Positions 1-51,938 of a stretch of DNA of 51,938 nt are shown piece after piece. Under the pieces are notes generated by a model. That model searched no databases. It saw only the letters and a program-made list of their open reading frames with translations, and had not been told where the DNA came from. Origin of the DNA: Emticicia aquatilis (lineage in GTDB: Bacteria; Bacteroidota; Bacteroidia; Cytophagales; Spirosomataceae); NCBI RefSeq assembly GCF_014644295.1, contig NZ_BMKK01000021.1, positions 1-51,938 on the forward strand. Reading direction: 5' to 3'. A program made the translations under genes and the position numbers. How positions within the stretch are numbered: position 1 is the first letter of the stretch; every line of letters begins with the position of its first letter.

Positions 1-64
1 TATTGTACCAACAGGCACAATCAAGTTTCGCTTTTTACAGGTATAACCCTACTTCGCTCGGCAC

Positions 65-80
65 ATGCAACGTCTCTACG
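65..80. repeat. Half-copy of a GTAGAGAC-type palindrome
   Basis: The plus strand reads ATGCAACGTCTCTACG, the right half of a palindrome of the form GTAGAGAC...GCATGC...GTCTCTAC. The left half is not recognisable. It shares its outer GTCTCTAC arm and central ATGC with the 28-bp palindromes at 2131, 15301 and 33765, so it looks like a degenerate relative. Bases 1-93 otherwise hold nothing I can identify; they are the 3' flank of the MFS gene. Confidence 0.4.
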
Positions 81-93
81 TGTTGGAGATTAT

Positions 94-1302
94 TTATGAT
101 TCCGTATAATTCAAATCTTTATGAAAAGTTTCTTCCAAATTGTTAAGCCCCCAAAATGCTAGTAAAATAGCTACTACGCCTACAACCATTGCCGAATTTA
201 CTGTACCGATGTACGGGTTCAGAAACTCAAAAAGTAGTGTTTGCGGAATGACCGTTGCACGAAGGATATTCAATGAAGAAGTCGTAACGGTAGCTCTGAT
301 ATTTGTTCCGTATTGCTCGGCAGCGAGCGTAAGCAACACAATCGAATAGCCTACACAGAAGCCCAAGAACAAAATCAAACCTTTATAAATCAAAGCAGAT
401 TGATTACCAACAACAAAGAACACAATAGCAGCTAAGGCATAAAGTGATAAATATAGGCGAATGGCTTTTTTACGACTTTGGAAATATTGACTCACGAAGC
501 CACCCGTTAAATCTCCGAAGGTTAGTCCCAAAAAGTAATAAATGACAACCTCTGAAACCGTCGGTGCTTGCGTCATTCCCCAAGCTTTGGCAATTTCGGG
601 CGTGAACGTCATCACTACTCCGTTGACATACCAAACAGGAAAGCCCAACACACAAATGCTGATGTATTTTTTGATATAATCTTTGTTTTTGAAAAGCAGA
701 CGCAAATCTCCTCTATTACTGGTTTTTCCTTTCATTTCGTTGAAAAGTCCAGATTCCAGCACGCCCAAACGAAGAATCAACAACACAAAACCTAAACCTC
801 CACCTAATTGATAAGTAAATTGCCACGAATATTTACCTCCGATGTATGCCCCGAAAATAGCTCCCAACATTCCACAACCACCAATAATAGCAGGGCCAAT
901 TCCTCTGAATTTTTGAGGCATTTGTTCAGTTACGAGCGTGATGGCAGCTCCTAATTCGCCCGCTAAACCAATTCCTGCCAAAAATCTTAATAGCAAGTAG
1001 ATTTCAAAATTGGGAGCATAAGCATTGGCAAAAGTGGCAGTAGAATACAAAATGATTGAGCCAAAAAGAACCGATAATCGACCCATTTTATCGCCAATAA
1101 TTCCCCAAATAAAGCCTCCGATAAGCATACCTGCCATCTGAATATTGATAAGCCAAACTCCTTTTGAGAGCAAATCAGCTTCGGCTACACCCATAGCCAA
1201 AAGGCTGGGTTTTCGCACGACGCTCAAAATCATAATGTCGTATAAATCAACAAAAAAGCCCAATGCAGAGGCGATAATAGCTAACCAAATGTGTCGTTTC
1301 AC
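94..1302 (-). CDS. MFS transporter (sugar/metabolite:H+ symporter type)
   Basis: Inner-membrane major facilitator superfamily permease of 402 residues, the usual length for a 12-helix MFS protein. Hydrophobic helices run the full length. The loop after helix 2 has the MFS signature GDKMGRLSVL (about residues 70-79), and a GELGAA segment follows near 115. The similarity is to the metabolite:H+ symporter branch; the substrate cannot be read from sequence. It is the last gene of a three-gene minus-strand operon (ThuA-like, SDR, MFS) whose promoter faces a Nudix-type sugar regulator, so a sugar, sugar acid or polyol is the likely cargo (inference). The gap to the upstream SDR gene is 42 bases. 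Confidence 0.92.
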   Translation of the reverse strand: MKRHIWLAIIASALGFFVDLYDIMILSVVRKPSLLAMGVAEADLLSKGVWLINIQMAGMLIGGFIWGIIGDKMGRLSVLFGSIILYSTATFANAYAPNFEIYLLLRFLAGIGLAGELGAAITLVTEQMPQKFRGIGPAIIGGCGMLGAIFGAYIGGKYSWQFTYQLGGGLGFVLLILRLGVLESGLFNEMKGKTSNRGDLRLLFKNKDYIKKYISICVLGFPVWYVNGVVMTFTPEIAKAWGMTQAPTVSEVVIYYFLGLTFGDLTGGFVSQYFQSRKKAIRLYLSLYALAAIVFFVVGNQSALIYKGLILFLGFCVGYSIVLLTLAAEQYGTNIRATVTTSSLNILRATVIPQTLLFEFLNPYIGTVNSAMVVGVVAILLAFWGLNNLEETFHKDLNYTES

Positions 1303-1344
1303 GTCTAAATGAGTGATTGAGTGAATGATAGAATCTGTGAATAT

Positions 1345-2103
1345 TTATACTCGTAAACTCGGTAAACCAACTCCAGCCGCATCGAAACCACCATCGGCAC
1401 ACAAAATTTGACCGTTAATGTAGCTTGCTTGCTCGCTACACAAGAAATAAACAGCATTCGAGATTTCTTCGGTTGTGCCGTAGCGAGCCAACGGAATCGC
1501 ATCTGCATACGAAGTACGAATATCAGCACTGTGTACTAATTTGGCCATTTCTGTTTCTACTGGGCCTGGGGCAACCGCATTGGCACGAACACCCATGTTG
1601 CCGTATTCAACCGATTGTTGTTTAGTGAGGTGCATGATGGCCGCCTTACTTGTGCCATAAGCAATCCGTAATGTACTGGCACGAACGCCAGAAATACTGG
1701 CGATGTTTACAATACTCCCTTTTCCTGCCACCAATGCCGCTAAACAAGCCTGACTACACAGAAACGTACCGTTTAAATTTACGCCCATTACGGCACTCCA
1801 ATCTTCAAAACTAACTTCTTGGGCGGGTTTAAAAATGGCAATTCCTGCATTATTGACAAGGGCATGAACCGCCGAAAATTGAGCCGTAATTTGAGCAAAT
1901 GTCTCGCTAACTGACTGATGATTAGACACATCGCAGTTGAAAAATGAAAAACCTTCTTGACCTTTTAAATTTTCTTCACATCTGGCTAATTCAGCCGCAT
2001 CAATGTCGAGAATCACGGCATGGTACCCTTCCCTATTAAACCTTTTGGCTATTTCTAAACCAATTCCTCGGGCGGCACCTGTTATTACGGCTGTTTTTTT
2101 CAT
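1345..2103 (-). CDS. Short-chain dehydrogenase/reductase (SDR)
   Basis: NAD(P)-dependent oxidoreductase of 252 residues with a classical SDR Rossmann fold. Visible motifs are TGAARGIG (residues 8-15, cofactor binding), NNAG (84-87), catalytic Ser near 136-138 and YGTSK with Tyr149 and Lys153. The start at 2103 (MKKTAVITG) is chosen because the longer reading frame to 2145 would run through a 28-bp palindromic repeat and adds residues no SDR has. An Asp after beta-strand 2 (LDID) suggests NAD(H) preference. It sits between a ThuA-like gene and an MFS permease in one operon; oxidation of an imported sugar or polyol is the simplest role (inference). Confidence 0.92.
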   Translation of the reverse strand: MKKTAVITGAARGIGLEIAKRFNREGYHAVILDIDAAELARCEENLKGQEGFSFFNCDVSNHQSVSETFAQITAQFSAVHALVNNAGIAIFKPAQEVSFEDWSAVMGVNLNGTFLCSQACLAALVAGKGSIVNIASISGVRASTLRIAYGTSKAAIMHLTKQQSVEYGNMGVRANAVAPGPVETEMAKLVHSADIRTSYADAIPLARYGTTEEISNAVYFLCSEQASYINGQILCADGGFDAAGVGLPSLRV

Positions 2104-2130
2104 GTTTTGTATGTTTATTATTTTTCGATT

Positions 2131-2158
2131 GTGGAGACAGGGCATGCCCTGTCTCTAC
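2131..2158. repeat. 28-bp palindromic repeat, copy 1
   Basis: Arms GTGGAGACAGGG and CCCTGTCTCTAC flank a central CATG; one mismatch (G for A) breaks otherwise perfect dyad symmetry. Further copies lie at 15301-15328 and 33765-33792. This copy sits between the ThuA-like and SDR genes inside an operon, where its RNA would form a strong hairpin that could affect stability or partial termination of the transcript. Confidence 0.85.
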
Positions 2159-2178
2159 GACAACCACAACAACGATAA

Positions 2179-3036
2179 TTATTTCATCGTCCAATTGATA
2201 CCATTTTCAATCAATTTTACAAAATTTTGGTCATTCCAAACCGATTCATCATGGCCCATTGAAGTATAGAATGTTTTACCTTTTCCGATTTGCTTACACC
2301 AAGCCACAGGGTGGTCTTTGCCCATTCCGAAATTTTTATCACTTGCCAAAAGAGGTATATTTCCATTCGGAATGATAGTTTCGCCATTAATTGTGTATAA
2401 AATATTGAAGCCCTTTTTGCGTGGATTTTCAAAAAACACATACCATTCATCGGTATGGCTCCAAGGCTGTGGAATCTGAGCAGTTATCGAACTATCCGCT
2501 TTTGCATCAACCAAAACATCTGTTTTTTGAAACTGTGGTTTGATTGGATGGTGTGAAAACTCAGCTCCGAGCAAGTTTTGTACGTACCAATCCCAATGAT
2601 GAGAATTGTCGCCTGCACCATGAATACCCATCAGGCTACCACCATTTTCTACATATTGCTCCAATGCTTTTTGTTGCTCATCATTCAAAACTCTACCCGT
2701 CGAATTATTAAAAATAACGACCTTGAACTTTGCCAGTTGTTCGGCATTAAATACGCCACCTTCTTCTGTTTCGTAAAGAAACCAGCCGTTTTTCTTAGCC
2801 AAATCGGCAACGATTGGTTTTGAGGCATCAATCGAGCCACTATGACGAAATCCTGTTGATTTTGAGAATAATAATACTGCTGGCTGATTGGCAGGAAAGT
2901 TGATTTTGGGAGATTCGGTTTCGTAAGAGACTGGGAAACCATTTTTTACTTTATAGACAAATATACTCATTGCTCCACCAAGTAGCACAATGATTGTTAG
3001 AATCGACCAAAGTAAGATTTTAACTACTTTCTTCAT
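2179..3036 (-). CDS. ThuA-like domain protein, membrane anchored
   Basis: The 285-residue product has an N-terminal hydrophobic segment (about residues 7-28) that anchors it or acts as an uncleaved signal. A ThuA-like (trehalose-utilisation, class I glutamine amidotransferase-like) domain follows. Family features include the early strand PAVLLFSKSTGFRHSGSI, the stretch YVENGGSLMGIHGAGD and a C-terminal PVAWCKQIGKGKTFYTSMGH. ThuA proteins are linked to disaccharide (trehalose, 3-keto-sugar) metabolism, but their biochemistry is poorly defined. The start at 3036 (MKKVVK) is preferred over 3066 because it gives a conventional positively charged N-terminus. It is the first gene of the operon diverging from the Nudix regulator. 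Confidence 0.88.
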   Translation of the reverse strand: MKKVVKILLWSILTIIVLLGGAMSIFVYKVKNGFPVSYETESPKINFPANQPAVLLFSKSTGFRHSGSIDASKPIVADLAKKNGWFLYETEEGGVFNAEQLAKFKVVIFNNSTGRVLNDEQQKALEQYVENGGSLMGIHGAGDNSHHWDWYVQNLLGAEFSHHPIKPQFQKTDVLVDAKADSSITAQIPQPWSHTDEWYVFFENPRKKGFNILYTINGETIIPNGNIPLLASDKNFGMGKDHPVAWCKQIGKGKTFYTSMGHDESVWNDQNFVKLIENGINWTMK

Positions 3037-3080
3037 AACATTATAAGGTTGGTTAGAGGATACCAAAATGATTTCTGGAA

Positions 3081-3088
3081 CAAATGTA
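3081..3088 (-). promoter_or_regulatory. -7 box for the ThuA-SDR-MFS operon
   Basis: On the minus strand this reads TACATTTG, matching the Bacteroidota sigma-ABfr -7 consensus TAnnTTTG, 44 bases upstream of the ThuA-like start. Its -33 region would fall around 3108-3112, inside the palindrome at 3100-3126. No clear TTG is present at -33, which fits a regulated promoter. Confidence 0.5.
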
Positions 3089-3099
3089 AAAAGATTTTC

Positions 3100-3126
3100 A
3101 ATATTGTCTAAAAAAAAGACAATATT
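3100..3126. promoter_or_regulatory. Palindromic operator, probably for the Nudix-type regulator
   Basis: Perfect inverted repeat with 10-base arms AATATTGTCT and AGACAATATT around seven A residues. It lies between divergent -7 boxes at 3081-3088 (minus) and 3141-3148 (plus) and overlaps the -33 region of both. The same palindrome with 8-base arms and the same 7-base spacer recurs at 11599-11621 upstream of an outer-membrane receptor. Position next to the regulator gene suggests autoregulation (inference). Confidence 0.75.
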
Positions 3127-3140
3127 ATTTTTTAATATTG

Positions 3141-3148
3141 TATCTTTG
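3141..3148 (+). promoter_or_regulatory. -7 box for the Nudix regulator gene
   Basis: TATCTTTG matches TAnnTTTG and lies 97 bases upstream of the regulator start. The expected -33 region coincides with the right arm of the palindrome at 3100-3126, so binding there should block this promoter as well as the divergent one. Confidence 0.5.
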
Positions 3149-3245
3149 AATATTAATATTTTACAAACGGCATATTTCGAGGATAAAGAATTTATTGTAA
3201 TACCAATTTATCATTCCGAATTTTGTAAAAACTAAGCACATCAAC

Positions 3246-3971
3246 ATGAAACTATTTGACGAAGACAATTATATACATCAGCTTTCGATAGATTGTGTAA
3301 TTTTTGGATATAGAGAGAGAGAATTAAAGGTCTTGGTGCCAAAAGTTAATATCGAAATACCACTTTGGACACTCCCTGGGGGATTTATCAAACAAGAAGA
3401 AAGCATCGACGAAGCCGCCAAAAGGATTTTGGAAGAACGCACGGGATTAAAGGATATTTATCTCGAACAATATAGGGTTTTTGGGGAACCCACTCGTATC
3501 AATTTGGAAATTTCTGAAAATTTAAACAAGCTTAAAAATCAAGTTATTGAAAACTGTATGCTCAATGATACTGACGTAAAGTGGCTTTCAAGAAGATTTA
3601 TTTCGATTGGTTATTATGCTTTGGTTGATATAAATAAGGTAAATACGAAAACGGGGCTGTTTGATGAATCGGTTGATTGGTATAACGTAAAAGATTTACC
3701 AAAGATGATAATGGACCACAATGAAATGGTCAGTTATGCACTCGAAACACTTCGCCAATATCTCGACCAAAAATTGATTGGATTCAACCTTCTCCCCGAA
3801 ACTTTCACGATGAAAGAAGTACAAGAACTCTACGAGGCCGTTTACGATAAACCTTTTGCAAGAAATAACTTCCAAAAGAAAATCTTGGATATGAACGTAC
3901 TCGAACGCCTTGAGAAGAAATTTACGGGTGCGGCCAATAAGGCTCCGTATTTGTACAAGTTTCGGAACTGA
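3246..3971 (+). CDS. Nudix-fold transcriptional regulator (NrtR/AraR-like)
   Basis: A 241-residue DNA-binding regulator: an N-terminal Nudix-fold ligand-binding domain (about 1-150) and a C-terminal winged helix (about 165-241, TFTMKEVQELYEAV ... NNFQKKIL). The Nudix box begins GGFIKQEES at residue 45 and ends RILEERTGL at 60-68. Where catalysis needs R-E-hydrophobic-x-E-E, the sequence has R-I-L-E-E-R, so at least two catalytic glutamates are lost. This is typical of family members that bind a ligand without hydrolysing it. In Bacteroidota such proteins control sugar catabolism (family knowledge). The palindromic sites at 3100-3126 and 11599-11621 are its likely operators. Its stop codon lies 6 bases from the convergent YdeI-like gene. 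Confidence 0.9.
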   Translation: MKLFDEDNYIHQLSIDCVIFGYRERELKVLVPKVNIEIPLWTLPGGFIKQEESIDEAAKRILEERTGLKDIYLEQYRVFGEPTRINLEISENLNKLKNQVIENCMLNDTDVKWLSRRFISIGYYALVDINKVNTKTGLFDESVDWYNVKDLPKMIMDHNEMVSYALETLRQYLDQKLIGFNLLPETFTMKEVQELYEAVYDKPFARNNFQKKILDMNVLERLEKKFTGAANKAPYLYKFRN

Positions 3972-3977
3972 AGTTTC

Positions 3978-4616
3978 TTATGTAATGTATTTGTGCGAAC
4001 CATCGCAGTTAGGTAGCCTTTTCGATAAGCCACAAATGCAATCATTAAAGCCTTTGCCATTCATTATTCGTTCGGTATAGCTTTCAATTCTTGAAGCACG
4101 AGCCTTTGAAGATTTCGCTCCAGTAAAATAAATATTATAAGCCCTCTGACGACCAGGAGTTAATGCTTCAAAGGCTACTTTAAAAGCAGAGTCAGATTTA
4201 AACTTTTGAAGCAGTTCATCAGGAAAAACTAATTCGGCTTTGCTAACAGATACTACTTTTAAACCTGCTTTTTCAACCTCGATAGCTTCATAAATATAGG
4301 CTTTCAAAGTTGGGGTTAAATCGTTTATTTTCTGAATCTCGGTAAATGAGATAATACGCCCCGATTGAGTATTTTCGCCTGGTTTTTGTAAAATGTTTTC
4401 TGAATCATGCAATAACACTCCTTTAAGAAAACTAATGAAACAATAATCTTTGAATCCTCCGAGAAGGATAACATTAGTGTTATTGAAGGTATAGCAAGGT
4501 TGCCCCCACTTTAGTTCTTCGGTCAGGCCACAAGCGAGAACAATATTTCTCAGCCGTTTCAGTTCTTCCTGCCATTTGGCACTTTTTTCTAAAAATTCAT
4601 CAACTTTTGGATTCAT
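3978..4616 (-). CDS. YdeI/DUF1801-family protein with C-terminal CDGSH motif
   Basis: The 212-residue protein has an N-terminal DUF1801-type domain (about 10-120), a YdeI/OmdA-associated helical segment (about 130-190, DALTPGRQ-type region ending in KARASRIES) and a C-terminal motif CICGLSKRLPNCDGSH. This matches exactly the CDGSH iron-sulfur ligand pattern C-x-C-x2-S-x3-P-x-C-D-G-S-H, so a [2Fe-2S] cluster is plausible. Cellular function is unknown. It is the last gene of an ArsR-AHSA1-DoxX-YdeI operon; the gap to DoxX is 19 bases. Members of this group often occur beside AHSA1 and DoxX genes, suggesting a shared stress or redox role (inference). Confidence 0.88.
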   Translation of the reverse strand: MNPKVDEFLEKSAKWQEELKRLRNIVLACGLTEELKWGQPCYTFNNTNVILLGGFKDYCFISFLKGVLLHDSENILQKPGENTQSGRIISFTEIQKINDLTPTLKAYIYEAIEVEKAGLKVVSVSKAELVFPDELLQKFKSDSAFKVAFEALTPGRQRAYNIYFTGAKSSKARASRIESYTERIMNGKGFNDCICGLSKRLPNCDGSHKYIT

Positions 4617-4635
4617 GTACTTGATTGATTGGTGT

Positions 4636-5010
4636 TTAAAAACTAAGTTTTCTATCTGCTGGTCTAAAATACCAAGAAACGGCCGTTAAAATTAACAATA
4701 AAACTGGTCCGAAAAGCTCCTTGGCAGCATCTCCACTGGCGATGTGCGAGTAAACTGCCCCAGACATCGAAAAGAAAAAACCAGCATACGCCCACTCTTT
4801 CAATAGTGGAAATTTAGGTAAAAGTACGGCCACAACTCCCAGTATTTTCCAAACACCGAGTAAAGTCAGAAAGTAAAGCGGATAACCTAAATGTGCCATC
4901 ATATCGGCTTCTTCTTTCATTTTTATTAGCTGTACGATTCCTGTCGAAACCATACCGAGCGAAAGCCAAACAGTGGCCACCCAATAAATAATTTTGTTTC
5001 TCTTTCCCAT
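4636..5010 (-). CDS. DoxX-like integral membrane protein
   Basis: A 124-residue inner-membrane protein with four predicted hydrophobic helices (about 10-30, 44-64, 70-88, 98-116). Length and pattern fit the DoxX-like family, including GVWKILGVVAVLLPKFPLLKE between helices 2 and 3. DoxX-like proteins are of uncertain function; some are linked to quinone or thiol redox. It lies 7 bases downstream of the AHSA1 gene in the ArsR-controlled operon. Confidence 0.88.
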   Translation of the reverse strand: MGKRNKIIYWVATVWLSLGMVSTGIVQLIKMKEEADMMAHLGYPLYFLTLLGVWKILGVVAVLLPKFPLLKEWAYAGFFFSMSGAVYSHIASGDAAKELFGPVLLLILTAVSWYFRPADRKLSF

Positions 5011-5017
5011 AATTGTA

Positions 5018-5482
5018 TTAAATTAATTCGCTTAAAATTGCTTGTAATCTATCGTGAGCCATATTTAGGCCGTAAGCAAAAGGCAATTTCAATTGCTCGG
5101 CTCGGTGTTTTTCTGACCTATAAATTATCTGCATCGTGAGTTTGCTGGTATCGGGATTGAGTTGTTCGAACTCCAAAAACTCCAACTGAACACCTACTGG
5201 TATATTCTCCATTTCAAACGTTCGGATGATTCGCTGATTCGGCAAAAATTCATGAATAGTGCCATTGGCCTTAAACATCACATTGCCCTTGTGCGAAGTT
5301 TCAATCTGAAAACTACCGTGATTTCTGTTTTCAAGTTTTATGACTTTTGTTCCCATCCATTGTTCTACAAGCTCGGGTTCGGTGTATGCCTTAAAAAGTA
5401 ACTCCAAAGGCAAATCAAACTCCCTCGTAATCACCAAATCTTGTTTACCATCTTCGACTTTGATTTTTGTTTTCTGTTCCAT
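5018..5482 (-). CDS. SRPBCC/AHSA1-family protein
   Basis: This is a 154-residue cytosolic START-like fold protein of the Activator-of-Hsp90-ATPase-1-like (AHSA1) group. The family signature VITREFDLPLELLFKAYTEP occupies residues 17-36, followed by VEQWMGTK and the conserved strand pattern ending DRLQAILSEL. Such proteins form a hydrophobic ligand-binding cavity; the ligand is unknown. In many bacteria an AHSA1 gene directly follows an ArsR repressor, as here with a 5-base gap, so it is expected to be derepressed with its neighbours. Confidence 0.92.
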   Translation of the reverse strand: MEQKTKIKVEDGKQDLVITREFDLPLELLFKAYTEPELVEQWMGTKVIKLENRNHGSFQIETSHKGNVMFKANGTIHEFLPNQRIIRTFEMENIPVGVQLEFLEFEQLNPDTSKLTMQIIYRSEKHRAEQLKLPFAYGLNMAHDRLQAILSELI

Positions 5483-5487
5483 AAAAG

Positions 5488-5811
5488 CTATTCTTTGGTT
5501 TTGTATGCCTGCATGATGGCCTCCAATTTATTGAATCTATCATCCCACATTTTGCGGAATTGCTCAACAAAGTCTGCTACTTCTTCCATTTTATTGGCAT
5601 TGACGTGATAGTAAATTTCTCGACCATTCTGCTCTTGTTTGAGCAATTCGCACTCAGTCAGAATCTGTAAATGCTTTGAAACCGTTGGTCGTGCGGTATC
5701 GAAATTGGCAGCAATCGCTCCCGCTGTCATTGATTGCGAAGCAACCAAAAGTAGTATCGCCCTACGGGTAGGGTCGGCTATTGCTTGAAAAACGTCTCTT
5801 CGTAAATTCAT
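5488..5811 (-). CDS. ArsR-family winged-helix repressor
   Basis: The product is a 107-residue ArsR/SmtB-type DNA-binding protein. The N-terminal [16 protein letters not shown] and the recognition region [12 protein letters not shown] (about 45-57) are diagnostic, followed by the wing [13 protein letters not shown]. No metal-binding cysteine pair (CxCxxC) is visible, so it belongs to the non-metal subgroup normally found with AHSA1 genes. It is the first gene of a four-gene operon. Its promoter carries two direct 17-bp repeats flanking the -7 box, a likely autoregulatory site. A decayed homologue lies at 7446-7612. Confidence 0.93.
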
Positions 5812-5813
5812 TA

Positions 5814-5861
5814 TGTAGCTATTTGACTACAAATATATGTGTAGCTATTTGACTACGCAAA
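5814..5861 (-). promoter_or_regulatory. ArsR operon promoter with twin operator repeats
   Basis: On the minus strand a -33 TTTG (5861-5858) and a -7 TATATTTG (5837-5830) are separated by 20 bases, a good Bacteroidota promoter. The 17-base sequence TGTAGCTATTTGACTAC occurs twice as an exact direct repeat (5814-5830 and 5840-5856). Each copy has GTAG/CTAC dyad ends, and together the copies bracket the -7 box. This is a typical arrangement for ArsR autorepression. Confidence 0.7.
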
Positions 5862-6085
5862 TTATTTTTGACTTTTTTGATGAAAAATAATTCTGGAGAG
5901 CGATTTTGATACCTGCTTGACTAATTTCACTGAATAAATTCAGCGGCTAATTGAACAAAGGAGTGTATTTTTTGATTAAAACTGAATAAATTTAGTTTAG
6001 CGAAAGAGTAATTCTTTCACTTTTTCAAAATGTAGGTTTCTTTCATTATTAATTGATAAAAACTAAACAAACCTTGTAATAAAGC
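5862..6085. other. Intergenic stretch with two small palindromes
   Basis: No gene is visible. Two related dyads occur: CTGAATAAATTCAG at 5930-5943 and ACTGAATAAATTTAGT at 5981-5996. They could be protein-binding sites or chance in AT-rich DNA; nothing links them to a particular gene. Confidence 0.3.
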
Positions 6086-6117
6086 AAAAAGAGAGCGTTT
6101 CATTACGCTCTCTTTTT
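6086..6117 (-). terminator. Intrinsic terminator of the GH5-like gene
   Basis: Perfect stem AAAAAGAGAGCG / CGCTCTCTTTTT with an 8-base loop, 22 bases past the stop codon of the minus-strand GH5-like gene. The U-rich strand follows the stem in that direction. Confidence 0.85.
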
Positions 6118-6138
6118 ACTCTATTCTATTCAAATTTA

Positions 6139-7188
6139 TTATTTCTTCTGTGTATGTTTCTTGATTGCTTCTACTTCTTCGGCTTTGTAGATACTGCCGT
6201 CTTTTCTGAAAATATCGTGAAACCACAACGGAGGTTCGCCGCCATCTGGCATTGGGTTCGACCAAGCGTAAATTGTATTGGTTTTTCCTGCTACAAGTCC
6301 CCAGTTGATAGCCCCAACATTGTATTTTTTGAAAACAGGTAAGCAAGTTTGGAAAAAACTATTGTCACGACGAGCCATATATTCTGAGCAAATCAAAGGA
6401 CGACCGTATTTTTGAAGACCTTTTATTTCATTTTCAAGATTTTGAGCATCTTTATAATTATGAAATGTAATAATATCAGAATTTTCGAGCATTACTTGGT
6501 TGCTAAGTTCGTGATTATTCCAAATCGCTGCTGTTACGGGTTGAGACGGACGCACTTCTAATGCCCATTCAAATGTCTTTTTCAATAATGGCAAACAAGC
6601 ATCAACATAACCGCTATTCGATGGCTCATTGAATAAATCCCAAGCCAAAACTCGATTATCGTTCGCAAAATGCTTGAGTGTGCCTTTTACGTATTCTTCC
6701 AAACGCCCCCATTTACGAGAATCAAAAAGCACTTTTGTACCCGGACTTCTCACCCAACCCGAATTATGAACGCCCGTTTTTGGCTCTGGTTGTTTGCCAA
6801 GTTTTGGGTCATCGTTCCAGCATGAATCAAAGAAAACAAAAAGTATTTTTATGTGATGCTTATCTGCAATTTTCAATAATTCATCCATTCTTTTCAAAAA
6901 ACCATCTTTATCTTGTTCGTAAAGTAAATCATGCAAATAAACTCGCATCACATTCATTCCTAAAGATTCTGCCCAACCTAATTCTCGGTCAATAGTTGTA
7001 GGGTCGAAGGTATCGGCTTGGAACATTTCCAGTTGATTGATGGCAGTACTCGGAATAAAATTTGCCCCAGTCAACGTGCCTTGTTTGGCATACCATTCGT
7101 TGGCTTTCTGAGCTGACCATTTTTGAGCTTTAAGCGTTGAAATGCTTAACGAAAGCACTATCATTAAGAGGATTTTTTGAAATTTCAT
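6139..7188 (-). CDS. Secreted GH5-like glycoside hydrolase
   Basis: A 349-residue putative beta-glycosidase of the GH5 / clan GH-A TIM-barrel type. An N-terminal signal peptide ends near AQK (residues 1-22). The barrel carries WDLFNEPS with the expected acid/base Glu188 and CSEYMARR with the expected nucleophile Glu269, plus WNNH and HNYK on intervening strands. The start at 7188 (MKFQKILL) is chosen over 7236 because it opens directly into a signal peptide. Substrate is not evident; beta-mannan or beta-glucan would fit the clan. It is a single-gene unit ended by the terminator at 6086-6117. A possible -7 box (TACTTTTG on the minus strand) lies at 7270-7277. Confidence 0.85.
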   Translation of the reverse strand: MKFQKILLMIVLSLSISTLKAQKWSAQKANEWYAKQGTLTGANFIPSTAINQLEMFQADTFDPTTIDRELGWAESLGMNVMRVYLHDLLYEQDKDGFLKRMDELLKIADKHHIKILFVFFDSCWNDDPKLGKQPEPKTGVHNSGWVRSPGTKVLFDSRKWGRLEEYVKGTLKHFANDNRVLAWDLFNEPSNSGYVDACLPLLKKTFEWALEVRPSQPVTAAIWNNHELSNQVMLENSDIITFHNYKDAQNLENEIKGLQKYGRPLICSEYMARRDNSFFQTCLPVFKKYNVGAINWGLVAGKTNTIYAWSNPMPDGGEPPLWFHDIFRKDGSIYKAEEVEAIKKHTQKK

Positions 7189-7445
7189 TGTAGGTTTGAT
7201 TGAATAATTGAAACAGTAAACTATTTTTAGGCACATTTGTCTCTTATCTGCCTTAAAAGATGCTTATTACAAAAGTAGTTTACTTTTCAGTAAAACTCAT
7301 ATTTATTATTGGCTAAGTTCTATTTTTAACGAATGTGCAAAGCTTTGCTCGTTTGGTTTTATGTGGCAGAGTCGGTGTGCAAATGTTTGCACACTTTCCA
7401 TATTTATCTTAGTTCTACTTATTTTTTTTAGTTTTTGCCATTGCC
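7189..7445. other. Intergenic region with perfect small palindromes
   Basis: No gene is visible. GCAAAGCTTTGC (7337-7348) and a 20-bp perfect dyad with arms GTGTGCAAA / TTTGCACAC (7375-7394) stand out. The stretch before 7445 may hold the decayed 3' end of the ArsR relic next to it (a TTTGGTTTT-rich patch near 7351), but the similarity is too weak to call. Confidence 0.4.
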
Positions 7446-7612
7446 CCCTACTTCATCCATTTCATTGCCATTAATATTGTCGTAAATTTCTCAACTGTTT
7501 TACACTTATTCTGATAACTCATACTCGGTCAAAATCTGTACTGTTTTAAAACCGTTGAATGTACTACCAAAAGTAATATTGTCCTACATGTAGGGTCATA
7601 GCTTCAACTAAG
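7446..7612 (-). pseudogene. Decayed ArsR-family gene fragment
   Basis: This stretch aligns collinearly with the intact ArsR gene (5576-5790, same strand). Shared blocks include ACTCGGTCAAAATCTGTA versus ACTCAGTCAGAATCTGTA and CCTACATGTAGGGTC versus CCTACGGGTAGGGTC. Translated, it gives ILTEYELSE (intact: ILTECELLK) and EIYDNINGNEMDEV (intact: [14 protein letters not shown]). Several stops, a one-base slip and a deletion of about 50 bases corresponding to the recognition helix interrupt it. The retained protein-level similarity suggests a relic of a separate paralogue. Its 5' end stops at the terminator of the reverse-transcriptase cassette, as if that insertion cut it. Confidence 0.7.
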
Positions 7613-7614
7613 AG

Positions 7615-7754
7615 CAATAAAAAAGGTAGCATATCCCCCGCTACCTTTTTGTTTTTGTCCTCTATTACCGAGTATTGCCGCTGCAAGTGTGTATAAATAA
7701 TCATATTTCGTATAAATAGTCAATATGACCTGGGGATTAGCATTGGCATTATCA
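7615..7754 (-). ncRNA. Candidate DRT3 non-coding RNA with ACACAC stretch
   Basis: Directly after the drt3b stop codon, about 130 bases on the minus strand carry ordered structure. First comes a stem TCATATT/AATATGA (7728-7722 with 7707-7701). Then ACACAC (7692-7687), then an abutting mini-hairpin TTGC/GCAA (7686-7675), then an 11-bp terminator hairpin (7650-7620). DRT type 3 systems are known to need an ncRNA. My recollection of recent work is that Drt3a copies an ACACAC element in that RNA. Position, structure and the ACACAC make this the best candidate, but I cannot compare it with known DRT3 RNAs here. No separate promoter was found; it may be processed from the operon transcript. Confidence 0.5.
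7620..7650 (-). terminator. Terminator of the DRT3 cassette
   Basis: Perfect 11-bp stem AAAAAGGTAGC / GCTACCTTTTT with a 9-base loop. On the minus strand the stem is followed by a T-run. It closes the drt3a-drt3b transcript and would form the 3' end of the candidate ncRNA. It is symmetric enough to work in both directions. Confidence 0.8.
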
Positions 7755-9890
7755 TTAAGAGTAAACCTCTTGACTCTTTTTATTTTCTAATTCTTTGGCT
7801 AAATTAAATCTTTCCCATTTTGTAAACCAATATTTATGTTCTTTGTGAAATGTGTTAATTTTTTCAGCATCTATTATTGTATTTTGAATATCAGATTCGG
7901 TTGAACTACTCCTGTACAAAAGTAAAATTTTCTTTTTAAATTCAGCATCTACAAATGGGCAAGCAAATAAATCCAACATCAGATGAGCAATTTCAGATGA
8001 TTTACCCCTTTTTTCAGTAGGATAAGAACTAATATAATCAAATGTATAGTCAATTAAAGCATTTTTAAGCTGAGGGTATTTTTGGGAATACCCAATATAA
8101 TAAAATGTTACAACGATAGAAAAATAATTTAATGTTCCTTTCTTAATAGTTAAAATATCATTTTCTTGATATGTATTAATGAATTTAGAAAGTAGTTGTT
8201 CTGGCAATCTGTATTCTTTGCCTAAATCTCGTAAAACAGTTAGTAAATAAAGTGATTCGATTTGAGCATACTCATTCAAAGTATTCTTGTTTAGAATAAA
8301 AGTAGATTCATCTAATATTCTTTTGAATACACGTTCACGCCTATTCTGAGTATTTATTTTTTCCTTGTAAAATTTAATGATTTTAGAAAGAATATGACAT
8401 ACCTTAATGGTTGAGTTAACCCTCGGTGAAACAGAGTATATAAAGAAAATAAAATCAATAAAACCTTCAATGTGTGTCGCAAAAGAATCTTCTACTTTGT
8501 TTATCTTTATTAAATCAGACTTAGACAGTTCTTCATTAGTTTTCTTTACCCAATATTCTTTGATAACATTTTCAAAGTTAATAAGATTTCTTTCAATTAT
8601 ATTATTCAATACAGCTAAACTGTAATTCAGTACATCTTTGTAGTCAACTTTTGATTCTTTTATTATTATCTTATATTTAGTAGCAAGATTATTAGGGTCA
8701 AAATAGAAATTAAAATTGTGTTCTATCAAAGAAATATCCTTGTTCTCATCTCGCTTATTATTGATATTTGTAGAATCTATTTTACTTATTATAAACTTGG
8801 GTTCGTCAGAAAATAATTCTATGATTTTATTTTTTGCAATTGTTATTTCAGTTATTATTGGCTTACTATAATCCAACGATTTAGAATCATTTATTGCTAA
8901 TTTATATAGTTTTAGCTCATGTTTTAATATGACTAAAATTTCATCTTTTAGAGATTCACTATCACAAAACAAAAAATAGTCATCAACATACCTATACAAT
9001 TCATACTGTGTCTTCAGAAAATAACCCCTTACTTTCAGTTTATCTTCAACTGTTTTATCAATTCTTTGTAAAATAATTTCTGCAAAAATTCTTGAAAACT
9101 CGGGACCAATTAAAATTCCATTTGTTTCCCCATAGTTTGTGTATTGAATAAAATTATCAAAAATACCTCCAAAAGACTTTTTAGACTCATTTACATTCTC
9201 TTTAACAGCATCCAAACCCAAAACGGCCCAAACAATTGAATGGGTATAAATACTATAAAAACAGTTTGAAATATCGAATTTGAATAGATAATTATACTTT
9301 TTTTCAGCTCTTTGATAACGATAGTCTTCATAGAATCTGTAAATGTTTGTGTATTTACTATATGAAAAAAACGTTTTAAGGTTTTCATATTCTTTACCAC
9401 TTAATTCCAAAAAATCGGTAACCTCTCCTTTGTTTGATTGGTGAAGTTTATCGTTGAAAAAAGAAAACTTTGCTACATTATCAGGTCTTCTTATGCTATA
9501 ATTACTTACTGAACAAGAGTAAATTATTAACTCTTTAAACTGGTCATAGAAACTAATTAATTTCAACTGATTGATAGGATGAACTAAAGCAAGCTCTCGA
9601 AAATCATTCTTTTTATGAGATATTCGGTAAGTAAATGGAATTTTTCTAAAATTTGGATTCGAAATGTCAGCTGAAAATAAAATCTTAATTAGAATTTCAA
9701 AAGCATCCTTTTCATCTCCAATATATTTTGATTTATGTCGAATATTGTTGTCAATCACTTCTATTTTATTATCTAATAGAAACCTATAAAAATACCTATT
9801 AGAAAAAGTAATTGGTATTTCATAAGGAAGAACATCAGAAAGTATCGCTCTTTCTTTTGGATATTTAATATACTTTTTCTTTTTACTCAT
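7755..9890 (-). CDS. drt3b: Antiviral reverse transcriptase Drt3b (UG8 type)
   Basis: A 711-residue RNA-directed DNA polymerase homologue of the bacterial 'unknown group' RTs. Motif A is FKFDISNCFYSIYTHS (Asp206), motif B GILIGPEFSRIFAEI (about 258-272) and motif C YRYVDDYFLF (YVDD 301-304). An approximately 200-residue N-terminal extension and a 350-residue helical C-terminus, with no maturase, HNH or integrase domain, fit the larger partner of DRT type 3. It overlaps the upstream RT gene by 8 bases (start 9890, stop 9883), indicating translational coupling. DRT3 confers phage defence through cooperation of the two RTs with an ncRNA. The gene is visibly more AT-rich than its neighbours, a sign of horizontal acquisition. 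Confidence 0.85.
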   Translation of the reverse strand: MSKKKKYIKYPKERAILSDVLPYEIPITFSNRYFYRFLLDNKIEVIDNNIRHKSKYIGDEKDAFEILIKILFSADISNPNFRKIPFTYRISHKKNDFRELALVHPINQLKLISFYDQFKELIIYSCSVSNYSIRRPDNVAKFSFFNDKLHQSNKGEVTDFLELSGKEYENLKTFFSYSKYTNIYRFYEDYRYQRAEKKYNYLFKFDISNCFYSIYTHSIVWAVLGLDAVKENVNESKKSFGGIFDNFIQYTNYGETNGILIGPEFSRIFAEIILQRIDKTVEDKLKVRGYFLKTQYELYRYVDDYFLFCDSESLKDEILVILKHELKLYKLAINDSKSLDYSKPIITEITIAKNKIIELFSDEPKFIISKIDSTNINNKRDENKDISLIEHNFNFYFDPNNLATKYKIIIKESKVDYKDVLNYSLAVLNNIIERNLINFENVIKEYWVKKTNEELSKSDLIKINKVEDSFATHIEGFIDFIFFIYSVSPRVNSTIKVCHILSKIIKFYKEKINTQNRRERVFKRILDESTFILNKNTLNEYAQIESLYLLTVLRDLGKEYRLPEQLLSKFINTYQENDILTIKKGTLNYFSIVVTFYYIGYSQKYPQLKNALIDYTFDYISSYPTEKRGKSSEIAHLMLDLFACPFVDAEFKKKILLLYRSSSTESDIQNTIIDAEKINTFHKEHKYWFTKWERFNLAKELENKKSQEVYS

Positions 9891-11376
9891 CTTTCCATAT
9901 TGATTTAATTACCTCAAATTTGTTTGTAGACCTTTTGAATTTTTTGGAATAAAATTTATTTTCTCTGTCTCCAAATGTAAATGAGTAGAAGTATTTTTCT
10001 TTTTGATTAAAACCCTTTTGGAAGCTAAAATTGTTGAGTATGTGTAGAATAATATTCGTTTTTTTAATTCCAATTTTCGGTGGTGGTTGTAAGGATTTTA
10101 CAGCTTTCATACGTTCTTTGTCAAGACGTTTAAGACTTTCGTATGTTATTGTATTTAATTTGAGCATCTCATTTGAATAATAAATGCCTGATTTAACATT
10201 TCTTTTATTATTATTTAAATGAAAATTTCCAGTAAGAAACTTTAACCTTGCGTATAGCATATTTCTTGCCTCTTTTTCATTATAAATGGAATCTTGATTA
10301 TATGCATCAACTAAAAGTTTTAATCTCTTTTTATATCGTTCTATCTTATTATCTGATATTTCTAACAAAACTTGAAAGTCAACTTTCTTTTTACCTAAAA
10401 CCATAGTTTCAGCTCTTTTTATTTGAAATAAATATCCTAAAAAATTAAATGACTCATTATAGGATACTCTACTCATAAGGTCTATTTCAAACGTTTTATT
10501 TTCTTTTCCATCCGTTCCGTCTTTCAATGATAGGCTATTATTATTACAAATTATTTTCTTAATTTCTTCCAGATATTTACCTTTTGTACTCGTCGTTTTG
10601 GGAGAAAAAATAATTATAATATCATCAACATATCGAGCATAATAAATTACATCTTGTAAAGATTTAATGCTATTATCAATATCTCTCATATACAATTCTG
10701 ATAAATATGCACTAAGTCCTATTCCTCTTGGAATCCCTTTTTGAGGTTCAATAATAGTTTTATCCTTTTTGTCTTCAAACTCATAAAACAATTTTCTTAG
10801 AAGTTTCTTTGAAAATGGAGAAAGTAAGGTATTATCTTCAATTTTATCAAAAAGCTTATCTTGCGGAATTGACTCATAAAAAGATTTTATATCAGTTTTA
10901 ATTACAACTTTTGGAAATCCGTCAGATAATATATTAAATAGCTGTTTTATAATTCTATTTCTATCTGCTTGTATTACTTTAAAAGTTTTACTAATATTCG
11001 TTTGAAGCTGTTTAATTGCATAATATGATGCAGCATCATTTTCTACTGTGTAAACTTCTTTCTTATTATTATATTCTATATTGAATTTAAACGTATTTAA
11101 ATTTATTGCCTTTGAAAGGTCTTCAAAGATGGATATTCTTATCTCTTCTTTCTCGTTATTTATAATTTCAAGCCTTTTCGCAAAATCATCCAATTCTTCT
11201 TTAGATAGTTTTGCCTTCTCCTTTTTTAATAGAATCTTCTCACGTACCAGCGATTTAAACTCTTGATGCTTGGCTGTGTACTCAGGTGTAAAATAAGATT
11301 TGTTAAAATTCCCTTTCCGATTTTCTCTCAAAAACAATATAATGAGATTAGAACTTGAAAATGATTGGTCTAACAT
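9883..11376 (-). CDS. drt3a: Antiviral reverse transcriptase Drt3a (UG3 type)
   Basis: This 497-residue RT carries motif A KTDIKSFYESI (Asp162), motif B GIPRGIGLSAYLSE (214-227), motif C YARYVDDIIIIF (YVDD 249-252) and a motif D/E region SFNFLGYLFQI near 309. The N-terminus MLDQSFSSSN...ENRKGNF resembles the start of Drt3a proteins as I remember them, and supports the start at 11376. All catalytic aspartates are intact. It is the first gene of a two-gene operon, overlapping drt3b by 8 bases. An AT-rich leader follows upstream with a possible promoter at 11431-11458. Alternatives considered were a retron, a group II intron RT and a DGR RT; the paired overlapping RT genes and absence of accessory domains argue against these. 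Confidence 0.85.
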   Translation of the reverse strand: MLDQSFSSSNLIILFLRENRKGNFNKSYFTPEYTAKHQEFKSLVREKILLKKEKAKLSKEELDDFAKRLEIINNEKEEIRISIFEDLSKAINLNTFKFNIEYNNKKEVYTVENDAASYYAIKQLQTNISKTFKVIQADRNRIIKQLFNILSDGFPKVVIKTDIKSFYESIPQDKLFDKIEDNTLLSPFSKKLLRKLFYEFEDKKDKTIIEPQKGIPRGIGLSAYLSELYMRDIDNSIKSLQDVIYYARYVDDIIIIFSPKTTSTKGKYLEEIKKIICNNNSLSLKDGTDGKENKTFEIDLMSRVSYNESFNFLGYLFQIKRAETMVLGKKKVDFQVLLEISDNKIERYKKRLKLLVDAYNQDSIYNEKEARNMLYARLKFLTGNFHLNNNKRNVKSGIYYSNEMLKLNTITYESLKRLDKERMKAVKSLQPPPKIGIKKTNIILHILNNFSFQKGFNQKEKYFYSFTFGDRENKFYSKKFKRSTNKFEVIKSIWKDE

Positions 11377-11430
11377 TTCTAACTACATTTACGAATTTAT
11401 AAAAATATACCCTCATTCTTTCTCTTACTT

Positions 11431-11458
11431 CAAATATACTAAATCCAAAACCATCAAA
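11431..11458 (-). promoter_or_regulatory. Possible drt3a promoter
   Basis: Minus-strand -7 TATATTTG (11438-11431) and -33 TTTG (11458-11455) separated by 16 bases, a little shorter than the usual 19-21. It lies 55 bases upstream of the drt3a start. Confidence 0.35.
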
Positions 11459-11598
11459 ATCACGATACTATAATTAATATACGTTTTATTTATTTTTCGG
11501 TATTACCCTATATCTCACTCCTCCCTATTTTACCACCCACCCAAATTTTTCACCCATTTATCAAGTTTCATATTCTTAGAAAAGTTACATTCATTAAT

Positions 11599-11621
11599 AT
11601 TGTCTAAAATTAAGACAATAA
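11599..11621. promoter_or_regulatory. Second copy of the Nudix-regulator-type palindrome
   Basis: Arms TATTGTCT and AGACAATA around a 7-base spacer (AAAATTA) form a perfect dyad. Arms and spacing are the same as at 3100-3126. It ends 19 bases before the start codon of the outer-membrane receptor gene, so a bound repressor would block its transcription. It suggests that this receptor belongs to the regulon of the Nudix-type regulator (inference). Confidence 0.7.
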
Positions 11622-11640
11622 ACTTTTTTAACTATCAGAA

Positions 11641-14256
11641 ATGATGAAAAAATACCTTCTTCTTATACTCCTCACGGCTTTTTCTTTTGGCACTTTTGCT
11701 CAAATGCCAGGAATGAGTGCCGCACAAGCCAATATTGGCCATGTTTATGGCAAAATTGTAGATAGTCTGGGCAAACCCATTGAGTTTGTCTCGGTAGTGT
11801 TATTGACCAACAAACCCGACCCTGCCACCAAGCAAAACAAAGAAGTTTTGCTAAAAGGCACGGTTACAAAAGCCAATGGCGAATTTAGTTTTGATGAATT
11901 ACCAATTTTTGGCAAGCATAAACTCAAGGTTTCGGCGGTGGGTTATAAAACTCTCGAAATGCCTGTGGCTTTTCAATTAATGATGAATGGCAAGCCAAAC
12001 CCAAAAGCAGAAAATGACCCTGCCGAGCAAATGAAAATGCTTAAAAACCTACTCGGTGGTGTTGACAAAGACTTAGGAAATATCAAGTTTTATGAAGATA
12101 GTCAAGTTTTGCAAGGTGTAACCGTAACCGCAACAAAAGCTTTATTTGAGTCGGATATTGATAAAAAAGTATTTAATGTTGAGAAAAATATCGTTACGGC
12201 AGGAGGAACTGCGGTTGATATTATGAAAAATGTACCATCGCTACAAGTAGATATTGATGGAAACGTGAAACTCCGTAATGCTTCACCACAGATATTTATT
12301 GATGGTCGCCCGACGACACTCTCGCTCGACCAAATCCCTGCCGATGCTATCGAAAAAGTGGAGGTAATTACCAACCCATCAGCCAAATACGATGCTTCAG
12401 GGGGTAATGCGGGTATCTTGAATTTGGTTTTGAAGAAAAACAAAAAAACTGGCTACAACGGTATGGTAAACGCTGGTGCTGACCGTTTGGGTGGTGGTAA
12501 CGTAATGGCGAATTTCAATGTGCGTCAGAATAAAATCAATCTTTCGGCAATGGCCATGACCAACCAAATGAGAAGCAAAACGATTGGCGAAAGCGACCGT
12601 TTTAGTGATGTTGATGGTATCAAATCAACGATTGGGCAGGACGTGGATAGCCGCATGAAAGGCGGATTTTTGTTTTCGAGATTGGGCTTAGATTATTTCG
12701 TAACGAACCGCACAACGCTTTCGGCAGCGGGTATTATCGGGCAAGGGAAGTTCAACCCGAGCGAAAACATTGATATTAATACCCTGAGAGGTTCAATCAA
12801 TACTTACAGTAATCGTATTTCGGCAACCGACCGTATGTTCAGAATGAAAGGTATGCAGTTAGGTTTGAAACATAACTTCACGAAATCGGGAGAAGAATTA
12901 ACGGCTGACATCAATTATTTTGGTGGAAAAAATGATGGTTCGGGTTTATACACAACCAATTATTATTCGGCAACTAATAGCATTTACGGCACTCAGATTC
13001 AGAAAAACTTATCGGATGGAAATAATAAATTCTTGACGATTCAGACCGATTACGTTAGACCGTTTGGCAACAAAGGCTCGCTCGAAATTGGTGCGAGAGC
13101 TCAAATCAATAATCTTAAAAATATCAACGAAAACTCAATTAAGGCTTTGGGTTCGACCGAATTCAAAAATATTAGTTCGGCCACAACCAACTATGAGTCG
13201 AGAAATGATGTTTATGCAGCGTATGTTTCGGTAGCGGGTGCTTACAAAAAAGTATTTTCGTATAAAGTTGGTTTGAGAGCAGAAAGCTCGAAATATGATG
13301 GTAAATTGCTGAATACCAACGAAGACTTCAATAATAAATTCCCTATTAGCCTTTTCCCATCGGTATTTTTGAGCAAAGATTTGAAGAAAAATCAGCAGGT
13401 TCAAATGAGCTTAACTCGCCGTATCAATCGCCCGAATTTCTTCCAATTGATTCCATTTGTTGATTATACCGATAGCTTGAATATCACGAAAGGAAATGCC
13501 GATTTAGTACCTGAATTTACTTATTCGTCGGAGATTTCTTATACCAAAAATAAAGGTGTAAATACATTCATCGGTTCGGCTTACTATAAATATACCGATA
13601 ACTTGATTACGAGGTTTTTGGGTCAAGAAATCAACCCAATCAGTGGCAAAACCGATTTGATAAACACGTTTATCAACGCCAACTCGAGCAATAATTATGG
13701 ATTTGAATTAACGGGCATCACCAAACCTAAAAAATGGTGGGATTTGACAGCCAACGTCAATTTCTATAATTCGAGAATCAACGTTAAGAACCTCGAAATT
13801 GCCTCAACACCAGCACTTTGGAGTATGTTTGGTAAATTGAATAATAATTTCAAATTGCCGAAGAAATTTACGGTTCAACTTTCAGCCGATTATCAAAGTA
13901 AAACTAATTTACCAATCAGCACTGGCGGACAACAGTTTGGCCCACCAAGCCAAGTGCAAAGTGCTTCGCAGGGGTATATCAAGGCATTTTATAGTGTCGA
14001 TGTAGCCATCAAAAAGACATTCTTTAAAGATGCTGCATCATTGACTTTGAGTGTAAATGATATTTTCAGAAGCCGTTACTCGGTACAATATTCCGAAGGT
14101 GTTGGTTTCAATCAAACCTATTCGAGACTCACAAACCCACAAATGGTTCGCTTGAATTTCTCGTATCGTTTTGGAAAAATGGATATGTCGTTGTTCAAAC
14201 GCCAAAACATGAAGAGCCAACAAGAGGGTATGCAGAACGGTATGCAAATGCAGTAA
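11641..14256 (+). CDS. TonB-dependent outer-membrane receptor (outer-membrane beta-barrel family)
   Basis: An 871-residue outer-membrane receptor. A signal peptide (1-21, ending SFGTFAQ) is followed by a CarboxypepD_reg-like domain (about 33-125, GKIVDSLGKPIEFVSVVLL). A plug-like domain comes next (about 155-270, VFNVEKNIV, IFIDGRPTTLSLDQIP, EVITNPSAKYDASGGNAGI), then a long beta-barrel. It belongs to the outer-membrane beta-barrel (OMP_b-brl_3) branch, and no SusD partner is present. The C-terminus is Gln/Met-rich (QQEGMQNGMQMQ) beyond the last barrel strand, where a terminal aromatic is usual. The palindrome at 11599-11621 links it to the Nudix-regulated sugar operon 8 kb away; the DRT3 cassette now lies between them. 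The ligand is unknown. Confidence 0.92.
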   Translation: MMKKYLLLILLTAFSFGTFAQMPGMSAAQANIGHVYGKIVDSLGKPIEFVSVVLLTNKPDPATKQNKEVLLKGTVTKANGEFSFDELPIFGKHKLKVSAVGYKTLEMPVAFQLMMNGKPNPKAENDPAEQMKMLKNLLGGVDKDLGNIKFYEDSQVLQGVTVTATKALFESDIDKKVFNVEKNIVTAGGTAVDIMKNVPSLQVDIDGNVKLRNASPQIFIDGRPTTLSLDQIPADAIEKVEVITNPSAKYDASGGNAGILNLVLKKNKKTGYNGMVNAGADRLGGGNVMANFNVRQNKINLSAMAMTNQMRSKTIGESDRFSDVDGIKSTIGQDVDSRMKGGFLFSRLGLDYFVTNRTTLSAAGIIGQGKFNPSENIDINTLRGSINTYSNRISATDRMFRMKGMQLGLKHNFTKSGEELTADINYFGGKNDGSGLYTTNYYSATNSIYGTQIQKNLSDGNNKFLTIQTDYVRPFGNKGSLEIGARAQINNLKNINENSIKALGSTEFKNISSATTNYESRNDVYAAYVSVAGAYKKVFSYKVGLRAESSKYDGKLLNTNEDFNNKFPISLFPSVFLSKDLKKNQQVQMSLTRRINRPNFFQLIPFVDYTDSLNITKGNADLVPEFTYSSEISYTKNKGVNTFIGSAYYKYTDNLITRFLGQEINPISGKTDLINTFINANSSNNYGFELTGITKPKKWWDLTANVNFYNSRINVKNLEIASTPALWSMFGKLNNNFKLPKKFTVQLSADYQSKTNLPISTGGQQFGPPSQVQSASQGYIKAFYSVDVAIKKTFFKDAASLTLSVNDIFRSRYSVQYSEGVGFNQTYSRLTNPQMVRLNFSYRFGKMDMSLFKRQNMKSQQEGMQNGMQMQ

Positions 14257-14274
14257 GATTTGTGTGTGAAAGTA

Positions 14275-14462
14275 AAAAGAGGCTGTCTCAAAAGTTTTCT
14301 TCACAAAAGAATATTTGGATAGCATTTGACCTCACCCTCTAAATCTCCCTCTCCTCGCAGGAGAGGGAGACTTTTAGCCCTTCTCCTGTGAGGAGAAGGG
14401 TTGGGATGAGGTGATTTGCAGAATATTTTTTGGTTGATTTTACTTTTAAGACAGCCTCTTTT
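14275..14462. mobile_element. 188-bp MITE-like element with 21-bp terminal inverted repeats
   Basis: The ends AAAAGAGGCTGTCTCAAAAGT (14275) and its complement (14442-14462) match at 20 of 21 positions. Inside are nested palindromes: a CTCTCCT...AGGAGAG hairpin, a CCCTTCTCCT...AGGAGAAGGG hairpin, and outer arms ACCTCACCC / GGGATGAGGT. There is no coding capacity. The GAGGCTGTCT ends resemble IS termini, so a non-autonomous derivative is plausible. It lies between convergent genes (receptor stop 14256, GH106 stop 14504) and may also act as a bidirectional terminator. No clear target-site duplication was found. Confidence 0.65.
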
Positions 14463-14503
14463 ATTTTAAACAATTTAGGAATCGGGCTGCCGATGCAGTT
14501 GTG

Positions 14504-17500
14504 CTACTTAATTACATTAATCTTCACTTCTCCAATCATTCCCGAAGGTAATAATGGTGAATTAGCACGATAGAATGGCATGGTTGTAAACGTAGTTTTT
14601 ACTTTTACGTCTGGTTGAGCATCTCCAATTAGGCGGTTTACCCAAGTATTTGTTACTTTTACTTGAATAGTGTTAGCTCCTGCTTTGATAGCTTCCGAAA
14701 TATCAAGCCTGAAAGGCTTTTTCCAAGCAGTACCAACGTTTTTGCCATTGATGATTACCTCCGCAATATTCTTTACATCGCCCAAGTCAAGCACATATTT
14801 GGCTGTTTTATTAAGTGCATCTACTTTGAAAGTATTAGTATAAGTAGCTGTACCTGAGAAGTATTTTACATCGTTATCAGAATTATCGGACCATGACGAT
14901 AGCCTATCAAACGATACATTTTTATCGTTAAATCTCACTGTCCAAGGGGTAGAAATGGTAGTCAAAGCTGTTTCGGTTTCTGGAGCAATTACTAAACTAT
15001 TAGCCGTTGTTTTCTCTTTGAAAACGACGAAATAAGCATCCCAAGAATCAAATTTCAACGGCACAATCGTTCTGCCATCTTTTATTTGGTAACTTACCTT
15101 CTCGATTTTTCCAGTTTGAGCATTCCACAGTTCTGGTATTTTACCACTTACTCTGAAACTTACTTCGGCATCGGTTGGGTTCTCGCTTCTGTTGTTTAGC
15201 CAATAAATTTCAGTTACTGGTGATTGGTTATTGGTTGATTGGATTTGACGATGACGAAACAAAATTTTGATTTTTGCATTTGAAATCGTTACGTCGGGTT
15301 GTAGAGACAGGGCATGCCCTGTCTCTACGTTGGCGTTAGAAACATTTGATTTCGACCAAATTTCATCAGCCAATTTCTTAAATTCTGCATCGTTATCAGC
15401 CAAACTTGGTGATTTTTCGGGCTTTGCTCCTATCACTTTTATTCCTGCATCTACCAATGTTTTGATTCGCTTCAAAACCGATAGGGTCATCAATTTGGTT
15501 GATTCGTCCAACATCAATACATTATATGAATTACCCGATTTGGCAATTAATTTGCCATTTTGTGGCTGGATAGCATTCAATAATGCCGATGAATTGACAA
15601 AATCAAACTCAAATCCTGCTGGGATATTTGGTAATTTTTCACGACAAACCCACGTAATATTCGTGTTTTCGCCATACAAGTAAAGAATATCGGCCACGTT
15701 TTTGCCTTGTTGAAGCATGTACGAACTTCTACCTAAATAACTCATCCAAGCGGTTGCACCTGCCTCTGCCCAAGTTTCTTGACGAGTAAAATACTGACCA
15801 AATGGCCCGAGCGAAAACCCTGGCTTTTTATCATCAAGTGGTTGATGAACCGAAGTATGAATCACAAAGCGATTGAGTCCAGAAGCAAACTCTAAATCAG
15901 CAGTACGTTTAAGTTTTTCGGGCGTCCACGAAAAAGCATTTTGAATTGCAGTCATTGACTCTGCAGCTACAATGTTTTGTCCGTAAATATTTGCTACCGA
16001 TGCCGCCTCACGAATATCTCCTTCACTGCGAACTTCTTCATCTGCACCACCTGCTAAACTTCCAGGAGTCCACATGGCCGACATCGGAATCTCAGCATTG
16101 CGTTTTACATCCATTCCATCTGCTAAATAAATACGGCCATTTTCGTGCGACTCTGTGTAGCGTTTCATGCCTCTTTTGTGCAATTCTTCGCCAATGACAT
16201 CATAATGATTTTCAGCAATCATTTCACCGATTGTTTTTCTAAAATCCCACAAAAACTTCTCGCTGGCTTCCAAATTATTTATAATTCTGCCCGTAAGCAC
16301 AGGAATCCAAGCTTTAATATCATAACCACGTCGTTTCTGAAATTCGGCAGGAAAATCTTTTGTCCAGTTCATGTGGCCTGCTTCGTAGCTATCCAACACC
16401 ATGTGCGTCAATCCCTTCGCTCCCATCAAGCCGCCTGTGGCATCTTTATACATATCTAAATACGTGTTGATATATCGACGAACAGCGTCTCTATCCAATT
16501 TATCTACTTCCAAACCCGTAGCCTCTGGTGAAGCAGGGTGATTTTGACGACCCGTAAGTGAATAACCCAAACGAACAACCATCCAGTTACCAGCAGGAAC
16601 ATCCCATTCGAGGCTACCATCAACACTCATTTTTCCAGTTAAATCTACCACATCTTGTGTAGGAATAGCTTCCACATTTTCAGCACCACTTAATTTCCCA
16701 TCTTCTTTCCAAGCACTAAAACCCGCTTTGTCTTCTGCTTGGTCGATGCGAGAAGTATTGAAAAGTACAAATTCTGAAATATTTGTTCCAGCGGGCTTTG
16801 GGGTTTCGTTCATGCCCATCATGGCCGCAATCGGGCTAATTGAAGCTGGTAGGGTTTCAAAACAAATTCTCCAATATTTAGCTGTTGTTGCAGGAATTCC
16901 TGTCGTGATAAACGGCAATGTACTGTTTGAAACTTTGGCAATGGTATGGAAAGTTACTCCATCATCGCTCACTTTTAGACTACGATTAGTCGGTCCACCG
17001 TTGAACTCTGCCAATTCGCCCGCTTCGCCCATCCCCAAACCGAACGCTTTAAATGTTTGAGGTGAATCAAACTCATACTGTACCCACATATCTTGCCCCA
17101 CTTCCATCGGTGGCAAAAAGTGGGTTTTGTTGGCATCGTGGTCGAGTAATAGTTTCGTATCGAAATCTCCGCCACTTTTGCTCATTTTTGGATTTAAGTC
17201 AATTAAATGTTTTTCGTTACTCGGAAGTTTGTAAGCAATCACGAAAGCGTCGGCAGCATAATGTGGCCTTTCGCCCACATAGCCACCCATCACTCCGCCT
17301 GCATGGGTTTCAATATCACCAAACTTACCAATCACATCGGGTAGCTTGGGCAATTGAATCGTTTGGTTTTTGCCGCCTGTTACCAAGGCTTCCGACCAAA
17401 CATATTTTTTCATGCCGTCTTCGGGCTTTACCCACGGGCCACCCGTTACACTCCAACCTGGTGAGCCAGCAATGGCCATTTCAAGGCCTTTTTTGTCGGC

Positions 17501-17806
17501 AAATTCGGCGGTAAACTTAAAGGCATCTTTCCAATCGGGTTGCATAAAAACCAATTTCTTTGGTACAACTACTGGCGTGAAAAGGTTAGCATCAAAGTTT
17601 TGAAAGCCTCCGATTCCGACACGACTCATCCATTCTAAATCTTTTTGGATACCTTCTTTCGAGATATTGCCGTTCATCCAGTGCCACCAAACTCGTGGTT
17701 TGGCCGAATTAGGTGGCGTTTGAAAACCTTGTTGAAGACTTTGTCCGTGGGAGAAGCCGCTCAACATTGCACCAAGAGCAATGCCTAAAACTGAGTTTTT
17801 TTTCAT
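14504..17806 (-). CDS. GH106-family alpha-L-rhamnosidase
   Basis: This large secreted glycoside hydrolase (1,100 residues) would remove terminal alpha-L-rhamnose. A signal peptide spans about 1-22 (ending SGFSHGQ). The family opens with PRVWWHWMNGNISKEGIQKDL (about 36-55) and GGFQNFD. Candidate acidic residues lie in VLDSYEAGHMNW and RYTESHENGR. A beta-sandwich carbohydrate-binding-like domain ends the protein (LDLGDVKNIAEVIINGKNVG). The start at 17806 (MKKNSVLG) is chosen over 17857 for its signal peptide. Between the catalytic part and the C-terminal domain (about residues 826-866) the gene contains two repetitive DNA elements in frame. It has its own upstream region of 101 bases with a -7 box and inverted repeat. 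Confidence 0.9.
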   Translation of the reverse strand: MKKNSVLGIALGAMLSGFSHGQSLQQGFQTPPNSAKPRVWWHWMNGNISKEGIQKDLEWMSRVGIGGFQNFDANLFTPVVVPKKLVFMQPDWKDAFKFTAEFADKKGLEMAIAGSPGWSVTGGPWVKPEDGMKKYVWSEALVTGGKNQTIQLPKLPDVIGKFGDIETHAGGVMGGYVGERPHYAADAFVIAYKLPSNEKHLIDLNPKMSKSGGDFDTKLLLDHDANKTHFLPPMEVGQDMWVQYEFDSPQTFKAFGLGMGEAGELAEFNGGPTNRSLKVSDDGVTFHTIAKVSNSTLPFITTGIPATTAKYWRICFETLPASISPIAAMMGMNETPKPAGTNISEFVLFNTSRIDQAEDKAGFSAWKEDGKLSGAENVEAIPTQDVVDLTGKMSVDGSLEWDVPAGNWMVVRLGYSLTGRQNHPASPEATGLEVDKLDRDAVRRYINTYLDMYKDATGGLMGAKGLTHMVLDSYEAGHMNWTKDFPAEFQKRRGYDIKAWIPVLTGRIINNLEASEKFLWDFRKTIGEMIAENHYDVIGEELHKRGMKRYTESHENGRIYLADGMDVKRNAEIPMSAMWTPGSLAGGADEEVRSEGDIREAASVANIYGQNIVAAESMTAIQNAFSWTPEKLKRTADLEFASGLNRFVIHTSVHQPLDDKKPGFSLGPFGQYFTRQETWAEAGATAWMSYLGRSSYMLQQGKNVADILYLYGENTNITWVCREKLPNIPAGFEFDFVNSSALLNAIQPQNGKLIAKSGNSYNVLMLDESTKLMTLSVLKRIKTLVDAGIKVIGAKPEKSPSLADNDAEFKKLADEIWSKSNVSNANVETGHALSLQPDVTISNAKIKILFRHRQIQSTNNQSPVTEIYWLNNRSENPTDAEVSFRVSGKIPELWNAQTGKIEKVSYQIKDGRTIVPLKFDSWDAYFVVFKEKTTANSLVIAPETETALTTISTPWTVRFNDKNVSFDRLSSWSDNSDNDVKYFSGTATYTNTFKVDALNKTAKYVLDLGDVKNIAEVIINGKNVGTAWKKPFRLDISEAIKAGANTIQVKVTNTWVNRLIGDAQPDVKVKTTFTTMPFYRANSPLLPSGMIGEVKINVIK
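15211..15242. repeat. TTGGT-type degenerate repeat inside the GH106 gene
   Basis: The plus strand carries tandem degenerate units of ACTGGT / GATTGG / TTATTGG. In the gene it is read as QSTNNQSPVTE. A near-identical patch occurs in frame in the GH78 gene (19507-19532), and a much longer array lies at 32863-33004. It occupies an interdomain linker. Confidence 0.6.
15301..15328. repeat. 28-bp palindromic repeat, copy 2, inside the GH106 gene
   Basis: Perfect palindrome: GTAGAGACAGGG, CATG, CCCTGTCTCTAC. It is identical to copy 3 at 33765-33792. The GH106 gene reads through it as VETGHALSLQ without breaking frame (about residues 826-835), in a linker before the C-terminal domain. It looks like an inserted intergenic-type element that was tolerated. 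Confidence 0.9.
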
Positions 17807-17833
17807 AGGTTTAAAGGTAGAAAAGTAAATAAA

Positions 17834-17874
17834 CAAAGATATAATAGTACAAATCATTGACCATCATGTACTAT
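17834..17874 (-). promoter_or_regulatory. GH106 promoter with inverted repeat
   Basis: A -7 box (TATCTTTG on the minus strand, 17841-17834) lies 27 bases upstream of the start. Immediately upstream, ATAGTAC (17844-17850) and GTACTAT (17868-17874) form an inverted repeat spaced by 17 bases that covers the -33 region, where no TTG is visible. This fits an activator-dependent promoter, possibly served by the AraC-type protein of the locus. TCATGTACTAT recurs at 22574-22584. Confidence 0.45.
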
Positions 17875-17907
17875 GCTGGCTTTGGAGGGTTTTCAAAAAT
17901 ATTTTTT

Positions 17908-18198
17908 TCAGAGTAGTGAATAATCAATCTCCAAAAAGTCCTCAACGTTTTTCATCCAAAAATTTTGAATAAAAGCCACGTGTTCGGGATGATTTGAATA
18001 GGAGTCATAATGCACTTGATTGTCAAATTCCATCGAAATACCATACTCAAATTTATTTTTGGGGCTAATTTGTCTCAAAACTTCAAATTTTTGAACGTCT
18101 GGAATTAGGGCGAGTTTATCGACTGCATTAAAAAATGCTTGTCTATCGGCTGAATTGATGCCAGATTTTAGTTTTAGAATAACTGAATGTCGTATCAT
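17908..18198 (-). CDS. Dabb (stress-responsive A/B barrel) domain protein
   Basis: A 96-residue protein with a single Dabb domain: MIRHSVILKLKSGI at the start, the central FEYGISMEFDNQVHYDSYSNHPEHVAFI, and a short C-terminus. Family members form dimeric alpha/beta barrels; some are enzymes, most are uncharacterised. The fold is related to that of sugar mutarotases, and the gene sits 19 bases after an SDR and before a rhamnosidase. A role in sugar anomer or lactone handling is conceivable but unproven. Confidence 0.9.
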   Translation of the reverse strand: MIRHSVILKLKSGINSADRQAFFNAVDKLALIPDVQKFEVLRQISPKNKFEYGISMEFDNQVHYDSYSNHPEHVAFIQNFWMKNVEDFLEIDYSLL

Positions 18199-18217
18199 GG
18201 TTTTATTATATTTTTTA

Positions 18218-18985
18218 TTAGTAAGGCGAAACCCCTACCGAAGTCCACCCGCCATCAATGACAAGATTTTGACCCATGATTTGACGAGACAAAGGCGAAA
18301 CCAAAAACAAAGCGGCATTGGCAATGTCTTCGACGGTTGCTGGTCTGCCCGATGGCGTTATTCTCGACCAAGTTTTGATATATTCGGCATCTTCGAGTGT
18401 GCGTTCGGTAAGCGTTGCCCCTGGAACAATTGTGTTGATATTGATGCTGTGCGGTGCTAAATCTACTATTAAGTTTTTTGCCAGTTGGTCGATGGCGGCT
18501 TTGGTCATTCCGTATGCTGCTAAGTTTAGATGTGCCGCATGAGCTGTTACTGATGATGTCAGTAAAATACTACCGCCATTTCCCTGTAAAACCATTTGTT
18601 TGGCGGCAGCTTGTGTCAAGAAAAATGTACCAAAAAGGTTGACTTGCAGCAGTTTTTGCATTGATTCTGGTTGATAAGCCAAGAAATCACCGAAGGTGGT
18701 AATACCTGCATTTGCAATCAAAATATCCAATTTGCCAAAAGTTTCTACTGCAAATTTTACAATTCTTTCGATGGTTTCAATTGTTGAAATATCTCCACCG
18801 AATGCTTTACAGACACCTCTCTGTTCGCTTATTTTTTCACTTGCCGATTGGGCTAAATTTTCATCAATATCATTTAAAACTACCTTTGCTCCTTGCTGAA
18901 CTAATTGACGAGCCACTTCAAAACCGATACCTACACCCGCCCCCGTAACGATGGCTACTTGATTACTAAAAAGTTTGTTTTGCAT
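18218..18985 (-). CDS. SDR-family dehydrogenase, possibly a sugar 1-dehydrogenase
   Basis: This 255-residue classical SDR has TGAGVGIG (14-21), NAG (92-94), Ser145, and Tyr158/Lys162 in YGMTK. Asp39 in LNDID favours NAD(H). It belongs with glucose/fucose/rhamnose 1-dehydrogenase-like SDRs by overall look. In a locus with two alpha-L-rhamnosidases, oxidation of released L-rhamnose to the lactone is an attractive assignment (inference). It lies 69 bases downstream of the GH78 gene and 19 bases upstream of the Dabb gene. Confidence 0.9.
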   Translation of the reverse strand: MQNKLFSNQVAIVTGAGVGIGFEVARQLVQQGAKVVLNDIDENLAQSASEKISEQRGVCKAFGGDISTIETIERIVKFAVETFGKLDILIANAGITTFGDFLAYQPESMQKLLQVNLFGTFFLTQAAAKQMVLQGNGGSILLTSSVTAHAAHLNLAAYGMTKAAIDQLAKNLIVDLAPHSININTIVPGATLTERTLEDAEYIKTWSRITPSGRPATVEDIANAALFLVSPLSRQIMGQNLVIDGGWTSVGVSPY

Positions 18986-19054
18986 TGTTAATTTTCGCTA
19001 TTAAGTCTTTCAAATAAAATCATGTAAATGTATTGAAAAACTTAATTGATTCTG

Positions 19055-21448
19055 CTATTGAATAAACTGATTTACTCCTTCTTTCAAAGCAACCGTTTTA
19101 CCCTTCCAAACAAGCTTACCTGTAACTGTTTTTGGCAATTCAATCTGAATTTTCCATTTATCGTTTTCTAATTGGTAACTTACTGAAACTTCTCCTTTGG
19201 GATGTGGTATTTTGCCTTGAATATTGCTCATTTCGCCCAAATGTGGCTCGATTTTTACTTTTGAAAAAGCCAATCCATCGCTATCAATGCCAAGTAAAGT
19301 TCTATAAAACTCAATATTTGGACTCGAACCCCAAGCATGGCAATCTGAACGAGATTTATCAATATCTGAGATTTCGGCCCAAGTTGTAAGTCCTTGCTGA
19401 ATGTTTTCTCGCCATTTGTCGAGCCATTTCAAATAATCATTACCTTTTCCTGCTTTTATTAGGGCTTGATGCAAATAGTATTTAAAATAAATAGACGCAG
19501 GAGCTAACTGGTTATTGGTTATTAGTGATTGGGAAATTTGTTTTTCTTCATCTGCTGTTGCAATTCCTGTCAGAATCGCCAACGAATTTGCGTGCTGCGA
19601 AAACACATCTTTCTCTTCTCGGTCGGCAAATAATTGTTTCGTATTGTCCCAATATTTTGTTCTAATTGTCTTTTTCAAAGTAGCAATTTCCGTTGCATAT
19701 TGTGTAGCAAAAGCAGGATTTCCCAATTTTGTTTCCAAATCTGCCGCTACTTGATACGCCCAAAGTAAGGTCAAATCAAGAACTGCCGATGTGCCATTGG
19801 CACTCATTGGAGCAACGCCCGCTTGCCAATCTTTGGCATTATCGACCCAGTCAGTAAACATCCATTGTGGTACATTTTTTAACGAGCCATCGGCTTGTTG
19901 ATAGCTTTTGAAGAAATCCAAAATCTGCCGTACACCACCAATTTTACTTTTGACAAAATTCATATCACTGCCGTAGCGTGCGTAATCTTGCAACATCCCG
20001 ATATACCAAAGCGAAAAAGTAGGAATAAATTGTGGTGTATAAGATGGATGACGACTCAAGGTAACGCCTTCTGGCTGACGAGAAAAATCCATCAGATTAA
20101 TAGCATTTTTTACCAGTCGGTCGTCGCCACTGTTGAAAAGCGAAACTAAGGCTTGAATTCGACCATCGCCGATGTATTGGAGTTGCTCATAATATGGGCA
20201 ATCCATGTAGGTTTCGGTGGCACATAGTCGAGCTGTACGCCAACCAATCTCCAACATTTTACTAATTTCATTATTCGATGAAGTCAAACTGGCATTCATT
20301 TTAAACGGATAGCCCGTAAATGTGCCGTAAATGTCATTTAAGGTCAATGCCTCATTTTGCGTAGTAATTGTCAATTGCAGATAGCGGTAAGTGCGATAAG
20401 TAAGACTTGTAAATTTTTGATTATTGCTACCATCAGATACTAAACTATCGGTTCTTCCTAAAAAAGTCTTGTCTTGTATCTCATTTCTATTACCTTTTGC
20501 TGGAAACTTGGTGTATAATGCCTCTGCATAACTCAGTGTAATCGAGGCATCTTTACCGCCACTAAATTCAAGATTGAGGTAAGCGTTAGTTAAATAGCTT
20601 TGGTCTAATATTATTTTTATCGAAGATTTTGCAGGAAAAACAACATCTTTCTTTTGCTCGGGAAAACCCGAAGGAATGGAGAAATTCTGAGCGACACTGG
20701 CTACTTTTTGTAGGCGTTCATCTTTTATTTCCATTTGCGGAATAATCGACGGGACAAGCATCCAGCCGCTCATAGTGCCATAAGCACCCAACACGTTTTT
20801 CGGAACTCCCGAGCCAATTTGCTTTGCTTTTTGCCAATTTTTATCATCAAAACCTTCACTTTGCCATGATTTTGGGTGCAATACCATATTCCGAATCTCG
20901 CCAGCACCCGCTACATAATAAGTACGAACATTGAATCGTAGCGGGGCATAGCTATTGTCTTTTTCGCAGAGCCACGAAGTATTGGTATTTATAGCTGACT
21001 CGGCTGTGGTTGCACCTTGCAAGATGAAACCCGTTCGGTATGTAATTTGAGCTTCTGGTTTAAAGTCGCCTTCATTCCAAACTTGTGCCGCTATAATATT
21101 TCTTCCTGATTTTAGATAAGATGCAATATCAACTGTTTCAAAGTTCCAGTGAGCAATATCGCCACGAGCTGGCCCCATCGAAACAAGTTTTTCGTTCACA
21201 AAAAGTTTGTAACGATTATCCCCCGAAACATGAATTTTATAATTATTGGGTTTTGAAGCCAACTCTATTGATTTACGAAACATATACACACCATAACCAT
21301 CATTGCTTGCATTTGGCACCGTAATCCATTGTGCATGCCAGCGTTTGTTTATCACATCGGGTTCGCCAGTGGGTGGTCCAAACTGAGCATTGGTCAAAGT
21401 AGTAATCAGAAGAAATAGACATGAAGTAAGAATATTTATTTTTTTCAT
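19055..21448 (-). CDS. GH78-family alpha-L-rhamnosidase
   Basis: A 797-residue secreted glycosidase. After a signal peptide (1-21) comes a beta-sandwich domain (WHAQWIT, FRKSIELASKP), then the (alpha/alpha)6 catalytic barrel. There MDCPYYEQLQYIGDGRIQ carries the likely general acid Glu, and GLTTWAEISD...CHAWGSS the likely base region. A C-terminal beta-domain (VKIEPHLGEMSNIQGKIPHPKG) follows. It would cleave terminal alpha-L-rhamnosyl linkages in glycans or flavonoid/saponin glycosides. It starts 28 bases after the esterase gene. A TTGGT-type repeat is embedded at 19507-19532 and read as QSLITNNQL in the helical barrel. Confidence 0.9.
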   Translation of the reverse strand: MKKINILTSCLFLLITTLTNAQFGPPTGEPDVINKRWHAQWITVPNASNDGYGVYMFRKSIELASKPNNYKIHVSGDNRYKLFVNEKLVSMGPARGDIAHWNFETVDIASYLKSGRNIIAAQVWNEGDFKPEAQITYRTGFILQGATTAESAINTNTSWLCEKDNSYAPLRFNVRTYYVAGAGEIRNMVLHPKSWQSEGFDDKNWQKAKQIGSGVPKNVLGAYGTMSGWMLVPSIIPQMEIKDERLQKVASVAQNFSIPSGFPEQKKDVVFPAKSSIKIILDQSYLTNAYLNLEFSGGKDASITLSYAEALYTKFPAKGNRNEIQDKTFLGRTDSLVSDGSNNQKFTSLTYRTYRYLQLTITTQNEALTLNDIYGTFTGYPFKMNASLTSSNNEISKMLEIGWRTARLCATETYMDCPYYEQLQYIGDGRIQALVSLFNSGDDRLVKNAINLMDFSRQPEGVTLSRHPSYTPQFIPTFSLWYIGMLQDYARYGSDMNFVKSKIGGVRQILDFFKSYQQADGSLKNVPQWMFTDWVDNAKDWQAGVAPMSANGTSAVLDLTLLWAYQVAADLETKLGNPAFATQYATEIATLKKTIRTKYWDNTKQLFADREEKDVFSQHANSLAILTGIATADEEKQISQSLITNNQLAPASIYFKYYLHQALIKAGKGNDYLKWLDKWRENIQQGLTTWAEISDIDKSRSDCHAWGSSPNIEFYRTLLGIDSDGLAFSKVKIEPHLGEMSNIQGKIPHPKGEVSVSYQLENDKWKIQIELPKTVTGKLVWKGKTVALKEGVNQFIQ
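19507..19532. repeat. TTGGT-type degenerate repeat inside the GH78 gene
   Basis: The plus strand shows ACTGGTTATTGG followed by TTATTAGTGATTGG, matching the patch in the GH106 gene (15211-15242) and the intergenic array near 33 kb. It is read in frame on the minus strand as QSLITNNQL. Confidence 0.55.
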
Positions 21449-21476
21449 TTTATAAAGGGTTAAAAATTCAAAACAA

Positions 21477-22394
21477 TCATTTCAATTCTACTTTCAAAAA
21501 CTCAATCACTTTTGTTTTTATCTCATCTACATCATACATTTTACCAAAATGTGGAGCATCTTTTACAATCATTAGCTCGTTTTTAACACCATAATATTTC
21601 AGCCACGCACTAAATAGTTTCGATTGTTTGTTCGATACAATATTGTCTTTTTCACCATGAAAAATCAAAAAAGGTGGGTCGTTTTTATCAATATAAGTAA
21701 TCGGACTTGCGGCTTTTGCCAAATCGGGGCGTTCCAATGGTTTTGCTCCAATCAAAATTCCTTCGGGCGATTTTTCATCTTCATTTCCCGGCAAAAGCGT
21801 TAAATCGGTCGGACCATAAAAATCGACTACGGCTTTGTATTTGAATGGCCGATAAGAAGCTGGAAAATATAAATTATCTACGTTATTATTTTGTGAAGTA
21901 CCCATCAGCGAAGCCAAATGTCCACCTGCCGAGAAACCCATCAAAGCAATTCGGCTTTTATCGAGACTATATTTATCGGCATTATCATACAAAAACGAAA
22001 CTGCTTTGTTGCAATCTTGCAAAATGGCAGGAAAAACAGCATTTTGGGCAAAACGATAATCAATCGAGGCTATGGCAAAACCACTTTCAAGCAGGGCATT
22101 GACGGTATTTGTCATGTAACCCATATCGGCATATTTATCATTGCCTATCCACCCACCTCCGTGAATAAATACTACCAGCGGAACGCCGCCCGATGGAATT
22201 TTCCCTTTGGCATTGGCAGGTAAGTAAATATCTAAAAGATGCTTTTTCAGCGTGTCATTATTGTAAGGAATATTCCCATGAATAACAGTACCTTGTGGCA
22301 TTCGACCATGAATTTGGCTCGGCGAAGGTGGTTGGGCAAACGCTAACGTAGCAATTAAAAGCAAGGCGAAAATAAGACGAAATGGGTCCATCAA
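21477..22394 (-). CDS. Secreted alpha/beta-hydrolase esterase (BD-FAE-like)
   Basis: This 305-residue secreted carboxylesterase has a signal peptide of about 20 residues ending TLAFAQ, the oxyanion motif HGGGW (78-82), the nucleophile motif GFSAGG (Ser155), Asp250 in HGEKDNIV and His282 in DAPHFG. The order and spacing fit hormone-sensitive-lipase-like carbohydrate esterases. It probably removes acetyl, feruloyl or similar groups that shield the rhamnosylated substrate, ahead of the GH78 enzyme encoded 28 bases downstream. Confidence 0.9.
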   Translation of the reverse strand: MMDPFRLIFALLLIATLAFAQPPSPSQIHGRMPQGTVIHGNIPYNNDTLKKHLLDIYLPANAKGKIPSGGVPLVVFIHGGGWIGNDKYADMGYMTNTVNALLESGFAIASIDYRFAQNAVFPAILQDCNKAVSFLYDNADKYSLDKSRIALMGFSAGGHLASLMGTSQNNNVDNLYFPASYRPFKYKAVVDFYGPTDLTLLPGNEDEKSPEGILIGAKPLERPDLAKAASPITYIDKNDPPFLIFHGEKDNIVSNKQSKLFSAWLKYYGVKNELMIVKDAPHFGKMYDVDEIKTKVIEFLKVELK

Positions 22395-22432
22395 TTTACA
22401 TATTTACGGGGTATAATTTTGGCAAATAGTTT

Positions 22433-22465
22433 AAATAAAAAGGCAGAAATATCTACCTTTTATTT
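22433..22465 (-). terminator. Likely terminator of the MFS transporter gene
   Basis: Arms AAATAAAAAGG and CCTTTTATTT form a hairpin in the 223-base gap between the MFS gene (stop 22618) and the esterase gene. AT-rich stem with a T-rich tail on the minus strand. Confidence 0.5.
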
Positions 22466-22617
22466 GAATAACCTATGATGAAATTTTGACTTAAAAAAAG
22501 GCTATAAAGTTTCAATTAAAATCAGATAAATATCATTTTCAAACAAAATAATACAATTTCTACCTATCAACACTCATGTACTATCATGTTTATGCGGCTA
22601 AATCTCATAAAAAATGA

Positions 22618-23847
22618 TTATTTTTTTAGCGTTTCGGTCAGTTTCATTACGAAAAACAGACCAAAAATTGCCAATGTAGCAGCAACCCAAAGAAATGCAG
22701 AAGGGTCGATTTTATCAGAGAGTACGCCCGCAATAGCTGGTACAATTACTCCACCTACGATTTCGCCAACGGCCGTTATCAAGCCAATTGCTTTTGCTTT
22801 CAAATGCACAGGTACAGCTTCCGAGGGAATCACGGCTGCTACAAGCGGAATTGCTCCCATCAAAAAATATGTTAAAAACATGGCTGGTAAATGCAGAGCT
22901 GTACCAAATAAAAAGTAAACAGCAAACGGATATAACGCTCCTATAATTAAGAAGAGAAATACTACTTTTTTGCGGCCGAATTTATCAGACAAAGCCGTTA
23001 CAATTATCGAAGAAACAAGGCCAGCAACTCCGAGCAAACCCATCGTTTTACCCATTTCGTCGGGCGTCATACCTTGGTTTTGTACAAAATAATTGGAAAT
23101 AAATGGCAAGGTTGAAAACCACCAACCAAATACACAGCAAGCTGCTCCAATGCCGTATTTAATATTGTTGTATTGTAATAATTCTGAAATATTTAAAGCT
23201 GATTTTTCTTGCGTTTGGGCAACACTTTCAACGGTTGATTTTTTGAGAAATTTCCAAGCCAACAAACCCAACAGTAAACCCGGAGCACCTGCTACAAAAA
23301 AGGCATTTCGCCAGCCCATGTCTTCGGCAATTTTCACCAATAGCACGGGTGCTAAAATAGAACCAAAAAGTGCAGAACCTACGCCTTGCAGAATACCAGC
23401 ATTCAGGCCCAAACGGTTGGGAGAAGATTCACGCTCAACAAAGTTTTGTGCCAATGGAATAACAGGACCTTCGGCAAAACCCATGACCAAACGAGCAAGC
23501 AACAAAGTAATGAATGAAGTAGCTAAACCTGAACCAAACGAACAAATTGAAAACACAAAAACGGCTACTATGAAAACGATTTTCTTTTTATTCTTACTCT
23601 CTGCCCAAGCAGTTGAGAAAAAGCTCGAAAACGCCCAAGCTAATGATAAAGCCCCAGCTAAAAGTCCGATTTGGGTATTATTTAGATTGAGGTCTTTGGC
23701 TACATAAGGCATTAGGAAATTGAGTGCCAGTCGGTCGAAAAACAAACAACCGAAAGTTAGTGCCATAAGTAGCACAATGCCGTTTTCGTAAGAAAGCACC
23801 TTGCCCTCCGATGGAGGCGTTAAGTTACTTTTTTCTTGATTTTTCAT
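22618..23847 (-). CDS. MFS transporter (ACS-like; sugar/sugar-acid)
   Basis: A 409-residue, 12-helix inner-membrane MFS permease. Visible are FDRLALNFLMPYVAKDLNLNNTQIGLLAGALSLAW-type helix 1-2 features (about 38-72), the RLVMGFAEGPVIP motif in helix 4, and DKFGRKKVVF in the central loop. These are typical of the anion:cation symporter branch that carries hexuronates and related compounds. Its place between the TonB receptor and the rhamnosidases suggests uptake of rhamnose or an oligosaccharide breakdown product from the periplasm. Confidence 0.92.
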   Translation of the reverse strand: MKNQEKSNLTPPSEGKVLSYENGIVLLMALTFGCLFFDRLALNFLMPYVAKDLNLNNTQIGLLAGALSLAWAFSSFFSTAWAESKNKKKIVFIVAVFVFSICSFGSGLATSFITLLLARLVMGFAEGPVIPLAQNFVERESSPNRLGLNAGILQGVGSALFGSILAPVLLVKIAEDMGWRNAFFVAGAPGLLLGLLAWKFLKKSTVESVAQTQEKSALNISELLQYNNIKYGIGAACCVFGWWFSTLPFISNYFVQNQGMTPDEMGKTMGLLGVAGLVSSIIVTALSDKFGRKKVVFLFLIIGALYPFAVYFLFGTALHLPAMFLTYFLMGAIPLVAAVIPSEAVPVHLKAKAIGLITAVGEIVGGVIVPAIAGVLSDKIDPSAFLWVAATLAIFGLFFVMKLTETLKK

Positions 23848-23969
23848 TTTATTAGGGTTTAGTTAAGGTTTCATTACTTATAAATTGTTAGCTAATTTTT
23901 GTACTCTAAATTATCTCTTGTTTTACTCCATTTTCCAACATGACAAATAGTCAAGGTAAAAACTTTAAA

Positions 23970-23997
23970 AACGGGATAGAAAAACATCTATCCCGTT
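23970..23997 (-). terminator. Terminator of the TonB receptor gene
   Basis: Perfect 10-bp stem AACGGGATAG / CTATCCCGTT, 24 bases past the receptor stop, followed on the minus strand by TTTTTAAAGTTTTT. It separates the receptor from the downstream MFS gene, so enzymes may be expressed at a lower level or from their own promoters. Confidence 0.85.
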
Positions 23998-24021
23998 CGG
24001 ACTAAATATTCAACCTACAAG

Positions 24022-26886
24022 TTAAAATCTATAACTCAATGTCAAGAAATATGCCCTTGGCATCGACCCCTGCGTAGAATAAACTGCATTGGGGTTAGCC
24101 GCTACAAACTCCTTCGTAAAGCCTTGTCTGTTCAAAGCCGCTGGGAATCCACCAGGCCCAGACCAGCCCAACACACCATACACATTCGTAAGGTTGTTGA
24201 TATTAGCTTGTAATCTCAGTTTTTTATTCAAATCATAACCAACGCTCAAATCAAGCTGACCAAAAGCTGGCATTTTGAAGGCATTCGGAACGTTTGCTTG
24301 GCGAGCCCCCATGTAATAATAATTGAGTAAAACATTGAATTTACCTTTCTGATACATCGGTGTTAAGCCAAACATCAACTGAGCATTATTATCTGTTTCG
24401 TTTCCTGAGAAATCAAGCAGCACATCTTTGCTGGCATTTACGCCGCTGGCAATCCATGTTTTGTATTCAACTGCTTTTGAATTTTGAATCGTTGCTTGAC
24501 TTCTCACACTAAAATTAGCATTGATAGCGTAAGTACCTTCTAATTCTACTCCAAATGTTCGGAATTTACCGTATTGAGTAGTTGGATTATACGTCTGTCC
24601 GTTTGAATCTTGGAAACCAAACTGAAGATTTGGTACATTTGAAAGTAAACTATAAAACGGTGTAATATTGAGTGAATACTTAGATTTCTTCACTTTCAAG
24701 GCCGCTTCAATTTGTTGAATATTCTGAGCCTCAGTGTTTAAGCTATTAATCAAGAATTGGCTTGTTGCCGAAAAAAACTGACCAATTTCAGGAGCTTTGT
24801 TCCCGTTGGCATAACGTATATAAACGGCTGCACCATCATTGATTTTGTAGTTTAAACCTGCCGAAAACGAAACTGTTTTGATAGTTTTATCGAAAACAAG
24901 TTGTGTACCTACACTTCCACCACCATTATCATAAACCGTTAGTGGGTTTCCGTCTAAACCACCCCATGTTGGACTATTTTCATTGGCATTACGAGTAACA
25001 GGCACATTTGAGCCAGCAAAATTTGTATGCTCATAACGCAATCCCCAATCGAGATTCAATGCTGGAGTGATTGACCAATTATGCCCAAAAAACAGAGCCA
25101 ATTGAGCTTTTTTTGCATTAGAAGTAGTGATACCACCTCTACCCAAATCCATAAATCCATTAGGGTCGGTAATTTGGTACGTTTTGCCGTCTAAACCTTT
25201 GAGTTGAATATCAACCAAGTGTGGTTGGTCTTGCATTGTACCCACGCCCACACCAGAGTCTTCTTGTCCACCTACACGGTCAACTTTAGAATTGGCATAA
25301 AAAGCCCCGAAATTAAAACTCATTTTATCCAGTTTCTTGGAAACCGAAAACTGATTCATGAATTCATTGATGGAAATATCTTGATAAAACAAAGGCAAGA
25401 AAAACAATGAGTTTTTCTGAATATTCGCCCCTGGAAAATTATTATTTGCACCTGGAATAAAGTTAAAGCCTGCAAAGTTTCCATTAATTATATTAGGTAC
25501 TAAAGTAATCGTGCCGAGGTTTTGGCCAGTTACTTTATCATTGAAAATATAGGTTCCGAGTTTTCCTGTTTGAAGCAAATGAGGCAAGCCATAAAACACA
25601 ATTCCATCAGTGGCATAAGGCGTTACTACGGCTGGCACACTCCCTGTCATGTGCTTTGCTGAATATTTGCCATCATTTTTGATTATCCAACCATTGCCCA
25701 GTTCTTGTGTCCAATTTAATCCAAAAGTATTGTCACGATTATGGTATTTATCTTTTGAATTAAAAGTGGCTGTTCCTGTATTATTGATAGGAATTTGCAT
25801 CGAAAATGCTGGTAAATTATAAGAATCGGTAGTAGAAAGCCCAGACATTACCTTTGGATTATCCCAGCCCTGCGACGGAATAAACTCCGCTTGTGCATTG
25901 CGGTCATCTAATACTTTCACAAATAATTTCAAACTTCCTGACGAATAGTTTTTTAGAATATTTGCCTTTAATTGTCCTCCATTATTACTTGAATAGCCTG
26001 GGTATCTTGCACCATCAGATGTACGATAGAAACCACCTATATTATACGTAAGCGAACCATCTTTGCTCAAGGGGCCACCAACATTGGCATCTACTCTATA
26101 AAATGGATTTTTGCCATTACCCTCTAAGCCGTATTTTGCTCTCACTTCTCCTTGTGTAATTTTTCCACCCGTTTTTGAAACATAATTAAAAATTCCACCT
26201 GGAGCATTTGCTCCTAAAATCGAAGCTGTCCCGCCACGCACGGCTTCCAAACGTTCGGTCGTAATATCGGCTCTTAAATAATTATCCGTACCGTAATTAA
26301 CATTCATTAATGGCAATCCATCTTCTTGCATTGATACATAATAATACCCCGAAGCATTATCAATCGAGTTAGCTGCAATACCTCTTGAATAAACTGTGTT
26401 GGCAATTTCGCCACGTGCGTTATTGACATAAACTCCAGGGATATTCCTCAATAAATCGGCAGCACTGGTTGCAGCCAAAACTGACATTTGCTTAGCATTG
26501 AGCGTCGAGATAGCCACTGAAGACTCCATCTTGGTGCGTTTATCAAAAACCCCCGTTACTACAACTTCATCAAGAGCAGCAGCATCTTCGGCCAATGATA
26601 CATTTACTATACTTTGATTGTTGATGGCTACTTCTTTTGAAGTATAGCCAACAAACGAGAATGAAAGCGTTTGGCTTCCTAATGCTTCGATTGAATAGTT
26701 TCCTTCGGCATCAGAAACAGTGCCTTTAGTTGTACCTTTAATTACAACCGAAACACCAACAAGTGCTTGATTTTTTTCGTCAGTTACTCGCCCGCTAACT
26801 TTGGCAGTTTGTGCAAAAACCGATAAATTGACGATGGTCATAATAAAAACTGACCAAAATCCTTTTTTTAATAATGATTTTCTCAT
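24022..26886 (-). CDS. TonB-dependent receptor of the rhamnoside locus
   Basis: A 954-residue outer-membrane active transporter. A signal peptide ends near FAQ (residue 26). A CarboxypepD_reg-like domain follows (about 29-110, VSGRVTDEKNQALVGVSVVI), then a plug (about 125-240, with LRNIPGVYVNNARG and ERLEAVRGGTASILGANAPGG). A 22-strand barrel ends in the canonical YFLTLSYRF. The sequence lacks the usual SusC-specific context and no SusD gene follows, so it resembles a stand-alone siderophore-type or oligosaccharide TonB receptor. It is encoded just downstream of an AraC-type regulator on the same strand. Confidence 0.93.
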   Translation of the reverse strand: MRKSLLKKGFWSVFIMTIVNLSVFAQTAKVSGRVTDEKNQALVGVSVVIKGTTKGTVSDAEGNYSIEALGSQTLSFSFVGYTSKEVAINNQSIVNVSLAEDAAALDEVVVTGVFDKRTKMESSVAISTLNAKQMSVLAATSAADLLRNIPGVYVNNARGEIANTVYSRGIAANSIDNASGYYYVSMQEDGLPLMNVNYGTDNYLRADITTERLEAVRGGTASILGANAPGGIFNYVSKTGGKITQGEVRAKYGLEGNGKNPFYRVDANVGGPLSKDGSLTYNIGGFYRTSDGARYPGYSSNNGGQLKANILKNYSSGSLKLFVKVLDDRNAQAEFIPSQGWDNPKVMSGLSTTDSYNLPAFSMQIPINNTGTATFNSKDKYHNRDNTFGLNWTQELGNGWIIKNDGKYSAKHMTGSVPAVVTPYATDGIVFYGLPHLLQTGKLGTYIFNDKVTGQNLGTITLVPNIINGNFAGFNFIPGANNNFPGANIQKNSLFFLPLFYQDISINEFMNQFSVSKKLDKMSFNFGAFYANSKVDRVGGQEDSGVGVGTMQDQPHLVDIQLKGLDGKTYQITDPNGFMDLGRGGITTSNAKKAQLALFFGHNWSITPALNLDWGLRYEHTNFAGSNVPVTRNANENSPTWGGLDGNPLTVYDNGGGSVGTQLVFDKTIKTVSFSAGLNYKINDGAAVYIRYANGNKAPEIGQFFSATSQFLINSLNTEAQNIQQIEAALKVKKSKYSLNITPFYSLLSNVPNLQFGFQDSNGQTYNPTTQYGKFRTFGVELEGTYAINANFSVRSQATIQNSKAVEYKTWIASGVNASKDVLLDFSGNETDNNAQLMFGLTPMYQKGKFNVLLNYYYMGARQANVPNAFKMPAFGQLDLSVGYDLNKKLRLQANINNLTNVYGVLGWSGPGGFPAALNRQGFTKEFVAANPNAVYSTQGSMPRAYFLTLSYRF

Positions 26887-26967
26887 TTTTTTGTAATAAG
26901 GTTAAAAGATACGTTTTTTAAAACCTTGTTTCCTCTTTGTACTTTGGTCGGTTCGGGAGGATTTTCG

Positions 26968-27000
26968 GCTGATAGAGCTTGCAGGCTTTATCAGCTTTTT
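26968..27000 (+). terminator. Terminator-like hairpin in the receptor leader
   Basis: The stem GCTGATA / TATCAGC, extended inside by AGAGCTTGCAGGCTTT, is followed by TTTTTT on the plus strand. No plus-strand gene ends here; the hairpin lies in the 5' leader of the minus-strand receptor gene. It could end an antisense RNA or fold in the receptor mRNA leader. Confidence 0.45.
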
Positions 27001-27026
27001 TATTAAGGTTTAAATAAATTATTGTA

Positions 27027-27034
27027 CAAAACTA
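27027..27034 (-). promoter_or_regulatory. Possible -7 box of the TonB receptor gene
   Basis: The minus strand reads TAGTTTTG, matching TAnnTTTG, 141 bases upstream of the receptor start. No -33 TTG is found at normal spacing, which would suit an activated promoter. Confidence 0.3.
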
Positions 27035-27146
27035 ATAAGAAGAAAGCGAGAAAAATTAGCACAAAACGATGAATATCATGCAAAATCCGACAATATGGAT
27101 TGATAATGATAAAAAATAGATTGATTTTTGTAGGAATAACGATTAA

Positions 27147-28061
27147 CTAAGATATAACGTTTTTTCTGAATTCCTTTGGAGAAACACCTGTTTTACCTTT
27201 GAAAAAACGTGTAAAATCGCTTGGATTGGTTTCACAGAATTTGAAAGCAATTTCGCTAATGGAGAGACTTGATTGTTTGAGGAGTACTTTTGCTTCGAGG
27301 ATAATCATATCGGCAAGCAATTCTTGTGAGGTTCGACCAACAGTTGATTTCACACACTTATTGAGGTGGTCGGGCGTGATAGCCAACATAGAAGCATAAT
27401 CGCTTACTTTATTGGTTTTATAAATATGCTGCGAAAGCAGATTCTTGTACTTTTCGGTCACACGCAATGCGGCATTTTTAGGTAGATTTATCTGCTCTTT
27501 CTGAAAAATACTTATCTCTGTAAATAAAGTAAGCAAATACGCCGTAATCAGATTCGGATTAAGCGATTTGTTGGTTTCATATTCATAAATCAGCCGTTCG
27601 AGAATATTTAAAATAGGCTTTTGCATTTCTTTGCTCACTTCTACCAGGGGCTCGCCCGAAAACTGCCAAAAATTAAATTCTTCCGAAAGTTGAGTTTTAG
27701 TAAATACTTTAGAGAAGATTTCTTCATCAAAATGGCAAAAATAACCTTTAGCATCGGTACTCACATACTCATGCGTAGAGATTTGATAAGCAGGTAAGAA
27801 AAAGAAAGTATTCTCGCCAAATTTGTATTCATGCAAGCCCTTACTTCTGATAGAATGCCCTTGGGTCAGAAATAAAAAGTCGTTTACGGTTTTTCGGTGG
27901 GGTTGTAATGGAAATTTTATTTTGGGAATAACATCCTCAATTTTGTTTATATGAAACAGATGATGAAAATCGGCAATATTCATTTTCCATTCATCTCCAA
28001 AATGATGAACGTTTAACTCTTTTGGTGAAAGTGGGGCTATTTTACTTTCTTTCTGATTCAT
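27147..28061 (-). CDS. AraC-family transcriptional regulator
   Basis: A 304-residue activator with a cupin-like sensor domain (about 20-185) and a C-terminal AraC double helix-turn-helix (about 205-300). The latter holds VSDYASMLAITPDHLNKCVK and SISEIAFKFCETNPSDFTRFFKGKTGVSPKEFR, the family signature. The start at 28061 (MNQKESK) is chosen; the upstream extension to 28100 encodes a hydrophobic stretch foreign to the family. It lies upstream of and on the same strand as the TonB receptor and rhamnosidase genes, so it is the likely substrate-responsive activator of that locus. Confidence 0.9.
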   Translation of the reverse strand: MNQKESKIAPLSPKELNVHHFGDEWKMNIADFHHLFHINKIEDVIPKIKFPLQPHRKTVNDFLFLTQGHSIRSKGLHEYKFGENTFFFLPAYQISTHEYVSTDAKGYFCHFDEEIFSKVFTKTQLSEEFNFWQFSGEPLVEVSKEMQKPILNILERLIYEYETNKSLNPNLITAYLLTLFTEISIFQKEQINLPKNAALRVTEKYKNLLSQHIYKTNKVSDYASMLAITPDHLNKCVKSTVGRTSQELLADMIILEAKVLLKQSSLSISEIAFKFCETNPSDFTRFFKGKTGVSPKEFRKNVIS

Positions 28062-28265
28062 TGCAAAAGCCAAAGTAGTAATAAATACCCAAACGCACAA
28101 TTCGAGAATTATATTTTTTGAGTTTGAGTATCTTGGCCCAGAGAAAATAAAAGAAGGATTTTGAGGAGAAATAAAACAATAGGTCGTGAAGGTCTATATA
28201 AACATAATACTCCCAAACATTAAAAATTTACATTTGAGAGTATCCATTAATCTTGTAAGCTATTT

Positions 28266-28280
28266 AGAGCCGTCGGCTCT
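28266..28280. repeat. Small palindrome AGAGCC-GTC-GGCTCT
   Basis: Six-base arms around GTC. It abuts the larger nested inverted repeat at 28285-28428. Confidence 0.6.
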
Positions 28281-28284
28281 ACTA

Positions 28285-28428
28285 ATTTTGTAGCCGTCGA
28301 TTTTAATCGGCGGAAATAATGGTTACAATAAATTTAAGTTCCATCGGAACGAAGCATGTTGTAAATATATCGTTCCGATGGAACTCATATTTTATTCTAT
28401 CATCGATTAAAATCGATGGCTACAAAAT
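28285..28428. repeat. Nested inverted repeat, MITE/REP-like
   Basis: Outer 25-base arms (28285-28309, starting ATTTTGTAGCC, and 28404-28428) differ at one position. Inside, a perfect 16-base inverted repeat AGTTCCATCGGAACGA (28337-28352 with 28370-28385) forms a second hairpin. There is no coding capacity. The GTTCCATCGGAACGA hairpin resembles repeats I associate with other Bacteroidota genomes. It lies in the 411-base gap between the AraC gene and the lipoprotein gene and is the only notable content there. Confidence 0.75.
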
Positions 28429-28472
28429 GAAACAATCCTATGGATTTAAAACTTCAAAAAGCAATTGATTAA

Positions 28473-28964
28473 TTATTTTGATATTGTGATTGGTTTTGCT
28501 TCTAAATCATAATATCCAAGTATTTCTTTCACCTCTTCATCTGATAAAAATTTCAATTCTGACTTTTCCTTTGCCACAGATTCACTTTCCATAGAACGCA
28601 TAAGAATAAGTCGATATGCTTCTTTCTTTTTATTCAAACCAAGTTTGGGCTTATTAATAGTGAATTTCTTATACGCTTTTGCCATTGATAACCAAATTGA
28701 GATTTCATTATCAGGATTTTTATCTCTCTTAAAATCATTTATAGTCTGTTCTAAGCTAAAAGAATCAACCTCAACAAAAGTATTGTGTATTTCTTTTATC
28801 TTGTCAATTTGCTCAGTATTCAATGTATCATGTACAACTTCTCCAACGACTAAACTTTGAGTATCGTCAGAACCACTTCTACCTGTACAAGAGAAAAAAA
28901 ACAATACTGAGATTGTGAAAAAAAGAATTTTATGAATAACAATATATATAGTTTTCATATTCAT
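28473..28964 (-). CDS. Putative lipoprotein, unknown function
   Basis: The 163-residue product has a hydrophobic N-terminus ending in the lipobox-like LFFFSC (Cys near residue 26), after which the sequence is TGRSGSDD, so a lipid-anchored envelope protein is likely. The rest is charged and helical (IDKIKEIHNTFVEVDSF, EEVKEILGYYDLE). I do not recognise a domain. Its start is 2 bases from the stop of the upstream outer-membrane protein gene, so the two are probably co-translated and may work together. Confidence 0.75.
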   Translation of the reverse strand: MNMKTIYIVIHKILFFTISVLFFFSCTGRSGSDDTQSLVVGEVVHDTLNTEQIDKIKEIHNTFVEVDSFSLEQTINDFKRDKNPDNEISIWLSMAKAYKKFTINKPKLGLNKKKEAYRLILMRSMESESVAKEKSELKFLSDEEVKEILGYYDLEAKPITISK

Positions 28965-28966
28965 TT

Positions 28967-29788
28967 TTACTTCACCAACCCTATCGAAATCTGGAATTGG
29001 CTTGGTGACATTTGGAATTGTACAGGATTATTTGTCGGGCCGATTTCATAATCAATCACATTGGCAAATAACCCTTCATAGCGACCTTCTATGAAGAAAT
29101 GCTTAAATTCAAAACCAATACCTGCATTTACACCAAATTTCGGACGAGAAAGTAGTTCGTTCTTCAAATCTTTAACAGTATAAACTTTCAAGGCATCTTC
29201 TATCTCTTTATTGAACTGCATAGGAAAAGAAGCAACTGGCCCAGCAAAAATGCGACCTTGACGAAAACGAAGCCCGAATAACAATGGAATATCCACGGCA
29301 TTGATTGTACCATTGACCCGCTTGAACAATGTTCCGTTTGTCTGTAAAATATCAAACTTCCCACCTTTTTGGGCATAAATAGCTTCGGGCTGAAAATAAA
29401 ACGAGCCACGGGTCATACGCACAAATACCCCACCCAGATACCCCAAAGCCGATTGGGCATTATTCAAAAAATTATCTCTTACAATTGGAAATTGAGGTAG
29501 CCCCGAAGAAGTTACACGAACAACATCTTTTATCTCAGTAAGATTGTATCGACCAAAACTTACACCACCACGGAGTCCAAACTGGAATTTCACGCCATCT
29601 CGCTTAAATTCTTGCAAGTAACTCAAGGTGTCTTCCTCTACTTTTTTACGTTTTTTTGTAACTTCTTTTGAGTTAATTAAGGTATCAACTTTCACCGAAT
29701 CGGTTTTCATTTTTGTTGTATCGGCTCTTTCTTGAGCAAAAATAGAACTTGATACGATACTCAATAATCCTAATAGTAGTTTTTTCAT
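28967..29788 (-). CDS. Outer-membrane beta-barrel (PorT/OMP_b-brl_2-like) protein
   Basis: This 273-residue protein has a signal peptide (1-18, ending SSIFAQ) and a charged linker rich in Lys/Thr (TTKMKTDSVKVDTL ... KKRKKVEED). The barrel follows (about 70-273): FQFGLRGGVSFGRYNL, GYLGGVFVRMTRGSFYFQPEAIYAQKGG-type alternating strands, and FQISIGLVK at the end. Length and pattern fit the small porin-like family that includes PorT of the type IX secretion system; a specific role cannot be assigned. Confidence 0.85.
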   Translation of the reverse strand: MKKLLLGLLSIVSSSIFAQERADTTKMKTDSVKVDTLINSKEVTKKRKKVEEDTLSYLQEFKRDGVKFQFGLRGGVSFGRYNLTEIKDVVRVTSSGLPQFPIVRDNFLNNAQSALGYLGGVFVRMTRGSFYFQPEAIYAQKGGKFDILQTNGTLFKRVNGTINAVDIPLLFGLRFRQGRIFAGPVASFPMQFNKEIEDALKVYTVKDLKNELLSRPKFGVNAGIGFEFKHFFIEGRYEGLFANVIDYEIGPTNNPVQFQMSPSQFQISIGLVK

Positions 29789-29858
29789 ACAAAACTTTTT
29801 TATAATTCACTCAACATTAAATTACTCATTTTTAAGCAAAAATCAAGCCATAAAAACA

Positions 29859-30275
29859 TTACTTAATTTCTACTATTGCTACCGTAAAACGCACCACACA
29901 TACCAATTTTTGTTCTTCTGAAGTTATTTTTATATCCCATACGTGGGTCGTACGTCCCAAATGTAGCGGTACCGCTTTGGCATATACCCATCCACTACTT
30001 ACTGGGCGAATATGATTAGCATTGATTTCCAAGCCTACAGCACGGTGGGTCTGAATACTATCTAAGGTAAGTAATGATGCCACACTACCAACAGTTTCGG
30101 CTAAGGCTACTGATGCTCCGCCGTGCAAAATTCCAAAAGGCTGCGTAGTGCGGTGGTCAACGGGCATTCGGGCCGTGAGGAAATCCTCCCCTACTTCCAA
30201 AAACTCAATTCCTAAATGCTCACCCATTGAGCTTTGTCCAAATGGCTTCGTAATATCAAAGTGCTTCTTAAACAT
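29859..30275 (-). CDS. Hotdog-fold acyl-CoA thioesterase (PaaI/MenI-like)
   Basis: A 138-residue single hotdog domain with the 4HBT signature FGILHGGASVALAETVGSVA (His51, Glu60). The closest recognised group hydrolyses aromatic or dihydroxynaphthoyl-CoA esters (PaaI, YdiI, MenI); menaquinone synthesis in Bacteroidota would provide such a substrate, but no men genes are in the window. It is a single-gene unit diverging from the histidine phosphatase gene. Confidence 0.9.
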   Translation of the reverse strand: MFKKHFDITKPFGQSSMGEHLGIEFLEVGEDFLTARMPVDHRTTQPFGILHGGASVALAETVGSVASLLTLDSIQTHRAVGLEINANHIRPVSSGWVYAKAVPLHLGRTTHVWDIKITSEEQKLVCVVRFTVAIVEIK

Positions 30276-30431
30276 ATTTCTATTTTTGATGATTGGTAAT
30301 TTTAAAAAATTTCAAAATTTATAGAGTCGCCTACCGTTATAGTCTAATATTTCGTAATTTTGCGGCTTTATTAGTTTTAGAGTCAAAACTAAGGTTTGTT
30401 TTAGATAGTTTCAATTTTAAATACTGATATT

Positions 30432-31070
30432 TTGCTTACCAAAACAATTTACTTGATTCGTCACGGAGAAACTGAGTTCAATCGCAGAGGTGTAGTACAG
30501 GGAAGCGGCATCGACTCAGACCTTAATGAAATAGGTTTTTTACAGGCCAAAGCCTTTTTTGATGCTTACCAACATATCGAGTTCGATAAAATATATACGT
30601 CGAAGCTACGCCGCACGGTGCAATCGGTTCAAGAATTCATCAATCTTGGTATTCCATACGAGCAATTCGAGGGACTCAACGAAATAAGTTGGGGCGAAAA
30701 AGAAGGTAAAGTGCCTAATTACCTCGAAGACGAAAACTATCTCGAAATTATTGCCAATTGGGGTAATGGAAAAACAGATATACCAGCAGCTCCAGGAGGC
30801 GAAACACCCGAACAAGTAGCCGCTCGGCAAAAAATTGCCTTCGAGAAAATCATCGAACGTTCAGATGAAAAAATGATTTTAGTAGCCATGCACGGCCGTG
30901 CTATCAGAATTTTGCTAACTCATCTGCTCGACCTTCCACTTTCCGAAATGGACTCTTTCAGCCATAGTAATTTATGCCTTTATCGACTAAGCTATGATTA
31001 CCAAACACAAAAGTTTAGTCTTGATATAGCCAACGATACCGCACATTTATCCGAACTCTTGGTAAAATAA
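30432..31070 (+). CDS. Histidine phosphatase family protein (PGM-like)
   Basis: This 212-residue phosphatase has the catalytic motif LIRHGETEFNRRG (His11 phospho-acceptor), Glu in WGEKEG near residue 88 and the second His in VAMHGRAIRILL. These define the phosphoglycerate-mutase-like superfamily; the substrate is not evident. No in-frame ATG lies upstream of RHGE, so the start is taken as TTG at 30432, giving MLTKTIYLIRHG as family members do. It ends in a strong terminator at 31106-31135. Confidence 0.88.
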   Translation: MLTKTIYLIRHGETEFNRRGVVQGSGIDSDLNEIGFLQAKAFFDAYQHIEFDKIYTSKLRRTVQSVQEFINLGIPYEQFEGLNEISWGEKEGKVPNYLEDENYLEIIANWGNGKTDIPAAPGGETPEQVAARQKIAFEKIIERSDEKMILVAMHGRAIRILLTHLLDLPLSEMDSFSHSNLCLYRLSYDYQTQKFSLDIANDTAHLSELLVK

Positions 31071-31105
31071 TATGTCCGTTTATCGAATCAATTCCCCTTT
31101 GATGT

Positions 31106-31135
31106 AGAAAACCCGTCTTTTTCGTCGGGTTTTCT
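31106..31135 (+). terminator. Intrinsic terminator after the histidine phosphatase gene
   Basis: Perfect 10-bp stem AGAAAACCCG / CGGGTTTTCT, then GTATTTTTATTTTG on the plus strand, 36 bases past the stop. Confidence 0.85.
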
Positions 31136-31226
31136 GTATTTTTATTTTGTAATGAAGTTCAAGACGTTTGTGAAAATTATAGATATTTCCACTATCTTGA
31201 ATAGAAAACCTTCAAAACAAAGTAAA

Positions 31227-31697
31227 ATGGAAGCAAAATCAGTAGATAGCAAGACTTTTCAATTAGCTGAAAACGGACAACCTTTAGGAGAATTAATTTA
31301 CGAAAGTTTACTTTCTTTAAGTGCGAAAATCATATTATCAAATTCAGAATTCTATGAAATTGAACACATTGGTATTTTTGACACAAGCATTAATGTAACA
31401 AAAAATGGAGCAGTAATAGCAACATTAAAAATGAACTGGCGTGGACAAATTGTTTTTAATTTTCACGATGGCCAAGAGTTTATTTTGAAAGCAAAAGGTC
31501 TTTTGGGAAATAAATTTACGTTTGAAAATCATAGCGATGAACAACTCTTTCAACTTGACTCGCAACTTAATTGGAAAAAATTAAACTATAATTACAATAT
31601 TATATTCACCGATAAACCACAAAACATTTTATTAATATTACTCGGGGTATATGCCGCAAATTATTACATGGCCTCGATGTCAGGAGCAATGGCATAA
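31227..31697 (+). CDS. Unknown protein, possibly Tubby/LURP-like fold
   Basis: A 156-residue protein starting MEAKSVDSK (the longer reading from 31152 has a different, basic start and overlaps the upstream terminator zone). Alternating polar and hydrophobic strands (FQLAENGQPLGELIYE, AVIATLKMNWRGQIVFNF, KFTFENHSDEQLFQL) suggest an all-beta domain. A C-terminal hydrophobic helix (about 132-150, ILLILLGVYAANYYMA) would anchor it. The pattern of a beta-barrel wrapped on a C-terminal helix recalls LURP-one/Tubby-like proteins, but this is only a resemblance. Confidence 0.75.
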   Translation: MEAKSVDSKTFQLAENGQPLGELIYESLLSLSAKIILSNSEFYEIEHIGIFDTSINVTKNGAVIATLKMNWRGQIVFNFHDGQEFILKAKGLLGNKFTFENHSDEQLFQLDSQLNWKKLNYNYNIIFTDKPQNILLILLGVYAANYYMASMSGAMA

Positions 31698-31755
31698 GGT
31701 TTGAGAAGATAATACCATAATTGAGAAAAAAGTCAGAAAAACATTTTGAAACATC

Positions 31756-32850
31756 ATGAGTAAAAACAAATTATATTGGTTATTTCAGATTGTGGGCTGG
31801 TCACTTTATTTCGGCAACGAAGTATTTGTGTACTCAATACAATATGGCTTCGAGAATCAGATGCTTTTTCAGGCATTTGCCAATATAATCTTGGCTATCT
31901 TCCTAACACATTCTTTCAGATACATCGTCAAGCGATACAATTGGATAACACTTCCAATGCCTCGATTGGCTATAAGAGTTGTTTTAGGGGTTTTTATAAT
32001 GACCGACTTCATGGTAGCTCTTAATCTACCGCTTGATGCTAAATATACGGGTCAACTTCTTAGCGAAAACCCAATTCTCGCCATCGAATATTTTATCAAT
32101 CTCTCAAAACCAACAATGGTTTGGGTGCTGGTTTATATTTTTTATCATTATTCAGAAGAAAAAGGTCAACGAGAAATCGAGCAACTGAAACTCCGTACAT
32201 CCATCAAAGAATCGGAAGCCAAAGTACTGAAGGCTCAGATGAACCCCCATTTTATGTTCAATGCTTTAAATAGCATCAGAGCATTGGTTTATGAAGACCC
32301 CAACAAAGCCCAACAAGGAATCACGCAATTATCAAATATCTTGCGTAGTTCGCTCATTGCTGACCGCCGTACGACGATTTCGCTCAAAGAAGAGCTTCGC
32401 ACAATTGAAGACTATTTGGCTCTCGAAAAAGTACGTTACGAAGAGCGTCTGCAATCAAAATGGGATATCGATGATAACACTCTCGGCATACAAGTACCAC
32501 CCATGATGCTCCAAACTTTGGTAGAAAATGCTATCAAACATGGGGTACAAAAAGCCATAGGCTGGGGATTTATCGAAATCAATACGAGCATTATTGAAGA
32601 TAAACTTCACATAAAAATCCGAAATACAGGACAGCTACACGGCACAAACTCAGATTCGGAATCTGGTGGTTTTGGACTAAAAAACACCGCCCAACGTCTT
32701 GATATTCTTTACGGAACAGATGCTTCGTTTAAGATTTATCAAGAAGATAACCTGACTGTTTGTGCCGAAATAGTTATTCCAACCGAAAACATTGACCAAA
32801 AAAATAGTAATATTTCGCTCGATTCATCTAATATGAGAGCAGCGAGCTAA
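31756..32850 (+). CDS. LytS-type sensor histidine kinase
   Basis: A 364-residue inner-membrane kinase. Four hydrophobic helices lie within residues 8-130, followed by a coiled-coil linker and a His_kinase domain with QMNPHFMFNALNSI (His165, the phospho-acceptor). An HATPase_c domain follows (LQTLVENAIKHGV, GFGLKNTAQRLDILYG). The absence of a canonical DHp H-box and the PHFMFN motif place it in the LytS/YehU group. It pairs with the LytTR response regulator downstream, though 155 bases of repetitive DNA separate the two genes. Confidence 0.93.
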   Translation: MSKNKLYWLFQIVGWSLYFGNEVFVYSIQYGFENQMLFQAFANIILAIFLTHSFRYIVKRYNWITLPMPRLAIRVVLGVFIMTDFMVALNLPLDAKYTGQLLSENPILAIEYFINLSKPTMVWVLVYIFYHYSEEKGQREIEQLKLRTSIKESEAKVLKAQMNPHFMFNALNSIRALVYEDPNKAQQGITQLSNILRSSLIADRRTTISLKEELRTIEDYLALEKVRYEERLQSKWDIDDNTLGIQVPPMMLQTLVENAIKHGVQKAIGWGFIEINTSIIEDKLHIKIRNTGQLHGTNSDSESGGFGLKNTAQRLDILYGTDASFKIYQEDNLTVCAEIVIPTENIDQKNSNISLDSSNMRAAS

Positions 32851-32862
32851 GACTGGTTACTG

Positions 32863-33004
32863 GTAAATTGGTAAACTGGTGAATTGGTAACTGGAAATTT
32901 CCCTCTAATGGCAAATTCTACGCTTAGTAAATAACCAATTCACCAATAACCGATATACTAATAACTAATTTCCCAATAACTGATATTCCAATAACCAATC
33001 ACCA
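32863..33004. repeat. Inverted array of TTGGT/AACCA repeats between kinase and regulator genes
   Basis: The left part (32863-32904) is a degenerate tandem array of TACTGGT / AATTGGT units. The right part (32931-33004) is the same family in reverse complement (AACCAAT, TCACCAATAACC). The whole forms a loose large inverted repeat, and the array ends one base before the ATG of the response regulator. The same units are found in frame in two rhamnosidase genes. Confidence 0.75.
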
Positions 33005-33005
33005 A

Positions 33006-33746
33006 ATGAAAGCACTTATCATAGATGACGAACGCTTGGCTCGCAATGAACTGCGTCGTTTGTTAGAAAATTTTCCTAAAATCGAGGTAATTGGAGAAGC
33101 TGCCAATGCCGACGAGGCCCTTAATCTGATTGATGAATTATCGCCAGATTTATTATTCTTGGATATTCAGATGCCAGGTAAAAATGGGTTTCAGTTGCTC
33201 GAAGCTATCGAAGGAAAAGTGCCAGAGGTTATCTTTACAACTGCTTATGACGAGTACGCACTCAAGGCATTTGAATTTAACGCCCTCGATTATTTGATGA
33301 AGCCTGTTGATATGCAACGCTTAGCCGAAGCAATTCAGCGTGTTGAAGAAGAGCAAATCCATGAGGTTGAGCGTAAAGAAGGTATTAAACTCTTGGGCGA
33401 AGCCGACCAAGTTTTTGTGAAAGATGGTGAAAAATGCTGGTTCGTAAAATTAGGAAAAGTGCGTTTGTTCGAATCAATGGGGAATTATGTGCGTTTGCAC
33501 TTCGACGACCAAAAACCGATGATTCTAAAGTCGTTAAATAGCCTCGAAGAGCGTCTCGACCCAAAAATATATTTCCGTGCCAATCGCAAGCACATCATTA
33601 ATTTGGCTTGGATTGATAAAATTGAGCCATGGTTTTCGGGCGGACTTTTAGTAACTTTAAAGACAACCGAAAAAGGAACTGCCACCGAAAAAATTGAAAT
33701 TTCTCGCCGCCAAGCAATCAAATTCAAAGATTTGATGTCGTTATAA
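33006..33746 (+). CDS. LytTR-family response regulator
   Basis: A 246-residue two-component regulator. The receiver domain (1-118) has IIDDERLAR, phospho-acceptor Asp53 in LFLDIQMPG, Thr in TTAYDEYA and the conserved LMKPVD. A LytTR DNA-binding domain (about 140-246, VRLFESMGNYVRLHF, FRANRKHIINLAWIDKIEPWF) follows. It is the cognate partner of the upstream LytS-type kinase; targets are not visible here. Confidence 0.94.
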   Translation: MKALIIDDERLARNELRRLLENFPKIEVIGEAANADEALNLIDELSPDLLFLDIQMPGKNGFQLLEAIEGKVPEVIFTTAYDEYALKAFEFNALDYLMKPVDMQRLAEAIQRVEEEQIHEVERKEGIKLLGEADQVFVKDGEKCWFVKLGKVRLFESMGNYVRLHFDDQKPMILKSLNSLEERLDPKIYFRANRKHIINLAWIDKIEPWFSGGLLVTLKTTEKGTATEKIEISRRQAIKFKDLMSL

Positions 33747-33764
33747 TCAATATTTTATCGACGT

Positions 33765-33792
33765 GTAGAGACAGGGCATGCCCTGTCTCTAC
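33765..33792. repeat. 28-bp palindromic repeat, copy 3
   Basis: Perfect palindrome identical to copy 2 inside GH106 (arms GTAGAGACAGGG / CCCTGTCTCTAC around CATG). It lies 18 bases past the stop of the response regulator, where it could serve as a transcript-end hairpin. Confidence 0.9.
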
Positions 33793-33913
33793 CTAATCTC
33801 TCCCCTATCTATTTTTATTTAGCAATAAAATCTAAAAATAGACCCCACCTAACTCGTCTTTTTGTTGTAGATTTTCTTAGATTTGTCCAACTCAACGAAC
33901 ATCGAAGATAACA

Positions 33914-35473
33914 ATGACAGCAAAATCAAATTTAGACAAACTCGAAATTCTTAACCGCAAAAATGAAGAAGCACTTTTGGGTGGAGGCGATAAAAGAATT
34001 GAAGCTCAACATAAAAAAGGAAAACTTACCGCTCGTGAACGCATCGAACTATTGCTCGATGAAGGAACATTTGAAGAAATCGGCAAATTTGTGATGCACC
34101 GCAGCAAAGACTTCGGCTTAGATAAAGAATATTATCTGGGTGATGGTGTGGTGACTGGTTACGGCACAATTACGGGGCGTTTAGTCTATGTTTTTGCTCA
34201 GGATTTTACGATTTTTGGCGGTTCGCTTTCTGAAACTTACGCCGAAAAAATCTGTAAAATCATGGATATGGCTATGAAAAATGGAGCTCCCGTAATTGGA
34301 TTGAATGATTCGGGCGGAGCAAGAATCCAAGAAGGTGTAAACTCGTTGGCTGGCTATGCTGATATTTTTTACAGAAATACGCTTGCATCGGGCGTAATTC
34401 CTCAGATTTCGGCTATCATGGGGCCATGTGCAGGTGGAGCGGTATATTCACCAGCGTTGACCGATTACGTAATGATGGTCGAAAACACTTCGTATATGTT
34501 TGTAACTGGGCCAAACGTAGTAAAAACTGTTACACACGAAGATGTAAGTTCGGAAGAATTGGGCGGTGCAATGACCCACGCTACAAAATCAGGTGTTACG
34601 CACTTCGTATCAGCCAATGAAATTGAGTGTATTAATGATATTAAACGACTCTTCAGTTATATTCCTTCCAACTGCGAAGAGCAACCTCCTTTTGTTGCAT
34701 ATGAATCGAACGGCAACGAAAAACGTCCAGAATTAAACAAATTAATGCCTGAAAACCCTAATCAACCCTACGATATGCGTGAGGTTGTGGAGCAATTGGT
34801 TGACGAAGGTAGTTTCTTTGAAGTACATAAAAACTTTGCTGAAAATATTGTGGTTGGTTTTGCTCGAATCGGTGGGCGTTCTATCGGAATCGTGGGAAAT
34901 CAGCCAGCCGTTATGGCGGGTGTGCTTGACATCAATGCAAGTTTGAAAGGAGCAAGATTTGTGCGTTTCTGTGATTGCTATAATATTCCGCTTTTGGTTC
35001 TGGAAGATGTTCCAGGTTTCTTGCCAGGCACTGACCAAGAATGGAACGGTATCATATCGCACGGAGCCAAACTTCTGTACGCTTTCTGTGAGGCAACTGT
35101 TCCACGTATCACGGTCATTACTCGTAAGGCTTACGGTGGTGCGTATTGCGTAATGAACTCGAAACACATTGGTGCTGATATGAATTATGCTTGGACTTCA
35201 GCCGAAATTGCCGTAATGGGAGCAGCAGGTGCAGCCGAAATTATTTTCAGAAAAGAGATTTCGGAAGCCGAAGATTCAGCGGCAGAATTGAAAAATAAAG
35301 TTGACGAATACACCGATAAATTTGCCAACCCATACAAGGCAGCACACCGTGGCTACATCGACGAAGTAATTAACCCAGCCGACACCCGTGAGAAGCTTTT
35401 AAAGGCATTTAAAATGCTCGAAAACAAAGCAACAAATTTACCTCGCAAAAAACACGGAAATATTCCGTTATGA
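33914..35473 (+). CDS. pccB: Acyl-CoA (propionyl/methylmalonyl) carboxylase beta subunit
   Basis: This 519-residue carboxyltransferase transfers carboxyl from carboxybiotin to propionyl- or acetyl-CoA. The N-terminal [21 protein letters not shown], the first oxyanion segment [42 protein letters not shown], and the C-terminal [25 protein letters not shown] and [10 protein letters not shown] are family hallmarks. Length is standard. The alpha (biotin carboxylase) and carrier subunits are not in the window. A possible -7 box (TAGATTTG) is at 33878-33885. A bidirectional terminator separates it from the convergent helicase gene. Confidence 0.94.
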
Positions 35474-35482
35474 TACACTTCT

Positions 35483-35520
35483 TACCACGAATACAGCTAA
35501 TGATTAGTGTATTCGTGGTA
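35483..35520. terminator. Bidirectional terminator between convergent genes
   Basis: Perfect 12-bp stem TACCACGAATAC / GTATTCGTGGTA with an inner CTAAT/ATTAG extension, 10 bases past the carboxylase stop and 10 before the stop of the opposing helicase gene; T-rich on the plus-strand side. Confidence 0.85.
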
Positions 35521-35530
35521 ATTTTACTAT

Positions 35531-38500
35531 TTACGCCACTCTCACGACCTCACTTGTTTCTAAGTACACCAACATCATCTCAATATTTTCGTAGCCCATT
35601 TGGCGGTAAAGTTTGCCGTAATTTCGTACTTGGCGAGCGTTTTTCTCGTGTTTATTTTGGTCTTTGCTTGTGCCAGTTTTATAATCAATTATATGCACAA
35701 TTCCATCTTTCATTACAACTCGGTCAGGGCATTGGGCATCTACACCATTGAGTAAGATTTCTCGCTGATTATCAACCTGTAAGCCTTCTTCAAAAAGAGA
35801 TTTAAGCTCAGGTAAACTGATTATTCTCTCAACCGACTCGATGATTTCATCACTCTCTTTCGGACTCACAACTCCCTCAAATTCAAGCAATTGAATGGCT
35901 CTTGGTATATCTTTTCGAGTTTTTATTTTCACAAATGCTTCGTGCAATTTATTTACTCGGTCTTTGGTTTTATCGAGGGTTTCGGGGTCAAAGATTTTCT
36001 CTGAAATACGACGCAAACGAAGTTTATCACTGCGGTCTTCGCTCACTACTTTGGGTAGAAAAATAATATCTCGCTCTTCGGGAGCAGGCTGTTCTTTTTT
36101 AATGAAATGTCCTTGACTTACTTCGTAAACGCTTTGCTCGGGTTTATAAAGTTCGGCCGCCGCCAAAAAACCATACATCAAATCGCCTACGCCTTGAATC
36201 TTTTGATGGTAGTTTTTGCCCGAAAGCACAAAAAGTTTATCGACCGCTCTCGTAAATGCCACATAAAGCATATTGAGGTTTTCAAGGAAAATGGCTTCTA
36301 ATTCAGATGCGTATTGACCACCCAAATCAGTCATTTCGAGCATCGCATTTATTTTTATTGGTGCTGATTGAAGTTTAGCTACCTCACCATCCTTTTCGCA
36401 CATAAACTCCTCATAATCAACTATGTCTAAGTCAGCCCAAAGTTCAGAATAATGATTCGGGCGAACATCCCAATGAGCATAAGGAATAATCACGATTGGG
36501 TATTCAAGACCTTTAGAACGGTGGATAGTAGTGATAGTAATGGCATCTTGCTCAGACGGAGACTTGACCGAAAGTGCCGAGCTGTCCTTTTTCTCATCCC
36601 AAAATTTCAAGAAATCTTGCAAGTGATTACTTTCTTTTAGGCTGTAATTCAGCACCACATCTAAGAATCGGAAAAGGTACGATTTGCGGTCGGTTCGCTC
36701 AAATAACTGAAAAACGTGAATGATTTTTTCGGCGAGTTCGTAAATACCCGCTTTATTAAGATTAATGGAGTCGAGTGTGAAACCGTGCTGAGCAAAAAGT
36801 AAATAAAAATCTGCGATTTGTGGAGTATCCACAGCTTCAGAAATTAAATCATTTGCTTTATTATCAGGTATTTGTCCGAGAATGGTCTGATAAAATAAAT
36901 AGGCCACCTCAGATTTTGCCAAGCGATTATCGGGCTGATTAACTACCCGCATAAATGCTACTAAAAGTCGAACAATAGCTGAATTTTTGAGTAAAAGCGA
37001 GTCACGAGAAATGATATTATAATTGGCCTCAGTCAAGAAATTGGCAATTTCGGCCGATTCCTTATTTTTTCTGCACAATATCGCTATATCTCCCATCGAA
37101 TAGCCTTCGGCCAGCACTTTCTCAATCAACTCTACCGTTCGGCCCAGCATTAAGTCTTCGTCTTTTACATAATCCAAAAACTCAATCTGTACGTGTCCAC
37201 CCATTTTGGCATTTTCAGGAATCACCTGTACAAAATCAGCATAGACTTCGGGTAAAAACTTATAAATCTGTCCATAATCGCCCAAAACGGTCTCAAAAAA
37301 GCGGTTATTAAACTCTATTATCTCTCTACTACTACGATAATTTGTAGTCAAATTTTTAGATTCGATATACTCCGAAATGGTTAGAAACTGCTCAATCTGA
37401 AAGTCTTGAATGAGTGGATTATTCATCAATCGCTCAACTTTTTTATTGAACAGATGCACAATCAACTCCATTTTTCCACCACGCCAACGGTAAATTGCCT
37501 GTTTGGCATCACCTACAATGAGGTTAAAGTGATTGTTGGCCAACGAGTTTTCAATGAGCGGCAGTAAGTTATAAAACTGCATATCAGAAGTATCCTGAAA
37601 CTCATCTACGAGTAGGTGATTATAACGCTCGCCGATGCGTTCATAAATAAACGGCACAGGTTCTGATAAGATGATTTTCAGAATCTTACGATTAAATTCC
37701 GATATATAAACTTGGTTTTTGTCTTCCAGTACTTCGTCGAATTCTTTCTTTATTTTTTTCAATAAAGACAACTTCCGCAGGTTAGGCTTAAGTAGAGTAA
37801 AAAGCGTATATTTTGCTAAATGCTCAGCCCTAAAATCTTGCATTTCATTGAAAATCGCCGTCAAATCTTCTTTGATAGAATCAATGGCAACTTTGATTGG
37901 AGTCGGTGCTTTTGCTCCGTACCATTTATCTTCATTGATGGCAGCCCAATGATATGAGTTGGGAGATTTATCTTTTTTTCGGAAATATTCATCTTCAAAA
38001 TCTTCTCGCATATTATAAAAATACCCACCGATACCTTTATTTTTTTGCGTAAAATCGTCAACGCTAAGGCCTTGATTTTCAATATATTGAATCGCTCTTT
38101 CGGCTAAAGCAGTTATTGTTTCTTCAAACCATTTCAGGTAAGAATAAATATTATTTGAAATTGACCAAAAATCTTTTGAGTCAAGGTTGTCGAGTTTTAT
38201 TAAAGAAGAATAAAACTGGTCGTTGATGAGGTGATTTCCAAATTTAGCCAGTTCTTCGGTTACGAAATTCCAAGTTTTACCATCACTTACTTTTTCTTCG
38301 ATGAAACGCTCCAAAATACGAGTTACATCTTGGTACTCGTCAACGCCCGCTTTTTCAATCAGACGTTCTACGGCTTCAGTCATCACCGTGTTTGAGTCAA
38401 GCACGATTTCGTAATTATAAGGCAAACCCAAATCTTCGGTGAACGCATTTACAAGTTGATTGACGAAACTATCAATCGTTTTTACGGCAAAATCTGAGTA

Positions 38501-38821
38501 TTCTTGAATAATGTGGCTAAATACTGCACCTGCTCGTTGTTGGATAATATCGTCGGGCAGTCGAAGGTCATCAGCTATCATTCTAAACATTCCCCAGAAC
38601 TTCGATTTTTCGTTAAAACCCTTTAAATCAGCTATTTCCTTCAAAGCAGCCAAGATACGCTCCTTCATTTCTGAAGCAGCATCGTTGGTAAAAGTAATAG
38701 CCAAAATACGCTTGTAGTAATATGATTTATCGCTACCAAGAGCCAATTTTAGATACTCCTTTGTGAGTGTAAATGTCTTACCTGAACCTGCCGACGAACT
38801 ATATACGTTAAATTTTGACAT
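35531..38821 (-). CDS. UvrD/RecB-like helicase-nuclease (AddA-like)
   Basis: A 1,096-residue ATP-dependent DNA helicase-exonuclease. The Walker A region is SSAGSGKTFTL (about 9-19), motif II LLVDEFQDTSDMQFY, motif III GDAKQAIYRWRGG, motif V TTIHRSKGLEYPIVIIP and motif VI LYVAFTRAVDKLFVL. The C-terminal PD-(D/E)XK nuclease has DRVVMKDGIVHIIDYKTG. The order and size match AddA of the AddAB double-strand break repair complex as found in Bacteroidota. No AddB gene is in the window. The start at 38821 lies 15 bases after the stop of a membrane-protein gene, suggesting co-transcription. Confidence 0.92.
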   Translation of the reverse strand: MSKFNVYSSSAGSGKTFTLTKEYLKLALGSDKSYYYKRILAITFTNDAASEMKERILAALKEIADLKGFNEKSKFWGMFRMIADDLRLPDDIIQQRAGAVFSHIIQEYSDFAVKTIDSFVNQLVNAFTEDLGLPYNYEIVLDSNTVMTEAVERLIEKAGVDEYQDVTRILERFIEEKVSDGKTWNFVTEELAKFGNHLINDQFYSSLIKLDNLDSKDFWSISNNIYSYLKWFEETITALAERAIQYIENQGLSVDDFTQKNKGIGGYFYNMREDFEDEYFRKKDKSPNSYHWAAINEDKWYGAKAPTPIKVAIDSIKEDLTAIFNEMQDFRAEHLAKYTLFTLLKPNLRKLSLLKKIKKEFDEVLEDKNQVYISEFNRKILKIILSEPVPFIYERIGERYNHLLVDEFQDTSDMQFYNLLPLIENSLANNHFNLIVGDAKQAIYRWRGGKMELIVHLFNKKVERLMNNPLIQDFQIEQFLTISEYIESKNLTTNYRSSREIIEFNNRFFETVLGDYGQIYKFLPEVYADFVQVIPENAKMGGHVQIEFLDYVKDEDLMLGRTVELIEKVLAEGYSMGDIAILCRKNKESAEIANFLTEANYNIISRDSLLLKNSAIVRLLVAFMRVVNQPDNRLAKSEVAYLFYQTILGQIPDNKANDLISEAVDTPQIADFYLLFAQHGFTLDSINLNKAGIYELAEKIIHVFQLFERTDRKSYLFRFLDVVLNYSLKESNHLQDFLKFWDEKKDSSALSVKSPSEQDAITITTIHRSKGLEYPIVIIPYAHWDVRPNHYSELWADLDIVDYEEFMCEKDGEVAKLQSAPIKINAMLEMTDLGGQYASELEAIFLENLNMLYVAFTRAVDKLFVLSGKNYHQKIQGVGDLMYGFLAAAELYKPEQSVYEVSQGHFIKKEQPAPEERDIIFLPKVVSEDRSDKLRLRRISEKIFDPETLDKTKDRVNKLHEAFVKIKTRKDIPRAIQLLEFEGVVSPKESDEIIESVERIISLPELKSLFEEGLQVDNQREILLNGVDAQCPDRVVMKDGIVHIIDYKTGTSKDQNKHEKNARQVRNYGKLYRQMGYENIEMMLVYLETSEVVRVA

Positions 38822-38836
38822 TCTTAGTTTTTTATC

Positions 38837-39541
38837 TTAAACCTTATCTGTTTTTACTTCAAAATCAGTAATACCATAAATCAGCATACACTTTGAAGCT
38901 ACCGTGATTGTTCTGATTACAGGATAGGCCCACAAAAGTTTCTGCAAGAAAGTATGATACGCATTCATGATATTGGCAATAACCAATAATGATAATGCTA
39001 AGATAATATAAAGTTTCCGTTCTTCGCTAACAGGAAGAAAAACGGCTACGATTCCAGTATAAGAGAATATCAACACATACAAAAACACAAGGATAGTATA
39101 AATGCCAGTGAGAGTCTGGTACAAGCTAAAGAAATAAAACAGCAGAGGAAACAAAAAGAAAGCAGGCGAGATTTTATTCAATGTTTTTTCGGTATCTCTT
39201 ATATTAACTCTTGCTCCTAAATTGTGAAAGTAGTAAATCCAAATACCAAAAATAATTCCGTTGATGATGATGTTAATAATAATTGCGGTTCGCTCAAGCA
39301 TTAAGTAGGAAGTCAGAGAAACAATGATGGGAAGAATGATACTGATAAGAAATAATAGCTGCTTTCGCCCAAAATTCATTTTCTGTAACTGATAATACCA
39401 TAAGCCCATCAAAAGCCACGAAGCAATCCGAAAGTTATTACTCCAAAAATCGGCAAATTCTTTATTGGTCTGGTCATGAACAAAGCATTCTCCCAATAGT
39501 ACAATCAATATTATACCAATAAATAAGAAGTTTATTCTCAT
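38837..39541 (-). CDS. Multi-spanning membrane protein, possibly YhhN-like
   Basis: A 234-residue integral membrane protein with about seven or eight hydrophobic helices (MRINFLFIGIILIVLL at the start; repeated ILVFLYVLIFSYTGIV-type segments). The size and the short loops resemble YhhN-family (lysoplasmalogenase-like) proteins, but no catalytic motif is clear. The start at 39541 is chosen because the frame further upstream runs through a terminator hairpin (39588-39624). It is followed by the AddA-like gene at 15 bases. Confidence 0.75.
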   Translation of the reverse strand: MRINFLFIGIILIVLLGECFVHDQTNKEFADFWSNNFRIASWLLMGLWYYQLQKMNFGRKQLLFLISIILPIIVSLTSYLMLERTAIIINIIINGIIFGIWIYYFHNLGARVNIRDTEKTLNKISPAFFLFPLLFYFFSLYQTLTGIYTILVFLYVLIFSYTGIVAVFLPVSEERKLYIILALSLLVIANIMNAYHTFLQKLLWAYPVIRTITVASKCMLIYGITDFEVKTDKV

Positions 39542-39587
39542 AATAGGGTAAGTTGAGGATTTTTCATTACATAGGTTTATAGATAGA

Positions 39588-39624
39588 AGGAGTACTTCGG
39601 CCACGTATTGTGCGAAATACTCCT
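39588..39624 (-). terminator. Terminator of the dehydratase gene
   Basis: Arms AGGAGTACTTCG and CGAAATACTCCT (one mismatch) around a 13-base loop, 26 bases past the stop codon of the IlvD/Edd-family gene. No long T-run follows, so it may be an RNA-stabilising hairpin or weak terminator. Confidence 0.55.
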
Positions 39625-39650
39625 ACTTATTTTCGTCGTTAAGTCCAGCA

Positions 39651-41378
39651 TTAATGTGACTCTCTTTTTACTTCGTGTCCTGATTTCCCAACCAAGAAAT
39701 CTAAGTCAGCACCTTTATCAGCTTGCATAACTGTATTGATATATAGCTGTGTATAGCCACGGTCGTAGCCTAAGTCAATCGGCGTCCAGTTTTTACGGCG
39801 TTCGGCCAGTTCTTCATCCGAAACGTGTAAATGAATCTTGCGATTTGGTACATCAACTTCAATCTCATCACCGTTTTGTACTAATCCGAGTGTACCACCA
39901 ACTGCCGACTCTGGTGATGCGTGAAGAAATACAGTTCCGTAGGCTGTTCCACTCATACGAGCATCCGAAATACGCACCATATCCGTAATTCCTTTTTCAA
40001 GTAATTTCTTAGGTAATTGCATGTTTCCAACTTCAGGCATTCCAGGGTAGCCTTTTGGGCCTACATTTTTAAGTACCATTACCGAAGTTTCGTCGATTTC
40101 GAGATTTGGGTCGTCGATACGAGCGTGATAGTCTTCGATTGTCTCAAAAACTACTGCTTTACCACGGTGCTGCATCAAGTGCGGTGAAGCAGCCGAAGGC
40201 TTGATTACTGCTCCATTTTCGCATAGGTTTCCTTTTACTACCGCAATTCCACCTTCACGTAAAATTGGGTTTTCGGATGTTGCAATTACATCTTCATTCC
40301 AAATTTTAGCTCCTTTTGAATTTTCTACTAAGCTCTTACCATTTACAGTAATAGCATCTCGGTGAAGGTGTTTTTCCATCTCCTTGATAACCGCAGGAAG
40401 ACCGCCCGCATAGTAGAAATCTTCCATTAAATATTTGCCAGAAGGCATCAAATTTAACAAAAATGGCATTTTACTACCAATTTTATCAAAATCTTCAAGA
40501 TTTACATCAACTCCGATGCGTCCTGCAATCGCCAGCAAGTGTAGCACTAAATTGGTAGAACCACCCACCGCAGCATTCATCATGATTGCATTTTCGAAGG
40601 CTTCACGAGTAAGAACTTTAGAAAGCGACAGATTTTCTCTGACCATTTCTACGGCACGCATGCCTGACATGTGAGCCAATACTTTTTTGCGAGAATCGGC
40701 CGCTGGAATGGCTGATGCCCCCGGTAGTGTAAGTCCTAAAGATTCAACCATAACTGCCATCGTAGAGGCAGTTCCCATCGTAGAGCAGTGCCCTATGCTT
40801 CGGCTCATGCACGACTCCGCTTCTTCAAATTCTTCGGGAGTCATTTTACCAGTTTTCAAATCGTCAGCAAAACGCCAAACGTCAGTACCCGAACCAATGG
40901 CTTTTCCTTGAAAACGACCATTGAGCATTGGTCCTCCTGGTACAACAATCGTTGGGAGGTCACAACTGGCTGCCCCCATCACAAGTGAAGGAGTTGTTTT
41001 ATCGCAACCCGTGAGCAACACAATGGCATCGAATGGATTTCCTCTGATACTTTCTTCAACGGTCATAGCGGCCAAATTTCGATAAAGCATAGCGGTTGGG
41101 CGAATGATAGTTTCGCCAAGCGACATCACAGGGAACTCCAAAGGGAAACCACCTGCTTCATAAACTCCATTTTTTACCACTTGAGCTAATTCTCTGAAGT
41201 GTCCATTGCAGGGCGTAACCTCAGACCATGTATTACAGATTCCGATAACCGGTTTTCCTTTAAACTGATGTGCAGGATAGCCTTGATTCTTTATCCAACT
41301 GCGGTAGATAAATCCATCTTTTCCTTCTTTTCCAAACCAATCTTGGCTACGTAAATTTTCATTTTCTTTGTTAGGCAT
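39651..41378 (-). CDS. IlvD/Edd-family sugar-acid dehydratase (arabinonate/xylonate type)
   Basis: A 575-residue Fe-S dehydratase. Cluster cysteines lie in ICNTWSEVTPCN, LTGCDKTTPSLVMGA and IGHCSTMGTAS; C-terminal MPEVGNMQLP and RISDARMSGTAYGTV complete the signature. The segment FIYRSWIKNQGYPAHQFKGKP near the N-terminus and the substitution pattern resemble L-arabinonate/D-xylonate dehydratases rather than IlvD of valine synthesis, and no ilv genes are nearby. It would convert an aldonate to a 2-keto-3-deoxy acid in an oxidative sugar route. The start at 41378 (MPNKENEN) is preferred; 41405 is an alternative. Confidence 0.85.
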   Translation of the reverse strand: MPNKENENLRSQDWFGKEGKDGFIYRSWIKNQGYPAHQFKGKPVIGICNTWSEVTPCNGHFRELAQVVKNGVYEAGGFPLEFPVMSLGETIIRPTAMLYRNLAAMTVEESIRGNPFDAIVLLTGCDKTTPSLVMGAASCDLPTIVVPGGPMLNGRFQGKAIGSGTDVWRFADDLKTGKMTPEEFEEAESCMSRSIGHCSTMGTASTMAVMVESLGLTLPGASAIPAADSRKKVLAHMSGMRAVEMVRENLSLSKVLTREAFENAIMMNAAVGGSTNLVLHLLAIAGRIGVDVNLEDFDKIGSKMPFLLNLMPSGKYLMEDFYYAGGLPAVIKEMEKHLHRDAITVNGKSLVENSKGAKIWNEDVIATSENPILREGGIAVVKGNLCENGAVIKPSAASPHLMQHRGKAVVFETIEDYHARIDDPNLEIDETSVMVLKNVGPKGYPGMPEVGNMQLPKKLLEKGITDMVRISDARMSGTAYGTVFLHASPESAVGGTLGLVQNGDEIEVDVPNRKIHLHVSDEELAERRKNWTPIDLGYDRGYTQLYINTVMQADKGADLDFLVGKSGHEVKRESH

Positions 41379-41585
41379 AATTTGTATTACAGTTTTGTTT
41401 GTCAAATCATATTGACAGAGGTCGATAGATATAATTTATTATTGAGATATTTAAAGATAGCTTTTAAAGTTATTAATTGATAATCAATTCTTTATAAAGT
41501 ACAATTACTTATTTTTAGGTATCATTTTTGTAAGACTTAATTATGAATTTCAATAAAAAGGTAAGAAAATTCTACCAAAAATCCG

Positions 41586-41593
41586 TACTTTTG
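41586..41593 (+). promoter_or_regulatory. -7 box of the DUF937-OmpA gene
   Basis: TACTTTTG matches TAnnTTTG, 68 bases upstream of the ATG at 41662. No -33 TTG occurs at usual spacing. The rest of the 283-base divergent gap holds no other signal I can name. Confidence 0.35.
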
Positions 41594-41661
41594 TGTTGTT
41601 TTGCACCAAATTATAAATTTTGCAGGAAACAATTGCCAATTATTTAAATAAAAATAAACTT

Positions 41662-42948
41662 ATGAACTTATTTGATACGTTGAACGAGGCTCTGACTGAT
41701 GAAGTGGTATCAAAGATTGCCAAACTTTCTGAAGAAGAGCCAGAAAAAACTCGAAAAGCCTTAGATGGTATTTTTTATACATTAGTTGCGGGGTTGGTTC
41801 GTCGTACGGGTAGTATGATGAGTGTGAGTATGCTTTTCAATCAAATTCAAAAAGGCAATCAAGGTGGAGAGCTAATTGGAGATGTGATGTCTTATCTTAC
41901 TAAAAAAGATAAATTAGATAATATCTTGAAAGTTGGAGATGGCCTTATCAGCCAGATTTTTCCTGCATACAAAAGCCCGTTGGTGAGTATGATTGGTATC
42001 TATGCTGGTATCAAGAAAAACTCTTCTACGATGTATTCGAGCCTTGCTGCACCTTTATTGATTGATGCTGTAAGTAAGGAGATTGATACTAATAAATTAG
42101 ATGTTGATGGCTTAATTACTTACCTAAGCGACCACCACGAGCCACTCTTCAAATTAGTGCCTGAAGATTTACTGGAGAAAATGATTCCGCAATTAGGTTT
42201 GCAAGAATTACTTTCACCAAAATTTGTTACCGCTAAAAAATCGGTTTCGGCGAAACCTGTTTCTATCAAAGGAAAAAGCATTACACCAGCCGAAGAAACA
42301 CCAACTCCATCGAAAAGTGCTGCTTCAACTTACGAAGAAGAAGAAACCACGAGTTCACCATTTCCAGTTAAATGGTTATTGATTGGTCTAATTGCGGTAG
42401 CAGCAATTGCAGGTGGAATTTATTGGTACATGAATATTTACAAGCCGTCGCAGACAGAAACACCTGAGGAACTTGTGGTTGACTCAACGGCTATTCAGAC
42501 AGATAGTTTAGTAAAACCTGCCACCGATTCAGTAGCGGTAAAAGATACAGCACAAGCAGCCGTTGCTCCTTCATTGAATTCAACTGAGCAATACAGTACT
42601 TTTGGCGAAGGTTTAAGTGCGTATCTGAATGATAAAGCTAAACCAGTAGGTCAGATTTTCCCAATGTCAAATGTTGCTTTTGTGAAAGGCTCACAAGCTT
42701 TAGATGCTGAGTCAGATTTGATTATTGATGAATTAGCTGATTTGATGAACAAGTATCCAAAAATGCAGATTCAACTACAAGGACACTCCAATAATGCTGT
42801 TGGCATGGACAACAAAACAATGGCTGTGAAAAGAGCATTTGCTATAAAGAAGAAATTGTTGGTAAAAGGTATTGTAGAAACAAGAATTGATGCAATAGGT
42901 GCAAACGGTGCTGGAAATGGTGCTGATATTAAGGTAGTATCGAAATAA
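41662..42948 (+). CDS. DUF937 - transmembrane - OmpA fusion protein
   Basis: This 428-residue protein has an N-terminal helical DUF937-type domain (about 1-190, MNLFDTLNEALTDEVVSKIA, GLVRRTGSMMSVSMLFNQI), then a Ser/Pro/Glu-rich linker. A single transmembrane helix follows (about 237-257, WLLIGLIAVAAIAGGIYWY), then a second disordered linker, then an OmpA-like peptidoglycan-binding domain (about 330-428, ALDAESDLIIDELADLMNKYP, LQGHSNN, KRAFAIKKKLLVKGI). The ATG at 41662 is chosen; a TTG at 41620 would add 14 residues. With the N-terminus inside, the OmpA domain would be periplasmic and tether the membrane to the wall. Function is unknown. Confidence 0.85.
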   Translation: MNLFDTLNEALTDEVVSKIAKLSEEEPEKTRKALDGIFYTLVAGLVRRTGSMMSVSMLFNQIQKGNQGGELIGDVMSYLTKKDKLDNILKVGDGLISQIFPAYKSPLVSMIGIYAGIKKNSSTMYSSLAAPLLIDAVSKEIDTNKLDVDGLITYLSDHHEPLFKLVPEDLLEKMIPQLGLQELLSPKFVTAKKSVSAKPVSIKGKSITPAEETPTPSKSAASTYEEEETTSSPFPVKWLLIGLIAVAAIAGGIYWYMNIYKPSQTETPEELVVDSTAIQTDSLVKPATDSVAVKDTAQAAVAPSLNSTEQYSTFGEGLSAYLNDKAKPVGQIFPMSNVAFVKGSQALDAESDLIIDELADLMNKYPKMQIQLQGHSNNAVGMDNKTMAVKRAFAIKKKLLVKGIVETRIDAIGANGAGNGADIKVVSK

Positions 42949-42968
42949 TCTGATTTACAGATAACAAG

Positions 42969-43002
42969 AAAAAGCGTGAAGGGGGACTTTCACGCTTTTT
43001 TT
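42969..43002. terminator. Bidirectional terminator between convergent genes
   Basis: Perfect 12-bp stem AAAAAGCGTGAA / TTCACGCTTTTT around GGGGGACT, followed by TT, 20 bases past the OmpA-fusion stop and before the opposing hslU stop. Confidence 0.88.
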
Positions 43003-43026
43003 GTTATTTTGAGGTAAACTGTCTTG

Positions 43027-44424
43027 TTATAAAATATACTGACTCAAATCTCGGTTTTTAACTAATCCTGAAAGTCGGAGAGAAACTAACTCTTTGGTAA
43101 TTGTGATGGATGAATCCATGACAATATTATCTGGCACATCAAACATAATTTCGTTGAGCAAATGACTCATAACCGTCTGTAATCTTCTCGCACCAATATT
43201 CTCTACTTCACTATTAGCCTCAAATGCAATGCGGGCAAGCTCACGAAGTGCTTCATCATCAAAAGATAAGGTTACACCTTCGGCTTCGAGCATAGCAATG
43301 TATTGTTTTGTAAGGGCGTTTTTAGGTGCTTTCAGAATCTGATAGAAATTATCTTCGGTAAGGCTTTCTAACTCAACTCTGATTGGGAAACGTCCTTGTA
43401 ACTCGGGAATTAAATCAGAAGGCTTCGATACATGAAATGCTCCCGCTGCGACAAACAGAATATGGTCAGTTTTGACGGTTCCGTGCTTGGTATTTACGGC
43501 ACTTCCTTCAACTATTGGTAGTAAATCTCTCTGCACACCTTCACGGCTAACATCTGCTCCCCCACCCGATTTTGCACCGCTATTGGCAATTTTGTCTATT
43601 TCATCAATAAAAATAATTCCAAGATTTTCGGCTTTCCAGATTGCTTCTTCTTTTACCTCATCCATGTCGATGAGTTTTGCGGCTTCTTCTTCCAACAAAA
43701 TCTTTCGAGCCTCTGCTATTGTAAGTTTGCGTTTTTTACCTCTTTTGGGCATCATTCCACCCAACATTTCTTGAATGTTCATCATCGACATATCATCAAT
43801 CGGGCCACCCATAACTCCGATATTAGGCATTCCAGCTGCTTGTACATCAATTTCAACTTTACGGTGGTCGAGTTCACCATTACGCAATTTTGAGCGAAAC
43901 GCCTCACGGGTTTTCTCGTTCAATAGTGATTCGGTATAATCTTCGATTTCTTTTTTATTTTCCTCAATAACAAAACCAGTCTCTTTTTGATCTTTTACTG
44001 GAGGAATCAGAATATCTAAAAGATGGTCTTCTACAACTTCCAAGGCTTTAGCTTTTACTGTTTCTTTCTTGGCAAGCTTCACCATATTAACCGACTGCTC
44101 GACCAAATCACGCACCATGCTTTCGCAGTCACGCCCAACGTAGCCAACCTCGGTAAATTTAGATGCTTCTACTTTCACGAAGGGAGCATCAGCTATTTTT
44201 GCCAGTCGGCGAGCGATTTCGGTTTTACCAACACCCGTAGAGCCTATCATCAAGATATTATTCGGAATAATCTCCGACACCATTTCGGGGGCGGCATTCA
44301 TTCTCCTCCAACGATTGCGAAGTGCAATAGCCACATTTCGCTTGGCTTCTTTCTGTCCAATTATATATTTATCGAGTTCGTTTACGATTTGTTGTGGTGT
44401 AAGGTTTTCTATTTTTTTCGACAT
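43027..44424 (-). CDS. hslU: HslU, ATPase subunit of the HslUV protease
   Basis: A 465-residue AAA+ unfoldase that feeds substrates to the HslV peptidase. Start motif LTPQQIVNELDKYIIGQKEAK, Walker A GSTGVGKTEIA (61-71), pore-loop region with VGYVGRDCESMVRDL, Walker B LGIIFIDEIDKIA, sensor FVAAGAFHVSKPSDLIPELQGRFPIRVEL, and the C-terminal tail DLSQYIL that inserts into HslV. The intermediate I-domain contains the expected helical insertion. The start at 44424 (MSKKIENL) matches HslU; the frame extends upstream to 44481 without family similarity. hslV is not in the window. Confidence 0.97.
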   Translation of the reverse strand: MSKKIENLTPQQIVNELDKYIIGQKEAKRNVAIALRNRWRRMNAAPEMVSEIIPNNILMIGSTGVGKTEIARRLAKIADAPFVKVEASKFTEVGYVGRDCESMVRDLVEQSVNMVKLAKKETVKAKALEVVEDHLLDILIPPVKDQKETGFVIEENKKEIEDYTESLLNEKTREAFRSKLRNGELDHRKVEIDVQAAGMPNIGVMGGPIDDMSMMNIQEMLGGMMPKRGKKRKLTIAEARKILLEEEAAKLIDMDEVKEEAIWKAENLGIIFIDEIDKIANSGAKSGGGADVSREGVQRDLLPIVEGSAVNTKHGTVKTDHILFVAAGAFHVSKPSDLIPELQGRFPIRVELESLTEDNFYQILKAPKNALTKQYIAMLEAEGVTLSFDDEALRELARIAFEANSEVENIGARRLQTVMSHLLNEIMFDVPDNIVMDSSITITKELVSLRLSGLVKNRDLSQYIL

Positions 44425-44563
44425 TCTGAATTGAATATTGTGCTTAATGCTATTAAACTTTGGTTTGAATTTACTACACAAAGGTAGCTTTAGTAGTGAT
44501 AAAACAAAATAGATATTAGAAAGTTTGTATGAAGTTGATTACGTATGAGATTCTACAAAATAA

Positions 44564-44597
44564 AAAAACAGAAACCACAATTGTAGTTTCTGTTTTT
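44564..44597 (-). terminator. Terminator of the T9SS surface-protein gene
   Basis: Perfect stem AAAAACAGAAAC / GTTTCTGTTTTT with loop CACAATTGTA, downstream of the minus-strand gene ending at 44727 and followed by a T-run in that direction. The rest of 44425-44726 shows no gene. Confidence 0.8.
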
Positions 44598-44726
44598 GTC
44601 AAATAAACCTCTGATAATAAGCTTACTACCAAAGATTCTTACTCAAAAAAATACCTTTTGCATGAAAATAAATTTCATGCGGTCCACTCAAAAGACAAGG
44701 CTTACTCAATTTATAATTAAAAACAT

Positions 44727-46733
44727 TTAATTGTGCATAACGATAAATTTGTCACTCTTCATCTTTCGACCGTTGACAGAAAGTTGAAAAAAGTAGGTTC
44801 CTTCCATCCAAGTAGAAGTGCTTACTTTGATTTTATTTTCATTACTTTCTAAACCGTAAGAGGCAATAACCGTACCAGATACATTGAAAAACACCAGTTT
44901 TGCTGATGGTAAACTCTCTGGCAAATTATAATCAAGCGTCAGATGGTCGTCGGCTGGATTAGGGTATAATGCCGTAATTGTAACCTTACTGAAATCATCA
45001 TCTGGCAAGATAGTGGCACTTTCGCACTTACAAACTTTATCTTTAAATACACCTTCTTTAACTGGTGCAATTTCAGTCAAGGTTAGTTCACGCTTCATAC
45101 TAAGAGTTTTGGTCTTACGGTCACGAGCAGCTACAAAATACGTTCCTGCTTGTGATGGTGTGAAAACCGTTCCTGTAGCAATCGGCTTGGTAGCATTTTC
45201 GTCGTCAAACCACAATACATCTGTTCCTTTAGCAGTGCTAACTACACTGAATGTCGGAATTTCATTACCTGTGGCAAATGTCTCTATCTGATTCAATACC
45301 AGCGGAGCTTGTACTCCTTGAATATTACAGTTAGGAGCATTTACGATTTTACTGCTACTACATTTACCCGAAATATCGGTTGCAACCAACGCAACGTTAG
45401 GCATGAATGCTGGAATGTTTTCGATGGTATAGAACCCATCGCCATTGGCTACTACATAACCCGCACTCGATTGCAAAGGCAGACGGTTCAGACGCTTTAG
45501 GTAATCAACAGCAGTTGGCATACCGATATTTGCAGTAGCTAAATATGCTTGCTGAACGATACTCCAATCGTCATCGAGTAATTTAACTCTTATGCTATAA
45601 CTATCAATTTTCTTATTACAATATATTGAATCTACTACGATTTTTGGTCCCGAACAGCCTTCAATGATGATGGGACAACAACTACCAACGTTACAAGTAC
45701 CGACGAGTTTAGAGAAAGTATATTCTCCGCCCTTCAGAACACTTAACGAACTATCTTTATTGATAACGGCTATATCCGATGGAGTACTTTTTGTAATTTC
45801 TTCATAAACTCCCGAAGACACATTTTTGTAGTACCATTTCACACCGCTATATTTCTGAAGAGTAACTTTGTAGTTTTCGCCTTTTTTCAATGAAATAGGT
45901 ACACTTACACAACTTACGCCATAATCATCGCCGCCATCAGCTCCGTTACGAGCTTTTATATCTCGTTCTTTACCATTCTGACGCCAGATATAAGATGTCA
46001 AATATGACAAGCCTTGTTGCAAAACTTTTGCTTTTACTACGAGCTTGATGGTTTCGCCACCGTTAACATTGCCTACGCCCCACAAACCACTGGTTGACTC
46101 GAAAGTACCTTTATCAGCATAGAAATAAACTACCTTCAAACTGCTACTTATCAAGGTTTGAATCTCAACTCCTGTTGCAGTTTTATTTCCTTTATTAGAT
46201 ATGATGGTTGTAAAAGTAACCGTTTCGTCAACTTGAGGATTATGATTATCTACGGCTTGAATCAATTCTAATCGACTTTCATCGACTAAATCTGCAAAGT
46301 TTACGTGTTCTAAAGTGATTATTTGGTCAGCAAAACAAGTCTCTGAATTATAAACCCTTACGGTGTAAGAAGTAAAATCAGTAGGATTTGGTAAACCTTT
46401 GATAACCACTTCTTTTTTAGTTGGGTCGAAAACCGTTGCCTTAGCATAGGTCATATCGGCCGTTCCTTTTTCAGAAATAGAATAACGTCGAGCATTCTGG
46501 ATATTCGATAAAATAAGCTGAGCATCATTGGTATTTGCCTGCGTAACATCTACACTTCGGAGTGTAAATACAGGCGGAAAACAATCGGCTTTCGCTGATT
46601 TTCCTTTTGGTTTATTCAATCGTGCATTTGTACCATAACTACTCGAACCCAACAAGACCAAACCCGAGCATAGCAGTACAGTTACGAAGATATTACCAAA
46701 GGTTTGCTTTAGTAAACCTTTAATTTTTTTCAT
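44727..46733 (-). CDS. T9SS-secreted surface protein with type A sorting domain
   Basis: A 668-residue exported protein. Signal peptide about 1-34. An N-terminal module (about 48-130) ends YTVRVYNSETCFADQIITLEHVNF. A DUF11-like domain follows (about 135-240, DETVTFTTIISNKGNKTATGVEI), then a Cys-rich segment CNVGSCCPIIIEGC near 350. Two Ig-like segments come next, and a C-terminal type A sorting domain (about 590-668, ALYPNPADDHLTLDYNL ... GTYFFQLSVNGRKMKSDKFIVMHN). Type IX secretion would place it on the cell surface. Its N-terminal half is paralogous to the 1,147-residue protein encoded upstream. Confidence 0.88.
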   Translation of the reverse strand: MKKIKGLLKQTFGNIFVTVLLCSGLVLLGSSSYGTNARLNKPKGKSAKADCFPPVFTLRSVDVTQANTNDAQLILSNIQNARRYSISEKGTADMTYAKATVFDPTKKEVVIKGLPNPTDFTSYTVRVYNSETCFADQIITLEHVNFADLVDESRLELIQAVDNHNPQVDETVTFTTIISNKGNKTATGVEIQTLISSSLKVVYFYADKGTFESTSGLWGVGNVNGGETIKLVVKAKVLQQGLSYLTSYIWRQNGKERDIKARNGADGGDDYGVSCVSVPISLKKGENYKVTLQKYSGVKWYYKNVSSGVYEEITKSTPSDIAVINKDSSLSVLKGGEYTFSKLVGTCNVGSCCPIIIEGCSGPKIVVDSIYCNKKIDSYSIRVKLLDDDWSIVQQAYLATANIGMPTAVDYLKRLNRLPLQSSAGYVVANGDGFYTIENIPAFMPNVALVATDISGKCSSSKIVNAPNCNIQGVQAPLVLNQIETFATGNEIPTFSVVSTAKGTDVLWFDDENATKPIATGTVFTPSQAGTYFVAARDRKTKTLSMKRELTLTEIAPVKEGVFKDKVCKCESATILPDDDFSKVTITALYPNPADDHLTLDYNLPESLPSAKLVFFNVSGTVIASYGLESNENKIKVSTSTWMEGTYFFQLSVNGRKMKSDKFIVMHN

Positions 46734-47203
46734 AGAGTAATCAACTCAATAGCATTTATAGAAACTCAATAGCTAAATTTTCTTGGTAGAAAACTGACAC
46801 TTTCAAAGAATGCTTTTGGCATTATTGAAAATTAAAAATGGGGGACATCAGGAATGGTCGTAAATGATACCGCAAGATAAGAGTTTTTTCTGAAAAAATT
46901 ATTAAACGAGTACATTTTTTTACGAGGTACACGAATTTAGAGTAAAAAAACTCGAACTTTTGGGCCAAACAATGATGAATCCTATGCAATAAATACGATA
47001 TGTATTAAACTTTAGATTTCATTGTTGTTTGTATATTATTATGACTGCATTTCTGATAAAAGGTAACAAAAAGAAGAACTTTTTTTATTGTTAACCCCAA
47101 TGGTGTAGTTTTCTAAAAAAAATTATTTCACTTAGCAATTTAATGTATGCAAAACTGACATTTTTAAACTAATAAAATTATCAATTCTACTATTTAACCT
47201 AAG
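46734..47203. other. Intergenic region with no recognised gene
   Basis: About 470 AT-rich bases. The 11-mer AACTCAATAGC appears twice (46743-46753 and 46764-46774) just upstream of the T9SS surface-protein gene, a possible regulator site. Nothing else stands out. Confidence 0.35.
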
Positions 47204-47285
47204 CCCAGCCCACTATTTTGTAGTGAGCTGGGACAGGCTATTTTGGTATTTTAGACTTAGGTAATTATCCTAAGTGATTGTCTAA
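47204..47285 (-). terminator. Two hairpins after the large Ig-repeat gene
   Basis: Hairpin one: CTTAGG/CCTAAG (47256-47261 with 47269-47274) within wider TTAGAC/GTCTAA arms, 9 bases past the stop. Hairpin two: CCCAGCCCACTA / TAGTGAGCTGGG (47204-47232; one mismatch). Neither has a long T-run, so they may stabilise the mRNA end as much as terminate. Confidence 0.5.
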
Positions 47286-47293
47286 AGTCTTAC

Positions 47294-50200
47294 TTACTTC
47301 GTTTTGGTAATTGTTGCAGGTTCGCAATATCCACCAGGACATGCACAATCTGTTTTTGTCAATGTTGCTACACGGTCAATTGTACAACCATACGAGTTTT
47401 TGATTCGTACTGCATAATCTTGAGATGCAGTAGTTGGGTTAGCCAAGTTACTTGCAAATACCCCACCAGAGTATGGTTTAGTCAAGATTGGTAATGTTGT
47501 ACCAGTAATTGTACTACCAGTGTTGTATTGAATTACCTCGTCAGAGTTGCGGTATCTTGTCAAAATCAACTTAGCATTGTTTTGAGATACAGTTCCGATA
47601 CAAAGTGAGTTAACTGCAATAACGGTTGCTACTGGTTTAGGGTCGATAGTTACAGGAATACCCGACATACCCGACTCACAACCTGTTCCTGGAATTGATT
47701 GAGAAACATAGAAGTATGTCAAACCAGCTGTTGCTGTATTAGGCGTTGGAGCAGTTGTTGAAGTTGCACCGCCGTTATACCAGATGATTGTGTTACCATT
47801 TTCTCCCGTTGCAGTAAGAGCTGTTGCTGTTGCATCTTGACAGTATTTAACACTCGCTACTACTGGAGCAGCTGGTGTACGATTTACAATTACGATTGCA
47901 TCATCGCGATTAGACTCACAACCAGTTCCGTTGTCTTTTTGACTAACATAATAAGTCGTTGTTCCTACCGAATTTGTTGAAGGGACTGGAGCTGATGTTG
48001 AACTTGTACCACCAGTTGACGAAGTGCCATACCATAAGAATGTGTGTTGTGCTGCACCTGTTACTGTAAGAGCCGTTGCTGCTACACCTTGGCAGTATGT
48101 TTTATCACCAGCAACTGGAGGTAGAGGTTTAGCATTAATCGTTACAAGGAGTTCACTACGATAAGATTGACAACCAGTTACGTCATCAACTTGAGTTACA
48201 AAATATTTCGTTGAACCTGCGGTAAGTGGGTTATAAACCGGCGTTGTAGTAGATGAAATACCACCTGTCGAAGCATTACCGTACCATAATAAATGATTTC
48301 CGTTAAGAGCCGTAGCTACAAGAGATGCTTGTGGGTCTTCGGCACAGAATACTTTATTAACAACTACTGGTGCAACAGGAAGAGAATTAACAACTACCAC
48401 TACTGATGTACTTGCCGAACATCCTACACCATTTGTAACAGTTACGTTATATGTACCTGCGTTAACCAACGCTGCACTTGCGATAGTTGGTGTTGCAGTA
48501 TTGCTTCCTGTGAAACCAGATGGCCCACTCCATATATATGTTGTTGCACCAGCAGGTGTGGCAGTGAAATTGATTGCACTTTCTGCACAAACTGGGCTGT
48601 TAGATGCCAATGTTGGTACTGGAGTCGCACGAATCTCAACTGGAATTGTTGCACGATTCGATTCACAACCTGTGTCATCAGTCTTTCTACTCACATAATA
48701 AGTCGTAGTTCCTACTGAGCCAGTTGGGGCAATATCTGCTGTTGTTGAACCTGTTCCACCAGTTGAATTCACACCGTACCATAATACTGCAAATCCTGTA
48801 TTACTACCCGATACTGTTAAAGTAATAGGGTTTGAGTTTTGACAAGCAGAAACTGGGGCAGTGGTTGGTGGTAGTGGTTTTGCATTTACTGTTACGAGCA
48901 ATTCAGCAAGGTTAGACTCACAACCTGTTAAATCAACTTTCTGAGTTACGTAATAAGTAGTATTTCCTGCCGTAGTTGGATTATAAGATGGTGCAGTTGT
49001 TGAAGATATACCACCTGTTGAGTAGGTACCATACCATAACAATGTATTTCCATTAAGAGCAGTAGCCGAAAGTGTTGCTTGTGGGTCTTCAGCACAGAAC
49101 GTTTTATTAGCAACTACTGGTTTAATTGGTTTAGGATTAACTATTACTGCTGTTGTAGCTGTTGCAGAACAACCTACACCATTTGTAACTGTAACTACGT
49201 AAGTACCTGCACTCGCAAGAGCTGCACTTGCAATCGTTGGATTGGCAATACTTGAGCCTGTGAATCCATTAGGTCCTGTCCAAGCATAGTTTGTAGCACC
49301 CGCTGGTGTTGCTGTAAAGTTAATAGGACTTTCTGCACAAACTGGGCTGTTAGATGCAAGCACTGGTGTTGGCAATGCTTTAATTTCAAGCGTTACAGTT
49401 ACAGAGTCAGCACAATTAGGGTGACCTTGTTCGTATGCTTTCAATTTATAAACATAAGTACCTACTGCAGTTGGAAGGGCAGTTAAAGCAAGGCCTGTTT
49501 CGCCAGAAATTGCAGTTGTAGTTGGGTTAGAAGCACCATTAGCATTGTACCATTGGTAAATGTATGTACCATTTGGTGTTGTTTGCGTGTTGGTTGCAGC
49601 TACTGCATTGAAAGGTTTACTGAAACAAACTGCCTGTGCAGTTGGAGCTACCAATACTGGTGGCTTACCAGCTTCGACTCTAATAGGGCAACATCCACCA
49701 CTTGGACAAGCATTTGGGCCAACTGTCATGCTATATGAATAATCGCCAGTGGCAAATACTGTTAAAGAACCATCAGTATTCAATCTAACACCATTCGTAG
49801 CTGCATTTGCAGCTGTCAATTCAGTAGTTCCTTTAAACCACTTAATGCTTGTATAACTTGGCAATGTGATAGTATATTCGTCATTCGTACAATAGTCAAA
49901 TGGAGTAGAGATACAAACCGAACCAAAATCGTCTTCACCTGGTGTATTACTCGGATTTGTTGCAGTTGTAGGTCTTGAGTCAGTATCGTTTTCAACCTCA
50001 CCTGTAAGGTCTGCCGTTAAATATTTAACCCCTCTTGTTGCAACCGTACCCGTTAAAGTCAATTTAATATTTGTTTGCCCCACGGCTACATTCCCGAGTG
50101 TCCACTTTTTGGTGACATTATCATAAGTTCCGTAAGATGCAACTCCTGTTACACCAGTAAGTCCTGCTGGAATTCCAACGGTATATTCTACACCCGTTGC

Positions 50201-50737
50201 TGGTCCTGTTCCTGTATTTTGTACAACTACATCAATTGTTACAGTTGAGCCTAAAGCATAAAAACCCAAGTCTGGTGTTTTCACAACTGACACTTGGATA
50301 TCGGGATAAACTGGAGCTGTATTAAAGTTTACATATTCTAAAGTAAATACTTGGTCATAATAACATGTGGTATCTGCTTTGTACACCCTGATTGTGTATT
50401 GCGTACCAGCAGTATTGGTTGGAGTTGGTAACGTTTGCGACAAATACCCTCCTGTTAATGTAGATAACTTAGGTGTACCTGCGAAATTAGTTCCTGTGTA
50501 AGTTGCTCCAATCGAATAACCAACACGGTCATCTCCTGCTAAAGCACCTGAGATACGCATTTTTGCATCATTAGCAGTCGGCGAAGAAGCATCTTCTCCA
50601 ATGATTGTAAAAGGACCTGAACCTGTACAAGGTACTGGCACCCTTTGTCCGTAAGTTGATTGGCTCACAAACAATAATAGCATACAAACCGTCAAAAAAC
50701 TTGACCAAATTTTGGTAAGCTTGAGGTTTATAGGCAT
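47294..50737 (-). CDS. Large surface protein with DUF11, PKD-like and Ig_7 repeats
   Basis: A 1,147-residue exported adhesin-like protein. Signal peptide about 1-30 (start MPINLKLTK at 50737 chosen over 50761). An N-terminal module ends YTIRVYKADTTCYYDQVFTLEYVNF. A DUF11-like domain follows (about 130-260), then a Cys-rich GGCCPIRVEAG segment. Next is a tandem array of PKD-like modules (two; SNSPVCAES...TPAGAT) and Ig_7/CHU_C-associated modules (five; LWYG..STGG...YYV). A final domain of about 110 residues ends CACPGGYCEPATITKTK. No standard T9SS type A or type B sorting domain is visible. Two blocks of about 250 residues inside the array are close copies. Confidence 0.88.
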   Translation of the reverse strand: MPINLKLTKIWSSFLTVCMLLLFVSQSTYGQRVPVPCTGSGPFTIIGEDASSPTANDAKMRISGALAGDDRVGYSIGATYTGTNFAGTPKLSTLTGGYLSQTLPTPTNTAGTQYTIRVYKADTTCYYDQVFTLEYVNFNTAPVYPDIQVSVVKTPDLGFYALGSTVTIDVVVQNTGTGPATGVEYTVGIPAGLTGVTGVASYGTYDNVTKKWTLGNVAVGQTNIKLTLTGTVATRGVKYLTADLTGEVENDTDSRPTTATNPSNTPGEDDFGSVCISTPFDYCTNDEYTITLPSYTSIKWFKGTTELTAANAATNGVRLNTDGSLTVFATGDYSYSMTVGPNACPSGGCCPIRVEAGKPPVLVAPTAQAVCFSKPFNAVAATNTQTTPNGTYIYQWYNANGASNPTTTAISGETGLALTALPTAVGTYVYKLKAYEQGHPNCADSVTVTLEIKALPTPVLASNSPVCAESPINFTATPAGATNYAWTGPNGFTGSSIANPTIASAALASAGTYVVTVTNGVGCSATATTAVIVNPKPIKPVVANKTFCAEDPQATLSATALNGNTLLWYGTYSTGGISSTTAPSYNPTTAGNTTYYVTQKVDLTGCESNLAELLVTVNAKPLPPTTAPVSACQNSNPITLTVSGSNTGFAVLWYGVNSTGGTGSTTADIAPTGSVGTTTYYVSRKTDDTGCESNRATIPVEIRATPVPTLASNSPVCAESAINFTATPAGATTYIWSGPSGFTGSNTATPTIASAALVNAGTYNVTVTNGVGCSASTSVVVVVNSLPVAPVVVNKVFCAEDPQASLVATALNGNHLLWYGNASTGGISSTTTPVYNPLTAGSTKYFVTQVDDVTGCQSYRSELLVTINAKPLPPVAGDKTYCQGVAATALTVTGAAQHTFLWYGTSSTGGTSSTSAPVPSTNSVGTTTYYVSQKDNGTGCESNRDDAIVIVNRTPAAPVVASVKYCQDATATALTATGENGNTIIWYNGGATSTTAPTPNTATAGLTYFYVSQSIPGTGCESGMSGIPVTIDPKPVATVIAVNSLCIGTVSQNNAKLILTRYRNSDEVIQYNTGSTITGTTLPILTKPYSGGVFASNLANPTTASQDYAVRIKNSYGCTIDRVATLTKTDCACPGGYCEPATITKTK
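48100..49370. repeat. Approximately 750-bp internal duplication in the Ig-repeat gene
   Basis: Blocks such as TTCTGCACAAACTGGGCTGT recur exactly 750 bases apart (48581 and 49331), with matching flanks encoding the PKD-like module plus two Ig_7 modules. Boundaries are approximate. The period of 250 codons keeps frame. Confidence 0.65.
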
Positions 50738-50820
50738 AATGGTTAGTAAATTGTTTTCCATTTGACAAATTGAGTAATGTAAGTATATTTAATTGAGTTT
50801 GAGTGCTTTATATTAAGTAA

Positions 50821-50876
50821 CTAAGTGGTACGGTTACCTACTAATTTATTAATTAGCAAAAACTATACCACTTAAT
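50821..50876 (-). terminator. Hairpin after the partial surface-protein gene
   Basis: Outer arms AAGTGGTA / TACCACTT and inner arms CTAATT / AATTAG form a long imperfect hairpin just past the stop at 50883, between this gene and the large Ig-repeat gene. Confidence 0.5.
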
Positions 50877-50882
50877 AATTTT

Positions 50883-51938
50883 TTATTTAGTTTTTACAAC
50901 CGTTGCAGGCTCACAATATCCTGCTGGACAAGGACATACAGTTACAGTCATAGTAGCAGTAAGGTCATTAGTACAGTTTGTAATTGTATTCTTCAATCTG
51001 ATTGTGTAAGTAGCTGCTGTATTTGCCAATCCTGTGGCAAAAATTCCACCTGCTGGAACATTTGCAAATGTTGGAGTTGCAGAAATTGGCGAACCATAAG
51101 CTACTTGGTCTGAATCTTTGTATTTATTTAGCATTAACTGACCATTGCTTTGTGAAACGCTACCAATACACGAAGATGGTATTACAGTGACTTCGGCTGT
51201 TGGAAGAGGCTTCACATCTAACCAAACTGTGCGTGTAATCGAACAAGCTGGGCTTGACGCTGATGTTATTGTCAATGTATAACCAGTCGGTACTGTTGGA
51301 CTTACAGAAATGCTTGATGTAGTTGCACCTGTACTCCATAAGAACGTAGCTGCGTTAGATAAACCTGTTGGAGCAAGAACTGTGGTTGCTCCCGCACAAG
51401 TTGCTGGTGCAGTTAGCGTTGCTGTTGGTAAAGGATTAACAGTTACCAAAACACTCGCTGTGGTCGTACATCCGCCTGTCCCTGCTGTGGCCGTGATGAT
51501 ATATTGTACACTTCCGGCAGTAGCACTTGGATTGGTTAAGACCTGTGAGATTATTGACCCTGTGCCTGAACTCGCTCCAGTAATACCGCCTGTGATAGTG
51601 CCTACTGTCCAACTATACGTACTTGCTACACTTGAACTAATCGCTACCGATGGGGCTGTGCCACTACATATAGCTGCATTGGCTGCTGTGATTGTTGGCA
51701 ATGGATTCACCGTCACTAAGACACTCGCTGTGGTCGTACAACCGCCTGTACCTGCCGTAGCCGTAATGATATATTGTACACTTCCGGCAACTGTACTACT
51801 TGGATTCGTCAAGACCTGTGAAATCGTTGAACCTGTGCCTGAACTCGCTCCAGTAATACCGCCTGTAATCGTACCAACTGTCCAACTATACGTACTTGCT
51901 ACACTTGAACTAATCGCTACCGATGGTGCGGTACCACT
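50883..51938 (-). CDS. Partial surface protein with PKD-like repeats (5' end beyond window)
   Basis: The open frame runs from the window edge to 50883, so only the C-terminal 351 residues are present and no start codon is assigned. It holds near-identical PKD-like modules of about 90 residues (GTAPSVAISSSVASTYSWTV ... GSVQYIITATAGTGGCTTTA), one further diverged module, and a C-terminal domain ending CPCPAGYCEPATVVKTK. That domain is clearly paralogous to the end of the 1,147-residue protein downstream (IGSVSQSNGQLMLNKYKDSDQV versus IGTVSQNNAKLILTRYRNSDEV regions). It is probably exported to the cell surface. Confidence 0.85.
   Translation of the reverse strand, partial: SGTAPSVAISSSVASTYSWTVGTITGGITGASSGTGSTISQVLTNPSSTVAGSVQYIITATAGTGGCTTTASVLVTVNPLPTITAANAAICSGTAPSVAISSSVASTYSWTVGTITGGITGASSGTGSIISQVLTNPSATAGSVQYIITATAGTGGCTTTASVLVTVNPLPTATLTAPATCAGATTVLAPTGLSNAATFLWSTGATTSSISVSPTVPTGYTLTITSASSPACSITRTVWLDVKPLPTAEVTVIPSSCIGSVSQSNGQLMLNKYKDSDQVAYGSPISATPTFANVPAGGIFATGLANTAATYTIRLKNTITNCTNDLTATMTVTVCPCPAGYCEPATVVKTK
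51423..51938. repeat. 270-bp tandem coding repeats
   Basis: Two adjacent units with strong nucleotide identity; for example ACACTCGCTGTGGTCGTACA occurs at 51451 and 51721, a period of 270 bases (90 codons). One unit carries a two-codon difference (PSATAGS versus PSSTVAGS). The array continues past the window edge. Confidence 0.8.

Follow-up and report, generated by a model that had tools for sequence, protein, structure and literature searches.

In DRT3, a recently described case, one reverse transcriptase (RT) makes its strand from RNA and a second RT makes the complementary strand from protein. According to the portions of Wang et al. (2026; PMC13174585) drawn on here, the E. coli system has a non-coding RNA (ncRNA) gene downstream of drt3b, and Drt3a produces poly(dTdG) by copying the ACACAC of this RNA. 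Drt3b needs no nucleic-acid template for its product, poly(dCdA); its synthesis is primed on Y666, with E22 and R241 as the gate, and double-stranded DNA accumulates upon RecBCD inhibition. The locus considered here, within a window of 51,938 nt from Emticicia aquatilis (contig NZ_BMKK01000021.1), raises the question of whether the bases that follow drt3b encode such a template RNA, and what its architecture would be. The original prediction, made from the letters of the window, had named this region as a candidate DRT3 ncRNA and had linked it to the ACACAC template of recent work, in agreement with the portions of PMC13174585 just cited. On the comparisons presented below, the minus strand from 7750 to 7619, directly 3' of drt3b, is very probably the DRT3 ncRNA, and we estimate at roughly 90% the probability that the segment encodes a DRT3 defence-system ncRNA of a pseudoknotted architectural class, working by the mechanism proposed in the Discussion. 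Templating by ACACAC is already published; what is added here is the proposed pseudoknotted RNA class.

Results

The locus and its proteins

Adjacent Drt3a (UG3) and Drt3b (UG8) RTs are present in the window according to their best PADLOC matches (Table 1), and their genes overlap by 8 bases on the minus strand. The drt3a product, presumed to be the RNA-templated poly(dTdG) enzyme, matches the solved 9z6y chain with only 91 bits. In the alignment, E24, R267 and Y710 of the window's Drt3b are the equivalents of E22, R241 and Y666 of EcoDRT3b, and an alignment of 98 Drt3b rows, of which two are partial, has R241 in all 98, E22 in 95 (with one D and two gaps) and Y666 in 96.

Table 1. Features of the DRT3 locus (window coordinates; ncRNA elements in 5' to 3' order on the RNA).
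Feature	Position	Strand	Description and evidence
drt3a	9883..11376	-	497 aa RT, RYVDD motif; PADLOC PDLC03768 Drt3a, E 9.3e-105; Pfam RVT_1; PDB 9z6y_A, E 1.1e-24
drt3b	7755..9890	-	711 aa; PADLOC PDLC03784 Drt3b, E 1.3e-188; PDB 26cz and 9z6y matches
Segment with drt3a, drt3b and ncRNA	7430..11517		Missing from the same-genus genome G774, about 90 bp instead
DRT3 ncRNA (very probable), P1 to terminator	7619..7750	-	About 132 nt; covariance model R1, 155 bits, E 2.6e-32; conservation; predicted 5' end
P1 5' strand	7740..7748	-	TGCC (7748-7745) and TGC (7742-7740); minimum-energy fold; two-sided changes
P2 5' strand (P2a)	7732..7737	-	ATCCCC, partner in the P5 loop; covariation and permutation tests
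P3 hairpin	7701..7728	-	7 bp and two G-U; single-sequence fold, RNAalifold
Template	7687..7692	-	ACACAC; 105/106 Drt3b loci
P1 3' strand	7676..7684	-	GCA (7684-7682) and GGCA (7679-7676); covariation, minimum-energy fold, RNAalifold
P4 hairpin	7660..7672	-	CTC/GAG, GTAA-containing loop; covariation, minimum-energy fold
P5 terminator hairpin	7620..7650	-	11 bp (original prediction) or 12 bp (tools); terminator scan; two-sided changes

In a genome of the same genus (G774) the match to the window breaks off at 7429 and resumes at 11518, which places drt3a, drt3b and the RNA in one segment, present here and missing there, by a gain in the window's lineage or a loss in G774. The same segment is absent from a further genome, G772, where the left junction differs from that of G774. 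Adjoining the far side of the ncRNA, and within the segment missing from G774, a decayed partial copy (7448-7557, about three quarters identical by eye) of 5577-5687 was noticed, whose source lies inside a putative ArsR-like gene (5488-5811).

Conservation downstream of drt3b

ACACAC occurs within 250 nt 3' of drt3b in all 105 flanks compared, near-copies included (e.g., L002/L023, L063/L065/L068, L090/L094/L096; L023 is the Algoriphagus boritolerans locus), at a median position of 43, against 79 of 2849 control windows (2.8%) taken on the same strand of these loci. In L009, a further locus with a Drt3b-like gene (386 bits), ACACAC is missing there, which brings the overall count to 105 of 106, and a chance occurrence of the hexamer was rejected on these figures. 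Sampling at the level of the order gave relatives of drt3b in 4 of 390 genomes, and at that of the phylum in 6 of 395, both counts including the window's own genome, and those from genome contigs are the best 80 of 342, nearest to the window, to which 11 loci from plasmids and E. coli and 7 distinct ones from viral contigs were added; being sampled by likeness to the window, they give class proportions that are biased rather than representative. For the P1 and P2 tests 98 flanks were reduced to 89 non-redundant ones by k-mer similarity, seven of L113-L120 being added afterwards. The window itself is L004 and L009 stands outside the 105; also outside the counts are other, repeated or context loci (L001, L101-L112, L115, L121-L123, L126-L129), the partial RT matches L124 and L125, the plasmid match H8 and the E. 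coli matches beyond four.

Could the segment amount to no more than the drt3ab mRNA's 3' UTR and intrinsic terminator, with an incidental ACACAC? The P5 hairpin with its T run is the only terminator-like site that the terminator scan found in 7400-11700, and ACACAC is not enriched in the window (9 observed vs. 16 expected), both of which such an explanation accommodates. It does not accommodate the frequency of the hexamer downstream of drt3b, nor the covariation of P1 and P2 and their narrow spacing to ACACAC, and we consider it highly improbable. Folded as a lone sequence the region reaches an energy z of -1.67, with 12 of 200 shuffles folding as well. The original description of these 130 bases as structured and not random therefore stands for the elements themselves, which lie on the minus strand, and fails as a claim of structure beyond chance from this sequence alone: hexamer and fold are unremarkable by themselves and become significant because they are conserved in homologous loci.

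In the ten closest loci neither the DNA 5' of drt3a nor that past the terminator is conserved (scores 16-26), whereas the ncRNA region scores 75-172 in seven of them and 25-36 in L013, L015 and L016, where only the template and the paired arms are recognisable. Upstream of drt3a the local scores in the same ten loci are 22-26, and an ncRNA at that place in the window locus, the finding that had been named as fatal to the prediction, was rejected since the region is unconserved. The ACACAC and its flanking helices are instead conserved in homologous loci, as the prediction required.

A covariance model (R1) built from six sequences, the window's own among them, has a single convincing match in the 6.7-Mb genome, at E 2.6e-32 (the next match having E 0.35), and recovers all five held-out clade members (L013, L015, L016, L017 and L089) at E <= 8e-10. 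Of the 48 remaining locus sources, 17 have weak matches adjoining drt3b (E 0.001-0.4); since the best off-target match reaches E 0.0099 (54 sources scanned, a subset of the loci), such matches are singly no evidence. An Rfam scan of the window returned no match and a tRNA search found none; neither the motif CACACACTTGCAGNGGCAA nor a relative of the L005 Drt3b was found in viral contigs.

Architecture of the RNA

Along the RNA the elements follow the order P1a, P2a, an optional P3, ACACAC, P1b, P4, P5a, P2b (in the loop), P5b and a T run, with the template placed, by prediction and covariation, between the 5' structure and the closing helix. P1, P3, P4 and P5 are given both by folding of the window's sequence alone and by the consensus that RNAalifold derives from six relatives, while P2 is absent from the model and from the fold. 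Two of the helices had been seen before: the 7-bp stem is P3 (TCATATT/AATATGA, 7728-7722 with 7707-7701), to which the fold adds two G-U pairs, and the 11-bp terminator hairpin is P5, at 7650-7620 with its T run. From the drt3b stop to ACACAC there are 62 nt; the RNA has one hairpin between P1 and the template, P2, and a terminator loop that measures 7-9 nt; the length from P1 to the end of the terminator fits the earlier suggestion of a shorter RNA in Bacteroidota.

The third local pairing of the original prediction, a 4-bp mini-hairpin (TTGC/GCAA) next to the template, gives way as the main pairing to P1, which it overlaps and whose 3' strand starts 2 nt after the template. P1 is better supported because it is chosen by the minimum-energy fold and by the RNAalifold consensus, because it shows two-sided changes at 3 of 7 pairs (one pair being open in 2 of the ten clade sequences), and because P1-like helices just 3' of the template recur in other clades and in EcoDRT3-like loci. 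Permutation of the P1 arms gave z -10.5, but taken individually only 16 of 89 loci fall in the top 5%, and in 33 of 89 more than 25% of the swaps are at least as strong. A search restricted to strictly contiguous P1 helices was discarded, as it returned wrong ones for the window and most of its near kin; P1 has a 2x2 internal loop, and the later searches allow a bulge.

A template RNA with local hairpins only (the 7-bp stem, TTGC/GCAA and the terminator), and hence neither P1 nor a pseudoknot, would find its best argument in the mini-hairpin, which by eye can form in 11 of 11 sequences of the window's clade, where it was sought, with G-U pairs or one mismatch in L013, L015, L016, L056 and L089. 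Against it stand the choice of P1 by both folding approaches, the covariation of the P1 5' strand, the P1-like helices elsewhere and the P2 statistics given below, and we hold it to be unlikely, its probability being a matter of a few percent more than that of a plain 3' UTR. The ability of all 11 sequences to form the mini-hairpin means that it may be an alternative state, and a refinement would have the RNA switch, forming the mini-hairpin or P1 and P2 at different times rather than one static pseudoknot. Such a switch is in keeping with the letters shared by mini-hairpin and P1, which make them mutually exclusive, and with the position of P2b in the last-made hairpin; P1 and P2, on the other hand, do not overlap, can coexist and are both found across clades. 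We regard switching as improbable, if less so than the two preceding alternatives, and retain the fold in which P1 and P2 coexist.

The proposed P2 pseudoknot

The P5 loop carries GGGGAT (P2b, 7638-7633), complementary to ATCCCC (7737-7732) just 3' of the P1 5' strand. This complementarity was overlooked when the hairpin was read as a terminator only; judged by comparison of sequences, P2 is a pseudoknot around the template, formed by the P5 loop pairing upstream of it. Within the window's clade it recurs as ATCTCC/GGAGAT, ATCCTC/GAGGAT and ATCTTC/GGAGAT, and 98.3% of the P2 cells are paired. Over all helices of the clade, 11 of 23 pairs have two-sided changes (5 of the 7 counted in P5) against a shuffled mean of 3.9, with 0 of 500 shuffles as high, a result that leans towards structure as the arms were picked and typed by hand. 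They were aligned in this way because MAFFT on the full clade misaligned P2 and P5, and L012 was omitted as a near-copy of L011. The fifth measure for the clade, further pair types, was not significant (16 vs. 13.8, reached by 60 of 500 shuffles).

The automated searches point to the same pairing. A free search gives P2 helices scoring at least 8.6 in 70 of 89 loci, whereas swapped partners reach that score in 25% of cases and shuffled ones in 24%. Of the 71 helices scoring at least 8.3, 65 have a 3' strand that begins 48-63 nt from the template. When P2a is compared with the loop of the strongest 3' hairpin, 54 of 89 native loci pair against 6.8% of swaps (z 12.5; 0 of 20,000 permutations). 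A second set, the 28 of 89 rows with a YCG motif after P1a (2 more had no 3' motif), has 92.9% of its cells paired against 81.8% after shuffling (maximum 88.7%), and 31 two-sided cells against a mean of 9.4 and a maximum of 24 (2000 shuffles). For the window, the free search first placed the 3' strand of the duplex at +81, beyond the terminator; this helix was rejected, and ATCCCC/GGGGAT emerges once the 3' region is limited to at most 75 nt.

In many loci P3 directly adjoins the template or nearly does so. The hairpin is longer in the window's clade, and L017 has none. Among the 66 loci with P2 at its usual place, 22 have no predicted hairpin with an energy below -1.5 kcal/mol in the stretch from P2a to the template, and P2 may serve as the 5' template boundary here.

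Two RNA classes across Drt3b clades

A Drt3b tree of 87 rows (L008 and L090 omitted) was built by a quick method and rooted at the midpoint, its long branches falling mostly in the smaller group. In it seven loci (L005, L091, L093, L095, L098, L099 and L100) split from 80 that include the window. The larger clade spans Bacteroidota, Pseudomonadota, Campylobacterota, Nitrospirota, Acidobacteriota and Margulisiibacteriota. The automated P2 rule passes 69 of its 80 members (11 uncalled) and 2 of the 7 in the other clade. Both calls in the smaller clade were judged to be due to chance: that in L095 comes from 5 bp matching a GNRA-type tetraloop, a match that L093 does not keep, and in L093 P1 was mis-set since the annotated reading frame runs past the usual stop. 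The latter locus is EcoDRT3-like and lies beside satellite-type genes; its drt3b is annotated 12 aa longer than that of L095 and, read in this frame, has no Tyr near the end, which may be a matter of annotation or of a frameshift.

The two solved Drt3b structures were placed by phmmer with six queries (the window, L005, L091, L094, L095 and L098). PDB 26cz, which we take to be EcoDRT3b, is nearest to L095, matching all 667 residues with 1309 bits; 9z6y scores highest with the Vibrio locus L098 (377 bits, compared with 194-302 for the other queries) and presumably represents, together with 9z6z and judging by the molecule names, the DRT3 of Deng et al. (2026). By phmmer similarity, the chains being outside the tree, both are nearest to the smaller clade.

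E. coli has further loci in addition to the EcoDRT3-like ones: two on chromosomes (L094, L096) and one on a plasmid (L090), outside the tree, have near-identical RNA flanks. In L090, whose drt3b is annotated in two pieces, a P2 helix TCAGGC/GCCTGA is called at +60, though not in the strongest hairpin; L094 and L096 carry a short-P1 RNA like that of the window's class beside a 680-aa Drt3b, and are laboratory-tractable relatives.

A divergent locus

The locus that has no ACACAC 3' of drt3b (L009, the same as L128; 3500-6852 in G420) comprises a drt3a-like gene (3630-4943) and a drt3b-like gene (4954-6852). Its candidate RNA lies upstream of drt3a, the position that the original prediction had named as contrary to its proposal, so that the contrary arrangement has a candidate in this distant locus and none in the window locus. 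A 9-bp helix (AGGGCGAGG/CCTCGCCCT) closes the candidate, its 3' strand being directly preceded by ACACAACACA, and the fold has z -3.9 (2 of 200 shuffles as good); two short reading frames, membrane-like by eye, lie further upstream. Since its Drt3a matches both Drt3a (239 bits) and RT_UG17, of DRT10 type (172 bits), the locus may be an intermediate between DRT10 and DRT3. No relative beyond itself was found at E 1e-40 in 294 genomes of its class, nor any in the viral-contig scan.

Discussion

Proposed mechanism

By analogy with the published E. coli work, from which copying, priming, product and defence in the window's system are inferred, P1, whose start lies 2 nt 3' of the template, would offer it to Drt3a, which would copy ACACAC repeatedly into poly(dTdG), while on the template's 5' side P3 and the P2 helix formed by P2a and the P5 loop would halt further copying. 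Poly(dCdA) would come from Drt3b, with priming on Tyr710 and with Glu24 and Arg267 as the gate, and the annealing of the two products would lead to abortive infection. We infer the part of P2 as 5' template boundary and that of P5, whose completion would be the last folding step. Bacteroidota mostly use AddAB-type nucleases, and the trigger may for this reason differ from RecBCD inhibition.

Should this hold, completion of the active fold by the terminator loop would tie RNA activity to a correct end of transcription. The RNA represents a second class with a covarying pseudoknot, the commoner one in a sample that is biased to the window's kin, and it allows one to test directly what makes repeat-copying RTs halt at the 5' edge of the template, besides helping annotators to find such RNAs in Bacteroidota and other phyla. 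A broader reading can be put forward tentatively, at somewhat short of even odds: that most DRT3 systems, in several phyla and including some of E. coli, use a pseudoknotted template RNA in which P2 and not a stem-loop is the 5' boundary, with a core that parallels telomerase RNA. As the two solved Drt3b chains fall closest to the other class, the main DRT3 RNA architecture would then be undescribed.

Comparison with known systems

EcoDRT3 has the same parts as the window, namely Drt3a, Drt3b and a downstream ncRNA with ACACAC, a hairpin 5' and a terminator 3' of it. Its relatives in our set are L093, L095 and L113, the Drt3a of 398 aa and the Drt3b of 667 aa in L095 matching the lengths in the parts of PMC13174585 used here, and L095 has a P1-type helix, GTTAAAAGGT/GCCTTTTAAC, just 3' of the template as in the window. 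The two RNAs differ in what surrounds this core. L095 and L113 have 128 nt before ACACAC, with further predicted hairpins, as opposed to the 62 nt of the window, and the terminator loop is of 3-4 nt in the EcoDRT3-like L095, L113, L114 and L116 and of 7-9 nt in the window. The window thus lacks the Eco-type features (extra hairpins before the template, a loop of 3-4 nt, no P2), which we took from L093, L095, L113, L114 and L116 rather than from the published figure. The covariance model described in the Methods and a legend of PMC13174585 was seeded from EcoDRT3 and close relatives, with 32 unique hits in the former and 41 systems in the latter; the word "pseudoknot" does not occur in the text of that paper, figures apart, and no pseudoknotted DRT3 RNA class was found in the literature searched, a body that excluded Deng et al. 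(2026). The DRT3 of Deng et al. (2026, Science), as outlined in passages of PMC13314766 and PMC13213688, is a 6:6:6 complex of Drt3a, Drt3b and an ncRNA with an ACACAC template; these components are those of the window, and its Drt3b chain is the one nearest to the Vibrio locus.

The ncRNA of DRT10, in the sections of PMC12632851 that describe it, resembles that of the window in its class 2 RT, in a short repetitive template beside a stem-loop and in a telomerase-like addition of repeats. It differs in that the RNA lies upstream of a SLATT gene, the template is a variable A-B-A' and there is no Drt3b; the window's RNA, downstream of drt3b and accompanied by a second RT, does not belong with DRT10. 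Telomerase RNA, as characterised in the same sections of PMC12632851, likewise has a short template framed by a boundary element, either a stem-loop or a pseudoknot. We draw this parallel as an analogy and claim no homology; if the proposed architecture is correct, a template with a pseudoknot core in a repeat-adding RT would parallel telomerase RNA.
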